Positions 1-64,000 of a stretch of DNA of 64,000 nt are shown in pieces (position 1 is the first letter of the stretch; the number at the start of each line of letters is the position of its first letter). Under the pieces are notes generated by a model. The model made no database searches, was not told where the DNA came from, and saw nothing but the letters and a program-made list of their open reading frames with translations. The position numbers were made by a program, and so were the translations under genes. The DNA is from Ralstonia soli (GTDB lineage: Bacteria; Pseudomonadota; Gammaproteobacteria; Burkholderiales; Burkholderiaceae), in contig NZ_JAMXHT010000010.1 in NCBI RefSeq assembly GCF_023955655.1, forward strand, positions 4,037 through 68,036, given 5' to 3'.

Positions 1-643
1 ATTGTTCGAGCGTGGGCATCAGCGCCAGGCGGTTCTCCCAGGCCCAGCCGTAGTACTGCGTGTTGGCAAGTTCGAGGTACTCGGCGCCGATCTCCAGCGC
101 CATGTCGATGATGGCGCCTACGTGCGGCAGGTTGTGCCGGTGCATCACGCAGTTCATCACCATCGGATAGCCGTGCGCCTTGATCAGATCTGCCACGCGG
201 CGCTTGAGGTCGAAGGTGCGCGTGCTGGACAGGAAGTCGTTCAGCTCGCGCGTGGAATCCTGGAACGACAGCTGGATGTGGTCGAGCCCCGCCGCGCGCA
301 ATGCGCCCAGCCGTTCATCGGTCAGGCCAACGCCCGATGTCACCAGGTTCACGTAGAACCCGAGCTTGTGCGCGTGCGCGACCAGTGTTTCGAGGTCCTT
401 GCGCAGCAGCGGCTCGCCGCCCGACAAGCCGAGCTGCACCGCGCCCAGCGCGCGCGCCTGCGTGAACACATCGCACCACTGCTCCGTGGTGAGTTCCCGA
501 TCGTGCTGCGTGTAATTGACCGGGTTGGAGCAGAACGCGCAATGCAGCGGGCAGCGATAGGTCAGCTCGGCCAGCAGCCACAGCGGCGGGCCGGGCACGG
601 GTATCGGCTTGGCTTCAGACGAGCCAGCCGCGTTCGATTGCAT
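1..643 (-). CDS. pqqE: PQQ biosynthesis radical SAM protein PqqE (3' end cut by window edge)
   Basis: PqqE is the radical-SAM enzyme that links the Glu and Tyr side chains of the PqqA peptide, the first carbon-carbon bond made in pyrroloquinoline quinone synthesis. The first 214 residues are present. The radical-SAM cluster motif CPLHCAFC lies at C31, C35 and C38, and the segment nearest the edge reads QYYGWAWENR, typical of PqqE. I chose the ATG at 643 because it gives a normal N-terminal length before the CxxxCxxC. It overlaps the end of pqqD by 29 bases, so the two are probably translationally coupled. The C-terminal SPASM region lies outside the window. Confidence 0.95.
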   Translation of the reverse strand, partial: MQSNAAGSSEAKPIPVPGPPLWLLAELTYRCPLHCAFCSNPVNYTQHDRELTTEQWCDVFTQARALGAVQLGLSGGEPLLRKDLETLVAHAHKLGFYVNLVTSGVGLTDERLGALRAAGLDHIQLSFQDSTRELNDFLSSTRTFDLKRRVADLIKAHGYPMVMNCVMHRHNLPHVGAIIDMALEIGAEYLELANTQYYGWAWENRLALMPTLEQ

Positions 644-887
644 GTTTGACAAAGGCGTGGACCTCCGGAGCGATGCCCTGCACGCCAAAGGCGGATTGCA
701 GGTCATCGATCAGCATGTCGAGGGTATGGGCGCCGTCGCAGCGCTGCAGAATCGCGGCGGCGCTGTCGTTGAGCGTGACCATGCCTTCGGGGTAGAGCAG
801 CACCCAGCTTTGCTGCATGTCTTCCCACTGCAGCCGGAAGGTCCGGTGCAGCGTCGGGCGGCCGGGATCAGGCAGGGATGGCGTCAT
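615..887 (-). CDS. pqqD: PQQ biosynthesis peptide chaperone PqqD
   Basis: PqqD is the small RiPP recognition protein that binds PqqA and presents it to PqqE. The product is 90 residues, the normal size. It contains the conserved stretch [18 protein letters not shown] followed by a helical tail, as in this family. Longer starts exist upstream in frame, but the Met at 887 gives the usual PqqD N-terminus. The gene overlaps pqqC by 20 bases at its start and pqqE by 29 at its end, consistent with one polycistronic message. Confidence 0.93.
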
Positions 888-1578
888 GGGCGTGGGCTTG
901 TTGAATGGCATCGAGCATCGACCAGAGGATGTCGAGCTTGAATTGCAGGATGTCCAGCGCACGCTGTTGCTGCGCCGGCGTGCGGAAATAGTCGAGTGTC
1001 ACGCGCAGGCCGTGCTCCACGTCGCGCGAGGCCAGCGGAATGCGCGAGCGGAAATACGCCAGCCCCTCGGGCTGCACCCATGGATAGTGCTCGGGCCAGC
1101 CGGCCAGGCGTTCCTTGTGGATGTCGGGCGCGAACATCTCCGTGAGCGAGGAGCACACCGCCTCCTGCCACGGCGCCCGGCGTGCAAAGTTCACATACGC
1201 ATCCACCGCAAAGCGCACGCCCGGCAGCAGATGCCGGTGCGACCAAAGCGCGTCGCGCGTGAGGCCCACGGCTTCGCCCAAACGCGTCCAGCTCTCGATA
1301 CCGCCGGGCTGGTTCTCGTCACCGTCGTGATCGTGAATGCGGACGATCCACTCGCGGCGCGTTTCCCGATCCGGGCAGTTCGACAGGATGGCCGCATCCT
1401 TGAGCGGGATGTTGACCTGGTAGTAGAAGCGGTTGGCGACCCAGGTGCGGATCTCTTCCGGCGTGCATTCCCCCGCGCGCATGCGCAGGTTGAACGGGTG
1501 ATGGATGTGATAGCCCGCCTGCTTGGCACGCAGGCGCGCCTCAAATTCTTCGGCGCTCCAGGCAACAGGATGTGTCAT
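868..1578 (-). CDS. pqqC: Pyrroloquinoline-quinone synthase PqqC
   Basis: PqqC is a cofactor-free oxidase that performs the last step of PQQ synthesis, ring closure and eight-electron oxidation of the AHQQ intermediate. The protein is 236 residues. It carries family stretches such as [12 protein letters not shown] near residue 25 and [19 protein letters not shown] near residue 45, and is helical throughout. Its start codon overlaps the pqqB stop (ATGA, 1575-1578). Product, length and context all agree. Confidence 0.96.
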
Positions 1579-2495
1579 AGCGAAATTTCCATGCCGTCGT
1601 AAGCCACCTCGATGCCATGCGCGTCGAGCTCGCGCCGTTGCGGCGAGTCTTCGTCGAGGATCGGGTTGGTGTTGTTGATGTGGATGAGGATCTTGCGTGT
1701 CGACGTCGGCAACCGGTCGAGCGTGTCGATCATGCCGCCCGGGCCGGACTGTGCGAGGTGCCCCATGTCGGCTGCGGTCTTGTTGGAGAAGCCGAGCGCG
1801 AGCATTTCATCATCGCGCCAGCAGGTGCCGTCGACGAGCACCACGTCGGCGGCGCCCATCTCATCGAACACGTGTGGCTCGATGCGCGCCAGCCCCGGCG
1901 CATAGAACGCGCGTCGTCCGCTCTTGCGATCGATGATGCGCAGACCGATGTTGTCGCCCACGCGGCGCGCGTTGCGGCTCGGCGAGTAGGGTGGCGCCTT
2001 GCTCTCCAGTGGGATTGCCGTCAAGGCAATATCCGCGAGCGGCGGCACGGTGAACGCGCTGCCATCGAGGGGCAGCGTATGTGTATCCAGCCCGCAGTAG
2101 TACGACAGCATGTGCGTGAGCGGAAAGGCCGTGGACAGATCGCTGAGTACCGCCGCGCTGGCATAGAGCGGCAACGCTTGGCGATGCTCGCGCAGCATCA
2201 GCAGGCCGGTCACGTGATCGATCTGCGCATCCATCAGCACCACGCCGACGATGCCCGTGTCGCGCGGCGTGCGTGCCGGTTGCAGGGCAGGTGAGGCACG
2301 CAGCTGCGCGAGGATGTCTGGCGAGGCATTCACCACGAGCCAGTTGTGCTGGCCATCGCCAAGCGCGATGGAGGATTGCGTGCGCGGGGTGGCGCGCACG
2401 GTGCCGCGCCGCACACCGTCGCAATTGCGGCAGTTGCAGTTCCACTGTGGGAAGCCGCCGCCGGCGGCCGAGCCGAGAACTCTGAGTATCGTCAT
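1575..2495 (-). CDS. pqqB: PQQ biosynthesis protein PqqB
   Basis: PqqB is a metallo-beta-lactamase-fold protein thought to hydroxylate the Tyr-derived ring or act on late intermediates during PQQ formation. The product is 306 residues and begins [20 protein letters not shown], the hallmark PqqB N-terminus. The structural zinc site CxCxxC is at C20, C22 and C25. The metal-site segment reads [16 protein letters not shown] longer frame exists upstream of 2495, but family alignment fixes this start. It is separated from pqqA by a strong hairpin. Confidence 0.95.
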
Positions 2496-2586
2496 GATGC
2501 AAGCCCAACGTGTTGGGCGAGTTGAGCAAGAAGTCGGCCAGGGACGTGCGCGCTGGGGTCGCGAGTCGAGCGAGGAATCGGCGTGC

Positions 2587-2620
2587 AAAAAAAAAGCCCG
2601 CCGGGGAAACCGGCGGGCTT
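2587..2620 (-). terminator. Intercistronic terminator/attenuator between pqqA and pqqB
   Basis: A perfect 11-bp stem (AAGCCCGCCGG at 2594-2604 with its complement at 2610-2620) closes a 5-base loop. On the minus strand it runs straight into a U-tract formed by the nine A residues at 2587-2595. This is a textbook intrinsic terminator placed after pqqA and before pqqB. Such hairpins are known in pqq operons, where they let the precursor peptide gene be transcribed more than the enzymes. Partial read-through is inferred, since no separate pqqB promoter is evident. Confidence 0.85.
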
Positions 2621-2650
2621 GCCGAGCCTGGCGAGCTCAGTCGCGCAACC

Positions 2651-2725
2651 TCAGCGGTTGGCGATGTACATCGTGATCTCGAACCCAAGTCGCAGTTCGG
2701 TGTAAGCGGGCGTCGTCCAGTTCAT
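2651..2725 (-). CDS. pqqA: PQQ precursor peptide PqqA (24 aa)
   Basis: This gene encodes the ribosomally made peptide whose Glu and Tyr become PQQ. The 24-residue product contains FEITMY with Glu16 and Tyr20 in the conserved E-x3-Y spacing, and ends in ANR. A strong ribosome-binding site (AAGGAGGAG) sits a few bases before the ATG. It is the first gene of the pqqABCDE operon and is followed by a strong attenuator hairpin. Confidence 0.97.
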
Positions 2726-2834
2726 GTCTCCTCCTTGAGGGTTGGCATAGTTAGTGAGTGCTGTGCACTACATTGTTCAGCGGCTGGCGCAGGCACGTGC
2801 CGAGCGCAGCCGCATCTTCAGCAAGGCAACATCC

Positions 2835-3779
2835 ATGCCCACTCCTGACTGGCCACCAGCATCCCGCTGCTTCGACCTGCGTACGCCGGACGGTCATGTC
2901 GTTCACGCACGGCAATGCGGGCCGGACAGCGGCGAGCCATGGCTTGTGCTGCATGGCGGCCCAGGTAGCGGCTGCTCGCCTTCGATGGCCGCGTGGTTCG
3001 ATCCGCTGCGGCATCGCGCTGTGCTGCCGGACCAGCGCGGCGCGAGCCGTTCCCGCCCGGCAGGTACCCGGCGCCGCAATACGGTGACGGCGCTGCTGGC
3101 TGACCTGGAGCAACTGCGCACGACACTGGGCATTGCACGCTGGGGCGTGGTCGGCGGGTCGTGGGGCGCGGCGCTGGCGCTGGCGTATGCGGACCGCTTT
3201 CCCGATGCCGTGTCGGCGCTGGTCTTGCGCGGCACGTTCCTGACCGGCTTCGACGATGTGCAGGCACTCTTTAATGCGCGTGGTGCCGGCCGTGACCTGT
3301 TGCGTGGCATCGATGGGCGAGGTGAGGGTTTTCCCGCTGCGCGCGGACGCCTTCTCGTTGCAACAGAGATGTTGCAGCTTGGTACAGATGTTCAGAAATT
3401 GAACATCGCAACACAGTGGCAGCGCGCGGAGCGCCGGCTGCTGCGGCTACGGCCGCATGTGGGCCCTCAAACACGGCAGCAGCAGGTGGCTCTGGTGCAC
3501 AAGTACCGGATCCAGGCGCATTACCTTTATCGCCGGGCGGGGCTGGGGAGAGCCGCGTTGTTGATGGCCGCAGCCCGCATCGGCGCACGCGGGTTACCAG
3601 TGACACTGCTGCATGGTCTGCAAGACAACGTTTGCCAGCCAGAAAATGCGCTGCGGTTGTCTGCAGCGATACCGCAAGCGCGGTTGGTGTGGGTGCCCGG
3701 CGGGCACTTGGCGGAAGGCGCGATGGCGCAGGCCCTGGGCGCTGCGATTCGCGCGTCGGCGTGGTCAGTCGGTGCCTGA
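2835..3779 (+). CDS. Alpha/beta hydrolase, prolyl aminopeptidase (S33) family
   Basis: The product is 314 residues and belongs to the proline iminopeptidase branch of the alpha/beta hydrolases, which remove N-terminal proline from peptides. Visible motifs are the oxyanion-hole HGGPGSG at residue 40, [10 protein letters not shown] near residue 70, the nucleophile elbow GGSWG with Ser109, and probable acid Asp264 and His291. No signal peptide is seen, so it should be cytoplasmic. It is transcribed divergently from pqqA, so a role in trimming PqqA or its products is possible but inferred. The region between about residues 150 and 250 is divergent from standard enzymes. In-frame starts exist from 2754; the Met at 2835 gives the family N-terminus. 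Its end overlaps the next gene's end by 15 bases. Confidence 0.8.
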
Positions 3780-5786
3780 CGTGCCGCTTGATGTGCTACC
3801 TGAGGGCAGGCCGCCGGCTTCGTCGATCCGGCGGTAGATGGTGTTGCGCGAAATGCCAAGCGCCTTGGCGGCCGCCGAGATATTGCCGTTGTGGGCTTTC
3901 ACCGCTGCCATGATGGCCATGCTTTCAACGTCGGCCAGCCGCTTGGGGTGGGCAGCGGCGGCAGACGTGACAGCGGCCTGCACGTCCACTGGTTTGACGG
4001 AGCTGGCTGTGGCCGGCTGGTCGCCATGGCGCGCCTGCCAGTCTTCCAGAAAATCGTCCGGCAGATGGTCTTCGGTGATCTCCGCTGCATCATCGGCCAT
4101 CAGCCGCGCGGTGCGCAGCAGGTTGCCGAGCTGGCGGATGTTGCCCGGCCAGTGGTAGCTGCGGAACATCTGCATCACGGACTCGCTGATGGGTGGCGCG
4201 CCGGCCTGCTCCTGCTGCAGCAGCTTGTCGGCCACGACATCCAGGTCACTGCGCTCGCGCAACGCCGGAAGTCGCACGACAAGGCCGTTGAGCCGGTAGT
4301 ACAGGTCTTCTCGGAACTGGCCGCTGGCGACCATCTCGCGCATGTTGCGGTGCGTCGCGCACACGACGGCCACGTCCACCTGGATCAGCTTGTTGCTGCC
4401 CAGAGGCGACACCGCGCGCTCCTGCAGCGCGCGCAGCATGCGGGCCTGGAGGTGCAGCGGCATGTCGCCGATCTCATCGAGGAACAGCGTGCCGCCGTTG
4501 GCCAGCACCATCTTGCCGATGCCGCCTTTCTTGCGCGCGCCGGTGAAGGCGCCTTCTTCGTAGCCGAAGAGTTCCGATTCGATCAGCGCTTCCGGAATCG
4601 ACGCGCAATTCACGGCGACGAACGGGCCGGCATGGCGCGGACTGTCGGCGTGGATGGCGCGCGCCAGCAGCTCTTTGCCGGTGCCGGTTTCGCCCAGCAC
4701 CATGACGGTGATGTCCTTGCCGATGACCTTGCGCAGCTTGCCGATGACGGTCTTGATCTGCGCGTCGCCGGTATCCAGCGCGTCCAGGCCGGCTGGCTGC
4801 CTGCTCGCCTCCAGGTAAGGCCGGCGCACCGCTGTCGATTCCCGTGCGCCCGCCATGTCGTTGCCGATGGCGGGGCCGGCGATCCGGTTGGCCTGCCGCT
4901 TCCACTCCACGCGCGCAAACACCTTCACACCGCTTGGCAACTGCAGCTGCACGATGCCGGCTGGCGCGCCGCGCTCGGTATCGATCAACTGCGACATCGA
5001 CAGGCCGAACAGCGACGAGAAGGTATGCGCATGCAGCGCGCGAATCGACAGCCCGAGCTGGAATTCCCCGCTGCGGTTCGCCGACAGGAAGCGCCCCGCC
5101 GGCGTGAAGGCCGCAATGCCTTCGACCAGCGTGCCGATGAATTCCGGGCGCGAGTGAAAGTGGATGCACACCACGTCCTGGAACGTGTTGGCGAACAGCT
5201 GGTTCTCGATCATCTGCGCCGACATGCGCACCAGCGCCATGGTGTGCTTGTGGAAGCCGCGGTGGTCGCCCGTTACGTCCAGCGCGCCGACCGTGGCGCC
5301 ATACGGGTCAAAGATCGGCGCGCACGAGCAGGTGAGGAACTGGTTGGCCTGCAGATAGTGTTCGGAGGCATGGACCAGCGTGGGCTTGCCCTCGGCCAGC
5401 GCCGTGCCGATGGCATTGGTGCCCCGGGTTTCTTCCGACCACAGCGCGCCCGGCTGCAGGGCCACCTTGCTGGCCTTGGCCAGGAAATCGTCATCGCCCA
5501 GCGAATGCAGGATCAGGCCCGAGGTGTCGGTCAGGATCACCATGCTCTGCGTGTTGACGATCTGGCTGTAGAGCGTCTCCATCACGGGCAGCGCGTGCGT
5601 GAACAGCGACTGGCTGCGCTCGATCTCGGTTTTCAGCTCGCTTTGCAGCACCGGGCAGAAGTCCGGCGATTCATAGGGCCGCAAGCCATAGGACTTGGAT
5701 CGTTCGTGCGATTGTGCGATCAGCTCGGGCTGATCGTTGGAGGTGCTCTCGGAAGCGCGCGGATCGGCGGCCGCGTGAGGGGTCAT
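3765..5786 (-). CDS. Sigma-54-dependent transcriptional activator, AcoR-like (GAF - AAA+ - Fis)
   Basis: The 673-residue protein is an enhancer-binding activator of sigma-54 RNA polymerase. Domain order is an N-terminal GAF-type sensor (about 60-210), a linker, an AAA+ domain with Walker A GETGTGKE from residue 365, the sigma-54 contact loop GAFTGA and Walker [11 protein letters not shown], then a Fis-type helix-turn-helix near the C-terminus ([19 protein letters not shown]). It resembles AcoR and the regulators of PQQ alcohol dehydrogenases. The start is supported by the ribosome-binding site AAGGAGA. It faces a divergent cytochrome gene that has a sigma-54 promoter, the likely target. The effector is unknown, probably an alcohol or its oxidation product. 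Confidence 0.93.
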
Positions 5787-5990
5787 GGTGGGTCTCCTTA
5801 AACCTCGCCCGCAATCTGTGTGCGGGTCGTCCGGATCGCGTCATTTAAGCAGGGTGCGAACCGGAAGTGTTGCGCCATGAAGCAAGACCCTTGCCAGGGT
5901 GTTGCATTCCGGAGCACCTGTGCCAACCCCCGCATCGGATATCCGGAGCGCGTGGTGGATGTCGGCTGCATTCGCCCGCAGGTCGGCGCC

Positions 5991-6007
5991 TTGGTATGGC
6001 TCTTGCA
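5991..6007 (+). promoter_or_regulatory. Sigma-54 promoter of the cytochrome gene
   Basis: The stretch TTGGTATGGCTCTTGCA matches the sigma-54 consensus closely: GG at 5993-5994 and GC at 6005-6006 are separated by exactly ten bases, and TTGCA ends the -12 element. It lies 44 bases before the TTG start of the cytochrome gene and about 200 bases from the divergent sigma-54 activator gene. The activator's upstream binding site should lie between 5790 and 5980. I could not identify it with confidence. Confidence 0.8.
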
Positions 6008-6051
6008 GAGATGCCTCCAAAAATCGTTTCAACGACACCAAGGAGACACTC

Positions 6052-6537
6052 TTGAAAACGCCTCGCAACTTGCTCGCGCTGCTTTCTGCCTGCGCACTTC
6101 TGGCCGGCGGTTTGCCCGCCACCGCATCCGCACACGGCGATGTCACGCCGCAGGCTGTGGACACGCACACCTTACCGCAACTGGGCGCCGATTGGCGTCA
6201 GGACAATCCATACCGCAACAGCCCCGCGCATGACGAGGCGCTGCGCATTGGCTCGTCCGCGTTCAACCAGAACTGTGCGCGCTGCCACGGTCTGGAAGCC
6301 ATCTCTGGCGGCATCGCGCCCGACCTGCGCAAGCTCGACACCGACTGCATGTCACTGGCCGACGCCAAGAAGAAGGAGGCCTGCTATGGCGAGGTGTCGC
6401 AGTACTTCACGGCCACCGTGCGCCATGGCCGCACTCGCGACGGCCGTGTCTACATGCCGCCGTTCGAGGGCGTGCTGACCCAGGAGGCGGTCTGGTCGAT
6501 CAAAACCTATCTCGAATCGCGCCGCGTAAAAGAGTAA
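6052..6537 (+). CDS. Periplasmic c-type cytochrome, PedF/cytochrome c550-like
   Basis: This 161-residue mono-haem cytochrome has a signal peptide (residues 1-27, cut after ATASA), a CARCH haem site at C75-C78-H79 and a probable Met135 ligand in YMPPFEG. Such cytochromes accept electrons from PQQ-dependent alcohol dehydrogenases in the periplasm. The TTG start at 6052 is fixed by the ribosome-binding site AAGGAG at 6040-6045; no good ATG start is present. A sigma-54 promoter lies just upstream, and the next gene encodes a quinoprotein-associated binding protein. The dehydrogenase itself is not in this window. Confidence 0.88.
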   Translation: MKTPRNLLALLSACALLAGGLPATASAHGDVTPQAVDTHTLPQLGADWRQDNPYRNSPAHDEALRIGSSAFNQNCARCHGLEAISGGIAPDLRKLDTDCMSLADAKKKEACYGEVSQYFTATVRHGRTRDGRVYMPPFEGVLTQEAVWSIKTYLESRRVKE

Positions 6538-6561
6538 GAGAGTAAGAGTAAGTAGGTCGGT

Positions 6562-6579
6562 CTGCCGGTTGGCAGTTTT
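6562..6579 (+). terminator. Weak hairpin with T-run after the cytochrome gene
   Basis: A 5-bp stem (CTGCC/GGCAG) with a GGTT loop is followed by four T residues. It lies between the cytochrome gene and the binding-protein gene. The short stem suggests attenuation rather than full termination, so the two genes may still be partly co-transcribed. Confidence 0.35.
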
Positions 6580-6646
6580 GCGAACCGGTGCCGCACAAGC
6601 CTCCGTGTTGCATCGGTTCGCCTATTTATTCGCCAGGAGAAGTCTC

Positions 6647-7513
6647 ATGAACGCCCGTCTTCGGCTGGCCCGCGGCCTCGCCAGCTTCCTGCTTGCTGCG
6701 GCAGCCATTGCGATTGGCGCTGCGCCAGCGTACGCCGACTTGGCGAAGATCCGCCAGAGCGGCAGCCTGAAGGTTGCGCTGTACAAGGGCCTGCCGCCGT
6801 TTTCTGACAACGTGGGTGGCCAGTTCACTGGCATCGACGTTGCGCTGGCGAACGCGCTCAGCAAGCAGATGGGGCTGTCGGCTGCGCTGCTGCCGTTCGA
6901 TGCCGACGACGACGGCATGTCGGGCGACCTGCGCAACATGGTCTGGAAAGGCCATTACCTCGGATACGGCCCGGCCGACGTGATGCTGCATGTGCCGGTG
7001 GACCCCAACTTCGTCCGCCAGAACGGCCAGGTGCTGATTTTCGCGCCGTATCTTCGCGAGGGGTATGTGCTGGTCTACGACAGCGAACGTGTTCACAAGG
7101 TCAGCAGTTTCGAAGACCTTGCCGGCCAGGCAACCGGCGCTGAGCAGGGAACGGGCGGAGCAAGCGCGTTGCTCTCAAGCGCCAATGGTGCCTTGCGTGA
7201 CAAGGTGAAGATTTACCCCGAGGCCAGCGAGGCTTTGCGCGCGCTGTTCTCCGGGCAGATCGCCGCCGCGATGGTGACGCGTGCGCAGTATGAAAGTGCC
7301 CTGCAGGCGCAGAACCAGCACGCTACGCGCTTTGTGGCCACGGAGTTGCAGTCCCCGCTGGTGCCCGCGCATGGCTGGGCCGTCGGGATGGCGGTCAAGG
7401 CCGATCAGCGTGAGTTGGCGCAAGCGCTGGAGAACGCGCTCAACGCGCTGCGCGCCAGTGGCGAGCTGCAGCGGATCTTCGCGCAGTACGGCGTGTCGAT
7501 GATTGCGCCGTAA
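6647..7513 (+). CDS. Quinoprotein-associated periplasmic substrate-binding protein (family 3 type)
   Basis: The product (288 residues) has a signal peptide cut after APAYA and then an extracellular solute-binding fold of family 3. The N-terminal part reads DLAKIRQSGSLKVALYKG and continues with PPFSDNVGG, and the Gly-Asp ligand segment of amino-acid binders is altered. Proteins like this (MoxJ or PedG type) sit beside PQQ dehydrogenases and cytochromes rather than ABC permeases, and none is next to this gene. A role in dehydrogenase maturation or signalling is therefore likelier than transport. The start at 6647 follows the ribosome-binding site AGGAGAA; the frame is open from 6569. Confidence 0.78.
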   Translation: MNARLRLARGLASFLLAAAAIAIGAAPAYADLAKIRQSGSLKVALYKGLPPFSDNVGGQFTGIDVALANALSKQMGLSAALLPFDADDDGMSGDLRNMVWKGHYLGYGPADVMLHVPVDPNFVRQNGQVLIFAPYLREGYVLVYDSERVHKVSSFEDLAGQATGAEQGTGGASALLSSANGALRDKVKIYPEASEALRALFSGQIAAAMVTRAQYESALQAQNQHATRFVATELQSPLVPAHGWAVGMAVKADQRELAQALENALNALRASGELQRIFAQYGVSMIAP

Positions 7514-7587
7514 GCGCGCGGAGCCAATCGTGCTTGTGCAGCAACCGAGCTGGCTCTGCGGGGTCTCAGCCCCAGCCAGCTCGCGTG

Positions 7588-8055
7588 CTACAGCTTCTCT
7601 GCGGCCGCGTGTTTGGATGGCAGCGGACTCACGTTGTCGTCGAACTGCGGATCCACGGGAATCTTGGAGAAGTGGTGGATCTTCGGCCCATGCGACTCGT
7701 CGGCCTGGGCGTCGTGCGGCTCGATGAACGACATCGCCGTGCGGCGCTTGAGCATGTGCGAGTCGCGCGACTGCGATTCGCGCCATAGCTCGGCAGTGAA
7801 CTTCAGGCCGGCGCGCAGTGCGTGGGCGCTTTCCTGCTTGCCCTTGCGCTGATCGGAGACACGCTCGATGCCCTTCTTGACGACGTCTTCCAGGAACGTG
7901 ATGCGCGCGCGGTAATAGTCCGCGTGCATTTGCGCATCCATCACGCGTTGCTCCGCCTGGTACAGCTCCATGCGCAATTCGCTTAGCGCGCGTTCGGCCT
8001 GTTTCTCGGGAGAGGGTGCGTGGTTCACCGCCCAGTTTGCAATCCACCGCAACAT
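7588..8055 (-). CDS. Conserved hypothetical protein with coiled coil
   Basis: I do not recognise a family. The 155-residue product is charged and soluble. It has a predicted helical, coiled-coil-like stretch from about residue 17 to 75, rich in Glu, Arg and Ala, and a His/Asp/Pro-rich C-terminal tail. No signal peptide or membrane segment follows the short hydrophobic start MLRWIANWAV. The start at 8055 is supported by a strong ribosome-binding site (AGGAGGG) 6-8 bases upstream; an in-frame start also exists at 8103. No neighbour suggests a function. Confidence 0.7.
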   Translation of the reverse strand: MLRWIANWAVNHAPSPEKQAERALSELRMELYQAEQRVMDAQMHADYYRARITFLEDVVKKGIERVSDQRKGKQESAHALRAGLKFTAELWRESQSRDSHMLKRRTAMSFIEPHDAQADESHGPKIHHFSKIPVDPQFDDNVSPLPSKHAAAEKL

Positions 8056-8345
8056 GGTCAAGCCCTCCTGTCTTGCGGGTGCCGGCCGTTTGCGGGCAGA
8101 CACCGTTCACTGCTCGCGCGTGGATCGGAAGTGATCGTCGCTTGCCAAACAGACTAGCAAAAAAAGCGGGGCGATTGCGTTAATCCACGTGCATGCCTGT
8201 TGTGAAAACGAAGCATGCTCCGTTTGGGTGAGAGGCGCGCCCGCAAACTTCTGGTTTGATAGGTGGTTGCCGCGCGCGTATCCGTTTGCGCGGCCGTTGT
8301 CACCGTATCCATGCAAGCGATTGCGCACATCGGTGCGCCGCCGTG

Positions 8346-9146
8346 TCAGCGGAACCGATAGGTGAGCGACGCCATGGCGGTCGTTTGCTGGCGGCGTTGC
8401 GTGATCGGGCTGTCTGCTGCATCGCCGCGCAGCCGCGCCACGGTCACCGATCCATTGGCCGTCCACCGGTCGTCCAGCTTGCACGTGACGATGGCGTTGA
8501 GGTGGACATCGCGCAGGCCCGCATGCGTGGAGAACACCGGCAGGCCCGAGCGCGCGCTCTGCCCATCATCCACGCCAAAGAACGTGCGCATGTACTGGCC
8601 GTTCGTCCACGACACGCCTGTGCCGAGGCTGAACAGCCAGCGGCCTACCGGCGCACTGGCATACACATCCGCATTGGCGATCAGCCCCTGGCGATTGCCC
8701 AGAATGTCCTGCTCGGCATCCGTCGACAGCGTGAGAAATGACACCGTGTATTGCGCGAACGCCTTGGCGCGCACCGTGGCGTTGACAATTCCGAGACCAT
8801 TGAGCCGCGCGTCGTCGTGCGCATGCCGCCATGTCGGGTCGAACTGGAAGTTGCCGCCCACCTGCCAGGTATCGTCGTTGGCGAGGTAGATGCCGGCGAA
8901 ATCCATCCCCTTGGAAAAGAACCGGTGCTTGTATTCGATCTCCTGATCGATCCACGGAAACACGAAGCTCGACTTCGCGCCCGGATATTTCGGCGACACG
9001 TACACAGCAGGGCCGATGGCGATGCTCCAGTCGCTGGCGTCGGCGCTGGCGGGGGGCGCGGTCTGCGCCTGGGCGGTGCTCGATGCCCCGAGGGCCAGGA
9101 TAAGGACGAACGCGAAGCGCGACACGGCGCGCAAAGACAGCGGCAT
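8346..9146 (-). CDS. MipA/OmpV family outer-membrane protein
   Basis: This 266-residue protein has a signal peptide (cut near AQAQT, residue 27), then a series of amphipathic strands ending in aromatic Phe-Arg (LTYRFR), the usual C-terminus of outer-membrane beta-barrels. Segments such as AIGPAVYVSPKYPGAKS, QVGGNFQFDPTWRHA and GNRQGLIANADVY match the MipA/OmpV family, which includes MltA-interacting scaffold proteins and porin-like proteins. The Met at 9146 places the signal peptide at the N-terminus. Longer in-frame starts exist but have no better ribosome-binding site. Confidence 0.83.
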   Translation of the reverse strand: MPLSLRAVSRFAFVLILALGASSTAQAQTAPPASADASDWSIAIGPAVYVSPKYPGAKSSFVFPWIDQEIEYKHRFFSKGMDFAGIYLANDDTWQVGGNFQFDPTWRHAHDDARLNGLGIVNATVRAKAFAQYTVSFLTLSTDAEQDILGNRQGLIANADVYASAPVGRWLFSLGTGVSWTNGQYMRTFFGVDDGQSARSGLPVFSTHAGLRDVHLNAIVTCKLDDRWTANGSVTVARLRGDAADSPITQRRQQTTAMASLTYRFR

Positions 9147-9366
9147 GAGCAGTCCGAAATAGAGAGAGGCGGTCGACGGAAATGACGGGCACGCCATTCT
9201 AGTGGAACCGCCCGAACGGTTGATGCCCTGCAAACGTTGGCTGAACCGGACGGTGGTGTGCGCACGACCAGTGTCACGCGGCTGACATGTCCAGGTCGCC
9301 GCGCAGACATACACGGGCGATAGCGTGGCCGGGCCGCCTCATGGCGGTATCCCAGAGGAGAAACCC

Positions 9367-11103
9367 GTGTCCCCCAAGAAACACCTCGCTATCGCGGTGC
9401 TGTCCACGCTCGCATGTGGCTTGTCCATCCATGCGCACGCCGACGACGATGACGCACGCTACCCGCACGCCAAGCATGTCCTGCTGATCTCGGTTGACGG
9501 CCTGCATCAGGCTGATCTCGACTGGTATGTCGGCAGCTATCCGGGTTCCACACTGGCGCGTCTGGTGCGCCAGGGCACGTCGTATCGCGACGCGCGCACG
9601 CCGTTCCCGTCGGATTCGTTCCCGGGCATGGTCGGCCAGGTGACCGGCGGCAACCCGAAGACCACCGGCATCTACTACGACGACGCATACAGCCGCAGCC
9701 TGCTCCCCGCCGGCACCACGGCCGCCGATTGCAAAACCGGCCATATCGCCAAGCCGGGCGCAGAGGTGTTCTACGCGGAAGTCATCGCCCGCGATCCGAA
9801 CCGCCTCGACAGCGGCCAGGGCATCCCGGGCCTCTATGCCGATCTGTCGAAGATCTCGCAACTGACCGGCCGTGCGCAGGACCTGATTGATCCGGCGTTC
9901 CTGCCGGTGTCGCCGGTGACGTGCGCGCCGGTGTATCCGCACCAGTACCTAAAGGTCAACACGGTGTTCGAGGTGGCGCGCAAGCATGGGCTGCACACGG
10001 CGTGGTCGGACAAGCATGCCGCATATGAAATCCTCAACGGCCCGAGTGGCCAGGGCGTCGACGATCTGTTCGCGCCCGAGATCAACAGCTCGGTGACCGA
10101 CCCGTCGCTGCCGGCAGGCCCCGGCCCCGACTGGACCAAGGACAATACCAACACCCAGCGCTACGACAGCTTTAAGGTGCGGGCCGTGCTGAACTGGCTT
10201 GCTGGCCACGATCACGCCGGCAACGGCACGCCGGGCGTGCCTGCCATCCTGGGCATGAACTTCCAGGCTGTGTCGACCGCGCAGAAGCTGAACAAGTCGG
10301 CGTATTACCCCGACCCGTCGAACACCGCCAACAAGGTGATGGGCGGTCTGGGCGGCTACACCAACAACGGCACGGTGCCGGGCCCGGTGCTGCAGAGCGC
10401 GCTCACGTTCGTGGACAACAAGCTGGGCGAACTGGTCAAGGCGGCCGATCCGTCCAACACGGTGGTGATCGTGTCGGCCAAGCATGGCCAGTCGCCGACC
10501 AGCCGCGCCGATCTCACCATCGTCAACGACGGCGACATGATCGACGCGCTCAACTGCGCATGGGAAAAGTACGCTGCCACCTGCAAGGACGCGACCCTGC
10601 CGCACCTGGTTGCGCACGCGATGGACGACGACGGCATCCTGCTGTGGCTGAACGACCGTTCGCCCGCCGCGCTGCAGTTCACGAAGCAGTTCCTGCTCGG
10701 CTACTCGGGCACGGGCATCGGATCAGATGCAGCCGGCAATGCCATTGCCAAGCCGTTTGCGCAGGCAGGTGCCGCCCGCTTTGTGATGGGAGAGGAAGTG
10801 GCCGACTTCTTTGGCGTGAAGCCCAGCGATGACCGCGATCCGGATGTGCTCGGCATCGCGCAGCAGGGCACGGTATGGGCTGGCAGCAAGCTGTCGAAGA
10901 TCGCCGAGCACGGCGGCTTCCGTCCGGAAAACCGCCACGTGCCGATCGTGGTCTGGGGGGCGGGCGTCAACGCAGGCGTTGTGGATGAGCGTGTCGATAC
11001 CAACCAGATCGCCCCGACCATCCTGAGCGAACTGGGCCTCAAGCCGCACGAGCTGCAAGCCGTGCAGATCGAAGGTACGAAGCGTCTGCCGCATCTGCAT
11101 TGA
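9367..11103 (+). CDS. Secreted alkaline-phosphatase-superfamily phosphodiesterase/nucleotide pyrophosphatase
   Basis: The 578-residue protein has a signal peptide (cut after HAHA, about residue 24) and an alkaline-phosphatase-superfamily core. Visible motifs are the first metal segment LLISVDGLHQADLDW, a candidate nucleophile in TPFPSDSFPGM (Ser or Thr), and later metal-ligand segments VSAKHGQSP and AEHGGF. This fits the nucleotide pyrophosphatase/phosphodiesterase branch, whose members hydrolyse phosphodiesters or pyrophosphates outside the cytoplasm. The GTG start is set by AGAGGAG at 9355. The gene ends at a strong terminator. The substrate is unknown. Confidence 0.82.
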   Translation: MSPKKHLAIAVLSTLACGLSIHAHADDDDARYPHAKHVLLISVDGLHQADLDWYVGSYPGSTLARLVRQGTSYRDARTPFPSDSFPGMVGQVTGGNPKTTGIYYDDAYSRSLLPAGTTAADCKTGHIAKPGAEVFYAEVIARDPNRLDSGQGIPGLYADLSKISQLTGRAQDLIDPAFLPVSPVTCAPVYPHQYLKVNTVFEVARKHGLHTAWSDKHAAYEILNGPSGQGVDDLFAPEINSSVTDPSLPAGPGPDWTKDNTNTQRYDSFKVRAVLNWLAGHDHAGNGTPGVPAILGMNFQAVSTAQKLNKSAYYPDPSNTANKVMGGLGGYTNNGTVPGPVLQSALTFVDNKLGELVKAADPSNTVVIVSAKHGQSPTSRADLTIVNDGDMIDALNCAWEKYAATCKDATLPHLVAHAMDDDGILLWLNDRSPAALQFTKQFLLGYSGTGIGSDAAGNAIAKPFAQAGAARFVMGEEVADFFGVKPSDDRDPDVLGIAQQGTVWAGSKLSKIAEHGGFRPENRHVPIVVWGAGVNAGVVDERVDTNQIAPTILSELGLKPHELQAVQIEGTKRLPHLH

Positions 11104-11121
11104 TGCGGAACAGGCGGGCAT

Positions 11122-11155
11122 AAAAAAAACGCCGGGAATTTCCCGGCGTTCTTTA
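11122..11155. terminator. Bidirectional terminator
   Basis: A perfect stem (AACGCCGGGAA with TTCCCGGCGTT) has A residues before it and CTTTATT after it. It can therefore end the phosphodiesterase transcript from the left and the small Ala-rich gene's transcript from the right. Confidence 0.85.
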
Positions 11156-11168
11156 TTGCGCGATCGCC

Positions 11169-11447
11169 TTATTGCTTGGCGGGTTCAGCAGCCTTCGGCG
11201 CCGAAGCGGCGTCGGTCTTGGCTTCCGACTTGGCTGCAGCCTTGTGGGCCTTCTTGTGCGCGTGGTGCTTCTTCTCGTGCTTGGCTTCAGCCTTCGGGGC
11301 GGAAGCGGCATCGGTGGTCGCCGTCGTCGTGGCAGCAGCGGCCGGAGCCGGAGCGGCAGCCGGTGCGGAGGCGGCGCCAGCGGCGAACACGGGGGCTGCG
11401 AAGGCACCAGCAACGATCAGAGCGGCCAGGGATTGAGCGACTTTCAT
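11169..11447 (-). CDS. Small periplasmic Ala/Lys/His-rich protein, acid-shock (Asr)-like
   Basis: The 92-residue product has a clear signal peptide (cut after PVFA, about residue 22). The mature chain is almost entirely Ala, Pro, Thr and Ser followed by Lys/His/Glu stretches such as EKKHHAHKKAHK. The composition and layout resemble enterobacterial Asr acid-shock proteins, though low-complexity sequence makes homology hard to prove. The start follows TAAGGAG. It is transcribed divergently from a shorter protein of the same design, with repeats of a GTAAG motif between them. A role in acid or metal stress is an inference. Confidence 0.72.
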   Translation of the reverse strand: MKVAQSLAALIVAGAFAAPVFAAGAASAPAAAPAPAAAATTTATTDAASAPKAEAKHEKKHHAHKKAHKAAAKSEAKTDAASAPKAAEPAKQ

Positions 11448-11852
11448 GTGAGACTCCTTAAGCGGAAACAAGCGGGATATTGGCGGGACTCCAGATACAT
11501 GGATCTCGTCCCATTTGCGATCCATGCCTCCAAAAACGCCCCACATCGTGAGCCGGTGGACCGCCGTTTGTAAGCGATCTGCTGACGATGTAAGCGCGCG
11601 TAACACGGTAGGCGGCAGGTCACCCGACGTCTGTTGCGTTTGGTTGAGACACATCAAGACGGCGGCCGGCGCCTGCGCGTACTGTTGAGCTTCGGGTGGA
11701 CAAGCGCAGATGCGCACACCACGCTACGTGCAGATGCGTGCTCAAAGGCAGTCCCTGGCGCATTGCACAGTACGGGCGCGGGGGCGAACTGGATCACGCC
11801 TCACCCGATGGCAGAACGCGCCGCAACCTGGTCTCTTCCTAAGGACAACACG
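11448..11852. other. Intergenic region between two divergent Asr-like genes
   Basis: I can support no gene here. The stretch holds both divergent promoters and a phased set of GTAA(G/C) repeats near 11569-11604, described separately. Confidence 0.6.
11569..11604. promoter_or_regulatory. Phased direct repeats, possible response-regulator site
   Basis: The octamer TGTAAGCG occurs at 11569-11576 and again at 11589-11596, exactly 20 bases apart. A third related half-site, GTAAC, begins at 11600, ten bases further on. Direct repeats phased to the helical turn are typical binding sites of OmpR/PhoB-type response regulators. The site sits between the two acid-shock-like genes and could control both. 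Confidence 0.4.
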
Positions 11853-12065
11853 ATGAACAAGCTCCTGGCTGCCCTCGTGGCTGCACTCTTCAGCGCTGGC
11901 GCATTCGCGCAGGCTTCCGCTCCGGCGGCACCAGCCGCCGCACCGGCACCTGCCGCCTCGGAACCGGCGGCGGGCGAGAAGAAGGCACAGCATCACAAGA
12001 AGAAAAAGAAGCGCGACCACCGTCCAAGGATGCAGGACAAGAGCGCATACGGCGTGGGTGGCTAA
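11853..12065 (+). CDS. Small periplasmic Ala/Pro/Lys-rich protein, paralogue of the divergent Asr-like gene
   Basis: The 70-residue product has a signal peptide (cut after GAFA, about residue 19), then an Ala/Pro stretch and a strongly basic Lys/His run (HHKKKKKRDHRPR). It mirrors the larger divergent protein at 11169-11447 and probably arose by duplication. AAGGAC precedes the ATG, and a strong terminator follows, so it is a single-gene unit. The basic tail might bind acidic polymers, metal or protons; nothing in the sequence decides this. Confidence 0.68.
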   Translation: MNKLLAALVAALFSAGAFAQASAPAAPAAAPAPAASEPAAGEKKAQHHKKKKKRDHRPRMQDKSAYGVGG

Positions 12066-12103
12066 TCCACCCAAGGCACCCCGTCGATTTCTGCACACCA
12101 AGG

Positions 12104-12133
12104 CGCCGGCCCCTTACAAGGGGGCCGGCGTTT
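12104..12133 (+). terminator. Intrinsic terminator
   Basis: A 10-bp GC-rich stem (CGCCGGCCCC and its complement at 12121-12130) with a six-base loop is followed by TTT. It ends the small basic protein gene. Confidence 0.75.
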
Positions 12134-12171
12134 CGCTTTGTGCGGGCGAAAAAGAATCGCGTTAAAGTCGC

Positions 12172-12202
12172 TTGACTTAGAGTGCGCTCTAACTTCTAAG
12201 CT
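12172..12202 (+). promoter_or_regulatory. MerR-type promoter/operator
   Basis: A -35 box TTGACT (12172-12177) and a -10 box TAAGCT (12197-12202) are separated by 19 bases, the long spacer used by MerR-family promoters. Between them lies the inverted repeat TTAGAG-TGCG-CTCTAA, the usual operator position. It closely resembles operators of AdhR/NmlR-type regulators, which respond to aldehydes and electrophiles. It lies directly before the MerR gene, suggesting autoregulation. Confidence 0.75.
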
Positions 12203-12208
12203 CCGTTC

Positions 12209-12769
12209 ATGACCACCTTCCTGACCATCGCCCAAGTTGCAGCGGCCACCGGCCTGTCGACGCACACGCTGCGCTATTACGAGCGCATCGGCCTGCTCGA
12301 CAGCGTGCAGCGGCGCGACAACGGCCACCGTGTCTTCCGTGCCGAAGACATGACGTGGCTCGCCTTTCTGCTGCGCCTGCGTGAGACCGGCATGCCGATC
12401 GCGCAGATGCAGCAGTACGCCACGCTGCGGCGCCAGGGCGACAGTCTGGAGAGTGTGTCGGCACGCCAACGCCTGCTGGAAGAGCATGCGGCGGCGCTGG
12501 AAGCGGAGCTGCGCACGCGGGCCGAAACGCTGGCTGTGCTGCGCGCGAAGCTCGTCGTCTACGACGGCATCCGGGCCAGGATTGCCGCCGCAGAAAACGC
12601 ACAGGGCTCCGCTTCCTCATCTCCTAAATCGAAACACCCGCCGAAACGCCAACCGAACGAGGAAGCCCATGACACTGATCGCACAAGCCGCACCGCAAGC
12701 CGCAAACCACGCCAACCCGCAGGACGACCGCTACGCCCGGGGCTGGCAAAGGCTGAAGGAGGTCGATGA
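12209..12769 (+). CDS. MerR-family transcriptional regulator (AdhR/NmlR-like)
   Basis: The N-terminal winged helix (TIAQVAAATGLSTHTLRYYE, then RIGLL) and the following HRVFRAEDMTWLAFLLRLRETGM are characteristic of the AdhR/NmlR branch. A coiled-coil dimerisation helix spans about residues 85-130. The protein has no cysteine at all, so it cannot use the reactive-Cys mechanism described for some relatives. The final 50 or so residues are low-complexity and run 101 bases into the next gene. Homologues usually end near 130-150 residues, so this tail may have little function. It is co-transcribed with a CMD-family gene, as adhR is with yraC in Bacillus. Confidence 0.85.
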   Translation: MTTFLTIAQVAAATGLSTHTLRYYERIGLLDSVQRRDNGHRVFRAEDMTWLAFLLRLRETGMPIAQMQQYATLRRQGDSLESVSARQRLLEEHAAALEAELRTRAETLAVLRAKLVVYDGIRARIAAAENAQGSASSSPKSKHPPKRQPNEEAHDTDRTSRTASRKPRQPAGRPLRPGLAKAEGGR

Positions 12770-13142
12770 TGTGGCCGGCGAGCGTGTGGTCGAGGCCTTG
12801 GCCGACATCTCGCCCGACCTCGGCCGCTACATCGTCGAATTCGGCTTTGGTGACGTCTACAGCCGCCCGGGCCTGACGCTGCGCGAGCGCGAGGTCGCCT
12901 CCATTGCTGCGCTCACCGCACTCGGCAACGCGGCGCCGCAGTTGAAGGTGCACATTGCGGCAGGACTCAACGTGGGGCTCACGCGCAAGGAGATCACCGA
13001 GACGATCCTGCAGATGGCGCTATACGCGGGTTTTCCGGCGGCGCTCAACGGCATGTTTGCCGCCAAGGAAGTCTTCGCCGCTCACGACACCGAGGGCAGC
13101 GCGCCGGCCGGCGGATCGATGCGCCGCGAAACCAGCAACTGA
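12669..13142 (+). CDS. Carboxymuconolactone decarboxylase (CMD/AhpD-like) family protein
   Basis: The 157-residue protein carries one CMD domain: RYIVEFGFGDVYSRPGLTLR followed by EREVASIAALTALG, KVHIAAGLNVGLTRKEI and ETILQMALYAGFPAALN. It lacks a CxxC, so it is not an AhpD-type peroxidase. It is a paralogue of the authentic PcaC encoded at 33483, but sits with an aldehyde-type MerR regulator, so its role is more likely in electrophile or quinone stress than in aromatic degradation. The ATG follows GAGGAAG. The 3' end overlaps the convergent CorC gene by 61 bases. Confidence 0.82.
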   Translation: MTLIAQAAPQAANHANPQDDRYARGWQRLKEVDDVAGERVVEALADISPDLGRYIVEFGFGDVYSRPGLTLREREVASIAALTALGNAAPQLKVHIAAGLNVGLTRKEITETILQMALYAGFPAALNGMFAAKEVFAAHDTEGSAPAGGSMRRETSN

Positions 13143-14398
13143 TCAATGCGGTGGTTGTCGATATCGAGCACTTCAATACGCAGCGGCCCGATGTCGACGC
13201 TCTCGCTTTTCTTGGGAATGCGCTTGAGCGCGTAGATGACCAGCCCGGCAATCGTTTCGACGTGATGCTCGCCGGGCAGGTCGTCGAGGTCGAAGGCGCG
13301 CTTGACGTCGCCCAGCGGCGTGACGCCGTCGATCAGGCATGAGCCGTCATCGCGGCGCACGATCTGTTCGTCTTCGCCCAGATACAGGATGTCTCCCATC
13401 ACCGCGCCGACGATGTCGTCGAGCGTGACCACCCCCACCACCAGCCCATACTCGTTGACCACCGCGCCAAAGCGCTCGTGCATCTCGCGAAAGCGCGTAA
13501 GCGCCTGCGACAGGTTGAGCGTGTCGGGCAGCACCAGCAGGTTCTTGTCGTAGTGCTTGCTGATGTTGCGGATCACGGAAGACGATTCTTCTGACAGGAT
13601 CTGCTGCAGGATGTCCTTGGACGCAATGAAGCCGAGCACCGAATCGATGTCTTCGCGGCAGACGAGGTATTCGGCATGCGGCTGCGCGATGATCTTCATC
13701 TTGATCGCCTCCACCGGCTCGTCCACCGTGAAGTAGATCACCTCGTCGCGCACGGTCATCACCGAGGTGATGGTGCGCGATTCCAGCTCGAACACGTTCT
13801 CGATCATGGTCAGCTCGTGCTTGCGCAGCACGCCGGCTTCCGCACCTGCGCCCACCATGGCGGTGATGTCTTCGGTGGTGATCTGCTCCACGCGGTGCGT
13901 GGGCACGCCGAACAGCTTCAGGAACATGTCGGCTGCGCCATTGAATAGCCATACCACCGGACGCAGCACGCGCAGGCATGCCTGCATCGGGCTGATGATC
14001 GACATCGCGCAGCGCTCGGGGTAGAGCACGGCCAGGCGCTTGGGCAACAGATCGGCAAACAGGATGAACAGCCCTGTCACGATGACGAAACCGGCAATGC
14101 TGGCGATGCGCTCGGCGCGCGCGGCCGGGAGCCAATCGCCCAGCACGGCGGCCAGCGGCCCCGAGATATGGCTATCGCCGATGACACCCGCGAGGATGGC
14201 CACCGCATTCACCCCGATCTGCACCACGGTGAAGAAGTTGCCCGGCATGTCCTTGAGCTGCAGCACACGCAGCGCACGGGCATCACCGTCGTCTGCCAGG
14301 GTTTGCAGGCGCGTGCGCCGCGACGCTGTGAGGGCGATTTCGGACGCGGAAAAAAAGGCGCTGATCAGGATCAGCAGGACAAGGGTGAGGGCAGACAT
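13082..14398 (-). CDS. HlyC/CorC (CNNM) family membrane protein
   Basis: The 438-residue protein has an N-terminal DUF21 membrane domain (about four hydrophobic segments within residues 1-180, starting LTLVLLILISAFFSASEIAL), a pair of CBS domains (about 200-330) and a C-terminal CorC/HlyC domain (about 345-430, GDGSCLIDG-type fold, here RRDDGSCLIDGVTPLGD). Family members export or sense magnesium or cobalt and bind ATP-Mg through the CBS pair. I chose the Met at 14398 because it begins at the first membrane segment; an in-frame Met also lies at 14431. Confidence 0.88.
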   Translation of the reverse strand: MSALTLVLLILISAFFSASEIALTASRRTRLQTLADDGDARALRVLQLKDMPGNFFTVVQIGVNAVAILAGVIGDSHISGPLAAVLGDWLPAARAERIASIAGFVIVTGLFILFADLLPKRLAVLYPERCAMSIISPMQACLRVLRPVVWLFNGAADMFLKLFGVPTHRVEQITTEDITAMVGAGAEAGVLRKHELTMIENVFELESRTITSVMTVRDEVIYFTVDEPVEAIKMKIIAQPHAEYLVCREDIDSVLGFIASKDILQQILSEESSSVIRNISKHYDKNLLVLPDTLNLSQALTRFREMHERFGAVVNEYGLVVGVVTLDDIVGAVMGDILYLGEDEQIVRRDDGSCLIDGVTPLGDVKRAFDLDDLPGEHHVETIAGLVIYALKRIPKKSESVDIGPLRIEVLDIDNHRIDQLLVSRRIDPPAGALPSVS

Positions 14399-15049
14399 GA
14401 TGTCGGTTCGGCCGTCGCTGTTGCGCTGCACACGGGGATTGCTGCAGTCGTCATGCCGCGCGGCCGCTTGAAATGTGGCTTCGGACGATCATGGTGCAGT
14501 GCGAATCGCTTTGTCAAACCAGAACGTGAGGCGTGTACCGCAAACAATTGCCTATGTCCAGCGGCGGTGCTCGGACATCTGAAAAGTGGTTTGCCGCATA
14601 CCCGCAGCATGGGCGATACTTGCTCCCGTCGGACCATACTGTCCCATCAGCGTTGCGGGGCCTGCGTTTACAGGCGGCAATCGAGAAAGAAGACAGATGT
14701 CCGGCACGGCGCAAGCACAGGCGCCGCGCAAAGTCAGGTGCCGGCGTGGACCGGCCAGAGGGCAGCTTTGACGTAGAGGAGCGGGTCACGTGGATTCTCT
14801 TAGCGCGAGAAAACACACCGGTATGGCCATGGCGATCACGCGGCAGGCGGGATTGCAGATGGGGCGCTCGCCTCAATGTCATGCGTGGCACCTATCCAAC
14901 AGGTTCCCGTGCGTCGGGGGCCATATCTTCTGCGCCCGATTGCTCGGCGGCCCGCGCATATCGCGCCTTCGTAACGGGCCATCGGCCCGGATGCCGCGCC
15001 CGCTACCGGCCCCGTGGCAGCGTTCTGAACCGCATAACCATTCCATCCC
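14399..15049. other. 650-bp region upstream of the exopolysaccharide operon
   Basis: No recognisable gene lies here. The frames that are open have no known homologues and weaker third-position bias than the neighbours. The best candidate is the short reading frame at 14790-15053, listed separately. The operon promoter should be in this stretch, but I found no convincing sigma-70 or sigma-54 site. Confidence 0.5.
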
Positions 15050-15053
15050 ATGA
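14790..15053 (+). CDS. Possible small leader gene (87 aa), doubtful
   Basis: A GTG start at 14790 follows GAGGAG eight bases upstream, and the frame ends in TGA at 15051-15053, overlapping the ATG of the next gene as ATGA. The next gene has no ribosome-binding site of its own, so coupling to this frame is plausible. Against it, the 87-residue product shows no known domain, and only about two thirds of its codons end in G or C, lower than in the neighbours. It could be a chance open frame. Confidence 0.25.
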   Translation: MDSLSARKHTGMAMAITRQAGLQMGRSPQCHAWHLSNRFPCVGGHIFCARLLGGPRISRLRNGPSARMPRPLPAPWQRSEPHNHSIP

Positions 15054-16441
15054 CTTCCACGTCGCCTCGCATTGCCTCGATAGGGCCCGCCCAGCACGCG
15101 TTCGCTCACCAGAACGTCGAGGGTTGTGAATCCGTCACGAGCTTGCTTGCCGGCCCGCGGTACGACGTGGTGTTACTCAATTTGCCGGCGCCTCTGGCCG
15201 CGCAGGCATTGCGCGAATTGCGCCAGCATGCGCTCTACCGGTTCAACCTCATCTATTGCGCGCAGGCCGAAGACCCGCTGTGCGAAGCGCTCAGCGATGG
15301 TCCTGTACCGGTTGACCCCCAACAGCTGCTCGCGGAATTCCAGAACTGGAAGGAGCGGTATTCGCAGCTTGATGAACGTGTCCTGCAGGAGCGAGCTGAA
15401 GCGCGCCTGCTCGCGTGGCTGTGGCTGCGGCTGCCGCGACAGGTGCGGGCGGTGCGCAACCCGCAGGCGGCCGGGTACTACGAGTACCCGCTGCTCGCTG
15501 CGCTGACGGGTGAGGATCGGCGCGGCAGCCAGATGGTCTTGCTGCAGCTGGCGACCCAGCAGGGGTACCTGGCCGAAGGGGCGTTGATTGACCGCCTGCG
15601 CCTGTGTTCCAACTGCGGATCGGGGCGGCTCAACTACATCGACGTCTGCCCCGAGTGCCAGTCGATCGGCATCGCCCGGGAACCATCCCTGCATTGCTTC
15701 GTGTGCGGCCACGTCGGGCCGCAGGAGCGCTTTCTCAAAGACGGCGCGTTGCTCTGCCCGAACTGCATGACCCGCCTGAGGCACATCGGCAGCGACTATG
15801 ACCGGCCGATGGAAAACTACCGCTGCCGCGACTGCCGGGCGTTTTTCGTGGATGCGAAAGTTCAGGCCCGCTGTCTTGATTGCGGTGAAGCCCATGCGCC
15901 GGACGAACTGCGTGTGTTCGAGGTGCGCAACTACACGCTCACCGATTCAGGGCGACTGCATTGCCGGCAAGGTTTCGGGGCCGTGGCCAGCGAGCAGCTC
16001 AACGCGCTGGGCTTGATCAGCGTCGGCACGTTCCGTTATCTGCTGGACTGGCTGCTGCAATTGCAGGTGCGTCACGACGAGCCGTTGTTCTCGCTGCTCG
16101 GATTGCGGTTCGTCAATTTTGCCAAGGCGCTCGAAAGCCTCGGCGAGCAGCAGGCGACCTTGCTGGTCGATAGCCTTGTCGACCGCCTGCTCGAAGGCAT
16201 GCGCACGACCGATCGTTGCACGCGCACCAACGAAGAATGCCTGTGGCTGCTGCTGCCCTATACGGGTGAAGAGGGCCTGAATACCGTCAAGGGACGCATC
16301 TCAAAACTGGAGGAACTCTTCGCCGCATCGGGTGCGCACGAGATCGTGCTGCGGATGGCGGGCGTCACGGCGCCGGGCGGACTGCTCGAGGGCGAGAGCG
16401 CCGAACTGCTGATGGCGCGCCTGACTGGCGAACTGGACTAG
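15050..16441 (+). CDS. Zinc-ribbon protein with degenerate GGDEF domain (TackOD1-like), putative c-di-GMP receptor
   Basis: The 463-residue protein has three parts. Residues about 30-75 look like a worn receiver-type domain (YDVVLLNLPAP, FNLIYCAQ). Residues 186-278 hold six CxxC pairs (C186/189, C200/203, C216/219, C236/239, C259/262, C275/278), enough for three zinc ribbons; this resembles the TackOD1 output domain. Residues about 325-440 align with a GGDEF fold, but catalytic positions are lost: GGEEF is replaced by NEECL at 394-398 and the metal/substrate aspartates are absent. An RxxD I-site (R385-D388) sits exactly five residues before it, as in PelD. I infer that it binds cyclic-di-GMP without making it. 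It is the first gene of the polysaccharide operon, 3 bases before the synthase gene. Confidence 0.75.
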   Translation: MTSTSPRIASIGPAQHAFAHQNVEGCESVTSLLAGPRYDVVLLNLPAPLAAQALRELRQHALYRFNLIYCAQAEDPLCEALSDGPVPVDPQQLLAEFQNWKERYSQLDERVLQERAEARLLAWLWLRLPRQVRAVRNPQAAGYYEYPLLAALTGEDRRGSQMVLLQLATQQGYLAEGALIDRLRLCSNCGSGRLNYIDVCPECQSIGIAREPSLHCFVCGHVGPQERFLKDGALLCPNCMTRLRHIGSDYDRPMENYRCRDCRAFFVDAKVQARCLDCGEAHAPDELRVFEVRNYTLTDSGRLHCRQGFGAVASEQLNALGLISVGTFRYLLDWLLQLQVRHDEPLFSLLGLRFVNFAKALESLGEQQATLLVDSLVDRLLEGMRTTDRCTRTNEECLWLLLPYTGEEGLNTVKGRISKLEELFAASGAHEIVLRMAGVTAPGGLLEGESAELLMARLTGELD

Positions 16442-16444
16442 CCC

Positions 16445-17776
16445 ATGGACGCGGTACTGGAAGTGTGGCAGTCGTTCTTTCGCGAGCTCTCGGGGCCCAA
16501 CGGCTTGACGCGGCTGTTCCTCATGCTGTTCCCGTATTTCCTTCTGTTCGAGCTGCCTTTCAACGTGATGGTGTTTCTGGGGGCGCTGCGCTGGTTTGTC
16601 CGCAAGCGCAGCATGGTGCAGCTCAACAACACGCATTACCAGCCGCGGGTGTCGTGCATCATCACCTGCTACAGCGAGGGGCTGGACGTGCAGAAGACCA
16701 TTCTGAGCCTGTGCGAACAGACCTACCCCGGCCACATCGAGATCATTCCGGTGGTGGATGGCGCGGCAGTCAACCAGGTGACGATGGATGCGGTGCGCGA
16801 CTTCCATCTGGATCCGCACATTTACCCGCGCCGGCACCTGCGGCCCATCGCCAAGTGGCAGCGCGGTGGCCGGGTGTCGTCGCTCAACGCTGGTCTTGCC
16901 CAGTCCAGCGGCGAGATCGTCATGGCGCTCGATGGCGATACCTCATTCGACAACAACATGGTCAGTGCCATGGTGCGGCACTTTGCCGACCCCGACGTGC
17001 CTGCGGTGGCCGGGAGTCTGCGCGTGCGCAACGCCTGGGCATCGGTGACAGCGGCAGTGCAGGCGCTGGAATACCTGATCTCCATCCACTTCGCAAAGAT
17101 CGGGCTGGCCGAGTGGAACGTGGTCAACAACGTTTCGGGCGCATTTGGCGCATTCCGCCGGAGCTTTCTGGAAGTGGTCGGCGGCTGGGATACCCACACT
17201 GCCGAAGACCTGGATCTCACGTTGCGCATCAAGAGCTACGCACGTCGGCGCAACCTGCGCATCCCGTTCGAGCCCGAGGCCATCGGGCACACGGATGTGC
17301 CGGCCACCTTGCGGCAGTTTCTGATGCAGCGGCTGCGCTGGGATGGCGACCTGTTCTTTCTCTACATCCGCAAGCACAAGCACAGCATCACGCCGGGCTT
17401 GCTCGGCTGGCCCAATTTTCTTGCGGCGTTGGTCAGCGGCCTGTTCTTTCAACTCGTGCTGCCGTTCATCATCCTCACGTACACCATCATGGCAGTGGCC
17501 CTGCTGCCGTGGACGACGTTGATCTTGATCTTCATGTTGACCTACGGCCTGTACCTGCTGATTACCGTGGCCATGTTCCTGGGGATGCTGGTGATGACAT
17601 CGGAGCGCCCGAGGCAGGACATCAAGCTCGCGATCCTGCTGCCGCTGTTTCCGCTGTTCATGATGATGGTGCGGCTGTGGAGCGTCGTGGCCATCCTGAA
17701 CGAGGCGCTGCGCCGGGGGCACGAAGAGTCGAGCATGGCCCCCTGGTGGGTGTTGAAAAAAGCGACGCGATTCTGA
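16445..17776 (+). CDS. Processive family-2 glycosyltransferase (polysaccharide synthase)
   Basis: The 443-residue inner-membrane protein has an N-terminal membrane segment (FLMLFPYFLLFELPFNVMVF), a cytoplasmic GT-A domain and about four C-terminal membrane helices. Catalytic motifs of processive beta-glycosyltransferases are intact: VVDG near residue 103, the DxD-type ALDGDTSF near residue 162, the TAED base near residue 255 and QRLRW near residue 298. It is closest in design to PgaC and BcsA, but lacks a PilZ domain. It lies between a putative c-di-GMP receptor and export genes. The sugar it polymerises cannot be told from the sequence. Confidence 0.88.
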   Translation: MDAVLEVWQSFFRELSGPNGLTRLFLMLFPYFLLFELPFNVMVFLGALRWFVRKRSMVQLNNTHYQPRVSCIITCYSEGLDVQKTILSLCEQTYPGHIEIIPVVDGAAVNQVTMDAVRDFHLDPHIYPRRHLRPIAKWQRGGRVSSLNAGLAQSSGEIVMALDGDTSFDNNMVSAMVRHFADPDVPAVAGSLRVRNAWASVTAAVQALEYLISIHFAKIGLAEWNVVNNVSGAFGAFRRSFLEVVGGWDTHTAEDLDLTLRIKSYARRRNLRIPFEPEAIGHTDVPATLRQFLMQRLRWDGDLFFLYIRKHKHSITPGLLGWPNFLAALVSGLFFQLVLPFIILTYTIMAVALLPWTTLILIFMLTYGLYLLITVAMFLGMLVMTSERPRQDIKLAILLPLFPLFMMMVRLWSVVAILNEALRRGHEESSMAPWWVLKKATRF

Positions 17777-17786
17777 TTGCGCAGCC

Positions 17787-19979
17787 ATGGATGACTTGAA
17801 CACAATCAGCACGGATTCGCGCCAACGTATGCCACGTACCGTCTACCTTGCCGTGATTGCCTTATGTGCGACTGCAGCCCACGCAGCACCGCTGCCCTTG
17901 GCAGACGTCTTGAGCGGTGTCGACAATGACCCCGCGGTCCGTGCCGAATACGCTGACCTCGACGCCGCGCTCGGCGATCGCAAGCAGCGGGAGAGCGAGG
18001 CCGGGTGGCGCGTGGTGTCTTCGGCCGGCATCGGCAAATATCGCGAACTGGTGACAGACCAGATCATCACCGACTACTACGGCCGCAACATGGCGGTAGG
18101 CGTGGCCTATCCGCTGTTCGGCAGCCTCAAGCGGCAACTGGATGCGTTGCGCGGAAGCGAGTTTGCCGTGCAGCGCCAGCAGATCCGGATCACCCTGCGC
18201 CGGGCAGAGCGCCGTTTGGTTTTGCGCACCACCTATGCCGATTGGTGGCGCGCCCAGCAGGAGGGGCTGTTGTGCGGGCCCTTGCGCACCGATGCCTCCC
18301 AGGCGATGGATCAACTGGGCCGTCGCGAGCGCGCCGGTTGGCTGCGTGGGTCGGAGGCCAGCGAGCTGCGCGGGCAATGGCAGGCGCTGCTGAAATCTTG
18401 CCGCGTACAGGCGCAGATCGAGGCGGAAACGCGCGCCACGATTGAACGGCTCACCCAGAAGACGGTGCCCGATGGCACCACCGCAGTCGGTGAGCCGCTC
18501 GCCGCAAAGCCTGAGGCGCTTGCTGCGTGGCAGGGCCTGCTGGATCGCCAGCCCCGCGTGGTCGACCAGGAAACCCGTCTGCGTGAGGCGGACGGCAACC
18601 GGCAGCAACACTGGTACGACAGCATTGAGTCCAGCGCGAGCGTTGGATACAACCTGAACAACCGCGCCGGCGTCGCCAGCACGGGCAATTCTGTGGTGGC
18701 CAGCATCAATTTCTCCATGCCGTTCGACGTGGCCGGTGCAACTGCTGGCCGGCGTGACGCAGGAGATGCGCGCTACATCGCGGCCAAAGCGAGGCTGGAT
18801 GCGGAGCGCCAGGAGGTTGCCACCGAGCTCGGACGCGCATTGCGCACGCATCGGGACGCGGCGCTTGAATTGCAGTTGCGTGAAGACCAGCTTGCCGCGG
18901 CCCAACTGCAACTGCATGAACAGCGCAAGCGCACGAGCCTGGACGGCGACCAGGCCATCGTGCGGGTGCAGGCGGCGCAGCGGCAGTACTACCAGGCGGC
19001 CTTTGCACGCGTTGCGGCATGGCACCAGCTGTGGGTGCAGGAATCCGCGCTGCGTACCTTCGTCGATGTCGACCAGGACCCGAGCGCCGATAGCGTGCTC
19101 GGTGAGCCGCGCTTGCGTTGGCAGGGGGATGGCCTCAACGCAGCCGCCGCCACGGAGTCTGCCGGGGCGGGGCAGGTGTCGGCGTCAGCGTCTGGCACGG
19201 ACAAAACTTGGCGACAGGGCGTTTACTTGTGGGACAGCCAGGCCCTGCTCGACCCGGCGCGCATGGCAGATGAACTCCGCACGCTGCGTCAGGCACGGAT
19301 CGACCAGCTCTACGTTGGTTTGAATCGGGCGCAGGTGACTCGGATGGCGGACACGCGCGAGGGGCTGCGCACGCTTATGGACGCCGCCGGCAAGCAGGGC
19401 ATGCGCGTCAGCTTGCTGCTCGGTGACCCCGCCTGGTTGCACCCAGGCGAGCGAAAGAGCCTGCTCGGCCTGATCGGGCAACTGAAAGATCTTCCCTTTG
19501 CGAGCCTGCATCTGGACCTCGAAGTCGAGCAACTCGGCTGGCCTGTGCCCGACGGGCGCCTGCACGATTGGCTCGATACCCTGGCCGCGGCGGCCCGGAC
19601 GAGCCCATGGCCGGTCGAGATCTCCAGCCACCCGCGGTGGTTCGGTGCGCAGGAGGCGGGGCGTCCATGCGTGCCGTGCCGGCTGCCGGACATCGGCGTC
19701 ACGCATGTCAGCCTGATGATCTATACCCGCAATCCGCAAAAGAGCGCGGTGCTGGCGGACGACATTGCGCGGCGCTGGCCCAAGCTGGTCTTCCGGCTGG
19801 CGCAAAGCGTGGAAACGAAGTTGCCCGCCGACGAGACCTGGGCTGGCGCATCGCCGCGGCAACTGGAAGAACAGGTGGAGGGCTGGCGCACCAGGCTGGC
19901 ACCTCAGGGTGTGACTGGAGTTGACTGGCAGGATTGGCATGACTATTCCCGCCTCTTTCGTGGCGGACGATCGCAATGA
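17787..19979 (+). CDS. TolC-like outer-membrane channel fused to a C-terminal barrel-like (glycosidase-like) domain
   Basis: The 730-residue protein starts with a signal peptide (from Met15, cut after TAAHA). Residues about 35-435 form a TolC-type outer-membrane efflux protein with long Gln/Glu/Arg-rich helices, two similar repeats and strands such as SVGYNLNN and VVASINFSMPF. Residues about 465-725 form a separate domain beginning QGVYLWDSQALL. It has alternating strand and helix units (IDQLYVGL, RVSLLLGD, FASLHLDLEVEQLGW, HVSLMIYTRN), a pattern like a TIM-barrel glycosidase or sugar-binding domain. Such a fusion is unusual for TolC proteins. The start could be 17787 or the Met at 17829. It overlaps the adaptor gene as ATGA. 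Confidence 0.75.
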   Translation: MDDLNTISTDSRQRMPRTVYLAVIALCATAAHAAPLPLADVLSGVDNDPAVRAEYADLDAALGDRKQRESEAGWRVVSSAGIGKYRELVTDQIITDYYGRNMAVGVAYPLFGSLKRQLDALRGSEFAVQRQQIRITLRRAERRLVLRTTYADWWRAQQEGLLCGPLRTDASQAMDQLGRRERAGWLRGSEASELRGQWQALLKSCRVQAQIEAETRATIERLTQKTVPDGTTAVGEPLAAKPEALAAWQGLLDRQPRVVDQETRLREADGNRQQHWYDSIESSASVGYNLNNRAGVASTGNSVVASINFSMPFDVAGATAGRRDAGDARYIAAKARLDAERQEVATELGRALRTHRDAALELQLREDQLAAAQLQLHEQRKRTSLDGDQAIVRVQAAQRQYYQAAFARVAAWHQLWVQESALRTFVDVDQDPSADSVLGEPRLRWQGDGLNAAAATESAGAGQVSASASGTDKTWRQGVYLWDSQALLDPARMADELRTLRQARIDQLYVGLNRAQVTRMADTREGLRTLMDAAGKQGMRVSLLLGDPAWLHPGERKSLLGLIGQLKDLPFASLHLDLEVEQLGWPVPDGRLHDWLDTLAAAARTSPWPVEISSHPRWFGAQEAGRPCVPCRLPDIGVTHVSLMIYTRNPQKSAVLADDIARRWPKLVFRLAQSVETKLPADETWAGASPRQLEEQVEGWRTRLAPQGVTGVDWQDWHDYSRLFRGGRSQ

Positions 19980-21013
19980 AAATTCGCTTTGATAGCAGCA
20001 AAGAACGCAGCCCCACGCAGGAGCAGGGCCTGAAGGTGCTCTATGCGCCCGGCAAGCGCATGGCTTTTCGCCTGCGGTGGTATTTAATCCTGCTCCTGGT
20101 TGCCAGCCCGCTGATCTGGTTCTTTGCCAAGCTGGCGGTGGGCGCATGGATGATCGAGGCGCCGGCGCAACTGGTCTTGCCGCAGATCGACATCCGCTCT
20201 CGCGAGCCGGCCTTGGTCAGCCGCGTGAACGTGCGTGCCGGCGACAAGGTCGAAGCCGGCCAGGTCCTGCTGGACATGGACAACCCCGAGTGGAAGCAAC
20301 GGCTGCGGCAATTGCAGGCGTTGTCCAACGACGCGCAGGCTGCGCCCGTGCCGGCGGCTTCAACGCTGCGGGATGTTCTGCGCCGGCAACTGGATCGGTC
20401 ATCGGAAAAGTTGGCCCTGACCCGGCGGCTGGTGCGCGAGGGCGCAGCAACGCAGGGCGAAGTGCTGGCAGCCGAGGCCGAGCGCGACCAACGGCAGGCC
20501 GAGCTCTTGTCTTATGAGCAACGCCAGGAGCAGGCACGCACATCGCCCGCGCTTGCCCGGGACGTCGCCATGCAGGGTGCAGAAGAACAGTGGCTGACCG
20601 GCCGGCTGCAGGCCCTGCAGTTGAAGGCGCCCGAACCCGGCGTGGTGTCGGAGGTGCTCGTCCACGAGGGCGAGAACGTCGGTGCAGGGACGCTGCTGGT
20701 GCGCGTCGCGCGCATGGCCGATGCGGTCATCTGGGTGTATCTCGATCCGGCGCACGCGGCGTACGGCAAGCCAGGGCAGCCATTGAGGCTGAAGTTGCCC
20801 GACGGCCATTGGCTTGACGCGAAAGTGCTGCAGAGCGCAGACCGCGCCAACCGCTTGCCGGAGGACTTGCGCTCCCCGTTTGGCGCGCCGCAGCGATGGC
20901 TGATGGTGCAGGTGGCCGTCGATGGCGCCATTCCGCAGCGTTGGCTTATCGATCAGTTGCCGCTGACGGCGCGTTTCCCGCATCGGCTGTCGTCGCTGTT
21001 CTCTTCCGATTGA
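19976..21013 (+). CDS. HlyD-type periplasmic adaptor protein
   Basis: The 345-residue protein has one membrane anchor (YLILLLVASPLIWFFAKLAV, about residues 34-55), a split lipoyl-like domain (SRVNVRAGDKVEAGQVLLDM and GVVSEVLVHEGENVGAGTLL) around a helical hairpin of about 110 residues, then a beta-barrel domain. These adaptors bridge an inner-membrane transporter and a TolC channel. Here no ABC, RND or MFS pump is present, so the partner is presumably the polysaccharide synthase. It starts within the stop of the TolC-like gene and is the last gene of the operon. Confidence 0.85.
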   Translation: MKIRFDSSKERSPTQEQGLKVLYAPGKRMAFRLRWYLILLLVASPLIWFFAKLAVGAWMIEAPAQLVLPQIDIRSREPALVSRVNVRAGDKVEAGQVLLDMDNPEWKQRLRQLQALSNDAQAAPVPAASTLRDVLRRQLDRSSEKLALTRRLVREGAATQGEVLAAEAERDQRQAELLSYEQRQEQARTSPALARDVAMQGAEEQWLTGRLQALQLKAPEPGVVSEVLVHEGENVGAGTLLVRVARMADAVIWVYLDPAHAAYGKPGQPLRLKLPDGHWLDAKVLQSADRANRLPEDLRSPFGAPQRWLMVQVAVDGAIPQRWLIDQLPLTARFPHRLSSLFSSD

Positions 21014-21155
21014 AGGGACACTGCTGCGCGGGCGAACGGCGGGGTGCCGTTCACCCTATAGCTCCACAACATTCCCGCCAACAACTGCGCATTTGCGCAA
21101 CTGCGCTCCACCTCCTTAAGCTGCCGACAACATTCCACCAAGTGGCAGCTTGTTC

Positions 21156-22424
21156 ATGCAAATTGCAGTAGTCGGCGCCGGCATCATCGGCATCAGCACG
21201 GCCCATGCGTTGGCCCAGGAAGGCCACCAGGTCACCCTGGTCGAGCGCCATCCGGGCCCGGGCGAAGGTACCAGTTATGCCAACGGCGGTCAGTTGAGCT
21301 ACAGCTACGTGGCGCCGCTGGCCGGGCCCGGCGTGCTCTCGCACGTGCCGGGCTGGCTGCTGCGCCGTGATTCGCCGTTGCGCCTGAAGCCTTCGCTGGA
21401 TCCGGCACTGCTGCGGTGGGGGCTGCGCTTCATTGCCGCCTGCAACCGCGACCGTGCCGATCGCACCACGCGCGAGCTGCTGGCGTTGTCGTTCTATAGC
21501 CGTACCCGCATGGAGGCGCTGCGCGAAGCGTCGCCGGATCTGGCATTCAGTTTTGCCCGGCGCGGCAAGCTGGTGGTGCACCGCGATGCCGGCGCATTCG
21601 AATCCGCCCGCGCGCAGGTTGGCTATCAGGCCACGCTGGGCTGCGAGCAGCACGCGCTGTCGGTCGATGAGACCCTCGCACATGAACCAGCCCTCGCGGG
21701 TGTGCGTAGCGAAATCGTCGGTGCCATCTACACGCCCGACGAAGATGTGGCGGATTGCCATCAGCTCTGTGTCGGCCTATTCAACCGGCTGCGCGAGATG
21801 CCGAACGTGACGCTGCGTTTCAACACCGGCGTTGACGCGTTGTGGACCCAGGGCCGCCGCGTGCGCGGCCTCAAGCTGGCCGATGGCGAGCAGCTTGCCG
21901 TCGATGCGGTGGTGATGGCGGCCGGTGTGACGAGCGCGAAGCTGCTTGGGCCCCTGGGCATCGACCCCGGCCTGTACCCGCTCAAGGGCTACAGCATCAG
22001 CCTGCCGCTGGGCGAGGGCGATGTTGCCCCCGTGATCAGCGTGACGGATGCGGCGCGCAAGATCGTCTATGCGCGGATTGGCAAGACGCTGCGCGTTGCC
22101 GGCATGGCGGATCTGGTGGGCTGGTCGACGGCGCTCGATACGCGCCGCGTGCAGACGCTGTATGACGAAACCCGCGCGCTGTTTCCCGGTGCCATGCGTG
22201 CCAATGACGCCGGCGCCGACGCAGCGCCCTGGGCTGGCATGCGGCCTGCAACGCCCACGGGCGTGCCGGTGGTGGGCACATCACCGGTGGAGGGGCTGTG
22301 GCTCAACGTCGGTCACGGTGCGCTGGGCTTTACGCTGGCGCTCGGCAGCGCGGGCCTGTTGGCGGACTTGATTGCGGGGCGCAAGCCGGCGATTTCCCCA
22401 GTGCCGTATGCGCTGGCTGCATGA
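21156..22424 (+). CDS. dadA: D-amino-acid dehydrogenase (FAD-dependent, DadA family)
   Basis: The 422-residue flavoprotein oxidises D-amino acids to 2-oxo acids and ammonia at the inner membrane. It begins with the FAD-binding motif AVVGAGIIGISTAHALA and carries DadA segments EGTSYANGGQLSYSYV, PLKGYSISLP and GLWLNVGHGALGFTLA near the C-terminus. The ATG at 21156 is preceded by an in-frame TTG at 21150. It is followed 111 bases later by a glutamate/aspartate-type binding protein gene, suggesting a role in using acidic amino acids, including D-forms. No alanine racemase gene is adjacent, unlike in enteric dadAX. Several Ralstonia genomes carry more than one dadA-like gene, so substrate is uncertain. 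Confidence 0.85.
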   Translation: MQIAVVGAGIIGISTAHALAQEGHQVTLVERHPGPGEGTSYANGGQLSYSYVAPLAGPGVLSHVPGWLLRRDSPLRLKPSLDPALLRWGLRFIAACNRDRADRTTRELLALSFYSRTRMEALREASPDLAFSFARRGKLVVHRDAGAFESARAQVGYQATLGCEQHALSVDETLAHEPALAGVRSEIVGAIYTPDEDVADCHQLCVGLFNRLREMPNVTLRFNTGVDALWTQGRRVRGLKLADGEQLAVDAVVMAAGVTSAKLLGPLGIDPGLYPLKGYSISLPLGEGDVAPVISVTDAARKIVYARIGKTLRVAGMADLVGWSTALDTRRVQTLYDETRALFPGAMRANDAGADAAPWAGMRPATPTGVPVVGTSPVEGLWLNVGHGALGFTLALGSAGLLADLIAGRKPAISPVPYALAA

Positions 22425-22535
22425 CAAAAGAGCGAGATTCGAAAGACCGAGCGTGCTGGCCCGATGGTCCACATCTGGCCTACACCCATTGGTAACCCAA
22501 GTAGTCTGGAGCGAACATCCCTAAGGAGGGGAAGC

Positions 22536-23468
22536 ATGAAGACGCTGCATCCGATGCACTCGACCAAACGTACCCTGTGCTGTCTGACGTTGGCTGCTGC
22601 CGGCGCGCTTGCCGCGCTGTCGACCGGCGCACAGGCGCAGTCCAACGACACGCTGGCCAAGATCAAGCAATCGGGCGTGATTTCCGTGGGTTATCGCGAA
22701 TCGTCGATTCCGTTTTCGTATGAAGCCAGCAGCGGCAACATCACCGGCTATTCGCAAGAGATCTCCAACATGATCGTCGCCGGTGTGGAAAAGGCAGTAG
22801 GCAAGAAGCTGCAGGTCAAGCTCACGCCGATCACGTCGCAGAACCGCATTCCGTTGCTGCAGAACGGCACGATCGACTTCGAGTGCGGCTCGACCACCAA
22901 CAACCTTGAACGCCAGAAGCAGGTCGCGTTCTCGAACAACATCTTCATCTACGGCATGCTGATGCTGGTGAAGAAGGATTCGGGCGTGAAGGACTTTGCG
23001 GACCTGAAGGGCAAGACCGTGGTGACGACCGCCGGCACCACTGAAGACCGCATCCTGCAGAAGATGAACGGTGAGGCCAAGGACGGCGACAAGATGAACC
23101 TGATCCTCGCGAAGGATCACGGCCAGGCGTTCCTGACGCTGGAGTCGGGCCGCGCCGTGGCGTTCGTGATGGACGAGCCGTTGCTGTACGGCGAGCGCAC
23201 CAAGGCCAAGAACCAGGCCGACTGGGTCGTGACCGGCACGCCGCTGCAAACCGAAACCTACGCGTGCATGATGCGCAAGGACGATCCGGCGTTCAAGAAG
23301 GTGGCCGACGACGTGATTGCCGACCTGATGAAGTCGGGCAAGGCCAACGACCTGTACAAGAAGTGGTTCCTGTCGCCGATTCCGCCGAAGGGCCTGAACC
23401 TGAACTACCCGATGACGGCGGGCATGAAGGATCTGTACGCGCACCCGAACGACAAGGCGATTCAATAA
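22536..23468 (+). CDS. Glutamate/aspartate-type ABC transporter periplasmic binding protein
   Basis: The 310-residue protein has a signal peptide (cut after GAQAQ, about residue 34) and a family-3 solute-binding fold of the GltI type: DTLAKIKQSGVISVGYRESS, then IPFSYEASSG, and the domain-2 segments GKTVVTTAGTTEDRIL and LESGRAVAFVMDEPLLYG. GltI proteins deliver glutamate and aspartate to GltJK. The ATG follows AAGGAGGGG. It converges on a terminator with the opposite-strand genes for the ATPase and two permeases, which have their own binding protein at 25737. Confidence 0.87.
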   Translation: MKTLHPMHSTKRTLCCLTLAAAGALAALSTGAQAQSNDTLAKIKQSGVISVGYRESSIPFSYEASSGNITGYSQEISNMIVAGVEKAVGKKLQVKLTPITSQNRIPLLQNGTIDFECGSTTNNLERQKQVAFSNNIFIYGMLMLVKKDSGVKDFADLKGKTVVTTAGTTEDRILQKMNGEAKDGDKMNLILAKDHGQAFLTLESGRAVAFVMDEPLLYGERTKAKNQADWVVTGTPLQTETYACMMRKDDPAFKKVADDVIADLMKSGKANDLYKKWFLSPIPPKGLNLNYPMTAGMKDLYAHPNDKAIQ

Positions 23469-23493
23469 GCTGAGTCATTGCGCTTCAAAACAA

Positions 23494-23522
23494 ACGGGGG
23501 ACATCGCGTCCCCCGTTTTTTA
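23494..23522. terminator. Intrinsic terminator between convergent genes
   Basis: An 8-bp stem (ACGGGGGA/TCCCCCGT) with a seven-base loop is followed by six T residues on the plus strand. It ends the binding-protein transcript. On the minus strand the following TTTG is weaker but could help stop the ABC operon. Confidence 0.8.
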
Positions 23523-23539
23523 TTGCGCGATGCCGTGGC

Positions 23540-24289
23540 TCAGGCGGGCTGGCTCCACGGTGAGCGGATGTCCGCCAAGAAGCGCTGCGCACGCGGGTGC
23601 TGCGGGCGCAGGAAGAAATCTTCGGGGGTGGCGCGCTCCAGCACCTGGCCCTGGTCCATGAAGAGCACGCGGTCGGCCACTTCACGCGCGAAGCCCATTT
23701 CGTGCGTCACGCAGACCATGGTCATGCCGTCGCGCGCGAGGTCCTTCATCACCTGCAGCACCTCGTTCACCATTTCGGGGTCGAGCGCGGAGGTGGGCTC
23801 GTCAAACAGCATCACCGGCGGTTTCATGGCCAGCGCGCGGGCAATCGCCACGCGTTGCTGCTGGCCGCCCGACAACTGGCTCGGGTAGGTGTCGGCCTTG
23901 TGCGGCAGGCCCACGCGTTCGAGCAGGCCCATCGCAAAGTCCTTCGCTTCCTGCGGCTGCATGCGCTTGAGCTGCACGGGCGCGAGGATGCAGTTCTGCA
24001 TCACCGTCAGATGCGGAAACAGGTTGAATTGCTGGAACACGAAACCGATGCCGCTGCGCAGTTCGTTCACATCCACGCCGTGCGCGTGCACGTCGTGCCC
24101 GTTGACGGTGATGCGGCCTTTCTGGATGGCTTCGAGCCGGTTGAGCGTGCGGATGAGCGTGGATTTGCCCGAGCCCGACGGCCCGCACACCACCACCACT
24201 TCGCCCTTGGCGACGGTTTCGTTGACGTCGACCAGCGCGTGGTAATCGCCATACCACTTGTCGACGTGTTCGATCGTGATCATGTTCAT
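23540..24289 (-). CDS. gltL: Amino-acid ABC transporter ATP-binding protein (GltL-like)
   Basis: This 249-residue ATPase powers uptake of glutamate/aspartate-type amino acids. It has Walker [10 protein letters not shown], the Q-loop [14 protein letters not shown], the signature LSGGQQQR and Walker [16 protein letters not shown], in the order typical of the polar-amino-acid subfamily. It starts MNMITIE at 24289, overlapping the permease stop by four bases. It is the last gene of an operon with two permeases and a binding protein. Confidence 0.92.
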
Positions 24290-24978
24290 GGTTTGGATGG
24301 CGCGTGCGCTGCGAGGCGCCGCTCCAGATAGAACGCCACGCGTGTCAGACTGAAACACATGACGAAGTAGCTGATGCCCAGCAGGCCATACACCTCGGCC
24401 GATTTGACCATCACGGCGGTGCTGATCTGCCCCGCCACGAACGACACCTCGGGCAGGCTGATGATGTAGCCCAGCGAGGTTTCCTTGATGGTCGACACCA
24501 GCTGGTTGACCAGCGACGGCAGCATGTTGCGCAGCGCCTGCGGCAGGATCACCAGCCGCATGGCCTGCATATACGACAGGCCGAGCGTGCGGGCGGACTC
24601 CATCTGCCCGCGCGGCAAGCCCTGGATGCCGGCTCGCACGATCTCTGCCAGGTAGGCGCCGTCAAAGATGACCAGCGCGGTCAGCATGGTGCTGAATTGA
24701 TCGGTGCGATGCCCGGTGATGGTCGGCAGCAGAAAGTACGCCCAGAAAATCACCATCAGCAGCGGCGTGCCACGCACCACGTAGACCAGCGCCGTGGCCG
24801 GCCAGCGCAGCGCAGCGATCGGGCTCACGCGGCACAGGCCCAGGATGATGCCCACCGGCAGTGCGAGCACGAGCCCGGCCGACGCCAGCAGGAACGTCAG
24901 CGCCAGACCGCCCAGTGGCCCGTTCGGGTACTGGCCGATCAGGTAGTAGACGCCGTAGGTTTGGATGAGGTCGAGCAT
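24286..24978 (-). CDS. gltK: Amino-acid ABC transporter permease (GltK-like)
   Basis: The 230-residue inner-membrane permease has about five membrane helices and the HisM-family coupling segment near residue 125-150 ([20 protein letters not shown]). It pairs with the GltJ-like permease to form the channel for an acidic or polar amino acid. It lies 2 bases after that gene and overlaps the ATPase gene by four bases. Confidence 0.9.
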
Positions 24979-24980
24979 CG

Positions 24981-25676
24981 TTACAGCGTCCTCACCGGGA
25001 AACGATGCTGATACCAGGCCGAAAACACCGTAATCGCAATCGAGATGGTCAGATACGCCGCGGTGGCAAACGCAAACGCCTCAAAGCCGCGGAAGGTGGC
25101 GCTCTCCACCTGCTGCGCCTGGTACATCAGCTCAGCCACGCCGATGACCATGGCGATACTCGAGTTCTTCCACAGGTTCAACGTTTGGCTGACCAGCGGC
25201 GGGACGGTTACGCGCAGTGATTGCGGCAGGATCACCAGCCGCATCGCCTGCAGGAACGAGAGGCCCAGCGCGCGGCTGGCTTCAAGCTGCTCTTTCGGGA
25301 TGGAGCGGATGCCGCTGCGGATGTCTTCCGCCATATAGGCGGCGGTGTAGAGCACAAGGGCGATGACCGCGCTCGCGGCCTCGTAGTTCATGCTGTAGAG
25401 CCAGTCGCGGATGAACTCCGGCAGGATCTGCGGCGCACCGAAATACCAGAACAGCATGTGGGCGAGCAGCGGCACGTTGCGGATGGCCTCGACGAAGGCC
25501 TGGCCGATGCCGCGCAGCGGCGCTGCGGGTGCCAGGCGCAGCAGCGCAACGACGATGGCAAGCGGCAGCGCCAGCACGAAGGCCAGCACCGAGAGCTTGA
25601 TCGACAGGAAGAAACCGCTGACGAGCCACTGGTGATACTGCCCCGAGAGCAGCATCGACAAATCAAATTGGGGCAT
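24981..25676 (-). CDS. gltJ: Amino-acid ABC transporter permease (GltJ-like)
   Basis: The 231-residue permease has about five membrane helices and the coupling segment DIRSGIRSIPKEQLEASRAL, as in GltJ. It is the first of two different permeases in the operon, so the channel is a heterodimer. An RNA hairpin without a T-run lies between it and the upstream binding-protein gene. Confidence 0.9.
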   Translation of the reverse strand: MPQFDLSMLLSGQYHQWLVSGFFLSIKLSVLAFVLALPLAIVVALLRLAPAAPLRGIGQAFVEAIRNVPLLAHMLFWYFGAPQILPEFIRDWLYSMNYEAASAVIALVLYTAAYMAEDIRSGIRSIPKEQLEASRALGLSFLQAMRLVILPQSLRVTVPPLVSQTLNLWKNSSIAMVIGVAELMYQAQQVESATFRGFEAFAFATAAYLTISIAITVFSAWYQHRFPVRTL

Positions 25677-25684
25677 GGGAATTC

Positions 25685-25722
25685 ACCGCCCGGACGCAGT
25701 TTAGACACCCGGTCCGGGCGGT
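25685..25722 (-). promoter_or_regulatory. Intercistronic hairpin between binding-protein and permease genes
   Basis: A perfect 10-bp inverted repeat (ACCGCCCGGA / TCCGGGCGGT) with an 18-base loop fills the gap between the binding-protein gene and gltJ. It has no U-tract, so it is probably an RNA-stabilising or processing element. Such hairpins protect upstream message and raise the ratio of binding protein to permease in many ABC operons. Confidence 0.6.
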
Positions 25723-25736
25723 CCGACGTTTAGCGA

Positions 25737-26582
25737 TTAATCGATCTTGTCGGTCGAGATCTTGAAGGTGCGCTCCGGGAAGGCCATCTTGGTCTTCGGG
25801 CCGAACCACTTGTCGAACAGCTTCTGCGCTTCGCCGCTCTTCTCCATGCCGAGCAGCACGTCGTCGACTTGCTTCTTGAAGGCCGGCTCACCCTTGCGGA
25901 TGCCCAGTGCCAGGTGCTCGGTCGACAGGTTTTGTGGCAGCAGCGTGTAGTCCTTCGCTGCCGGGCCCATCTTGGCCATGTTGCCGATCAGCGTGGTTTC
26001 GTCGTTCACGTAGGCGACGCCCTTGCCCTGTTGCAGGGCCAGCAATGCCTGCGGGCTGTTGTCAAACGAGACGACATCGGCGTTCTTGATGGTCTTGGCG
26101 ATGTTGGCTTCCATGGTGGAGCCCTTGACCGTCAGGAGCTTCTTGCCGTCGAGTTGCGCGAGCGACGTGATCCCGCTGCTCTTCTTCACCATGGCCTTCT
26201 GACCGGTGATGAAGGTGGAGACCGAGAAGTCGATCTGCGCCTCGCGCTCCTTGTTGTGCGTGAGCGAGGCGGCCAGCAGGTCGACGCGGCCTTGCTGCAG
26301 TTCAGGCAGGCGCGCGGCCACGGCCAGCTGCTTGAGCACCGGTTTCACGCCCAGGCTCTTGGCCACCGCGTCGCACATGTCAACGTCATAGCCGACGATC
26401 TCGCGGCTCATCGGGTCTTTCAGGAAGCTGAACGGCTCGTCGGTGCCGAGCACGCCGCAGACCAGTTCGCCTTTCTTCTTGATGTCGGCGAGCTGGTCAG
26501 CATGGGCCGTGGTGGCGACCAGGGTGGCCGCGGCCAGGATGGTGGCACCAGCAAATTGCGTCAGACGTCGGCTTGTTTTCAT
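25737..26582 (-). CDS. Amino-acid ABC transporter periplasmic binding protein (family 3)
   Basis: The 281-residue protein has a signal peptide (cut after TAHA, about residue 27) and the family-3 fold: DQLADIKKKGELVCGVLGTD, PFSFLKDP, GYDVDMCDAVAKSLG and LLTVKGSTMEANIAKTIKN. It resembles GltI/HisJ-type binders of polar amino acids. The start at 26582 follows AAGGAGAAC. It heads the operon encoding the permeases and ATPase. It is only distantly similar to the binding protein at 22536, so the two probably bring different ligands to one transporter. Confidence 0.87.
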   Translation of the reverse strand: MKTSRRLTQFAGATILAAATLVATTAHADQLADIKKKGELVCGVLGTDEPFSFLKDPMSREIVGYDVDMCDAVAKSLGVKPVLKQLAVAARLPELQQGRVDLLAASLTHNKEREAQIDFSVSTFITGQKAMVKKSSGITSLAQLDGKKLLTVKGSTMEANIAKTIKNADVVSFDNSPQALLALQQGKGVAYVNDETTLIGNMAKMGPAAKDYTLLPQNLSTEHLALGIRKGEPAFKKQVDDVLLGMEKSGEAQKLFDKWFGPKTKMAFPERTFKISTDKID

Positions 26583-26943
26583 CGGGTGTTCTCCTTGACG
26601 ACTTGGGTGGTGGACAGTGCGCGAATCAGAGTCGCCCGCGAGCATACCGGCACACAGGCAATTCGGTTGCGCGGACTTCGGATAACCATATGACGGCGTG
26701 TGCAAAGCGCCCAACTATAGCCGACGCCGAAGCGGTGCAGACGCGGTTTGGCGGACGGTTTGGGGCGGGAAAGCACAGATGGGATGTCGGGATTGCCGGG
26801 CAGCGTGCGAGTGGGCCGGCGAGGCCCCTGCAGCAAGGATGGGGCCCGGCAGGCGTTTGATGAAAAGAGACTTTGTCTGCCATTAATGACATGGCAGTCG
26901 GCTGCGCTCCATCAGGGGATTCCCGGGGCGGGTGGCGCGCGTT
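26583..26943. other. Intergenic region carrying the amino-acid transporter promoter
   Basis: No gene can be supported in these 361 bases. The minus-strand hexamer TATAGT near 26713-26718 could be the -10 box of the transporter operon, but no good -35 box accompanies it. Confidence 0.4.
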
Positions 26944-27522
26944 TTACAGCGTGCCGCAGATCGATTCGTTGATGGGCACGTCGCCCACCGTCTCGTGGTC
27001 GTTGCCGCGGTAGCGGTAGACCAGGCTCAAGCCCAGGCGGGTGAGGATGCGCACATCGCCGTTGTTGCAGATGTTCTTCTGCAGGATCGGTACGAAATTG
27101 AGCCGAAAGCCCTGCGATGCGGCCGAGTGCGCGGCGTAGTTGGTGAGCGTGATGACGAAGATGAGGGTCTTCTTCTGCGCCAGCGAACATTGCACAAGCG
27201 CGGTCTCGCGGTCGAGCGGGACGGGGGTGAAGCGGTTGATCTCGGTACAGGCCTGGGTGAGGGCGCGATCTGCGTTGCGGGCGGGGCCGGTGAGGGCTGG
27301 CACGCCGGCAGCGGCGGTGCTGCGGCCCGTGGCAGCGCCCACCAGCATGCGGGCCAGCGGAGAGAGCTCCTGCATGGCGGCCGCCAGTGGCGACGATTGC
27401 GCCCACGCCGGGCTGGACAGAAGCGGCAGGGCAAGCGCCAGAACGCGCGAAACACGCGCCCGGCTGCGGCGACCTTCCACATCCAGACCGGCGCGAGTGG
27501 CGGTGTGTTGAGTCACAGACAT
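26944..27522 (-). CDS. Secreted hypothetical protein with four cysteines
   Basis: I do not recognise this family. The 192-residue product has a basic N-terminal stretch and a hydrophobic signal segment (VLALALPLLSSPAWAQ), cleaved around residue 42. The mature part has four cysteines, in QACTEINRF, LVQCSLAQ, KNICNNGD and ESICGTL, likely forming two disulfide bonds. The segment LIFVITLTNYAAHSAASQGF is hydrophobic but short. The ATG at 27522 follows AGAGG. It is monocistronic, and its neighbours give no clue to function. Confidence 0.65.
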   Translation of the reverse strand: MSVTQHTATRAGLDVEGRRSRARVSRVLALALPLLSSPAWAQSSPLAAAMQELSPLARMLVGAATGRSTAAAGVPALTGPARNADRALTQACTEINRFTPVPLDRETALVQCSLAQKKTLIFVITLTNYAAHSAASQGFRLNFVPILQKNICNNGDVRILTRLGLSLVYRYRGNDHETVGDVPINESICGTL

Positions 27523-27611
27523 CCTCTTTGCCCACGGAGCCACAATTTTATTGAAAAAAGTGCCGGGATGCGAGGCGCGCAGCGCACTACGCACTGCTGT
27601 TTTTGTTGAAC

Positions 27612-28403
27612 TCAGGTCCGCACCCGGACCATGGCCGAAATACGCTCGGCCGCCTGCTGCAGCGGGCCGAGGAACTGCTTCGTCATCTGCTTGGCGGACG
27701 TCCGGTTGGCCTGTCCGCTGATATTCATGGCGGCGATGATGTCGCCGGCCCGATTGCGGATCGGCGCCGACAGCGAGATCAGCCCTTCTTCGAGCTCCTG
27801 ATCGACCAGCGCCCAACCCTGCTGGCGCACGCCGGCAATGATGTCCTTCAACGCGTCGACCTCGGTAATGGTGCGCTGCGTGCGTGGGCGTCGATCGGAT
27901 TCGCGCAGCACGATGTCGAGCTGATCTTCGGGCAGGCCCGACAGCAGCATGCGGCCCATCGACGTGCAGAACGCTGGGAGGCGGCTGCCGACCGATAGGT
28001 TCAGCGCGATGATCTTCTGCGTGGGTACGCGCAGCACGTAGACGATCTCCGTTCCATCCAGTACCGAAGCCGAGCAGCTTTCATGCACCGTCTGCACCAG
28101 TTCCTCTATCACCGGTTCGGCGAGGTTCCAGAACGGCATCGAGGTGAGGTAGGCGAAGCCCAGGTCGAGGATCTTGGGGGTCAGGCGGAACAGGCGGCCT
28201 TCAAAACTGACGTAGCCCAGGCTCACCAGCGTGAGCAGGATGCGGCGTGCGCCGGCGCGGGTCAGGCCCGTGGCCTCGGCCACTTCGGAGAGCGTCTGCT
28301 CTGGGCGCTCGGCATTGAACGCGCGGATGACGGAGAGCCCCCGCGCAAAGGACTGAACGTAGGAGTCGCTGGGTTTTTCGGCAGGAAGTTCGGCGGCAGA
28401 CAT
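27612..28403 (-). CDS. pcaR: IclR-family regulator of the beta-ketoadipate pathway (PcaR/PcaU-like)
   Basis: The 263-residue protein has an N-terminal IclR winged helix (about 15-75, TLSEVAEATGLTRAGARRIL) and a C-terminal effector domain (about 90-260). The segment SMGRMLLSGL and a conserved Ala-Met-Asn-Ile-Ser near the C-terminus are typical of PcaR, PcaU and PobR. These activators respond to beta-ketoadipate or protocatechuate. It is divergent from pcaI, and the gap contains two palindromes with GTTCG/CGAAC arms. The effector is inferred from context. Confidence 0.87.
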   Translation of the reverse strand: MSAAELPAEKPSDSYVQSFARGLSVIRAFNAERPEQTLSEVAEATGLTRAGARRILLTLVSLGYVSFEGRLFRLTPKILDLGFAYLTSMPFWNLAEPVIEELVQTVHESCSASVLDGTEIVYVLRVPTQKIIALNLSVGSRLPAFCTSMGRMLLSGLPEDQLDIVLRESDRRPRTQRTITEVDALKDIIAGVRQQGWALVDQELEEGLISLSAPIRNRAGDIIAAMNISGQANRTSAKQMTKQFLGPLQQAAERISAMVRVRT

Positions 28404-28495
28404 GCAAAAAGAGGCGGAAAGCGGTGCAGTGGCCTCAAGACTACTGACATTGTTCCTGTTTCGCTACTCGAACGGCCGATCGGTATGCGTACGTC

Positions 28496-28561
28496 TTGAC
28501 ATGCCCCGGAGGGGAGGCGTAGATTCGTTCTTGGATCGAACGTGTGTTCGTATATCGAACA
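28496..28561 (+). promoter_or_regulatory. pca operon promoter with two IclR-type operators
   Basis: A consensus -35 box TTGACA (28496-28501) is followed after 17-18 bases by TAGATT (28520-28525). Just downstream lie two inverted repeats: CGTTC/GAACG arms at 28526-28542, and TGTTCG/CGAACA arms at 28545-28561. These resemble the PcaR/PcaU box, which contains GTTCG and CGAAC-like halves. Their centres are about 19 bases apart, near two helical turns. The rest of the 28404-28713 gap shows no gene and must also hold the regulator's own promoter. Confidence 0.7.
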
Positions 28562-28713
28562 AATGGAGCGTGGCCAGACAGCAAAGGCCTGTGTCGATCC
28601 AGTTGTCCAACAGGAGACTCGCAGGCCGCACTGTGCGGCACGGCCATTCCCGGCCCGCGATGCTCCGCGGCGCCCGGTCATCCAAGCACGGCGCCCCCTG
28701 CCGGAGAATGCAC

Positions 28714-29403
28714 GTGATCAACAAGCTTTGTCCGTCCGTCGAGGCCGCCCTGGCCGATATCCCGGACGGTGCCACCATCATGATCGGCGGGTTCGGTACC
28801 GCCGGCATGCCGTCCGAGCTCATTGACGGGCTCATCGCCCACGGCGCGCGAGAGCTCACCATCATCAACAACAACGCCGGCAACGGCGAGACGGGCCTCG
28901 CCGCGCTGCTCAAGGCGCGCCGCGTGCGCAAGATCATCTGCTCGTTCCCGCGCCAGGCTGACTCGTACGTGTTCGACGCGCTGTACCGCGCGGGCGAGAT
29001 CGAGCTGGAACTCGTGCCGCAAGGCAATCTGGCCGAGCGCATCCGCGCCGCCGGTGCCGGGATCGGCGGGTTCTTCTGCCCGACCGCGTACGGCACGCAA
29101 TTGGCCGAAGGCAAGGAAACGCGCATCATCGACGGCAAGCCGTATGTGTTCGAGTTGCCGTTGACTGCCGACTACGCGCTCATCAAGGCCCTGCGCGCAG
29201 ACCGCTGGGGCAACCTCGTCTATCGCAAGACCGCGCGCAACTTCGGCCCGGTGATGGCCATGGCAGCCAAGTGCACCATCGCGCAAGTCAGCGAGACGGT
29301 GGAACTCGGCGAGCTGGACCCGGAGCACATCGTCACGCCGGGCATTTTCGTCAAGCGCGTCGTGCAACTCGGCGCCGAACAAGCCGCCAAGGAGGCCGCA
29401 TGA
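28714..29403 (+). CDS. pcaI: 3-oxoadipate CoA-transferase subunit A
   Basis: With PcaJ, this subunit moves CoA from succinyl-CoA to 3-oxoadipate. The 229-residue product carries the type-I CoA-transferase alpha motif IMIGGFGTAGMPSELIDGL near residue 22 and the later EVVPQG-type segment (here ELVPQGNLAERI). I prefer the GTG at 28714 over the ATG at 28708, because GGAG at 28703-28706 is correctly spaced for the GTG and the family starts MINK. Its stop overlaps the pcaJ start. Confidence 0.93.
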   Translation: MINKLCPSVEAALADIPDGATIMIGGFGTAGMPSELIDGLIAHGARELTIINNNAGNGETGLAALLKARRVRKIICSFPRQADSYVFDALYRAGEIELELVPQGNLAERIRAAGAGIGGFFCPTAYGTQLAEGKETRIIDGKPYVFELPLTADYALIKALRADRWGNLVYRKTARNFGPVMAMAAKCTIAQVSETVELGELDPEHIVTPGIFVKRVVQLGAEQAAKEAA

Positions 29404-30062
29404 GCGCCGAAGCCACCACCAAGATCCAGCGCTGGACGCGTGACCAGATCGCCACCCGCGTGGCGCGCGACATTCCGGACGGCTCGATCGTCAACCTCGG
29501 GATCGGCCTGCCGACGCTGGTGGCCAACCAACTGCCCGCCGACCGCGAAATCATCCTGCATACCGAAAACGGTCTGCTCGGCATGGGCCCGGCGCCCGCA
29601 GCCGGCGAGGAAGACGAAGACCTCATCAACGCGGGCAAGCAGCCGGTGACCGCGTTGCCCGGCGCATCGTTCTTCCATCACGCCGATTCGTTTGCCATGA
29701 TGCGAGGCGGCCATCTCGACTATTGTGTGCTCGGCGGCTTCCAGGTGTCGGCCACGGGTGACCTGGCCAACTGGCACACGGGTGCGCCGGACGCGATTCC
29801 GGCCGTAGGCGGGGCGATGGATCTGGCGATCGGCGCCAAGCGGGTCTTTGTCATGATGGAGCACCAGACCAAGCACGGCGACAGCAAGATCGTGCCGTCG
29901 TGCACATACCCGCTGACGGGCATTGGCTGCGTCGATACCATCTACACCGACCTCGCCGTCATCGACATCACGCCCGAGGGCTTGGTGGTGCGCGAGATGG
30001 CCGATGGCCTGGATTTCGATACGCTGCAGACGCTGACGGCCGCGCCGCTGCGTCGCGCATAA
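29400..30062 (+). CDS. pcaJ: 3-oxoadipate CoA-transferase subunit B
   Basis: This 220-residue beta subunit carries the catalytic glutamate in HTENGLLGMG (Glu56), which forms the CoA thioester intermediate with PcaI. The N-terminal stretch IVNLGIGLPTLVAN is characteristic. The ATG at 29400 follows AAGGAGG and overlaps the pcaI stop (ATGA). It is 25 bases before pcaF. Confidence 0.95.
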   Translation: MSAEATTKIQRWTRDQIATRVARDIPDGSIVNLGIGLPTLVANQLPADREIILHTENGLLGMGPAPAAGEEDEDLINAGKQPVTALPGASFFHHADSFAMMRGGHLDYCVLGGFQVSATGDLANWHTGAPDAIPAVGGAMDLAIGAKRVFVMMEHQTKHGDSKIVPSCTYPLTGIGCVDTIYTDLAVIDITPEGLVVREMADGLDFDTLQTLTAAPLRRA

Positions 30063-30087
30063 GACAACAACCGGAGACAGAACAATC

Positions 30088-31290
30088 ATGACGCAAGCCT
30101 TTATCTGCGACGCCATCCGCACCCCCATCGGCCGCTACGGCGGCAGCCTGTCCGCCGTGCGCGCGGACGATCTGGGTGCAGTGCCGCTCAAGGCGCTGAT
30201 GGCGCGCAACCCGCAGGTCGACTGGTCGGCCGTTGAAGACGTGATCTACGGCTGTGCCAACCAGGCCGGTGAAGACAACCGCAACGTGGCGCGCATGTCG
30301 TCGCTGCTGGCGGGGCTGCCCGACGTTGTGCCGGGTTCGACCATCAACCGCCTGTGCGGCTCGGGCATGGACGCCACGGGCACGGCGGCACGCGCCATTC
30401 GCGCCGGTGAAACGTCGCTGATGATTGCCGGTGGCGTGGAAAGCATGAGCCGCGCACCGTTCGTGATGGGCAAGGCCGCGAGCGCCTTCTCGCGCGATGC
30501 CGCCATCTACGACACCACCATCGGCTGGCGCTTCGTCAATCCGCTGATGAAGGCCCAGTACGGCGTCGACTCGATGCCCGAAACCGCCGAGAACGTCGCC
30601 ACCGACTACAACATCAACCGCGAAGACCAGGACCGTTTCGCACTGCGCAGCCAGGCCAGCGCCGCACGCGCGCAGGAAGATGGCACGCTCGCGCAGGAAA
30701 TCACCCCGGTGACGATCCCGCAGAAGAAGGGCGACGCCATTGTGGTGAGCCGCGATGAGCACCCGCGCGCGACCAGCATGGAAGCGCTGGCCAAGCTCAA
30801 GGGCGTGGTGCGCCCGGACGGCACCGTCACCGCCGGCAATGCGTCGGGCGTGAACGACGGCGCCTGCGCGCTGCTGCTCGCCAATGAGGAATCCGCCAAG
30901 CGCTTTGGCCTGACGCCGCGTGCGCGCATCGTCGGCATGGCCACCGCCGGTGTGCCCCCGCGCGTGATGGGCATCGGTCCGGCGCCGGCTTCGCAGAAGC
31001 TACTCAAGCAACTCGGCCTGACGATCGACCAGATGGACGTGATCGAGCTGAACGAGGCATTTGCCGCGCAGGGCCTGGCCGTGATGCGGCAGCTCGGCCT
31101 GCGGGACGACGACCCGCGCGTCAACCCGAACGGCGGCGCCATCGCACTTGGCCACCCGCTCGGCATGAGCGGCGCGCGCCTGGTCACGACGGCGATGTAC
31201 CAGCTGCACCGCACCGGTGGCCGCTACGCACTGTGCACGATGTGCATTGGCGTGGGCCAGGGCATTGCCATGGTGATCGAACGCGTTTGA
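30088..31290 (+). CDS. pcaF: 3-oxoadipyl-CoA thiolase
   Basis: The 400-residue thiolase splits 3-oxoadipyl-CoA into succinyl-CoA and acetyl-CoA, the last step of the beta-ketoadipate pathway. The nucleophile is Cys90 in INRLCGSGMDA. The two catalytic C-terminal motifs are intact: GGAIALGHPLG and CTMCIGVGQG. Length and the N-terminus AFICDAIRTPIGRYGGSL are typical of PcaF. A ribosome-binding site (CGGAGA) precedes the ATG. Confidence 0.95.
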   Translation: MTQAFICDAIRTPIGRYGGSLSAVRADDLGAVPLKALMARNPQVDWSAVEDVIYGCANQAGEDNRNVARMSSLLAGLPDVVPGSTINRLCGSGMDATGTAARAIRAGETSLMIAGGVESMSRAPFVMGKAASAFSRDAAIYDTTIGWRFVNPLMKAQYGVDSMPETAENVATDYNINREDQDRFALRSQASAARAQEDGTLAQEITPVTIPQKKGDAIVVSRDEHPRATSMEALAKLKGVVRPDGTVTAGNASGVNDGACALLLANEESAKRFGLTPRARIVGMATAGVPPRVMGIGPAPASQKLLKQLGLTIDQMDVIELNEAFAAQGLAVMRQLGLRDDDPRVNPNGGAIALGHPLGMSGARLVTTAMYQLHRTGGRYALCTMCIGVGQGIAMVIERV

Positions 31291-31297
31291 TGCGGCC

Positions 31298-32659
31298 ATG
31301 ACCAGCGGACTGCTCGATCGTGCGTTCTCCACACCGGCCATGCTGGCGGTGTGGTCCGATGCGGCCACCGTGCGCGCGATGTTGGATGTGGAGGCGGCGC
31401 TTGCGCAGGCCGAAGGCGCGGTCGGCGTGATTCCGGCGGAAGCCGTCGCGCCGATCCGCGCGGTGTGCGCTAAGGCCACGCTCGATCTGGAGGCGCTCGG
31501 CAGTGCCGCTGCCAGCGCGGGCAACCTGGCGATTCCGCTGGTCAAGCAATTGACCGCCGCTGTCGCGCAGCACGATGCCAACGCCGCGCGCTATGTACAT
31601 TGGGGCGCGACCAGCCAGGACATCATCGATACCGGCCTGATGCTGCAGTGGCGGCAATCGGCTGAGTTGATCGAGGCTGATCTGCAAAAGCTTGCCGATG
31701 CGCTGGCCGCGCTGGCGCAACGCCATCGCAATACGCCGATGGTCGCCCGCACGTGGCTGCAACAAGCCTTGCCAACCACCTTCGGCCGCAAGGTCGCCGG
31801 TTGGCTGGAAGCGGTGCATCGCGCGCAGGATCGGTTTGCGGCGTTGCGTGCGCATGTGCCTGCGCTGCAGTTTGGCGGGGCGGCGGGCACGTTGGCCAGC
31901 CTGGGCGAACACGCGCGCGCTGTCGCCCAGACGCTGGCGCATGAACTCGACCTGCCGCTGCCCTCACTGTCTTGGCATGGCGAGCAGGACCGTGTGGCCG
32001 ACATCGGCGCCACGCTGGCGCTGCTGACCGGCACGCTGGGCCATGTCGCGCGCGATCTCTCTTTGATGATGCAGATCGAGGTGGGCGAAGTTGCCGAGCC
32101 TGCGGGTGCGGGCAAGGGCGGTTCTTCCACCATGCCGCACAAGCGTAACCCGGTCGGCTGCGCCACCGTGCTGGCGGCGGCCGCGCGCATGCCTGGGCTG
32201 GCGAGCACGCTGCTGTCCGCACTGCCGCAGGAGCACGAGCGTGCGCTCGGCGGCTGGCAGGCGCAATGGGCGACGCTACGCGAGATGGTGTGCTTGGCTG
32301 CCGGCGCGCTCGATCGCATGCGCGACATCATCGAAGGCTTGCAGGTGGATGCGGCACGCATGCGCGTCAACCTCGACCTGACGCGTGGCCTGATCCTGGG
32401 TGAAGCCGTGATGCTCGCGCTCGGCGCAGATATCGGCCGCCTGCAGGCGCATCACGTCGTCGAAGCTGCCAGCCGCAAGGCCGTGCAGGACAACACAACG
32501 CTGCGCGACGTGCTGATGGAAGACGCCGACGTGCTGCGCATCTGGGGCAATGCCGCGCCACAACGGCTCGAAGCACTGCTTGACCCCACTCATTATCTTG
32601 GCGATGCGGGCGCCGCGGTGGACCGCGTTCTCGCGGAACACGCTCGCCGCCATCCCTGA
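31298..32659 (+). CDS. pcaB: 3-carboxy-cis,cis-muconate cycloisomerase
   Basis: PcaB lactonises 3-carboxymuconate, the product of protocatechuate ring cleavage, to 4-carboxymuconolactone. The 453-residue protein belongs to the fumarase/aspartase superfamily, with the signature GKGGSSTMPHKRNP near residue 270 and the segment VHWGATSQDIIDTG near residue 100. It follows pcaF by 7 bases. Length matches bacterial PcaB. Confidence 0.94.
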   Translation: MTSGLLDRAFSTPAMLAVWSDAATVRAMLDVEAALAQAEGAVGVIPAEAVAPIRAVCAKATLDLEALGSAAASAGNLAIPLVKQLTAAVAQHDANAARYVHWGATSQDIIDTGLMLQWRQSAELIEADLQKLADALAALAQRHRNTPMVARTWLQQALPTTFGRKVAGWLEAVHRAQDRFAALRAHVPALQFGGAAGTLASLGEHARAVAQTLAHELDLPLPSLSWHGEQDRVADIGATLALLTGTLGHVARDLSLMMQIEVGEVAEPAGAGKGGSSTMPHKRNPVGCATVLAAAARMPGLASTLLSALPQEHERALGGWQAQWATLREMVCLAAGALDRMRDIIEGLQVDAARMRVNLDLTRGLILGEAVMLALGADIGRLQAHHVVEAASRKAVQDNTTLRDVLMEDADVLRIWGNAAPQRLEALLDPTHYLGDAGAAVDRVLAEHARRHP

Positions 32660-32680
32660 TTACGGATCCACGGAGACACC

Positions 32681-33490
32681 ATGCCCTGGCTCGAACACGA
32701 CAACGTCCGGCTGTATCACGAGTTTGACGACACACACGAGGCGGACAAGCCGGTGCTGGTGCTGTCGAACTCGCTGGGTACCAACCTCGGGATGTGGCAG
32801 CCGCAGCTCGAGGCCCTGCGCCAGCACTTCCGTCTGCTGCGCTATGACCAGCGCGGTCATGGTCAGTCAAGCGTGCCGGATGCGCCGTTCGGCGTGGCAC
32901 AGCTTGGCGGTGATGTGCTCGCGCTGCTGGATCACTACGACATCGACCTTGCGCTGTTCTGCGGTCTGTCGATGGGTGGCCTCACGGGTTTGTGGCTGGC
33001 CGCGTATCACGGCGAACGTTTTCCTCGCATGGTGGTGACCAACACGGCTGCACTCATCGGTACAGCACAAGGCTGGAATGACCGCATCGCGCTGGTGGAG
33101 CGCGGCGGTATGGCCGCCATTACCGACAAGCTGCTGAGCTGGTTCTCGCCGGGCTATCCCGAGGCCAATCCGGCTGCGATCGATGGTTTCAAGAGGGTAT
33201 TTCTTGCCACGCCCACCGCGGGCTACAACGGTTGCTGCGGGGCGATCCGCGACGCGGACCTGCGCGCGCAATTGCCGAACATCCGTGTGCCGATGCTGGT
33301 GATCGGCGGCACGCACGACATCTCCACGCCTCCGGCGCAAACGAAAGCCATTGCCGAGAGCGTGCCAGGTGCGCAATACGTCCAGCTCGCGGCCGGCCAT
33401 CTGTCCAATTGGGAACAGCCTGAGGGCTATACCGAAGCACTGGTCAGCTTCCTCTCCACCGGTGTCGCACGCGAGGTGGCCCATGGATGA
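32681..33490 (+). CDS. pcaD: 3-oxoadipate enol-lactonase
   Basis: The 269-residue alpha/beta hydrolase opens the enol-lactone to give 3-oxoadipate. The nucleophile elbow is GLSMGG with Ser97. YDQRGHGQS near residue 65, the acid near GTHDIST and the histidine in AAGHLSNWEQP complete the active site. It starts after CACGGAGACACC and overlaps pcaC by 8 bases. In some relatives pcaD and pcaC are fused; here they are separate genes. Confidence 0.94.
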   Translation: MPWLEHDNVRLYHEFDDTHEADKPVLVLSNSLGTNLGMWQPQLEALRQHFRLLRYDQRGHGQSSVPDAPFGVAQLGGDVLALLDHYDIDLALFCGLSMGGLTGLWLAAYHGERFPRMVVTNTAALIGTAQGWNDRIALVERGGMAAITDKLLSWFSPGYPEANPAAIDGFKRVFLATPTAGYNGCCGAIRDADLRAQLPNIRVPMLVIGGTHDISTPPAQTKAIAESVPGAQYVQLAAGHLSNWEQPEGYTEALVSFLSTGVAREVAHG

Positions 33491-33881
33491 CCGCGAACGC
33501 TATGCCGCCGGCATGCAGGTGCGTCGCGCCGTGCTGGGCGATGCCCACGTCGACCGCGCCAATGCCGCACAGACGGAACTGACGGCGCCGTTCCAGGACC
33601 TCATCACGCGCTATGCGTGGGGTGAGATCTGGACGCGCCCCGGCCTGCCGCGCCACACGCGCAGCCTGCTCACGATCGCCATGATGGTGGCCCTGGGCCG
33701 CGACGGTGAACTGCGCCTGCACTTGCGCGCCGCCTCCAACAACGGTGTGACGCGCGACGAGATCCAGGAGACGCTGCTGCAGACCGCCATCTACTGCGGC
33801 GTGCCGGCAGCCAACCACGCCTTCCACCTCGCGCAGACCGTGTTTGCCGAGATGGATGCGGAGGCCGCAGCGAAGACGTAA
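33483..33881 (+). CDS. pcaC: 4-carboxymuconolactone decarboxylase
   Basis: The 132-residue enzyme decarboxylates 4-carboxymuconolactone to the enol-lactone used by PcaD. It shows the full family pattern: RYAWGEIWTRPGLPRHTRSL, MVALGRDGELRLHLRAA and IYCGVPAANHAFHLA. It overlaps pcaD by 8 bases and closes the catabolic part of the operon, 77 bases before the transporter genes. Confidence 0.95.
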   Translation: MDDRERYAAGMQVRRAVLGDAHVDRANAAQTELTAPFQDLITRYAWGEIWTRPGLPRHTRSLLTIAMMVALGRDGELRLHLRAASNNGVTRDEIQETLLQTAIYCGVPAANHAFHLAQTVFAEMDAEAAAKT

Positions 33882-33958
33882 CCCCGTCGTCCGGGACAGA
33901 CACCACGCAACACACAGGGCAAACCGGCCGCCGAGCCGGAAGCCCCAGGAGGAGACCC

Positions 33959-34828
33959 TTGCTCAGCGCGATAGGTGTGTTGTTTGACGGGCTGGCTTAC
34001 GGCAGCCTGCTGTTCCTGATCAGCATCGGCCTGTCGGTCACGATGGGGCTGATGAACTTCATCAACCTCGCGCACGGGGCGTTCGCCATGGCGGGCGGCT
34101 ATGTGTGCGTGGTGCTGATGAACCGCCTCGGCGTGCCGTTCCTGGCGACGCTGCCCATTGCCTTTCTGGTCACTGCGGCCATCGGGTTTGTGCTGGAGCG
34201 CACGCTGTACCGGCGGCTCTACCGTGCGAGCCCGCTGGATCAGGTGCTGTTCTCCATTGCGCTCGTCTTCATGGCGATGGCCGGGGCTACTTACGTGTGG
34301 GGTCCGGCCCAGCAGCCGGTCGAGCTGCCGGAGATGCTGCGCGGCCAATTGCGCGCGTTCGACAGCGGGCTGGAAGTGGGCCGCTACCGGCTCTTCCTGA
34401 TCAGCATCGTGATCGTGTTGACGGCGGTGCTGGCGTGGCTGATTGAACGCACGCGTTTTGGCGCGCAGGTGCGGGCCTCGGTGGACAACCAGCAGGCGTC
34501 GGCGGGATTGGGTATCAACGTGAGCCTGGTGTTCTCCGTTACGTTTGCGCTGGGCTCCGGGCTGGCGGGGCTGGGCGGTGGGCTGGGTATCGATGTGCTC
34601 GGGCTTGATCCGGCCTTTCCGATCAAGTACATGGTGTACTTTCTGCTCGTGGTGGCCGTGGGCGGCGCGGGCTCCATCAAGGGCACGCTGCTGGCGGCGC
34701 TGGTGCTGGGCGTGTTCGACGTGGCGGGCAAGTACTACGTGCCGGACTTGGGCGCGTTCGCTATCTACGGCTTGATGGTGGTGCTGCTCGTGTTCTTCCC
34801 GAGGGGTCTGCTGGGGAGGCGCGCATGA
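33959..34828 (+). CDS. Branched-chain-type ABC transporter permease (LivH-like)
   Basis: The 289-residue inner-membrane permease has about eight membrane segments and the LivH signature GLMNFINLAHGAFAMAGGY near residue 25. The start is TTG, set by a strong ribosome-binding site (AGGAGGAG) six bases upstream. It begins the four transporter genes after the pca genes, on the same strand. Position suggests the system imports an aromatic acid such as protocatechuate or 4-hydroxybenzoate, or a dicarboxylate, not branched-chain amino acids. Confidence 0.88.
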   Translation: MLSAIGVLFDGLAYGSLLFLISIGLSVTMGLMNFINLAHGAFAMAGGYVCVVLMNRLGVPFLATLPIAFLVTAAIGFVLERTLYRRLYRASPLDQVLFSIALVFMAMAGATYVWGPAQQPVELPEMLRGQLRAFDSGLEVGRYRLFLISIVIVLTAVLAWLIERTRFGAQVRASVDNQQASAGLGINVSLVFSVTFALGSGLAGLGGGLGIDVLGLDPAFPIKYMVYFLLVVAVGGAGSIKGTLLAALVLGVFDVAGKYYVPDLGAFAIYGLMVVLLVFFPRGLLGRRA

Positions 34829-35859
34829 ACGTGCTGCAGCAACTGATGCGGTCTCCGCAGGCCGCCGCGCACACGCAGGGGCATGGGCTGCCGAACGGGC
34901 GCTGGTCGCCGCTCGAGTTGGTGTTCTGGTGTGTGCCCGTGGCGGTGTTCTTTCTGCTTCCCGATTACCTCGTCTTCGGCAGCCAGGTGCTGATCGTCGG
35001 ACTGTTTGCGCTGTCGCTGGATTTGGTGCTCGGCTGTGCGGGCATCGTGTCGCTGGGGCATGCGGGCTTCTTTGGGCTCGGCGCCTATACGGCGGGGTTG
35101 CTTGCAGCGCATGGCTGGGGCGAGCCGCTCACGGGGCTGGTAGCCGGCGCCATCGTTGCCGCGCTGGGTGGCTTCTGCGTGAGCTTCCTCGTGGTGCGCG
35201 GACAGGACCTGACCCGCCTGATGGTCACCCTCGGCATTGGCCTGATGCTGTATGAGGCGGCTAATAAGATGGCGTTCCTGACCGGCGGTGTCGACGGCCT
35301 TTCCGGCGTGACGATGGGCAACCTGCTCGGCACCTTTGCATTCGACCTGGAGGGCCGCACGGCGTACGTCTACAGCCTGGTCGTGCTGTTCCTGGTGTTC
35401 GTGCTGTTGCGCCGGCTCGTGCGCTCACCGTTCGGGCTGTCGCTGCGAGGGATTCAGCAAGGCCCGAAGCGCATGCCGGCCATCGGCGCTGATGTGCGCA
35501 TGCGTCTGGTGGCGGCCTTCACCGTGAGTGCGGCGATTGCCGGTGTGGCGGGCGGACTGCTCGCGCAGACCACGCAGTTTGTCGGGCTCGACTCGCTTGG
35601 GTTCTCGCGCTCGGCCGAGTTGCTGATCATGCTGGTGCTGGGCGGCACGGGGCGGCTGTATGGCGCATTGATCGGCGCCGCGGTGTTCATGGTGGCGCAG
35701 GATGTGCTGGCCGGCATCAACCCGGTCTACTGGCAGTTCTGGATCGGGCTGCTGCTCATGGTGATCGTGCTGTTTGCGCGCGGCGGCATTCTCGGCGGGC
35801 TGGAGGCTGCGGTGTCCGCCATCCAGGCATGGCGAGCCCGCAACGGAGGCGCCGCATGA
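34825..35859 (+). CDS. Branched-chain-type ABC transporter permease (LivM-like)
   Basis: The 344-residue permease has about nine membrane helices and the LivM signature LGCAGIVSLGHAGFFGLGAY near residue 70. It forms the second half of the channel with the LivH-like protein. It overlaps the previous gene by four bases and the next gene by four bases. Confidence 0.88.
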   Translation: MNVLQQLMRSPQAAAHTQGHGLPNGRWSPLELVFWCVPVAVFFLLPDYLVFGSQVLIVGLFALSLDLVLGCAGIVSLGHAGFFGLGAYTAGLLAAHGWGEPLTGLVAGAIVAALGGFCVSFLVVRGQDLTRLMVTLGIGLMLYEAANKMAFLTGGVDGLSGVTMGNLLGTFAFDLEGRTAYVYSLVVLFLVFVLLRRLVRSPFGLSLRGIQQGPKRMPAIGADVRMRLVAAFTVSAAIAGVAGGLLAQTTQFVGLDSLGFSRSAELLIMLVLGGTGRLYGALIGAAVFMVAQDVLAGINPVYWQFWIGLLLMVIVLFARGGILGGLEAAVSAIQAWRARNGGAA

Positions 35860-36629
35860 ACGTGCTGACCATGCATCCCACGCCCACGCTGAGCACACGT
35901 GGCCTCTCCCGGCGCTGGGGCGCGTTTCACGCCAATTCCGATATCTCGCTGTCGTTCAAGCCCGGCGCGCGGCATGCGCTGATCGGCCCCAACGGTGCCG
36001 GCAAGACCACCTTCATCAACCTGCTGACCGGCACGCTGGCGCCCACCGCGGGCCAAGTGCTGCTGGATCAGGAGGACATCACACGGCTGCCCGCGCACCG
36101 GCGCGTCAAGCGCGGCATCACGCGCACATTCCAGATCAACACGTTGTTCCCGGGGCTGACGGTGCTCGAATCGGTGATGCTGGCCATCTTCGAGCGCACC
36201 GGTGCATCGTGGCACTGGCATCGCACGGTTGCGTCGCACAAGGAGGCGCGCGAAGAAGCGATGGCGCTGTTGGGCCGCCTGCAACTGGGCGCCGACGCGC
36301 TGTCGCCCACGCATGCGTTGCCGTATGGCAAACAGCGGCTCGTGGAGATTGCCCTGGCGCTGGCGACGCACCCGCGCATTCTGTTGCTCGACGAGCCAGC
36401 CGCCGGCATCCCCACCGGCGAGAGTACCGAGCTGTTCGAGGTGATTGCCAGCCTGCCGCGCGACATCACCATCGTCTTCATCGAGCATGACATGAACCTC
36501 GTCTTCCGCTTTGCCGAGCGGATCACCGTGCTGGTGGGTGGCCGCGTGCTGACCGAAGGCACGCCAGAGGAGATTGCCGCCGACCCGCGCGTGCGCGAGG
36601 TCTACCTCGGGGAGGCCGAACATGCCTGA
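35856..36629 (+). CDS. Branched-chain-type ABC transporter ATPase (LivG-like)
   Basis: The 257-residue ATPase has Walker A GPNGAGKTT, the Liv-type RTFQINTLFPGLTVLE, and Walker B ILLLDEPAAGIP. The ABC signature is LPYGKQR rather than the usual LSYGxQR, a mild departure. Near the C-terminus is the D/H-loop segment FIEHDMNLVF. The start at 35856 overlaps the LivM-like stop. It pairs with the LivF-like ATPase. Confidence 0.88.
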   Translation: MNVLTMHPTPTLSTRGLSRRWGAFHANSDISLSFKPGARHALIGPNGAGKTTFINLLTGTLAPTAGQVLLDQEDITRLPAHRRVKRGITRTFQINTLFPGLTVLESVMLAIFERTGASWHWHRTVASHKEAREEAMALLGRLQLGADALSPTHALPYGKQRLVEIALALATHPRILLLDEPAAGIPTGESTELFEVIASLPRDITIVFIEHDMNLVFRFAERITVLVGGRVLTEGTPEEIAADPRVREVYLGEAEHA

Positions 36630-37323
36630 GTTGCTGTCCTTCGAGAACGTAACGGCCGGCTACGGCAATGCCGTCGTGCTGGACGATGTGTCCTTCACGC
36701 TGGACGCGGGCGGTAGCCTCGCATTGCTGGGCCGCAACGGCGTTGGCAAAACCACGCTGCTGAGCACGCTGATGGGCTTCACGCGATTGCACGGCGGACG
36801 CATCCGCTGGCAGGGCGCGGACATCGCCAAGGTGGCGCCGCATCGGCGTGCGCGGGCGGGTCTGGGCTGGGTGCCGCAAGAGCGGTGGATGTTTCCGTCG
36901 CTGACGGTGGAGGAGCATCTCACCGCCGTCGCACGGCCCGGCGCGTGGGACGTGGCGCGCGTGTACAAGACGTTCCCGCGCCTGCAGGAGCGGCGGCGCA
37001 ATCTCGGCAATCAGCTTTCGGGCGGCGAGCAGCAGATGGTCGCCATTGCCCGCGCGCTGATGACGAATCCCGCGCTGCTGTTGCTCGATGAACCGATGGA
37101 AGGCCTCGCGCCGATCATCGTGCAGGAGCTTGGCCGTGCCATCCGCGCGCTGGTGGAAGAGGGCGGCATGGCGGTAATCGTGGTGGAGCAGCACGCGCGC
37201 CTGGCGCTGGAGCTGACGCAGCGTGCGCTCGTGCTCGATCGCGGGCGCATCGTGCATGCATCGGCCAGCGCGGAGTTGCTGGCCGATGCACCGCTGCTGC
37301 AACGGCTCGTGTCCGTTGCGTAA
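36622..37323 (+). CDS. Branched-chain-type ABC transporter ATPase (LivF-like)
   Basis: The 233-residue ATPase has Walker A GRNGVGKTT, the LivF-type segment GLGWVPQERWMFPSLTVEEH, the signature LSGGEQQM and Walker B LLLLDEPMEGLAP. It overlaps the LivG-like gene by 8 bases and ends the plus-strand run that began with pcaI. The matching binding-protein gene lies convergently, only 14 bases away. Confidence 0.9.
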   Translation: MPELLSFENVTAGYGNAVVLDDVSFTLDAGGSLALLGRNGVGKTTLLSTLMGFTRLHGGRIRWQGADIAKVAPHRRARAGLGWVPQERWMFPSLTVEEHLTAVARPGAWDVARVYKTFPRLQERRRNLGNQLSGGEQQMVAIARALMTNPALLLLDEPMEGLAPIIVQELGRAIRALVEEGGMAVIVVEQHARLALELTQRALVLDRGRIVHASASAELLADAPLLQRLVSVA

Positions 37324-37337
37324 CGTTGAATTGGGCG

Positions 37338-38507
37338 TTACTTGCCCGGGTCCTTCACGTCGGCAAACTTGTCGAACTCGACGTTGTAAAGCTCGTTGCC
37401 GACCTTCTCCACCTTGCGGATGTAGACCGTCTGCACCACGTCGCGCGTAGCGGGGTCGATGGTGATCGGCCCGCGCGGGCTGTCGATCTTCATGCCCTTG
37501 AAGGCCGCCATGGCCTTCTCCCCGTCGATCTTGCCGCCCAACTTGTTGATGACGTTGTAGATCGCGCCGATGCCGTCATACGCAGCCACGGCCATGAAAT
37601 TCGGACGGCCCGCGCCGGGGTTGGCATCCGCAAAGGCCTTCAGGAAGGTCTTGTTCTGCGGCGAGTCGTGCGCGGCCGAGTAGTGGAACGACGTGATGAC
37701 GCCCAGCGTCGAGTCGCCCATGGCGGGCAGGACGTGGTCATCCGTCAGGTCGCCCGTGGCGATGACCTTGGTGCCGGCCTGCGCCAGCCCGCGCTCGCGG
37801 AAGCCCTTCATGAACGCCACGCCCTGTTCGCCAGCGGGCAGGAAGACGAACACCGCCTGCGGCTTGGCGTCCTTCACGCGCTGGATGAACGGCGCGAATT
37901 CCGGATTGCGCAGCGGCACGCGCACGGCTTCCACCACCTGGCCGCCGCCGGCCGTGAAGGTCTGCTTGAACGCGTTCTCCGCATCGACGCCGGGCGCGTA
38001 GTCGGCCACTACGGTCGCGACTTGTTTGATGCCGTTCTTCAGTGCCCACGAGGCGATCGGCGCGGAGATCTGGGGCAACGTCATCGATACGCGCGTCACG
38101 TAGTCCGACTTGGTGGTGATCGATGACGATGCGGCGTTGAAGATCACCATCGGCTTCTTCGCCTGCTGCGCGATGGGCGTGACGGCCAGTGCTTCGGGCG
38201 TCAGGCCGAAGCCGGCGAGGAAGTCGACCTTGTCGCGTACCACCAGTTCCTGGGCCAGGCGCTTGGCCACGTCGGGCACGGGGCCCGTCGTGTCCTTCAG
38301 GATGATCTGCACCTGGCGCCCGCCTGCGGTCGTGCCGTGCAGCTTCTGATACGCCTTGATGCCGCCTTCCATCTGTTTGCCGTAGTCGGCAAAGGGGCCG
38401 GAAAAGGGCGCGATCAGGCCGATCTTGATCGGCTCGTCGGCAAAGGCGGGCAGGGTGGTCGCGAGCGCAGCAGCAACGGCGGTCAACAGCAGGGCACGAC
38501 GTTTCAT
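37338..38507 (-). CDS. ABC transporter periplasmic binding protein (Leu/Ile/Val family, probable aromatic-acid binder)
   Basis: The 389-residue protein has a signal peptide (cut after LPAFA, about residue 23) and a type-I binding fold: IKIGLIAPFSGPFADYGKQM, LAGFGLTPEALAVTPIAQQA and FNAASSSITTKSDYVTRVS. It should serve the LivHMGF-like genes, which lack a binding protein of their own. Relatives in pca clusters bind aromatic acids or their breakdown products; the ligand here is inferred. It is read against the operon and so has its own promoter, perhaps giving separate control. Confidence 0.86.
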   Translation of the reverse strand: MKRRALLLTAVAAALATTLPAFADEPIKIGLIAPFSGPFADYGKQMEGGIKAYQKLHGTTAGGRQVQIILKDTTGPVPDVAKRLAQELVVRDKVDFLAGFGLTPEALAVTPIAQQAKKPMVIFNAASSSITTKSDYVTRVSMTLPQISAPIASWALKNGIKQVATVVADYAPGVDAENAFKQTFTAGGGQVVEAVRVPLRNPEFAPFIQRVKDAKPQAVFVFLPAGEQGVAFMKGFRERGLAQAGTKVIATGDLTDDHVLPAMGDSTLGVITSFHYSAAHDSPQNKTFLKAFADANPGAGRPNFMAVAAYDGIGAIYNVINKLGGKIDGEKAMAAFKGMKIDSPRGPITIDPATRDVVQTVYIRKVEKVGNELYNVEFDKFADVKDPGK

Positions 38508-38646
38508 GAAGGTCTCCAAGGGTGGGTCGGCAAACGTGAGCCGGTAGTCAGCACAACGGCGTCGTTTGCGCGTGGCGACGATGCTAAAGGCTCTGTGTTC
38601 GTGCTGCAATCGACTGCTCGGATTGTGACCACCAGCGGCCGGTCGA

Positions 38647-39624
38647 TTACTTCGTGTTTTTGCGCTTGGCGGGCCGGTGGCCGGGCTCGCGCCATTCGTC
38701 CGCCTCGTCGTTGAACAGCGACGACACCAGCGCGCGGAACCACTGGCTGCGCGCATCGTTGTGGAACTTGCGGTGCCAGTGCTGCTTGAGGTCAAAGCTC
38801 GGCAACTCCAGCGGCGGCGTCATCACGCAGATGTTGGCGTGCGACTGCATGAACGACAGCCCTACCGCGTGCGGCACCGTGGCAATCAGATCCGTGCGCG
38901 CGAGGATGAACGGGATGCTCATGAAATGCGGCGTGAGCAGCGCAGGCGTACGGCGGATGCGCTTGCGTTCCAGAAAGCGCTCGTACAGCTCCTGACTGCG
39001 CCCCTCCGCACGCACCACGGCGTGCCCATATTCGAGGAACTGCGCCATCGACAGCTTCGTGTTGCCGCCACGCGTAACAGGATGGTCAGCCCGCACGATG
39101 CACGTGAAGTAATGCGTGAACAGCCGCTGCTGAAAGAAATTGTTCTTCTTCAGATCAGGGAAATAACCGACGGCGAGGTCCAGCGAACCGGTCTCCAGCG
39201 CGCGCTCGATCTGCGCGGGCGGCAGCGACACGGATTGCACTGACGCCCGCGGCGCCTCGCGTGCCATGGCCTCGACAATGCGCGGCAGGAACACCATCTC
39301 GCCCACATCCGAGAGCGCAATCGAGAACAGGTGCGTGGTGGTTGCTGGATCGAACGCTCCGGTTTCCAGGATGCCTTGCTGCACACGCGCCAGCACATCG
39401 CGCGCGGCTGGAATGAGTGCCAGTGCACGCGGCGTCGGCTCCATGCCGCGCGAGGTGCGTACAAACAGCGGGTCATCAAACGCGGCACGCAGTTTGGCCA
39501 GCGCCGTGCTCACGCCCGGCTGGCTCATGCCGAGCTGCTGTGCTGCCATGCTCACGCTGCGCGCATCGTGCAACGCCATCAGGATCGGCAGCAGGTTCAA
39601 GTCAAAGTCGGGCAGGGTGGACAT
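38647..39624 (-). CDS. LysR-family regulator, probable activator of pobA
   Basis: The 325-residue protein has an N-terminal LysR helix-turn-helix (about 8-65, ARSVSMAAQQLGMSQPGVST) and a substrate-binding domain. It is divergent from pobA, and a 23-bp perfect palindrome lies between them, so it most likely controls pobA in response to 4-hydroxybenzoate. This differs from Acinetobacter (IclR-type PobR) and Agrobacterium (AraC-type). The start at 39624 is the Met before the HTH; longer starts run into the palindrome. Confidence 0.87.
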   Translation of the reverse strand: MSTLPDFDLNLLPILMALHDARSVSMAAQQLGMSQPGVSTALAKLRAAFDDPLFVRTSRGMEPTPRALALIPAARDVLARVQQGILETGAFDPATTTHLFSIALSDVGEMVFLPRIVEAMAREAPRASVQSVSLPPAQIERALETGSLDLAVGYFPDLKKNNFFQQRLFTHYFTCIVRADHPVTRGGNTKLSMAQFLEYGHAVVRAEGRSQELYERFLERKRIRRTPALLTPHFMSIPFILARTDLIATVPHAVGLSFMQSHANICVMTPPLELPSFDLKQHWHRKFHNDARSQWFRALVSSLFNDEADEWREPGHRPAKRKNTK

Positions 39625-39643
39625 GGCGAACGCGTTATCTGAA

Positions 39644-39666
39644 TTGGCGATAAAGTTTATCGCCAA
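39644..39666. promoter_or_regulatory. 23-bp perfect palindrome between the LysR gene and pobA
   Basis: TTGGCGATAAA at 39644-39654 is repeated inverted at 39656-39666 around a single central G. The site lies 20 bases before the LysR start and 77 bases before pobA. It fits the LysR box rule (T-N11-A with dyad symmetry) and is by far the strongest symmetry in the gap. It is likely the binding site of the LysR protein. Confidence 0.75.
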
Positions 39667-39743
39667 TATTGCATTGTCGGATATCAAGGTGCGCGCCAAC
39701 AATGCTTGCCAGAACGATTCCAATCCATCTGGAGACAACCACC

Positions 39744-40967
39744 ATGCGCACACAGGTCGCCATCATCGGCGCGGGCCCGGCGGGCCTGCTGCTCGGGCAG
39801 CTTCTGCACCGCAACGGCATCGACGCCGTTATTCTCGAAACCAAGAGCCGCCAGTACGTGGAAGAGCGCATCCGCGCCGGCGTGCTGGAGCAGGGCACGG
39901 TCGACGTGCTCAACGAAGCGGGCGTAGGCGAGCGCATGCGCCGTGAAGGGCTGGTGCACCACGGCATCGACCTGCTGTTCGGCGGCAAGCGGCATCGCAT
40001 TGATCTGACGGCGATGTCGGGCGGGCGCTCCATCACCGTGTATGGGCAGCACGAGGTGGTGAAGGACCTGATTGCTGCGCGTGTGGAGCAAGGTGCGCCG
40101 TTGCTGTTCGATGTGTCCGACGTGTCGGTGCACGATATCGAATCGGCCACGCCTTCGGTGCGCTTCGTGCACGACGGCGTGCCGCAGACACTGCAATGCG
40201 ACTACATCGCCGGATGCGATGGGTTTCACGGTATCTGCCGGCCCGCGATTCCGGCGCAGCGGCAAGCCGTGTACGAGCGTGTGTATCCATTCGCGTGGCT
40301 CGGCATCCTCGCCGAAGCGGAACCGGCGGCCGACGAATTGATTTACGCAAGCCATGACCGCGGCTTCGCATTGTTCAGCATGCGCTCGCCCAAGATCACG
40401 CGGCTCTACCTGCAATGCAAGCCGGACGAGAACCTGGCCGAATGGTCCGACGCCCGCATCTGGGATGAACTCCACACGCGCCTGGAGAACAACGACGGCT
40501 GGCACCTCAAGGAAGGCACGATCCTGCAAAAGAGCGTCACGCCGATGCGCAGCTTTGTCTGCGAGACCATGCAGCATGGCAGGCTGTTCCTCGCCGGCGA
40601 CGCGGCGCACATCGTGCCGCCAACAGGCGCAAAAGGCATGAACCTGGCGGTGGCTGACGTGCGCGTGCTGGCGCAGGCACTGACGGCGCGGTACCAGCGG
40701 AACGACATCGCGCAACTCGCGGCCTACTCCGAGCGCTGTCTGCAACGCGTCTGGCGCGCCGAGCACTTCTCGTGGTGGATGACGTCAATGCTGCATCGTT
40801 TTGACGATCACTCGCCTTTCATGCAGAAGCTGCAGCGCGCCGAACTGGATTACGTGACGAGTTCGCCGGCGGGTGCACGCGTGCTGGCCGAGAACTACGT
40901 CGGCCTGCCGTTTGCCGATGCCCCAGCCAGCGCCCTGAGCGTGGTCAGCGGGACGAGGGCGGCGTAG
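39744..40967 (+). CDS. pobA: 4-Hydroxybenzoate 3-monooxygenase
   Basis: PobA is a flavoprotein that hydroxylates 4-hydroxybenzoate to protocatechuate with NAD(P)H and oxygen. The 407-residue product starts with the FAD motif VAIIGAGPAGLLLGQLL, has CDYIAGCDGFHGICR (the DG motif) and GRLFLAGDAAHIVPPTGAKG near residue 285. Segments ETKSRQYVEERIRAGVLEQG match PobA. It is somewhat longer at its C-terminus than the 394-residue Pseudomonas enzyme. Protocatechuate formed here would enter the pca pathway after ring cleavage by PcaGH, encoded elsewhere. Confidence 0.95.
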   Translation: MRTQVAIIGAGPAGLLLGQLLHRNGIDAVILETKSRQYVEERIRAGVLEQGTVDVLNEAGVGERMRREGLVHHGIDLLFGGKRHRIDLTAMSGGRSITVYGQHEVVKDLIAARVEQGAPLLFDVSDVSVHDIESATPSVRFVHDGVPQTLQCDYIAGCDGFHGICRPAIPAQRQAVYERVYPFAWLGILAEAEPAADELIYASHDRGFALFSMRSPKITRLYLQCKPDENLAEWSDARIWDELHTRLENNDGWHLKEGTILQKSVTPMRSFVCETMQHGRLFLAGDAAHIVPPTGAKGMNLAVADVRVLAQALTARYQRNDIAQLAAYSERCLQRVWRAEHFSWWMTSMLHRFDDHSPFMQKLQRAELDYVTSSPAGARVLAENYVGLPFADAPASALSVVSGTRAA

Positions 40968-41106
40968 TCCGGATTGCCGGCCGGGGCAACCCTTCTCCTG
41001 GCGGAGGCACGGCGCTGATCAAACGTTGGCGCCACTTTCATCGCCATGAAAAACGGGCAGGTGTATAGTCGGACAGCACTCGACGTTCAAGAAGGGGGCA
41101 TTTCAG

Positions 41107-41400
41107 ATGGACACTTCGCCGGCGGGCCAATACAAAGGCTTCGACATTTATCCGTTGGCTTTCCAACATGAACGCACGGCACGCTGGCCCGAGGCCAGGG
41201 AAGACCGCAGCTATAACGCGGCCGTGATGATCTGTCGGGAGGGGGAGTCGCCCGAACCCGGGCAAACGCAGGTGTTTCGCCTCTCAGGGGACCAGCAGTT
41301 CGCCAATGTAGGTGATGCGCGCCTCGCAGCGCTGCGCTTTGCCGAGAGCATCATTGATGGCGGCGTGCCGGATCTGTCGCTCACAGCCGACGGTGCCTGA
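41107..41400 (+). CDS. Small hypothetical protein (97 aa)
   Basis: I do not recognise this family with certainty. The 97-residue product is soluble and has no signal or membrane segment. It begins with a short beta-like part (YKGFDIYPLAF) and continues with TARWPEAREDRSYNAAVMIC and a helix DARLAALRFAESIIDGG. The layout suggests a compact single domain. AAGAAGGGGG precedes the ATG, and a TATAGT hexamer lies at 41063-41068. Strong G/C third-position bias supports it being real. Confidence 0.65.
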   Translation: MDTSPAGQYKGFDIYPLAFQHERTARWPEAREDRSYNAAVMICREGESPEPGQTQVFRLSGDQQFANVGDARLAALRFAESIIDGGVPDLSLTADGA

Positions 41401-41748
41401 AGCCGAATCCCCCTGCCCGTGATAGAATATCGGGCGAATCCGGCACGCCGCCGGGCCAATCATGGCCGGTGGCTGCCGAATCCAGCACCGGGGATCACCC
41501 CGCGCCGAGTCGGGCGGCGCGCATCTGCGACCGCCACCCATTCCTCGCTCTCGCTTGTACCAAGCACCACGTGCCACTGGCGGGCGCGATTTGTGTTTGG
41601 TGCAGCCAGGTACCCCCCCGCCCGCTGTCCGGGCAGATGATCGCGGCGATACAGCTGCATGCCCATGGGGTGTGCAGTGTGGTTCGGGTGGGTCATCACA
41701 TCATTGCAACCATCGGCGCAGCCGCGTGCTGCATACAAAGGAACGAGT
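41401..41748 (+). promoter_or_regulatory. infA upstream region with candidate -10 box and long structured leader
   Basis: No gene is supported in this 348-bp gap. The hexamer TAGAAT at 41423-41428 is a good -10 candidate, though its -35 is poor. If used, the infA message would have a leader of about 310 bases. A GC-rich imperfect hairpin lies at 41447-41473 (GCCGCCGGGCC against GGCCGGTGGC), and GGGG-ATCA-CCCC follows at about 41492. Long structured leaders are common on cold-inducible genes. Confidence 0.4.
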
Positions 41749-41967
41749 TTGGCCAAGGAAGAACTGATTGAATTTGAAGGGGTGGTCTCTGAAGCACTGC
41801 CCGACAATCGTTTTCGCGTGCAACTGGAAAACGGCGTAGAGATTTGGGCTTACGCATCGGGCAAGATGCAGAAGCACCGCATCCGCATTCTCGCAGGCGA
41901 CCGCGTGAAGCTGGAAATGTCGCCGTACGACCTCACCAAGGGTCGCATCAACTACCGGCACAAGTAA
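41749..41967 (+). CDS. infA: Translation initiation factor IF-1 (paralogue)
   Basis: The 72-residue product is a complete IF-1, an S1/OB-fold protein that occupies the ribosomal A site during initiation. It begins [20 protein letters not shown] and ends GRINYRHK, both diagnostic. The start is TTG, set by AAAGGAA about seven bases upstream and the family length. It lies alone, not in the ribosomal-protein cluster, so it is likely a second copy (infA2), as known in Burkholderiaceae. A long leader precedes it and a terminator follows. Confidence 0.92.
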
Positions 41968-42012
41968 AAACGGCTGTGCCGTGAAGGCGTCCATCCTGTG
42001 GACGTTTCAAAG

Positions 42013-42046
42013 AAACCGCGCGTCTGCAAGGATTCGCGGTTTTTTG
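42013..42046 (+). terminator. Terminator of infA
   Basis: An 8-bp stem (AAACCGCG/CGCGGTTT) with a 14-base loop runs into six T residues. It lies about 45 bases after infA. Confidence 0.75.
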
Positions 42047-42130
42047 TTGTCACGGTGCGGGTGATGCCGGGCTCACAAGGCGCCGGTCCCTCGCATGGTC
42101 CCGGGTCGACCACGAGCCGGATTCGATCGA

Positions 42131-42165
42131 CAAAAAACCCGCATCAGCTCGCGCTGGGCGGGTTT
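42131..42165 (-). terminator. Terminator of galU
   Basis: An 8-bp stem (AAACCCGC/GCGGGTTT) is followed on the minus strand by a run of U residues from the A-tract at 42132-42137. It ends the galU transcript. Confidence 0.78.
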
Positions 42166-42184
42166 GTTGTTGCGCAGGTGCAAC

Positions 42185-43057
42185 TCAGCCGCGCGAAGCG
42201 AGGTAGGCGCGGAACTCGTCCGCCACTTCTTTGTGCTTGAGGGCGAATTCCACGGTGGCCTTCAGGTAACCCAGCTTGCTGCCGCAGTCATAGCGCACGC
42301 CCTTGTAGCGGTAGGCCAGTACCTGCTCGGCCGACAGCAGCGACTGGATGGCATCCGTCAGTTGCAACTCGCCGCCGGCGCCCGGCTTCAGGTTGCGGAT
42401 GTGATCGAAAATGCGCGGCGTCAGGATATAGCGGCCGACCACGCCCAGGTTCGACGGTGCGTTCTCGGGTGCCGGCTTTTCGACGATGCCTGACATCTTG
42501 ATCACGCTGCCGTCTTCTTCCCACGGGCGGCCATCCACCACACCGTACGAACGGCTCTGCTCACGGTCGATCTCTTCCACGCCGATCACCGAGCAGTTGT
42601 AGTGGTCGTACAGATCGACCATCTGCTTCATGACGGGCGGGTTGCCGTCGAGCAAGTCGTCAGCCAGGATGACCGCGAAGGGCGCATCGCCGACCAGCTT
42701 CTCGGCGCATTGCACCGCGTGGCCGAGGCCCAGCGCTTCGGGCTGTCGCACGTAGAAGCAGTCGACGTGAGATGGCTTGATCGAATGCACCACCTCGAGC
42801 AGGGCGGTCTTCTGCTTGGCTGCCAGTTCGGCTTCGAGCTCGTAGGCCTTGTCGAAGTGGTCTTCAATGGCGCGCTTGCTGCGGCCGGTCACGAAGATCA
42901 TCTCGGTGATGCCGGCGGCCATGGCTTCTTCCACGGCGTACTGAATCAGCGGCTTGTCCACCACCGGCAGCATTTCCTTCGGGCTGGCCTTGGTGGCCGG
43001 CAGAAAACGGGTGCCGAGTCCAGCAACAGGGAAGACGGCTTTGGTGACACGTTGCAT
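42185..43057 (-). CDS. galU: UTP-glucose-1-phosphate uridylyltransferase
   Basis: GalU makes UDP-glucose from UTP and glucose-1-phosphate for lipopolysaccharide, exopolysaccharide and trehalose synthesis. The 290-residue product has the nucleotide-binding start [20 protein letters not shown] followed by [10 protein letters not shown], and the later DDLLDGNPP and [14 protein letters not shown] segments. It lies 39 bases after valS on the same strand, so the two may be co-transcribed. UDP-glucose could feed the polysaccharide synthase at 16445, but no link is shown here. Confidence 0.96.
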
Positions 43058-43096
43058 CGTGGTTTCCTTGACGACGTTTGATTCTTGACCCGACGC

Positions 43097-45973
43097 TCAG
43101 GCAGCTTGCACCGGCAGGCGCGCAACCTGAGCTTCCAGTTTGGCGAGCGTGGCCTTGAAATCCGCCACACGCTTCTGTTCTTGTTCCACTACCGCGGCCG
43201 GTGCACGGGCGACAAATGATTCGTTGCCCAGCTTGCCTTCGCACTTGGTGATCTCGCCGCGCAGGCGGTCGATTTCCTTAGAGAGGCGAGCGTGCTCTGC
43301 CGCCACGTCGATTTCGATCTTCAGCAGAAGTTTGGTGTCGCCGACGATGGCGACCGGGGCGCCGGCGCCATCTTGCTCCATGGCGGCGGCGTCCGTGTAG
43401 ACCTTCACTTCCGACAGCTTGCCCAGTGCCTGCACGTATGGTGCGGCCACCTGCAGGAACTCGGCATCACCGTTGGCGTACAGCGGCACGCGTTGCGCCG
43501 GGGAGATGTTCATCTCGCCGCGCAGGTTGCGACAGGCGTCCACCAGCGCCTTCAACTGCTGCACCCACTGCTCGGCCTGCTCGTCGATCTTGCTGAGCGC
43601 GGCGCGCGGGTATTCCTGCAGCGCGAGGCTCTCGGTGCCGTCGCCCTTGGCGCGGCCAGCCATCGGCGCGACCTTCTGCCAGAGCTCTTCGGTAATGAAC
43701 GGGATGATCGGGTGGGCCAGGCGCAGCACGGTTTCCAGCACACGCAGCAGCGTGCGGCGCGTGGCGCGCTGCTGGGCCGGCGTGCCGGTCTGGATCTGCA
43801 CCTTGGCGAGTTCCAGGTACCAGTCGCAGTACTCGTCCCAGACGAACTTGTAGATGGCGTTGGCGATGTTGTCGAAGCGGTAGTCGGCAAAGCCTTTCTC
43901 CACTTCGGTTTCCACGCGCTGCAGCAGCGAGACGATCCAGCGGTCGGCCTGCGAGAAGTGCAGGTAGCCTTCGGGGCCGCAATCGCCGACGCATTCCTGC
44001 ATGCCGCAGTCCTGACCTTCGGTGTTCATCAGCACGAAGCGCGTGGCGTTCCAGAGCTTGTTGCAGAAGTTGCGGTAGCCCTCGCAACGGCCCGGGTCAA
44101 AGTTGATGCTGCGGCCCAGCGTGGCGAGCGACGCGAAGGTGAAGCGCAGCGCGTCGGCGCCGAACGCCGGAATGCCTTCCGGGAATTCCTTGCGCGTGCG
44201 CTTTTCGACCTTGGGCGCGTCCTTCGGGCGGCGCAGGCCGGTGGTGCGCTTGGCCAGCAGCGGCTCCAGCGCGATACCGTCGATCAGGTCGACCGGGTCG
44301 AGCGTGTTGCCCTCGGACTTGCTCATCTTCTTGCCTTCCGAATCGCGCACCAGGCCGTGCACATAGACGGTGTGGAAGGGCACTTCGCCGGTGAAGTGCA
44401 GGGTCATCATGACCATGCGCGCCACCCAGAAGAAGATGATGTCGTAGCCCGTGACCAGCACGGTGGAGGGCAGGAAGTGCTTCAGCTCCGGCGTGTCGGC
44501 TGGCCAACCCAGCGACGAGAACGGCACCAGCGCCGACGAGAACCACGTGTCGAGCACGTCGTCGTCGCGCGTAAGTGCGCCGGTGTAGCCCTTGGCCGCA
44601 GCCTGCGCCTTGGCTTCGTCTTCGGTGCGACCGACATAGACGTTACCGGCATCGTCGTACCACGCCGGAATCTGGTGGCCCCACCACAGTTGGCGCGAGA
44701 TGCACCAGTCCTGGATGTTGTTCAGCCACTGGTTGTACGTGTTGACCCACTGCTCGGGCACCAGCTTGATCTTGCCGCTCTGCACGGCGTCCAGCGCCAC
44801 CTCGGCGATGGAGCGGCCCGGGAAGCGCGTGCCTTCCGGTGCCGGCTTGCTCATGGCAACGAACCACTGGTCGGTCAGCATCGGCTCGATCACGACGCCG
44901 GTACGATCACCGCGCGGCACCATCAGCGTGTGCTTCTTCACTTCGGCCAGCAGGCCTTGCGCTTCGAGGTCGGCGACGATCTTCTTGCGGGCGTCGAAGC
45001 GGTCCATGCCGGCATAGGCGGCCGGCGCATCGGCGACGATCTTCGCGTCGAGCGTCAGGATCGACAGCTGCGGCAGCTTGTGGCGCTGGCCCACGGCGTA
45101 GTCGTTGAAATCGTGGCCCGGCGTCACCTTGACCACGCCGGTGCCGAATTCGCGGTCGACGTATTCGTCGGCAATCACGGGGATCTGGCGATCGGTCAGC
45201 GGCAGGTGCACGAACTTGCCGATCAGGTGGGCGTAGCGCTCATCTTCCGGGTGCACCATCACGGCCGTGTCGCCGAGCATCGTCTCGGGGCGGGTGGTGG
45301 CGACCGTCAGGTGGGTCAGGCCGCGCACGGCGTCCGGTTCGGCCAGCGGATAGCGGATGTGCCACAGCGAGCCTTCTTCCTCTTCGCTCACCACTTCCAG
45401 GTCGGACACAGCGGTGCCGAGTACCGGATCCCAGTTGACCAGGCGCTTGCCGCGGTAGATCAGGCCCTGCTCATACAGGCGCACGAACACGTCGCTGACG
45501 GCGCGCGACATCTTCGGGTCCATCGTGAAGTATTCGCGCTCCCAGTCGATCGAGGCGCCCATGCGGCGCACCTGGCGCGTGATGGTCGAGCCCGACTGCT
45601 CCTTCCACTCCCAGACCTTCTCGACGAACTTTTCGCGGCCCATGTCGTGGCGCGACACGCCTTGCGCATCCAACTGGCGTTCCACGACGATCTGCGTGGC
45701 GATACCGGCGTGGTCGGTGCCCGGCACCCACAGCGTGTTGGCGCCCGACATGCGCGCGTGGCGCGTCAGGCCGTCCATGATGGTCTGGTTGAACGCGTGG
45801 CCCATGTGTAGCGTGCCCGTCACGTTCGGCGGCGGCAGCTGGATACAGAAATCCGGCTTGCCGGCTTCGAGCGTCGCACGGGAGACGCCCATCGCTTCCC
45901 ACGCCGCGCTCCACTTCTGCTCGATGGTGGCGGGTTCGAAACTCTTGGCGAGGGCTTGGTTTTGATCGGTCAT
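43097..45973 (-). CDS. valS: Valyl-tRNA synthetase
   Basis: The 958-residue class-I synthetase charges tRNA-Val. The HIGH-type motif is [17 protein letters not shown] near residue 50, the KMSKS motif is KKMSKSEGN near residue 560, and a C-terminal coiled coil (arm domain) covers about the last 70 residues. The editing domain sits between the two halves of the Rossmann fold. Length matches E. coli ValS (951). It starts opposite uvrD, with divergent -10 boxes between them. Confidence 0.98.
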
Positions 45974-46041
45974 GCTGACAGAGGCGCGAAGGGGCGCAAA
46001 AGAGACGTTTGGCCCAAGAAAATGCTGGGCGAAAGCTTGGA

Positions 46042-46098
46042 ATTATACGACTTGTCCGTGTCTGCCACGGGCGAGGCGCGGGAGGGCGCCGGTATAAT
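46042..46098. promoter_or_regulatory. Divergent -10 boxes for valS and the helicase gene
   Basis: A minus-strand TATAAT lies at 46042-46047, about 70 bases before valS. A plus-strand TATAAT lies at 46093-46098, about 29 bases before the helicase gene. Both match the consensus -10 perfectly. Their -35 boxes are weak, so these are probable rather than certain promoters. Confidence 0.5.
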
Positions 46099-46126
46099 TT
46101 GAGGATTCTGCCGAGGCTCCTCCCGC

Positions 46127-48508
46127 ATGTCCGACCTGCTCGCCAATCTGAACCCCGAACAACGCGCTGCCATCACGCTTCCCGATGAATCGGCGCTGAT
46201 CCTGGCGGGGGCGGGCAGCGGCAAGACGCGCGTGCTGACCACCCGCATCGCCTGGCTGATCCAGAGCGCACGCGTGTCGCCGTCGGGTGTGCTGGCCGTC
46301 ACGTTTACGAACAAGGCGGCCAAGGAAATGACGGCCCGCCTGCAGGCCATGCTGCCGCTCAACACGCGCGCCATGTGGATCGGCACGTTCCATGGCTTGT
46401 GTAACCGCCTGCTGCGCGCGCACTACCGCGATGCCGGCCTGCCGCAGACCTTCCAGATCCTGGATACGCAAGACCAGCTTTCCGCCGTCAAGCGCCTGCT
46501 CAAGTCGCTCAATATCGACGACGAGAAGTTTCCGCCCAAGAACGTCCAGTACTTCATCAACGGGGCCAAGGAGCAGGGCCTGCGCGCGGGCGATCTGGAA
46601 ATCGCCAATGAATACGACCGCCGCATGGCCGACCTGTACGCCGCCTACGACGCGCAATGCCAGCGCGAAGGCGTGGTCGACTTTGCCGAACTGCTGCTGC
46701 GCTGCTATGAACTGCTGCGCTACAACGATGCGATCCGCGCGCATTACCAGCGGCGCTTCAAGCACATCCTGGTCGATGAGTTCCAGGATACGAACAAGCT
46801 GCAGTACGCTTGGCTGAAGGTTCTCGCGGGTTTGGGCGAGCCAGGTGTCACGCCCAACGCCATCTTCGCCGTTGGCGATGATGATCAGAGCATCTACGCG
46901 TTTCGTGGCGCCAACGTCGGCAATATGGTCGACTTCGAGCGCGAATTCCGCGTCGAGCACCGGATCAAGCTGGAGCAGAACTACCGCTCGCACGGCAATA
47001 TTCTCGACACGGCTAACCACCTCATCTCGCACAACTCGCGCCGCCTGGGCAAGAACCTGCGTACCGACGCAGGCCATGGCGAGTTGGTGCGCGTCTATCA
47101 GGCCGCGACGGACGGTCAGGAGGCCGGCTGGATCGTCGACGAGATCCGCGACCGCATTGCCACCGGCATGTCGCGCTCGGAAATCGCCATCCTCTATCGC
47201 AGCAACGCGCAGTCGCGAGTGATCGAGCACGCGCTGTTCTCGGCGGGGATTCCGTACAAGGTGTACGGCGGCCTGCGCTTTTTCGAGCGCGCGGAAATCA
47301 AGCATGCGCTGGCGTATATCCAGTTGCTGGAGAACCCGGACAACGACGCTGCATTTGGGCGCGTGGTGAACTTTCCGGCGCGTGGCGTCGGGGCGCGTTC
47401 GCTGGAGCTGTTGCAGGATGCTGCCAAGCTGTATGGCATCTCGCTGGCGGCCTCGGTGCCCTATCTGACGGGCGCGGCGGCCACCAAGCTCTCCGCATTC
47501 GTGCGCCTGATCGAGCAGATGCGTGCCGACACGCGCCAGATGACGCTGCCCGAAATTGTTCAGCACGTCATCCACGCCAGCGGCCTGATCACGCATTACC
47601 AGGGCGAGAAGGAAGGCCAGGACCGCATTGAGAACTTGCAGGAGTTGGTGACCGCCGCCCAGGCGTTCGTGGCCGAAGAGGGTTACGGCGTAGATGCGAT
47701 TGCGACCGCGCTACCGGTGCGCCACGACGCCATGCTGCGCATCGAAGGCGGCGAGATTGACGAGAACCGCGGCGATACCGTCTCCGAACTCGTCACCGAC
47801 GAGGCGCCGGCGGAGATGACGCCGCTGGTCGCCTTCCTCACGCACGCCTCGCTGGAGGCTGGCGACAACCAGGCCCAGGCCGGCCAGGACGCCGTGCAGA
47901 TGATGACCGTGCACGCAGCCAAGGGGCTGGAGTTCCACGTCGTCTTCATCACCGGGCTGGAAGAGGGCTTGTTCCCGCACGAAAACAGCCAGATGGAAAA
48001 GGATGGCCTGGAAGAAGAGCGCCGCCTGATGTACGTGGCCATCACTCGGGCGCGCGAGCGGCTCTATCTGTCGTTCGCGCAGAGCCGCGTGCTGCATGGC
48101 CAGATTCGCTACCACATCCGCTCACGCTTCTTCGATGAGCTGCCGGAAGACACATTGAAGTGGCTGACGCCCCAGCAATCGGGCTACACCGCGACGCGTC
48201 GTGCGCAAGGCGAAAGCGGCGCGTGGGGCAAAGATTGGTTCAAGCGCCCCGAGCGCGGCGACGAAGACGCCTACACCGGCACGCGCCCCACCGGCGGCAT
48301 GGACACCGGCAAGAACTACGCCGATGCCAAACGCGCCGAGGCCACGGGCTTCCGTGTCGGCCAGTCGGTGTTCCACAACAAGTTCGGGGAAGGCGTCATC
48401 ACGACGCTGGAAGGCGAGGGCGCCGAGGCACGCGCTCACATCAAGTTCAACCGCCACGGGGTGAAGGTGCTGGCGTTGGGCATCGCCAAGCTGGACCCGA
48501 TCAACTGA
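46127..48508 (+). CDS. uvrD: UvrD/Rep/PcrA-family DNA helicase
   Basis: The 793-residue superfamily-1 helicase unwinds DNA 3'-to-5' in repair and replication restart. It has motif I AGAGSGKTR near residue 28, motif Ia TFTNKAAKEM, motif II in LVDEFQDTN, motif III GDDDQSIYAFRGA and motif V VHAAKGLEFHVVFITGLEEG. The C-terminal tail (GFRVGQSVFHNKFGEGVIT) is the UvrD/PcrA RNA-polymerase-binding Tudor-like segment. That tail and the length favour UvrD over Rep. Confidence 0.93.
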   Translation: MSDLLANLNPEQRAAITLPDESALILAGAGSGKTRVLTTRIAWLIQSARVSPSGVLAVTFTNKAAKEMTARLQAMLPLNTRAMWIGTFHGLCNRLLRAHYRDAGLPQTFQILDTQDQLSAVKRLLKSLNIDDEKFPPKNVQYFINGAKEQGLRAGDLEIANEYDRRMADLYAAYDAQCQREGVVDFAELLLRCYELLRYNDAIRAHYQRRFKHILVDEFQDTNKLQYAWLKVLAGLGEPGVTPNAIFAVGDDDQSIYAFRGANVGNMVDFEREFRVEHRIKLEQNYRSHGNILDTANHLISHNSRRLGKNLRTDAGHGELVRVYQAATDGQEAGWIVDEIRDRIATGMSRSEIAILYRSNAQSRVIEHALFSAGIPYKVYGGLRFFERAEIKHALAYIQLLENPDNDAAFGRVVNFPARGVGARSLELLQDAAKLYGISLAASVPYLTGAAATKLSAFVRLIEQMRADTRQMTLPEIVQHVIHASGLITHYQGEKEGQDRIENLQELVTAAQAFVAEEGYGVDAIATALPVRHDAMLRIEGGEIDENRGDTVSELVTDEAPAEMTPLVAFLTHASLEAGDNQAQAGQDAVQMMTVHAAKGLEFHVVFITGLEEGLFPHENSQMEKDGLEEERRLMYVAITRARERLYLSFAQSRVLHGQIRYHIRSRFFDELPEDTLKWLTPQQSGYTATRRAQGESGAWGKDWFKRPERGDEDAYTGTRPTGGMDTGKNYADAKRAEATGFRVGQSVFHNKFGEGVITTLEGEGAEARAHIKFNRHGVKVLALGIAKLDPIN

Positions 48509-48532
48509 GCGTCGATCGAGTCCGGGTGCGGG

Positions 48533-49330
48533 TCAGACCGTCGTGTCGGTGGTCTGGCCTGCGGCCTGCGTCACGTTGAAGCAGCCGCGATACGTCGCGT
48601 AGAATGAGCAGTACAGCACCGCCATCACCAGAATCCGGTACGGCGTGGCGATGATCGGGGCGATGTTGTTGGCGCCGCTCGAAGCGAACAGCGCATCGAT
48701 GAACAGCGGCACCGCAATCAGCAGGATCGCGACCAGCACTCCATACGCGATGAACGCGGCGCGGTTGCGCCACACGGCCATCCAGCTGAAGAACAGCGCC
48801 TTGCCGACCGGAATGCCGTGCCACGCCACCAGCAGCGGCGCAAACCAGAACAGCACCGCCACCGGGATATACAGCACCGAGCCCATCACCATCGCCAGGT
48901 AGAACTCGCGGATGGCGTCGGTGGTGAGCGGCTTGTCGCTGACCACGGTCATCAGCGTATCGACGTCCACCATCGTCATCAGCACGCCGCTGACCACCAG
49001 CACCAGCACGCCATAGATGCCGCCCAGCTTGAGCAGCGCGCGCATCGCATCCTTGCCATACGCACGGAAGCCCGCGATGAGCGAGGCGGGCCCGACGCGC
49101 TTGCCCGCCACCGTATCGCGGCACGCCGACATGAACCCCACAAAGATGGCCGGGTTGACCAGCAGAATCGCGAACACGCCCACTGGGGGTGCCAGCAGCA
49201 TCAGCAGGTTGACGGCAAACAGGTAGATGAACAGCAGCAGCAAGAAACCGATCGGGTTCTTGCGGAACAGCCACGCGCCCTGGCGCAGCCAGACGTAGCC
49301 TTGCTTGGCCGGTACTTCAATCAGTTGCAT
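48533..49330 (-). CDS. BPSS1780-type multi-pass membrane protein
   Basis: The 265-residue protein has about six membrane segments, including [33 protein letters not shown] and [20 protein letters not shown]. It begins [20 protein letters not shown], typical of a family of unknown function found in Burkholderiaceae. It starts within the end of thrB (10-base overlap), so the two are co-transcribed. I can assign no activity. Confidence 0.75.
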
Positions 49331-50325
49331 GGTTGAGGGAGGTCCAGAGTCAGGCCGCCTGGGCCCACCCGTTCGCGCAGTACGCGCTCGAAGTGGGTCG
49401 GGTCGTGCGGCTTGAGCAGTTCGGCATCGCGCGGCAGGTAGAAATCCCACAGACGCGACACCCAGAAGCGATAGGCCGCGGCACGCAGCATGTCCTGCCA
49501 GTGCCGCGCTTCAGCATCGGTGAACGGGCGCACGGCGTGGTAGGCGTGCAGCATCGCCCGTGCCCGCTCGGCATCCAGCACGCCAGTGGCCAGGTCGATG
49601 CACCAGTCATTGACGGTCACGGCCACGTCGAAAAGCCACTTGTCGACGCCGGCAAAGTAGAAATCGAAGAAGCCGCCCAGGCGTTCCGGCTGGCCGTCGG
49701 TGGCCGGCTCGAACAGCACGTTGTCGCGGAAGAGGTCGCAATGGCACGGGCCTTCAGGCAGCGCGGCGTAGTCGGCGCTGGCGAAGAAGCGTTGCTGATG
49801 CGCGAGTTCGCTCTCGAGCAGCGCGCGCGTGTCGCCGTGCACGAAGGGCGCCACGTCGGGCACCACCTCGTTCCACCAGGGCAGGCTGCGCAGGTTCGGC
49901 TGGTGACGCGGATAGTCGCGTCCGGCCAGATGCATGCGCGCGAGCATGTCGCCGACGATGGCGCATTCCGACACGGTGGGCGCCAAGTTCGAGCGGCCCG
50001 CCAGGCGTGTCACGATGGTTGCCGGCTTGCCGCCCAGCGTGCGCAGGATCTCGCCATCGCGGCCCGGAATCGGCGCCGGCACGCTGATGTCGTGCTGCGC
50101 AAGATGCTGCATCAAATACAGATAGAACGGCAGTTGCTCAAGCGTCAGCCGCTCGAACAGCGTGACGACGTATTCGTGCGTCTGCCCGTCCTTCTCCGTG
50201 GTCAGGAAGAAGTTGGAGTTCTCGATCCCGGAGGGGATGCCGCGAAATGCGCGCACGGCGCCCACATCGTATTGATCCAGCCAGAGAGCGATCTCGGCAT
50301 CGGAGACCGGGGTGAAAACAGCCAT
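49321..50325 (-). CDS. thrB: Homoserine kinase (choline-kinase-like type)
   Basis: The 334-residue enzyme phosphorylates homoserine in threonine synthesis. It is the aminoglycoside-phosphotransferase-fold type used by many proteobacteria instead of the GHMP type. The catalytic loop reads [15 protein letters not shown] near residue 195, and the metal-binding segment [19 protein letters not shown] follows. The start at 50325 gives the family N-terminus [16 protein letters not shown]. The thrB, DUF2782 and polA genes lie close together, a familiar arrangement in proteobacteria. Confidence 0.92.
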
Positions 50326-50410
50326 GCTTCGCAGGTGGGAAACGGGTGGAAGAAAACGCAACCGGCCCGCGATGGAGCCGGCTTGCGGGCGCCGAAGGTG
50401 CGGCGCGGGC

Positions 50411-50842
50411 TTAGAACTTCAGGACGTTGACCGAGGGTACCCGGTCGATGTCGCCGCGCTCACGAATGCGCGGCGAGCTGTCTTCTGGCTTGCTCATGTT
50501 GTAGGACGTTCCCATGCCGGATTTGACATGGATGTCCGGTGCCTGGCCTTTCTGAAAGCGGTATTCCTCGACCTGCGTGCCGTCGTTGTCGCGGTAGTCA
50601 AAGCTCGGCTTGACGGCTTCATGGTGGATGGCGCCCTTGGTGGGCTTGGCGATCGGCTGGCTGTTGATCGCCTTGACATCGGGCAGGTCCAGGCCGGCGC
50701 TGTCCGCCGTCACCTCGGCGTGCGCGGGCAGGGCGAAGCAGAGGGCGGCGCCAGCCAGCAGGCCACCGTGGCGCATCAGACGCGCGACATTGGCGAAGCC
50801 GGAGCGGACTGCAGCGGCGGACGGGTGAAGCAGCGAATCCAT
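50411..50842 (-). CDS. Secreted DUF2782-type protein
   Basis: The 143-residue protein has a signal region (about residues 25-43, [15 protein letters not shown]). The C-terminal half holds the DUF2782 pattern: [19 protein letters not shown] followed by a Tyr and a basic C-terminus. These proteins occur next to polA and thrB in many proteobacteria but have no known role. GGAG lies about seven bases before the ATG. Confidence 0.75.
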
Positions 50843-50937
50843 GATGGACTCCGGCGAGTGATCTGAGACCCTGCATTCTAGCAGTCCAGCCCCCTCGCCA
50901 TCGTCCGTTCGCATGGCGCCGAATGTCACACCTGCGC

Positions 50938-51888
50938 TTACAGGTAGAACATCTCTTCCTTGGGCGGAATCGGCGAGGTGCCTTCGCGCTTTTCGTAGAA
51001 CTCGTAGACGGCATCGAGCGCGTCCTTGGGTTCGTCGACGATGCGCATGATGTCGAGGTCGTGCTCGGCAATCAGGCCCATCGGCAGCAGCGTGAAGCGG
51101 AACCAGTCGAGCAGGCCCTTCCAGAAGTGGCTGCCGAACATGACCACCGGCACGCTGCGCGACTTGCCAGTCTGCACGAGCGTGAGCACCTCGGCCAGTT
51201 CATCCAGCGTGCCGAATCCGCCGGGCATGACGATGAACGCGTCCGAGTTCTTCACGAAGGTCACCTTGCGCGTGAAGAAATGGCGGAAGCGCATCGAAAT
51301 GTCCTGATACGGATTGCCTTGCTGTTCATGCGGCAACTCGATGTTCAGCCCGACGCTGGCCGACTTGCCCGCGTGCGCGCCCTTGTTGGCCGCTTCCATG
51401 ATGCCGGGGCCGCCGCCGGAGATGACGGCGAAGCCTGCGTCCGAGAACAACCGGGCGATTTCGATGGTGCGTTCGTAGTACGGAGAATCCTCGCGCAGGC
51501 GCGCGCTGCCGTAGATCGAAACGGCCGGGCGGATCTCCGAGAGGTACTCGGTCGCCTCGATGAACTCTGCCATAATCGTGAACATCTGCCAGGAGGCGCG
51601 CGCTTTCTTTGCGGTGGCGCGTTCTTCGTCAGCGAGTGCCCGCAGGCTGGGGATCATCTTGCGATCGGTGCGGCCATGAGCCACGTCGGCTTTGGGCTCG
51701 TGTTCAACGCCCACCGTCACGTTGACGTCCATGTCGGCCGTGGTGGCCTGGCGCGCGGGGCTCACCCCCGTCAGTTCAGCCGCGGACACATCTGCAGCCT
51801 GCTTTGCCACGCCGCCAGGTGCCGAGCCTTCAGCGGAAGCGCCATTATCGGAAACGCCGTTTGGCGTTCCAGTCACTTTAGAGTCCAT
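50938..51888 (-). CDS. LOG-family (TIGR00730) Rossmann-fold protein
   Basis: The 316-residue protein carries the LOG motifs SGGGPGIMEAANKGA near residue 155 and VMPGGFGTLDELAEVLTLVQ near residue 220. LOG proteins are phosphoribohydrolases that cut nucleotide monophosphates such as AMP, or N6-modified forms. The first 77 residues are low-complexity (Ala, Ser, Thr, Val) and have no domain. Internal Met codons at 51732 and 51657 could be the true start. As annotated, its ATG falls within 5 bases of the polA start on the other strand. Confidence 0.85.
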   Translation of the reverse strand: MDSKVTGTPNGVSDNGASAEGSAPGGVAKQAADVSAAELTGVSPARQATTADMDVNVTVGVEHEPKADVAHGRTDRKMIPSLRALADEERATAKKARASWQMFTIMAEFIEATEYLSEIRPAVSIYGSARLREDSPYYERTIEIARLFSDAGFAVISGGGPGIMEAANKGAHAGKSASVGLNIELPHEQQGNPYQDISMRFRHFFTRKVTFVKNSDAFIVMPGGFGTLDELAEVLTLVQTGKSRSVPVVMFGSHFWKGLLDWFRFTLLPMGLIAEHDLDIMRIVDEPKDALDAVYEFYEKREGTSPIPPKEEMFYL

Positions 51889-51892
51889 GGGA

Positions 51893-54706
51893 ATGTCGGA
51901 AAGTCAAGAAACGCTGTTGCTCGTCGATGGCTCGAGTTATCTGTACCGTGCCTATCACGCACTGCCCGACTTGCGAAACGGAGAAGGGTTTCCTACGGGG
52001 GCCATCTACGGCATCGTGAACATGCTGCGCAAATTGCGCAACGACTACCCGGCCAAGTATAGCGCCTGCGTTTTCGACGCCAAAGGCAAGACGTTCCGCG
52101 ACGACCTCTATCCGGCCTACAAGGAGCACCGCGCGCCGATGCCGGACGACCTGCGCGCGCAGATCGAGCCCATCCACGAAGCCGTGCGCGCACTGGGCTG
52201 GCCCATCCTGGTGGTGGAGGGCGTGGAGGCCGACGACGTGATCGGCACCCTGGCCGAACGTGCGGCCAAGGAAGGCGTCCGAACCATCGTCTCAACGGGG
52301 GATAAGGACCTCGCCCAATTGGTGAATGACCACGTCACCCTGGTCAACACCATGACCAACGAAACGCTCGATCCGGCCGGCGTGCAAGCCAAGTTCGGCG
52401 TGCCGCCCGAGCGCATCGTCGATTATCTTTCGCTGATTGGCGATACGGTCGACAACGTGCCGGGCGTGCCGAAAGTGGGACCGAAAACCGCCGTGAAATG
52501 GCTGACCGAATTCGGCTCGCTCGACAACGTCATCGCCCGCGCGGGCGAGATCAAGGGCGTGGTGGGCGAGAACCTGCGCAACACGCTCGAATGGCTGCCT
52601 AAGGGCCGCGAGCTGCTGACGGTGAAGCTCGATTGCGATCTGTCGAAGGAAGTGCCGACATTTGACGCACTGATCGACGGCGGTGAAGACAAGACCGAAC
52701 TTGTCGAGTTCTTCTCGCGCTACGGTTTCAAAACGTGGCTGCGCGAGGCCTCGGGCGAGGCGCTGCCTGACACGCGCAGCGTCGGTGCCGCCCGCAAGGC
52801 CGCGACGCCCGTGAAGAACTACGCCGGTGAAGCCGCGCAACTGCAGGCCCAGGCCAACCTGTTCGACGTGGAAGCGCCGCCCGACGAGGTCCAGTACGAA
52901 ACGGTGACCACCGAAGCGCAACTCGAATCGTGGATGCAGCGTCTGGATGAAGTGGACCTCGTCTGCATCGATACGGAGACGACGTCCATCGATCCGATGC
53001 TCGCGCAGCTCGTCGGTATCTCGCTGTCGGTCAAGCCGGGCGAGGCGTGCTACATCCCGGTCGCGCATCGCGGGCCGGACGTGGTGGGCCTCGACGCTGC
53101 CGCGCAGCTCCCGCGCGACATGGTGCTCGCGCGCATGAAGCTGTGGCTCGAAGATGAATCGCGCAAGAAGGTCGGCCAGCATCTGAAGTACGACGCGCAC
53201 GTGTTCGCCAACCACGGCATCGCGCTGCGCGGCATCGAGCACGACACGATGCTCGAATCGTACGTGCTGGAATCGCACCGCAATCACGGTATGGACGCGC
53301 TGGCCGAGCGGGTGCTGCACCTGAAGACGATTACCTACGAAGCGGTGTGCGGTAAGGGCGCATCGCAGATCGGCTTTGATGAAGTGCCGCTCGATCGCGC
53401 GACCGAATACGCGGCCGAAGATGCCGACATTACGCTGCGCCTGCATCGCACGCTGTTTCCCAAAGTGGCCGAAGACGACAAGCTGCGCTACGTCTACGAG
53501 CAGATCGAGATGCCGACCTCGATCGTGCTGCAAAAGATGGAGCGCAACGGCGTGCTGGTCGATGGTGATCGCCTGTCCAAGCAGAGCAACGAACTCGGCT
53601 TGCGCCTGATCGAGCTTGAAACACAGGCCCACGCGCTGGCCGGTCAGCCGTTCAACCTCAGCTCACCCAAGCAGATCGGCGAGATCTTCTTCAACCAGAT
53701 GAAGCTGCCGGTTATCAAGAAGACCGCCAGCGGCGCACCGTCGACGGATGAAGAGGTACTGCAGAAGCTGGCCGAAGACTATCCGTTGCCGAAGCTGCTG
53801 CTCGACTACCGGGGCTTGGCGAAGCTCAAGTCCACCTACACCGACAAACTGCCGAAGATGGTCAACCCGCGCACCGGCCGGGTCCATACCACCTACGGGC
53901 AGGCGACGGCCGTGACGGGGCGCCTGGCCTCGACCGATCCGAACCTGCAGAACATTCCGGTGCGCACGGAAGAAGGGCGGCGCATCCGCGAGGCGTTCAT
54001 TGCGCCGGAAGGCAGCGCGATTGTCTCGGCCGACTACTCGCAGATCGAACTGCGCATCATGGCCCACCTGTCGCAAGACGAAGGCCTGATGCGTGCGTTC
54101 CGCGAAGGTCAGGATGTGCACCGCGCGACGGCCGCCGAGGTGTTCAACGTGACGCCGCTGGAGGTCACGCCCGACCAGCGCCGCGTGGCCAAGGTCATCA
54201 ACTTCGGCCTGATCTACGGCATGAGCGCGTTCGGGCTGGCCAGCAACCTGGGCATCGGCCGCGACGCCGCCAAGCTCTATATCGACCGCTACTTCGCCCG
54301 CTACCCCGGCGCCGCGAGCTACATGGACGAAACCCGCCAGAGCGCGCGCGAACGCGGTTACGTGGAGACCGTCTTCGGCCGCCGCCTGTGGCTGCCCGAC
54401 ATCAACGGCGGCAATGGCCCGCGCCGCCAGGCCGCCGAGCGCGCCGCCATCAACGCGCCCATGCAGGGCACGGCGGCGGACCTGATCAAGCTGTCGATGC
54501 TGGCCGTGCAAGGCTGGCTCGAAGCCGAAGCGATGCGCTCGCGCCTGGTCATGCAGGTACACGATGAGCTGGTGCTGGAAGTCCCGCAGGCCGAACTGGC
54601 CGTGGTGCGTGAGCGCCTGCCAGAACTGATGTGCGGCGTAGCGACGCTGCGTGTGCCGCTGGTGGCCGAGGTTGGTGTGGGCGCCAACTGGGAAGAAGCA
54701 CACTGA
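51893..54706 (+). CDS. polA: DNA polymerase I
   Basis: The 937-residue enzyme fills gaps and removes RNA primers. The N-terminal 5' nuclease (about 1-300) includes VEGVEADDVIGTLAERAA. The 3'-5' exonuclease motif CIDTETTSIDPM near residue 360 keeps its Asp and Glu, so proofreading is probably intact. Polymerase motifs are DYSQIELRIMAHLSQDEG (A), RRVAKVINFGLIYGMSAFG (B) and QVHDELVLEVP (C). The ATG at 51893 or the one at 51887 are both possible; neither has a strong ribosome-binding site. Confidence 0.97.
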   Translation: MSESQETLLLVDGSSYLYRAYHALPDLRNGEGFPTGAIYGIVNMLRKLRNDYPAKYSACVFDAKGKTFRDDLYPAYKEHRAPMPDDLRAQIEPIHEAVRALGWPILVVEGVEADDVIGTLAERAAKEGVRTIVSTGDKDLAQLVNDHVTLVNTMTNETLDPAGVQAKFGVPPERIVDYLSLIGDTVDNVPGVPKVGPKTAVKWLTEFGSLDNVIARAGEIKGVVGENLRNTLEWLPKGRELLTVKLDCDLSKEVPTFDALIDGGEDKTELVEFFSRYGFKTWLREASGEALPDTRSVGAARKAATPVKNYAGEAAQLQAQANLFDVEAPPDEVQYETVTTEAQLESWMQRLDEVDLVCIDTETTSIDPMLAQLVGISLSVKPGEACYIPVAHRGPDVVGLDAAAQLPRDMVLARMKLWLEDESRKKVGQHLKYDAHVFANHGIALRGIEHDTMLESYVLESHRNHGMDALAERVLHLKTITYEAVCGKGASQIGFDEVPLDRATEYAAEDADITLRLHRTLFPKVAEDDKLRYVYEQIEMPTSIVLQKMERNGVLVDGDRLSKQSNELGLRLIELETQAHALAGQPFNLSSPKQIGEIFFNQMKLPVIKKTASGAPSTDEEVLQKLAEDYPLPKLLLDYRGLAKLKSTYTDKLPKMVNPRTGRVHTTYGQATAVTGRLASTDPNLQNIPVRTEEGRRIREAFIAPEGSAIVSADYSQIELRIMAHLSQDEGLMRAFREGQDVHRATAAEVFNVTPLEVTPDQRRVAKVINFGLIYGMSAFGLASNLGIGRDAAKLYIDRYFARYPGAASYMDETRQSARERGYVETVFGRRLWLPDINGGNGPRRQAAERAAINAPMQGTAADLIKLSMLAVQGWLEAEAMRSRLVMQVHDELVLEVPQAELAVVRERLPELMCGVATLRVPLVAEVGVGANWEEAH

Positions 54707-54900
54707 GCAACGCTTCGCGGCGCGCGCCACAAGCCATGGCGCGGGTTTGTCTGCCGCGGCAGCCTGTGGAAGCCCGTGGCATGCGGTTGTCATGATTCGC
54801 CATATCCATACGCTTGGGGTTGCGGCGGGTTTTGCGTTGCAGCAGACTGCACCTGACAGATCACGTGATCGAAAAGATTCAACGGCTCAGGGAGAAGCAC

Positions 54901-56235
54901 ATGGCAGGGCAAGCGAACGGCGCAACGGCTACGAACGGGCCGCGCATTGTGGTGGTCGGCGGAGGCGCCGGCGGTTTGGAGCTCGCAACGCGGCTGGGCG
55001 ACAAGCTCGGCAAGCGCGATGCGGCACACGTCGTTCTGGTCGACCGCAACCCCACCCATATCTGGAAACCGCTGCTGCACGAAGTGGCTGCAGGCAGCAT
55101 GGATCCGAATACACATCAGCTCGAATACGCGGCTCAGGCGCGCTGGCACGGCTTCGAATTCCAGCAGGGCGAACTGAAGGGCCTCGATCGCGCGGCCAAG
55201 ACCATCCTCGTATCCGGCTGCGTGGATGCGGACGGCACGGAGGTGTTGCCCGAGCGTGCGATCCCGTATGACACGTTGATCCTGTCCATCGGCAGCGTGA
55301 CCCATTTCTTCGGCGTGCCCGGCACTGCGGAGCACGCCATCGCACTCGACACCGCATGGCAGGCCGAGCGCTTTCGTCGCAGGCTCATCGCTGCGTGCAT
55401 GCGCGCGCAGAACGGTGTCGGCGATGCCCGCCCGCAGGTAGACATCGCCATCGTCGGTGCGGGCGCGACCGGTGTGGAGTTGTCGGCCGAACTGCGCAAC
55501 ACGGCCCACGTGCTGGCGGCCTATGGCCTGCACAAGATGGACCCGCGCCACGACATCCGCATCCATCTGATCGAGGGCGGCCCGCGCATCCTGCCGGTGC
55601 TCAAGGAGCGTATTTCTGCCGCAACGACCGGGCTGCTGCACAAGCTCGACGTCGACGTCATCACCAGCGAGCGCGTGACGGAAGTCACCGCCAACGCCGT
55701 CAATACCGCCAGCGGCAAATCCATTCCGGCGGATCTGACCGTGTGGGCCGCCGGCATTCGTGCGCCGTCGGTGCTGGGCGAGTTGGGGCTGCCCGTCAAC
55801 AAGCTGGGTCAGGTGGTGGTTTCGCGCACGCTGCAGGTGGAAGGCGAGGATTCGATTTACGCTTTTGGAGACTGCGCCAGCTGCCCGTGGCCCGAGGCCT
55901 CGACCAGCGTGCCGCCGCGTGCGCAGGCCGCGCACCAGCAGGCGACCTATCTGTACGACGCGCTGCGTGCGCGCATGGACGGCAAGCCTGTACAGCCGTT
56001 CGCCTTCAAGGATCTGGGCTCGCTGGTGTCGCTCGGCCACTTCAGCGCGGTCGGCAGCCTCATGGGCGGCCTCATTGGCGGGTCGATGTTCATTGAAGGC
56101 CTGATGGCGCGGCTGATGTACACCTCGCTGTATCGCATGCACGTGCTGGCACTGCACGGCTGGGTGCGCATGGCGCTCGATACGGTCACGCACTGGCTGC
56201 GCAGCAAGACGAATCCGCGGGTCAAGCTGCACTAG
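54901..56235 (+). CDS. ndh: NADH dehydrogenase, type II (FAD-dependent)
   Basis: The 444-residue flavoprotein passes electrons from NADH to quinone without pumping protons. It has the FAD motif IVVVGGGAGGLELATRLGD near residue 16, the NADH motif IAIVGAGATGVELSAELRN near residue 183 and the second FAD segment IYAFGDCASCPWPE. A C-terminal hydrophobic, amphipathic part (LVSLGHFSAVGSLMGGLIGG) would bind the membrane. The ATG follows AGGGAGA. Spacing and lack of overlap suggest its own promoter in the 54707-54900 gap. Confidence 0.9.
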   Translation: MAGQANGATATNGPRIVVVGGGAGGLELATRLGDKLGKRDAAHVVLVDRNPTHIWKPLLHEVAAGSMDPNTHQLEYAAQARWHGFEFQQGELKGLDRAAKTILVSGCVDADGTEVLPERAIPYDTLILSIGSVTHFFGVPGTAEHAIALDTAWQAERFRRRLIAACMRAQNGVGDARPQVDIAIVGAGATGVELSAELRNTAHVLAAYGLHKMDPRHDIRIHLIEGGPRILPVLKERISAATTGLLHKLDVDVITSERVTEVTANAVNTASGKSIPADLTVWAAGIRAPSVLGELGLPVNKLGQVVVSRTLQVEGEDSIYAFGDCASCPWPEASTSVPPRAQAAHQQATYLYDALRARMDGKPVQPFAFKDLGSLVSLGHFSAVGSLMGGLIGGSMFIEGLMARLMYTSLYRMHVLALHGWVRMALDTVTHWLRSKTNPRVKLH

Positions 56236-56334
56236 CGGTTGAGGTCGGATACCTGGCTCGGCAGCGATGCATTCCCTTCGGTAGACTAGCCGCTTCGTTC
56301 ACCGTAACCGCCCCGAGAATGCGAGGAGAGTGCG

Positions 56335-57216
56335 ATGCAGCAGCTTGATGCAGAAGTGGAGAGTCTGGTACCCGGCCGCAGCTTCGATCGGCGCGGTTTC
56401 ATGAAGACGGCATTGGGGTCGGCCTTTGCGGCGGCGGTGCTGCCGGTGTCGGCGCAGACCATCCACACCGACTTTAACGGGCTGACGGCGGGCGAGGTGA
56501 TTGTGCCCGTGGGCGACTTCAAGATGCCTGCCTATCGCGCCCAGCCCGAAGGCAAGACCAGGCTGCCCGTGGTCATTGTCGTGAGCGAGATCTTCGGTGT
56601 GCACGAGTACATCGCCGATATCTGCCGGCGCTTCGCCAAGCTCGGCTACCTGGCGATCGCGCCGGAGCTGTTCGTGCGCCAGGGCGATCCGCGCGCCTAC
56701 GGCACGATCCAGGAGGCCGTCGCCAACGTGGTGTCCAAGGTATCGGACGCGCAGGTGGCGGGCGATCTGGACGCCACGGTGGCGTGGGCCAAGGAGAACG
56801 GTGGCGATGCGGCGCGCATTGGTATCACCGGTTTCTGCTGGGGCGGGCGTCATGTCTGGCTGGCCGCCGAGCGCAACCCCGGCATCAAGGCAGCGGTGGT
56901 CTGGTACGGACCGCTCAACAGCAATTCCACGCCGTTGCAGCCTGTTTCGCCGATCGACAAGGTGGACGAGCTCAAGGCGCCGGTGCTGGGCCTGTATGGC
57001 GCGAAGGACACCGTGATCACGGAAGACGCACGCAATGCCCTGAAAACAGCGTTGGAAAAATCCAAGAACCCGAAGGCGCACGCATCACGCATCATCGTGT
57101 ACCCGAATTCGGGCCACGCCTTCCACGCCGACTACCGCCCAAGCTATGTGAAGGCTGACGCGGAAGACGGCTGGAAGAAGTGCCTCGCCTGGTTCAAGGA
57201 TCACGGCGTCGAATAG
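56335..57216 (+). CDS. Dienelactone hydrolase family protein, probably Tat-exported
   Basis: The 293-residue alpha/beta hydrolase has the dienelactone-hydrolase nucleophile Cys168 in GFCWGG, with Glu85 (VVSEIFG), Asp225 (GAKDTV) and His261 (SGHAF) completing the site. The N-terminus FDRRGFMKTALGSAFAAAVL is a twin-arginine signal with the RRxFMK-type pattern, so the protein is probably folded before export. Dienelactone hydrolases open lactones from chloro-aromatics, but this family has broader esterase roles. The gene is single, ending in a terminator. Confidence 0.85.
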   Translation: MQQLDAEVESLVPGRSFDRRGFMKTALGSAFAAAVLPVSAQTIHTDFNGLTAGEVIVPVGDFKMPAYRAQPEGKTRLPVVIVVSEIFGVHEYIADICRRFAKLGYLAIAPELFVRQGDPRAYGTIQEAVANVVSKVSDAQVAGDLDATVAWAKENGGDAARIGITGFCWGGRHVWLAAERNPGIKAAVVWYGPLNSNSTPLQPVSPIDKVDELKAPVLGLYGAKDTVITEDARNALKTALEKSKNPKAHASRIIVYPNSGHAFHADYRPSYVKADAEDGWKKCLAWFKDHGVE

Positions 57217-57235
57217 CACCGCAACACCCAGCGCG

Positions 57236-57262
57236 AAAGGCCCCACACGTGGGCCTTTTTCT
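57236..57262 (+). terminator. Intrinsic terminator
   Basis: An 8-bp stem (AAAGGCCC/GGGCCTTT) with a seven-base loop runs into TTTTTCTTT. It follows the dienelactone hydrolase gene by 20 bases. Confidence 0.8.
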
Positions 57263-57273
57263 TTGGCCGCCAC

Positions 57274-57302
57274 TGGCAAAGGTTGATAAAGCGGCATACA
57301 AT
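57274..57302 (+). promoter_or_regulatory. Candidate sigma-70 promoter of the ZIP transporter gene
   Basis: TGGCAA at 57274-57279 and TACAAT at 57297-57302 are spaced by 17 bases. The -10 box matches five of six consensus bases, the -35 box four. It lies 44 bases before the ATG. Confidence 0.5.
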
Positions 57303-57345
57303 TCGCCCTTCTTGCAACTCTGTTGCGTTTATTGGCCTGCGCCGC

Positions 57346-58152
57346 ATGACCTTCGATACCACCCTGTTAGGCATTCTCCTGGCCACCGCGCTGTCTGGCG
57401 TTGGCAGCATGGCGGGCGCCGCCGCGCTGTCATTGACGGTGCTCTCGCGTGTGGTGGATCGCATGGTCAGCTTTTCCGTGGGCGTGCTGCTGGCCACGTC
57501 GCTGCTGCACTCGCTGCCGGAGGCCTTCGAAGCGCATCAGGGTGTCGAGCCCAATGCGCATGCGCTGTTTGCCACGCTGCTGGCGGGCCTGCTGGGTTTC
57601 TTCCTGCTCGAGAAGATCTCGCTGATCCGCCACTCGCACCACCACGAGGGCGACGGGCATGGCCACCACCACGGCCATGATCGGCAAGAAGCCGGCCGCA
57701 GCGGCATGATGATCCTGGTGGGCGACGGGCTGCACAATTTTTCCGATGGCATCGTCATTGCGGCTGCGTTCCTGGCCGACACGAAAGTCGGCATCGTCAC
57801 CGCGCTGGCCATTGCGGCGCACGAAATCCCGCAGGAAATCGGCGATTTCATGGTGCTGCTCAATGCAGGCTTCTCCAAGACGCGTGCGTTTGTCTACAAC
57901 CTGATCTGCAGCGTCTGCGCGCTGGTGGGCGCGGTGCTCGGCTACTACCTGCTGGATCGCCTGACGTCGTGGATTCCGTACGTGCTCGTGGTCGCCTCCA
58001 GCAGCTTCATCTACATCGCCGTGTGCGATCTGATGCCGCAGATGAAGCGCCGGCCGCGTAAGCAGGAATCTGCTATCCAGGTTGCGCTGATTGCGGCGGG
58101 TGTGCTGATGATCTTCCTGTTGACCAACGGCCTGCACGGTCACGCGCACTGA
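57346..58152 (+). CDS. ZIP-family divalent metal transporter
   Basis: The 268-residue inner-membrane protein has about eight membrane helices and a His-rich loop after helix 3 (HSHHHEGDGHGHHHGHD). Metal-site helices carry LHNFSDGIVIAAAF and AAHEIPQEIGDFMVLLN, the ZIP signatures. These proteins import zinc, iron or manganese. The ATG at 57346 starts a good first helix (LLGILLATALSGVGSMAGAA). It ends at a bidirectional terminator. Confidence 0.9.
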   Translation: MTFDTTLLGILLATALSGVGSMAGAAALSLTVLSRVVDRMVSFSVGVLLATSLLHSLPEAFEAHQGVEPNAHALFATLLAGLLGFFLLEKISLIRHSHHHEGDGHGHHHGHDRQEAGRSGMMILVGDGLHNFSDGIVIAAAFLADTKVGIVTALAIAAHEIPQEIGDFMVLLNAGFSKTRAFVYNLICSVCALVGAVLGYYLLDRLTSWIPYVLVVASSSFIYIAVCDLMPQMKRRPRKQESAIQVALIAAGVLMIFLLTNGLHGHAH

Positions 58153-58171
58153 CGCATCGCATTGCTCAACG

Positions 58172-58199
58172 AAAAAGCCCGGTCGATACCGGGCTTTTT
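58172..58199. terminator. Bidirectional terminator
   Basis: A perfect 12-bp stem (AAAAAGCCCGGT/ACCGGGCTTTTT) with a CGAT loop gives a U-tract on both strands. It separates the ZIP gene from the convergent sulfurtransferase gene. Confidence 0.9.
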
Positions 58200-58220
58200 G
58201 CTGTAGGCGAGGTCTGCGGG

Positions 58221-59108
58221 TTACGGATTCGGCCCCGTGGCCACCGGGCGCGACGGATCGCTGCACCACTCGCTCCATGAGCCGGCGTAGAGCGCGGCGC
58301 CCGTCAGCCCGGCGATCTCCATGGCCAGGGCGTTGTGGCAGGCGGTCACGCCAGAGCCGCATTGCAGCATCGCGTCTTGCGGCTGGGCGCCGGCCAGCAC
58401 GGCAGCAAAGTCCGCGCGCAACTGATCGGCCGGCTTGAAGGTGCCGTCGGCCTGCAGGTTGTCGCGGAAGAAGCGGTTGCGTGCGCCGGGGATGTGCCCG
58501 CCGACGGGGTCGAGCGTTTCGTTTTCGCCGCGGTAGCGGTCGGGCGCGCGGGCGTCGATGATGGGCTTGTCGGCGTGGCCGAGGTACTTCTGCACCAAAT
58601 CGGCCGTCACCATTTGCACGAGCGACGGTTTGCGGGTGATGTTGCCCGGGGTGGCGTTGAGCTGCGGCTCTTCCGGCACGACGTTGTCGACCGGGAAGTG
58701 TGCGGTTTCCCAGGCCTGCAGGCCGCCATCGAGCACGGCCACATCGGCATGGCCAACCCAGCGCAGCAGCCACCACAGGCGCGCGGCGTACATGCTCCCC
58801 TGGCGGTCGTAGGCGACAACCTGCGAATCGTCATTCACGCCCAACGCCTGCAGGCGTGCGACCAGTGCTTCCGCATCCGGCAGGGGGTGGCGCCCGTTCG
58901 TGCCGGTCTTCGGACCGGACAGCTCGTTGTCGAGGTGCATGTAGAACGCACCGGGAATATGGTTGGCGTGATACGCATCGCGCCCGGCGGCAGGGTTGGC
59001 GAGGTCGAAGCTGCAATCGATGACAACCACGCTTTCCGGCGCGCTTTGCTGCAGCGCGGCCAATTGCGGCGCGGTGATGAGGGTGGCGTAGCGAGCGCGT
59101 TCGCTCAT
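58221..59108 (-). CDS. sseA: Sulfurtransferase (3-mercaptopyruvate sulfurtransferase type)
   Basis: The 295-residue protein has two rhodanese domains. The active loop in the second is CGSGVTAC with Cys250, the CGSGVTA form typical of 3-mercaptopyruvate sulfurtransferases, rather than the CRKGVT of thiosulfate enzymes. Segments HIPGAFYMHLDNELSG and GHIPGARNRFF are characteristic. The Met at 59108 is preferred over 59123. It lies 15 bases after the exporter gene and is probably in one operon with it. Confidence 0.88.
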   Translation of the reverse strand: MSERARYATLITAPQLAALQQSAPESVVVIDCSFDLANPAAGRDAYHANHIPGAFYMHLDNELSGPKTGTNGRHPLPDAEALVARLQALGVNDDSQVVAYDRQGSMYAARLWWLLRWVGHADVAVLDGGLQAWETAHFPVDNVVPEEPQLNATPGNITRKPSLVQMVTADLVQKYLGHADKPIIDARAPDRYRGENETLDPVGGHIPGARNRFFRDNLQADGTFKPADQLRADFAAVLAGAQPQDAMLQCGSGVTACHNALAMEIAGLTGAALYAGSWSEWCSDPSRPVATGPNP

Positions 59109-59123
59109 GGCGGCAATCTCCAA

Positions 59124-60113
59124 TCAAACTTCCGGATGAATCTCGGCTTCCGGGCCGGACACGGCGGTCTGCGGCGTCGGATGCTCGGCGCCCGACTGAC
59201 GGGCGCGCATGACCGTGGTCACGATGCCGCTGCCGATGATGAGCGCCATGCCCGCCCACGACAGCGCATTCAGGTGATCATTCCAGAGCAACATACCCCA
59301 GCCGCTCGCAAAGACGATGCCGGTGTATTGCAGGTTGGCCGTCAGCAACGTGTTGCCGCGCTTGTAGGCGCGCGTCATGGCGGTCTGGCCCAGCGTAGCC
59401 AGAAGCCCGACCGCCAGCAACAGGCCGGCGGTGTGCCACGTATGCGGCTGCGCGCCGCCGATCAGCATCCACACGCCGCCGGCAATCGCACTGACGAACG
59501 AAAAGTAGAACACGATGCGCGCCTCGTTCTCGCCCAGGTCGCCCAATTGGCGGACCTCCACATAGGCGAGGGCCGTGAACACGCCCGACACCAGCCCGAC
59601 CATGCCGCCGGCAAGCTGCGATGAACCCACGCCCACACTCGGCTGCAACAGGCATATCACGCCCACGAACGACATCAGGATCGCCGCCACCATCTTCCTG
59701 TCGGCGCCACCGGCCTTACCGGCCAGCGCGGCGCCTGCACCGATGATCAGCGCAATCCACACTGGCGACATGTAGTTCAGCGTCATGGCCGTCGCCAGCG
59801 GCAGCAGGCTGATCGACGTGAACCACAGCAGCAGCGACGTCACCCCGAACACGCTGCGCTTGATGTGCGACGTGAGATATGGCGTGCGGATGCCCGCGCC
59901 CGTCTTGGCGAGGATGGCACCCATCACGATCATGCCGATCACGCTGCGGTAGAAGACGATTTCGCCCGTGCTGTAGTGCGCCGAGGCGAGCTTCACGCAC
60001 ACGCCCATCGCCGAGAAGGCGAATGCGGCGAGGATCATCCACAGCGACTGGCGGGAGGAGCTGTCGGCCGTTGGGGCGGCGTTCTGGACAGCGGTCGTGG
60101 TATCGGCGGGCAT
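59124..60113 (-). CDS. DMT-superfamily (EamA) transporter
   Basis: The 329-residue protein has about ten membrane helices in two EamA repeats (SLWMILAAFAFSAMGVCVKL for the first, GMVGLVSGVFTALAYVEVR for the second). EamA proteins usually export amino acids, metabolites or drugs. The C-terminal tail is charged and soluble. It is followed by sseA; a link to cysteine or sulfur metabolites is possible but not shown. A terminator separates it from the upstream Rieske gene. Confidence 0.85.
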   Translation of the reverse strand: MPADTTTAVQNAAPTADSSSRQSLWMILAAFAFSAMGVCVKLASAHYSTGEIVFYRSVIGMIVMGAILAKTGAGIRTPYLTSHIKRSVFGVTSLLLWFTSISLLPLATAMTLNYMSPVWIALIIGAGAALAGKAGGADRKMVAAILMSFVGVICLLQPSVGVGSSQLAGGMVGLVSGVFTALAYVEVRQLGDLGENEARIVFYFSFVSAIAGGVWMLIGGAQPHTWHTAGLLLAVGLLATLGQTAMTRAYKRGNTLLTANLQYTGIVFASGWGMLLWNDHLNALSWAGMALIIGSGIVTTVMRARQSGAEHPTPQTAVSGPEAEIHPEV

Positions 60114-60128
60114 GGCGAGGGGAGGGCG

Positions 60129-60163
60129 AAAAAAAACGGCGCAGGCTGCGTGACCTGCACCGT
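60129..60163 (-). terminator. Terminator of the Rieske oxygenase gene
   Basis: A 10-bp stem (ACGGTGCAGG with CCTGCGCCGT, one G-U pair) and an 8-base loop run into an eight-base U-tract on the minus strand. It makes the Rieske gene a separate unit from the exporter and sulfurtransferase genes. Confidence 0.8.
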
Positions 60164-60210
60164 TCGTATTGTGACGCGGAAGGCGGCGGATGCCTACCTT
60201 CGGTGGCCGC

Positions 60211-61308
60211 TTAATACTTCATGACGCGTCGATACCACTCGTGGAAGTGCTGCATGCCGTCTTCCATGGGCGACTGGTATGGGCCGACTTCGCTTGTGCC
60301 GCGCTTGAGCAGGGCGAGGCGCCCAGCGTCCATGCGCTCAGCGATCTCGTCATCTTCGATGCACGTTTCCATATAGGCGGCGCGCTCGGCTTCAACGAAT
60401 TCGCGCTCGAACAGGACGATTTCTTCCGGGTAGTAGAACTCGACCACGTTGCGTGTCTTGGTCGGGCCCAGCGGATGCAGCGTCGAGACCACCAGCACGT
60501 TCGGATACCACTCGACCATTACGTTCGGGTAGTACGTCAGCCACACCGCGCCGTACTTGGGCATTTCGCCGTTGTTGAAGCGCAGCACGGCGTCGTGCCA
60601 CTTCTGGTACGCCGGCGTGCCCGGTTTGCGCAAATTGGCGTGGATGCCGACCGTCTGCACGCTGTGCCACTCGCCGAATTCCCATTCCAGGTCGTCACAC
60701 GAGACGAACTGGCCGAGCCCAGGGTGGAAGGGCACGACGTGGTAGTCCTCGAGGTACACCTCGATGAAGGTCTTCCAGTTGTAGTTGCAGTCGTGCACCT
60801 CGACGTGGTCGAGCATGTAGCCGGAGAAATCGAGATCGCGCGCCACGCCCAGGCGGGCGAGGTCGTTGCGCACGTCGCGCTTGCCCTCGAACAGCAGCCC
60901 GTTCCAGTTCTGCAGCGGCGAGCGCGACAGGTGTGCGCACGGCTGTTTCTCGAAGTGCGGCGCGCCCAGCAGGTCACCTTTGAGGTCGTACGTCCAGCGG
61001 TGCAGCGGGCAGACGATGTTCTGGGCGTTGCCGCGCCCATTGAGCATGATCGCCTGGCGATGCCGGCATACGTTGGAAAGCAGTTCGACGCCGTTCGGGT
61101 TGCGTACCAGCACGCGGCCTTCGGCCTCGGCGGCAAGCGTGTGATAGTCGCCAACTTCGGGGACCATCAGCTCATGGCCGACGTAACCCGGGCCATGCTT
61201 GAACAGACGTTCGATTTCAGTTTGATACAGCGCCTCGTCGAAGTAAGCAGAGACGGGCAGCTGGGTTTCAGACGGCACCAGGTTCAGTGCGGCGCTGAGA
61301 TTGGACAT
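60211..61308 (-). CDS. Rieske-type aromatic-ring-hydroxylating oxygenase, alpha subunit
   Basis: The 365-residue protein has a Rieske domain with C81-x-H83 and C100-x2-H103 (NVCRHRQAIML and IVCPLHRWTYD) and the mononuclear iron site with His190 and His195 in EDYHVVPFHPG. It belongs to the alpha-subunit family that includes choline monooxygenase and benzoate-type dioxygenases. No ferredoxin, reductase or beta-subunit gene is next to it, so the substrate and electron donor are unknown. The start at 61308 gives the family N-terminus; the frame is open from 61350. Confidence 0.87.
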   Translation of the reverse strand: MSNLSAALNLVPSETQLPVSAYFDEALYQTEIERLFKHGPGYVGHELMVPEVGDYHTLAAEAEGRVLVRNPNGVELLSNVCRHRQAIMLNGRGNAQNIVCPLHRWTYDLKGDLLGAPHFEKQPCAHLSRSPLQNWNGLLFEGKRDVRNDLARLGVARDLDFSGYMLDHVEVHDCNYNWKTFIEVYLEDYHVVPFHPGLGQFVSCDDLEWEFGEWHSVQTVGIHANLRKPGTPAYQKWHDAVLRFNNGEMPKYGAVWLTYYPNVMVEWYPNVLVVSTLHPLGPTKTRNVVEFYYPEEIVLFEREFVEAERAAYMETCIEDDEIAERMDAGRLALLKRGTSEVGPYQSPMEDGMQHFHEWYRRVMKY

Positions 61309-61735
61309 TATCCCCACTCCCAATAACGGTGAAAGTAGTGAACAACCCAACCATCGAAAGATTCGACGAAAAATTCGATTTGGGAAAGGACGCCATCGGC
61401 AGGTGGCCTAGGGTCTGTTGATATGGGAAACGAGCGTCTGAGGCCCCCGCTTGGGCCAACGACCATACGTTTTATGGGCCAACAGACCCAAACCATCGTA
61501 CGGAACGGCGTAGCACCGGCCCGGCCTTTGGAGGAAAGGGGGCGATTGTACCCCAGGGGAATTGATAAGTCCCTGATTTTCGTCATCTTTCAGCCGTTGA
61601 CCAGCCGACACCGCGCCGGACGGCGCCACGCCTCGGAACCCTGAACCAACCTCCCCGCACCGGACGCCATGTGCGCAGAGCGCACGCGGAATTGCCGTAA
61701 AATGCCGGATTGTCCTTTTCTGATTCGCAATCGGC
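61309..61735. other. Intergenic region between the Rieske gene and xseB
   Basis: No gene is supported. The stretch holds a 79-bp palindromic element (61411-61489) and, near xseB, the hexamer TAAAAT at 61698-61703, a plausible -10 box with a weak -35. Confidence 0.5.
61411..61489. mobile_element. 79-bp MITE-like palindromic element
   Basis: A perfect 10-bp inverted repeat, GGGTCTGTTG at 61411-61420 and its complement at 61480-61489, bounds the element. A further AAACG match five bases long occurs at the same offset on both arms. At the exact centre (61442-61457) is a hairpin GGCCC-CCGCTT-GGGCC. Terminal repeats of the form GGGTCTGTTG resemble ends of IS5-group elements. No clear target duplication flanks it. 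It may instead be a REP-like or regulatory palindrome. Confidence 0.45.
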
Positions 61736-62020
61736 ATGCCCCGTGCCTCAAACGACGCCCCGACTGGCGCGTCCACTCCTTCCGCCACGCCGGCTTCATA
61801 CGAAGCGGCCATGGCCGAGCTCGAAACCCTTGTCGCCAGCATGGAATCCGGTGAGTTGCCGCTGGAGGCCTCGCTTGCGGCGTATCGACGCGGGGCCGAG
61901 CTGGTCAAGTACTGCCAGCAGGTGCTGGAGCGTGTGGAGCAGCAGGTGCGTGTGCTCGACGGCGATGCCCTGAAGCCGCTGTCCGACGATACCGGTACCA
62001 ACGAGCAGGGCGACGCATGA
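61736..62020 (+). CDS. xseB: Exodeoxyribonuclease VII small subunit
   Basis: XseB is the small subunit of exonuclease VII, which degrades single-stranded DNA. The 94-residue product holds the XseB pattern [20 protein letters not shown], then [20 protein letters not shown] and [10 protein letters not shown]. The extended Ser/Thr/Pro-rich N-terminus is common in Burkholderiales. It overlaps ispA by four bases, the usual xseB-ispA-dxs order. Confidence 0.93.
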
Positions 62021-62925
62021 GCGCGCCTGCCCAATTCGCCCCATGGATGGCGTCGGTCGTTGCACGCACGGAAACCGCGCTCGAACGCGCATTGCCGGCC
62101 GAAAGCGTCTCGCCGCAACGCCTGCATGCCGCCATGCGCTATGCCACGCTGGGCGCCGGCAAGCGCGTGCGCCCGCTGCTGACGCATGCCGCCGGTGCGC
62201 TGGGCGATGCGTCGCCTGAGGCACTCGATGGCGTGAGCTGCGCGGTGGAGATGATCCACGCCTATTCGCTTGTCCACGACGACATGCCCTGCATGGACGA
62301 CGACGACCTGCGGCGTGGCCGCCCGACCGTGCATCGCGCCTATGATGAAGCGACGGCTCTGCTGGTCGGCGACGCCTTGCAGACGCAGGCGTTCATCGTG
62401 CTGGCCGAGCTGGGCGCGGTGAGCCCTGCAACCCGCGCGGTGCTGGTGGGTGAGTTGGCGCACGCCTCCGGCTCACTGGGCATGGCGGGTGGTCAGGCGA
62501 TCGATCTACAAAGCGTTGGCATTGCCTTGTCGCAAGATGCACTGGAAGCGATGCACCGCATGAAGACCGGCGCGCTGCTGCGGGCAAGCCTGCGGATGGG
62601 CGCGCTCTGTGCTGGAGTGAATGCCGCTGCGCTGGAGCAGGTGGATGCCTATGCGGGCGCGGTCGGCCTGGCGTTCCAAGTGGTCGACGACATCCTCGAC
62701 GTGACGGCCGATACCGCCACGCTGGGCAAGACCGCCGGCAAGGACGAGGCCAACGACAAACCCACCTACGTGTCCATCCTCGGGCTGGACAAGGCGCGGG
62801 CGCTGGCTGATGAGCTGCACGCTGCAGCGGGCGCGGCGGTTTCACAGCTTGCCCAGGAGTTGGGCGAAGCGCGCACTGTCCGGTTGGCCGAGATGGCCGA
62901 CCTGATCGTGCGGCGTAGCCACTGA
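62017..62925 (+). CDS. ispA: Farnesyl diphosphate synthase (polyprenyl synthetase)
   Basis: The 302-residue enzyme makes farnesyl diphosphate from isopentenyl diphosphate. The first Asp-rich motif is in [19 protein letters not shown] near residue 85, and the second is [11 protein letters not shown] near residue 225. [13 protein letters not shown] near residue 48 binds diphosphate. It lies between xseB and dxs, a conserved isoprenoid gene set. Length matches IspA. Confidence 0.95.
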
Positions 62926-62991
62926 ACAACATTGCGCTGGGGTAGAGCCCAACGCCCAATGCCAAAAAACGCGCCTGAGCGGCGGTCCCAC

Positions 62992-64000
62992 ATGACGTAC
63001 GAACTTCTCAACACCATCGACGATCCGGCCGACCTGCGCCGCCTGGACCGCCGCCAGCTCGAGCCTCTGGCCAGCGAGCTGCGCGCCTTCGTGCTCGATT
63101 CCGTCTCGCAGACGGGCGGCCACCTGTCGTCGAACCTCGGCACGGTCGAGCTGACCATCGCGCTGCACTACGTTTTCAACACGCCCGAAGACCGCATCGT
63201 GTGGGACGTGGGCCATCAGAGCTATCCGCACAAGATCCTTACCGGGCGCCGTGACCAGATGGGCACGTTGCGCCAGTTGGACGGCATCTCGGGCTTCCCG
63301 CGCCGCAGCGAGAGTCCGTACGACACGTTCGGCACGGCGCATTCGTCCACGTCGATTTCGGCTGCGCTGGGCATGGCTCTGGGCGCCAAGACCAACGGGG
63401 AAGACCGCGTCGCCATTGCCGTCATCGGCGACGGCGCCATGAGCGCCGGCATGGCGTTCGAGGCGATGAACAACGCGGGGGTCTATAAAGACCTGCCGTT
63501 GGTCGTGGTGCTGAACGACAACGACATGTCGATCTCGCCGCCGGTGGGGGCGCTCAATCGCTATCTGGCGCGCCTGATGAGCGGCCAGTTCTACGCGGCC
63601 ACCAAGAAGGGCGTGGAAAAGCTGTTGTCGGTGGCGCCGCCGGTACTCGAATTTGCCAAGCGCTTTGAGGAGCACACCAAGGGCATGTTCGTGCCGGCCA
63701 CGATGTTCGAGGAGTTCGGCTTCAACTACATCGGGCCGATCGATGGCCACGATCTCGAATCGCTCGTGCCGACGCTGCAGAACATCCGCAAGCGCGCGTT
63801 GGAAGGCGGCGGCCCGCAGTTCCTGCACGTGGTCACCAAGAAGGGCCAGGGCTACAAGCTGGCCGAGGCCGACCCGATCCTCTATCACGGCCCCGGCAAG
63901 TTCAATCCGCAGGAAGGCATCAAGCCTTCCGGCCGTCCGGCCAAGGTGACGTACACGCAGGTGTTCGGCCAATGGCTGTGCGACATGGCTGCGGCGGACA
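62992..64000 (+). CDS. dxs: 1-deoxy-D-xylulose-5-phosphate synthase (3' end cut by window edge)
   Basis: Dxs condenses pyruvate and glyceraldehyde-3-phosphate, the first step of the non-mevalonate isoprenoid pathway. The first 336 residues are present. They include [20 protein letters not shown]-type start (here [20 protein letters not shown]), [17 protein letters not shown] and the thiamine-diphosphate motif [18 protein letters not shown] followed by LNDNDMSIS. The ATG at 62992 gives the family N-terminus MTYELLNTI; another in-frame ATG lies at 62959. The transketolase-like C-terminal domains are outside the window. Confidence 0.95.

Follow-up and report, generated by a model that had tools for sequence, protein, structure and literature searches.

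Biofilm polysaccharides made by synthase-dependent systems are usually treated as a handful, namely cellulose, alginate, Pel and PNAG, and the question raised by this locus is whether its four genes encode one of these systems or a further one. The genes lie in the 64,000-nucleotide stretch of Ralstonia soli DNA that was analysed (the window), where the listing of open reading frames places them all on the forward strand at 15050-16441, 16445-17776, 17787-19979 and 19976-21013; gaps of 3 and 10 bases are followed by a 4-base overlap. These positions and this spacing, confirmed by the listing and by Pfam, agree with the initial annotation, which had taken the genes for a single exopolysaccharide operon; the spacing, and the recurrence of the set elsewhere, bear out that they form one unit. 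We consider it likely that they encode a compact, horizontally transferred system for an exopolysaccharide, which is synthase-dependent and c-di-GMP-gated, uses TolC/HlyD as its exit and has taken the place of the pel operon on the chromosome.

The first gene (15050..16441, forward strand) encodes a protein with a receiver-like N-terminus, a TackOD1 zinc domain and a degenerate GGDEF domain, and is predicted from its sequence to be the c-di-GMP receptor of the synthase. At the acceptor site of the receiver-like part the window has N, and the residue differs among the aligned rows. The TackOD1 domain (residues 112-297; 15383..15940, forward strand), which has conserved Cys/His columns, scored in Pfam 218.9 bits against a cut-off of 32, which makes it a member of PF18551. 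Cysteines 189, 200, 203, 219, 236, 239, 259, 262, 275 and 278 and H215 are invariant in 12 aligned rows, and C186 is nearly so; these are cysteines of the zinc type, of which the retrieved text of the paper defining TackOD1 counts 11 as conserved, terming the function of the domain obscure (PMC5847659). What had been called a zinc ribbon is therefore renamed a TackOD1 domain, while the description of the remainder as a degenerate GGDEF domain stands. This second domain (about residues 314-463; 15989..16438, forward strand) is predicted to adopt the GGDEF fold, matches the Pfam family at 20.7 bits, under the cut-off of 23.8, and carries the sequence RTTD at residues 385-388 (16202..16213, forward strand), an RxxD inhibitory-site motif. 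In an alignment of 87 distinct TackOD1 proteins the arginine of this motif is kept in 85 and the aspartate in all 87, and the cyclase motif GG[DE]EF is found in none.

It could be argued from the presence of the fold, and from plasmid records in which relatives of gene 1 are labelled “diguanylate cyclase”, that the protein is an active cyclase which merely raises c-di-GMP near the synthase. With the canonical motif lost throughout, RxxD retained and the Pfam score below its cut-off, this is very unlikely. Rather, a degenerate GGDEF domain with a retained RxxD is the sequence expected of a PelD-type receptor, in function and not in family; it supports c-di-GMP gating, since PelD-type receptors, as described in the sources retrieved, work likewise. 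The sensor is not unfamiliar, as had been supposed: PelD, BcsE and PssE are, in the texts available, degenerate GGDEF receptors with the same logic.

Gene 2 (16445..17776, forward strand) encodes a processive synthase of the GT2 type, as judged from Pfam GT2 families and a motif alignment. D105, D163, D165, E254, D255, D257, Q295, R298 and W299 are each present in 76 of the 76 rows of this alignment, and the processive motif set, QxxRW included, is complete in every row. Against the CelA model the protein scored 18.2 bits (cut-off 699.1), well short of a Bcs synthase, and Pfam finds no PilZ in the four proteins. The score with the PgaC model was higher at 147.3 bits and shows the two to be related, though the cut-off for PgaC is 422.3. 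A further likeness to Pga lies in the glycoside hydrolase-type TIM barrels among the fold matches described below. That the genes are a divergent PNAG (Pga) system with a different exit we regard as quite unlikely, as the score is far below the cut-off, a separate PgaC encoded elsewhere in the genome exceeds it (599.7 bits), and Pfam finds neither a TPR porin nor a deacetylase domain in the four proteins.

Gene 3 (17787..19979, forward strand) encodes, according to Pfam and a structure model, an outer-membrane channel of the TolC/OEP type fused to a TIM-barrel domain; the OEP match is 39.3 bits against a cut-off of 22. The gene may start 14 codons later, at the ATG at 17829, where by eye a more typical signal peptide begins. 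The channel and the fusion had both been seen in the initial annotation, but the fused barrel is a predicted TIM barrel and not an outer-membrane one. It occupies residues 474-730 (19206..19976, forward strand), is glycosidase-like by alignment, model and fold matches, and is predicted to be eight-stranded (pLDDT 95.2, pTM 0.92). In the alignment of this domain (A3, 43 rows, for which 42 of 74 TIM-barrel stretches were used; a further alignment, A4, used 35 of 80 loci), glutamates encoded at 19521-19523, after strand 4, and at 19812-19814, after strand 7, are invariant in 43 of 43 rows. Glutamates after strands 4 and 7 of an eight-stranded TIM barrel are the arrangement of clan-A-like glycoside hydrolases; the modelled domain has the eight strands and both glutamates, and may hydrolyse glycans. 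The HLDLE that follows strand 4 we take, from a single alignment reading and with no claim to GH18 membership, to be like the DGxDxDxE motif of GH18.

The glycosidase family is left unfixed by the fold, since the fold matches are mixed. Those from Foldseek also include isocitrate lyases, PEP mutases and sugar epimerases, and the tied rows from VIA-align contain glycoside hydrolase-type TIM barrels along with some non-enzymes, beta-Klotho and a xylanase inhibitor among them. Among the 43 rows no convincing Pfam family was found: the most frequent weak match was MEDS (8 rows, best E 0.0041), and a xylose-isomerase-like TIM barrel was matched weakly (0.0076) in one. A sequence search of the PDB with the barrel gave a best E of 0.099, to keratin. 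The hydrolase of PelA was considered as a source of the domain and rejected, as no profile similarity to its GH114-type domain was seen (hhalign probability 0.5%), a weak comparison in that the PelA side held three rows only; PelA is also not among the fold matches listed by Foldseek and VIA-align, which does not in itself exclude it. Gene 4 (19976..21013, forward strand) encodes a periplasmic adaptor of the HlyD type, with a single N-terminal membrane helix by eye and a Pfam HlyD_3 match of 45.9 bits against a cut-off of 22.2.

The occurrence of the set was followed in three samples: the best 80 of 429 relatives by similarity to the window, which are mostly Pseudomonas, and two fairer ones of 299 phylum genomes and 369 class genomes. 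Profiles for TackOD1, GT2, HlyD, TIM barrel and OEP were trained on the best-80 loci, for which BLAST with the window proteins agrees with them except for OEP in L098 and L100. In the phylum genomes the 12 best GT2 places (E<=8e-36) adjoin the 12 TackOD1 places over the cut-off, window included, so that GT2 and TackOD1 are mutually predictive. The 11 other loci of this sample each have HlyD next to this pair, though L021, at a contig end, gives only a partial match (6e-4). The reading of synthase, adaptor and TolC-like protein as one set is upheld. In the class genomes 14 of 18 further loci with TackOD1 over the cut-off have both GT2 and HlyD; GT2 is absent from L154, L168, L169 and L170, where the L169 match is close to the point at which a 5-kb contig stops and the one in L170 is fragmentary. 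Six of the best 80 (L028, L041, L076, L079, L095 and L101) were left out because contig ends truncate them. TackOD1, GT2 and HlyD occur together in all 74 untruncated loci that remain, accompanied by the TIM barrel in 73 and by the OEP domain in 46; another 27 have the TIM barrel without OEP. P. oligotrophica (L031) exemplifies the form with the channel, and P. umsongensis (L053) the one with the barrel alone. Neither was detected by profile in ten loci from distant lineages (L016, L018, L020, L099, L153, L156, L157, L161, L164 and L166). Given the 27 loci of 74 that do without OEP and these ten that show neither domain, the core does not require a dedicated channel. Also left out were TackOD1 matches under the cut-off, among them those at L002/L027 (21.1 bits; G014, of the same genus) and at L013/L026 (G148); a profile search of these loci found no TackOD1 or GT2 gene.

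The gene set is found frequently in Pseudomonas and also in Burkholderia and Marinobacter; loci from Nitrosomonas, Synergistales and Synechococcus come from metagenome bins only and may be misassigned. The four-gene neighbourhood is therefore not peculiar to this strain, as its first description had allowed it might be, and its recurrence in many genomes and several phyla is more than would be expected by chance. All four genes are also carried by the Aeromonas caviae plasmid pKAM329_3 (29 kb, typed mobilizable). HlyD and OEP proteins are usually parts of pumps, and a common efflux pump or type I pump adjoining a glycosyltransferase by chance would fit the merely generic OEP and HlyD matches in Pfam and the loss of OEP from many loci. 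It is nonetheless highly improbable: no pump domain, and in particular no ABC transporter as in type I secretion, is found by Pfam in the four proteins, HlyD keeps company with TackOD1 and GT2 in the samples above, and no annotated pump accompanies the plasmid-borne set in the 20 kb of the record covered.

The chromosomal position of the operon was overlooked in the initial annotation. A segment at 14757..21054 (from 14801 for L146) has no blastn match (E<=1e-5) to five same-genus loci, and these hold pel between the same flanks. PelG is found in all 15 same-genus relatives and not in this genome, and TackOD1 exceeds its cut-off in none of the 15. Both flanks lie on one contig, 13.5-27.5 kb apart, in 10 of the 15, with PelG between them each time; across two same-genus loci PelA, B, D, F and G were found by HMM. 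No PelF over the cut-off was found in the present genome (best 51 bits, cut-off 100). Apparently, then, the operon has replaced pel in place, which suggests that matrix cassettes gated by c-di-GMP can take each other's place at a given site.

It is conceivable that the GT2 product is a short or cell-bound glycan for envelope modification and not a secreted polymer, with the TIM barrel as a binding or scaffold domain. Minimal TackOD1-GT2-HlyD forms with neither OEP nor TIM barrel do occur, and some of the fold matches of the barrel are non-enzymes. This reading appears unlikely, however, given the full processive motifs of the synthase, the invariance of the two glutamates and the occupation of the pel locus.

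Among known systems Pel is likewise a c-di-GMP-gated exopolysaccharide operon with an RxxD-bearing degenerate GGDEF domain and a glycosidase domain in the modification and export part, at the same site in the genus; yet its synthase is the GT4 enzyme PelF, its receptor carries GAF in place of TackOD1, and PelG and a TPR porin have no counterpart in this genome and in the four proteins, respectively. The proposal that the combination is a distinct secretion class does not hold as worded, because there are partial precedents for a synthase/HlyD/TolC system in XcsAB-TolC and Alg44. Such a route has been proposed for cyanobacterial cellulose (Maeda et al. 2018, cited in PMC12430437), and the Xcs components are likewise of GT2, HlyD-like and TolC-like types, which here form one gene block in 46 of the 74 untruncated loci (best 80 of 429). 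According to the retrieved text, however, the Xcs synthase carries PilZ or PCR (PMC12430437) and is not in one operon with the adaptor and TolC, whereas here sensor and channel are co-encoded, the latter as a fusion with a TIM barrel. In the alginate pair Alg8/Alg44, too, a GT2 has a partner that binds c-di-GMP, along with a membrane-fusion domain (PMC8461298), but in Alg44, as described there, PilZ sensor and fusion domain are one protein and not two, and the exit differs. In the Listeria PssA-E system a degenerate GGDEF receptor, PssE, serves the glycosyltransferase PssC and a putative glycosidase is present; being Gram-positive, it has no outer-membrane route, and the available text makes no mention of TackOD1 (PMC4125290).

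BgsA and BgsB, a GT2/adaptor pair, are not counted among the precedents, since a text search of the retrieved part of PMC5567048 gave no mention of BgsB. A term search of a Pseudomonas exopolysaccharide review, as retrieved, gave none of HlyD or GGDEF (PMC7926942). Three other candidates were rejected on the accessible text. The zetaproteobacterial stalk clusters (sfz/sfb) also have a GT2 in a c-di-GMP-linked glycan cluster, but the sfz genes differ, Sfz1 being BcsB-like and Sfz2 a fusion of an EpsE-like domain and GT2 (PMC8250860), and Pfam shows no such domains here. The Pap cluster of P. fluorescens F113 has 16 genes, which include those of the phosphotransferase PapC and the polymerase PapH (PMC7716237), and the “type I polysaccharide secretion” of an Antarctic Pseudomonas plasmid has an ATPase and a permease (PMC6896180). 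Text searches of the open literature, as far as its text was accessible, turned up no name for the four-gene set.

The gene set, its linkage, the motif conservation, the two predicted folds, the pel site and the plasmid carriage are read from sequences or models. The working of the system, from c-di-GMP binding and activation to polymer, export route and hydrolysis, we infer as follows. c-di-GMP would bind at RxxD in the degenerate GGDEF domain of the gene 1 protein, and the bound protein would switch on the GT2 at the inner membrane. Using a UDP-sugar, the synthase would polymerise a beta-linked sugar, probably an amino sugar, and move the growing chain through the inner membrane; the adaptor, docked on the GT2, would take the chain over the periplasm to a TolC-type trimer, and the TIM barrel, periplasmic by its fusion, may trim or clear it. 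The chances are about even that these loci represent an unnamed class of exopolysaccharide machines, widespread, plasmid-borne and gated by c-di-GMP. In such machines TackOD1 would couple the receptor to the GT2, and an HlyD/TolC conduit dedicated to the polymer, with a glycosidase fused to the channel, would cross the whole envelope; the cassette would be interchangeable with pel. If so, TackOD1 would gain a function, for which a testable role is now offered, and a further synthase-dependent system would be added, small enough for a 29-kb plasmid. HlyD-mediated export of polysaccharide from synthase to TolC, until now a proposed idea, would become an operon whose genes can be removed one at a time. 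A GalE-like gene, which in the one case tested scored 196.7 bits (cut-off 262.3), follows HlyD in 19 Pseudomonas loci.

The ORF listing of the window holds four plus-strand reading frames (15050-16441, 16445-17776, 17787-19979 and 19976-21013), confirming the spacing described in the initial annotation: gaps of 3 and 10 bases and then a 4-base overlap. In Pfam, gene 1 matches TackOD1 at 218.9 bits (cut-off 32), with GGDEF at 20.7 bits falling under its cut-off of 23.8; gene 2 belongs to GT2 families, gene 3 matches OEP (39.3 bits, cut-off 22) and gene 4 HlyD_3 (45.9 bits, cut-off 22.2). The nearest NCBIfam rank for gene 2 is PgaC/IcaA, at 147.3 bits far below the cut-off of 422.3, and CelA is far off (18.2 bits, cut-off 699.1); the genome encodes a separate PgaC at another site, over its cut-off at 599.7 bits. 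At the usual acceptor position of the receiver-like domain of gene 1 (residue 44, 15179-15181) the window has N; D occupies this position in 68 of 87 rows.

The four-gene set is conserved and linked. Of 299 evenly drawn genomes of the phylum, 11, among them that of the window, have TackOD1 over the cut-off, at 12 places in all; one more has a sub-cut-off match. A GT2 search of 299 genomes drawn likewise gave hits at 16 places with E<=1e-30. The 12 top-ranking ones (E<=8e-36) adjoin the 12 TackOD1 places; the genomes that hold the other 4 (6e-34 and weaker) have no TackOD1 match. HlyD adjoins in all 11 loci besides the window, though the match is only partial in L021, which a contig end cuts. 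Profile search detected the TIM barrel of gene 3 in L019 (E 5e-13) and, only once L019 had joined the profile, in L022 (1.1e-06) and L023 (5.9e-04); it was undetected by profile in L016, L018, L020, L024, L025 and the cut L021. Adjoining the TackOD1/GT2/HlyD locus of L025 (genome G317) is a second, cellulose-synthase-like GT2 with PilZ (11158-13134).

In the class sample of 369 genomes, 19 carried TackOD1 over the cut-off. Among 18 such loci, the window and G083 left out, GT2 and HlyD are present in 14 (in L165 in split frames) and the barrel in 8; neither GT2 nor HlyD accompanies L154, L168, L169 or L170, the L169 match lying close to one end of a 5-kb contig, that of L170 being fragmentary. 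L154 and L168 are TackOD1-GGDEF genes with neither partner nearby, and L154 adjoins, by eye, PhoB/PhoR/Pst-like genes.

Among named relatives, the best 80 of 429 found were compared, 6 loci cut by contig ends being set aside. TackOD1, GT2 and HlyD are in all 74 uncut loci, and the barrel in 73; it is joined by OEP in 46 and lacks it in 27, and in one Shewanella locus (L099) neither was found. The order is plain in 42 of the 46; two have the OEP part in split frames, and two, in Synergistales bins, run OEP-barrel, HlyD, TackOD1, GT2. Hosts include Pseudomonas, Stutzerimonas, Burkholderia, Vreelandella and Marinobacter and, as metagenome bins, Nitrosomonas, Synechococcus, Synergistales and Desulfuromonadaceae; a Cupriavidus locus (L028) is visible only as far as GT2. 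It appears that the OEP part of gene 3 has been lost or gained. Many loci of the P. fluorescens group and of Synechococcus bins (e.g. L034, L039, L054, L088, L091, L096) have a gene 3 that is a barrel alone, apparently, by eye, with a signal peptide or lipobox of its own; L063, a near relative of these, retains the channel.

Within the genus, DNA of the operon's left flank matches 16 of 16 genomes and that of the right flank 15. In 10 of the 15 relatives a single contig carries both flanks, separated by 13.5-27.5 kb, and all 10 have PelG in the intervening DNA; four more have PelG no farther than about 14 kb from one flank, with the second flank on a different contig or, in G006, far away. The link is not visible in G007. 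PelG is in all 15 relatives; the same search did not find it in the window's genome, where no PelF is over the cut-off. The inter-flank stretch was compared in five relatives: by HMM, L149 encodes PelA (GH114 domain), PelB, PelF (863 bits) and PelG, and L150 PelD; PelE was assigned from position (weak TPR only); and the other three have similar ORFs by eye, with PelG by HMM. DNA similarity of the window to all five pel loci breaks off at 14756-14800 and resumes at 21055-21058. The simplest account is that a matrix operon predicted to be c-di-GMP-gated replaced another c-di-GMP-gated one, pel, in place. In L148, from a same-genus relative (genome G008, 7281-13885), pel looks broken, pelB being seemingly split by an IS66-like element recognised by eye.

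The operon appears to be mobile. TackOD1 is over the cut-off in 1 of the 16 genus genomes, with a weak match in G014 (21.1 bits, cut-off 32). The full set is on the Aeromonas caviae plasmid pKAM329_3 (29,020 bases, typed mobilizable), where the four genes bear the labels 'diguanylate cyclase', 'glycosyltransferase', 'TolC family' and 'HlyD family'; the 20 kb inspected there hold 14 further annotated features, and no polysaccharide gene is among these. On a Plesiomonas plasmid the set comprises three genes, the channel being absent. Of 72,556 plasmid records, 19 have a TackOD1 match, including all 6 with GT2 at E<=1e-50. In public annotation the TackOD1 proteins of plasmids NZ_AP024139.1 and NZ_CP062197.1 are labelled 'diguanylate cyclase', probably wrongly.

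What sequence and modelling show is the linkage of the genes, their motifs and predicted folds, the presence of pel at this site in relatives, and plasmid carriage. On the mechanism that we propose, c-di-GMP would bind the RxxD motif of gene 1, TackOD1 would relay the switching of GT2, and the sugar chain would be handed through HlyD to an OEP trimer. Both ends of TolC are periplasmic, and a C-terminal fusion would therefore put the barrel in the periplasm, where it may trim the chain. Our guess is an amino-sugar polymer, because gene 2 resembles PgaC/NodC/chitin synthase, GlcNAc-type enzymes rank near the top of the barrel's fold list, and a GalE-like gene follows HlyD in 19 Pseudomonas loci (one checked by profile, at 196.7 bits against a cut-off of 262.3).

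The route has partial precedents: a GT2/HlyD/TolC conduit has been proposed for cyanobacterial cellulose, experimentally unconfirmed according to the review (PMC12430437), and Alg44 of alginate joins a c-di-GMP sensor to a fusion domain (PMC8461298). The four-gene set itself was found under no name by text search of the open literature, most subscription papers being outside its reach.

The HlyD tail before the membrane helix, KIRFDSxKExxPTQEQGLxVLYAPGKR (19976-20080), is seemingly conserved by eye, a likeness extending in part to Shewanella and Synechococcus-bin loci; it is possible that this is a docking tail.
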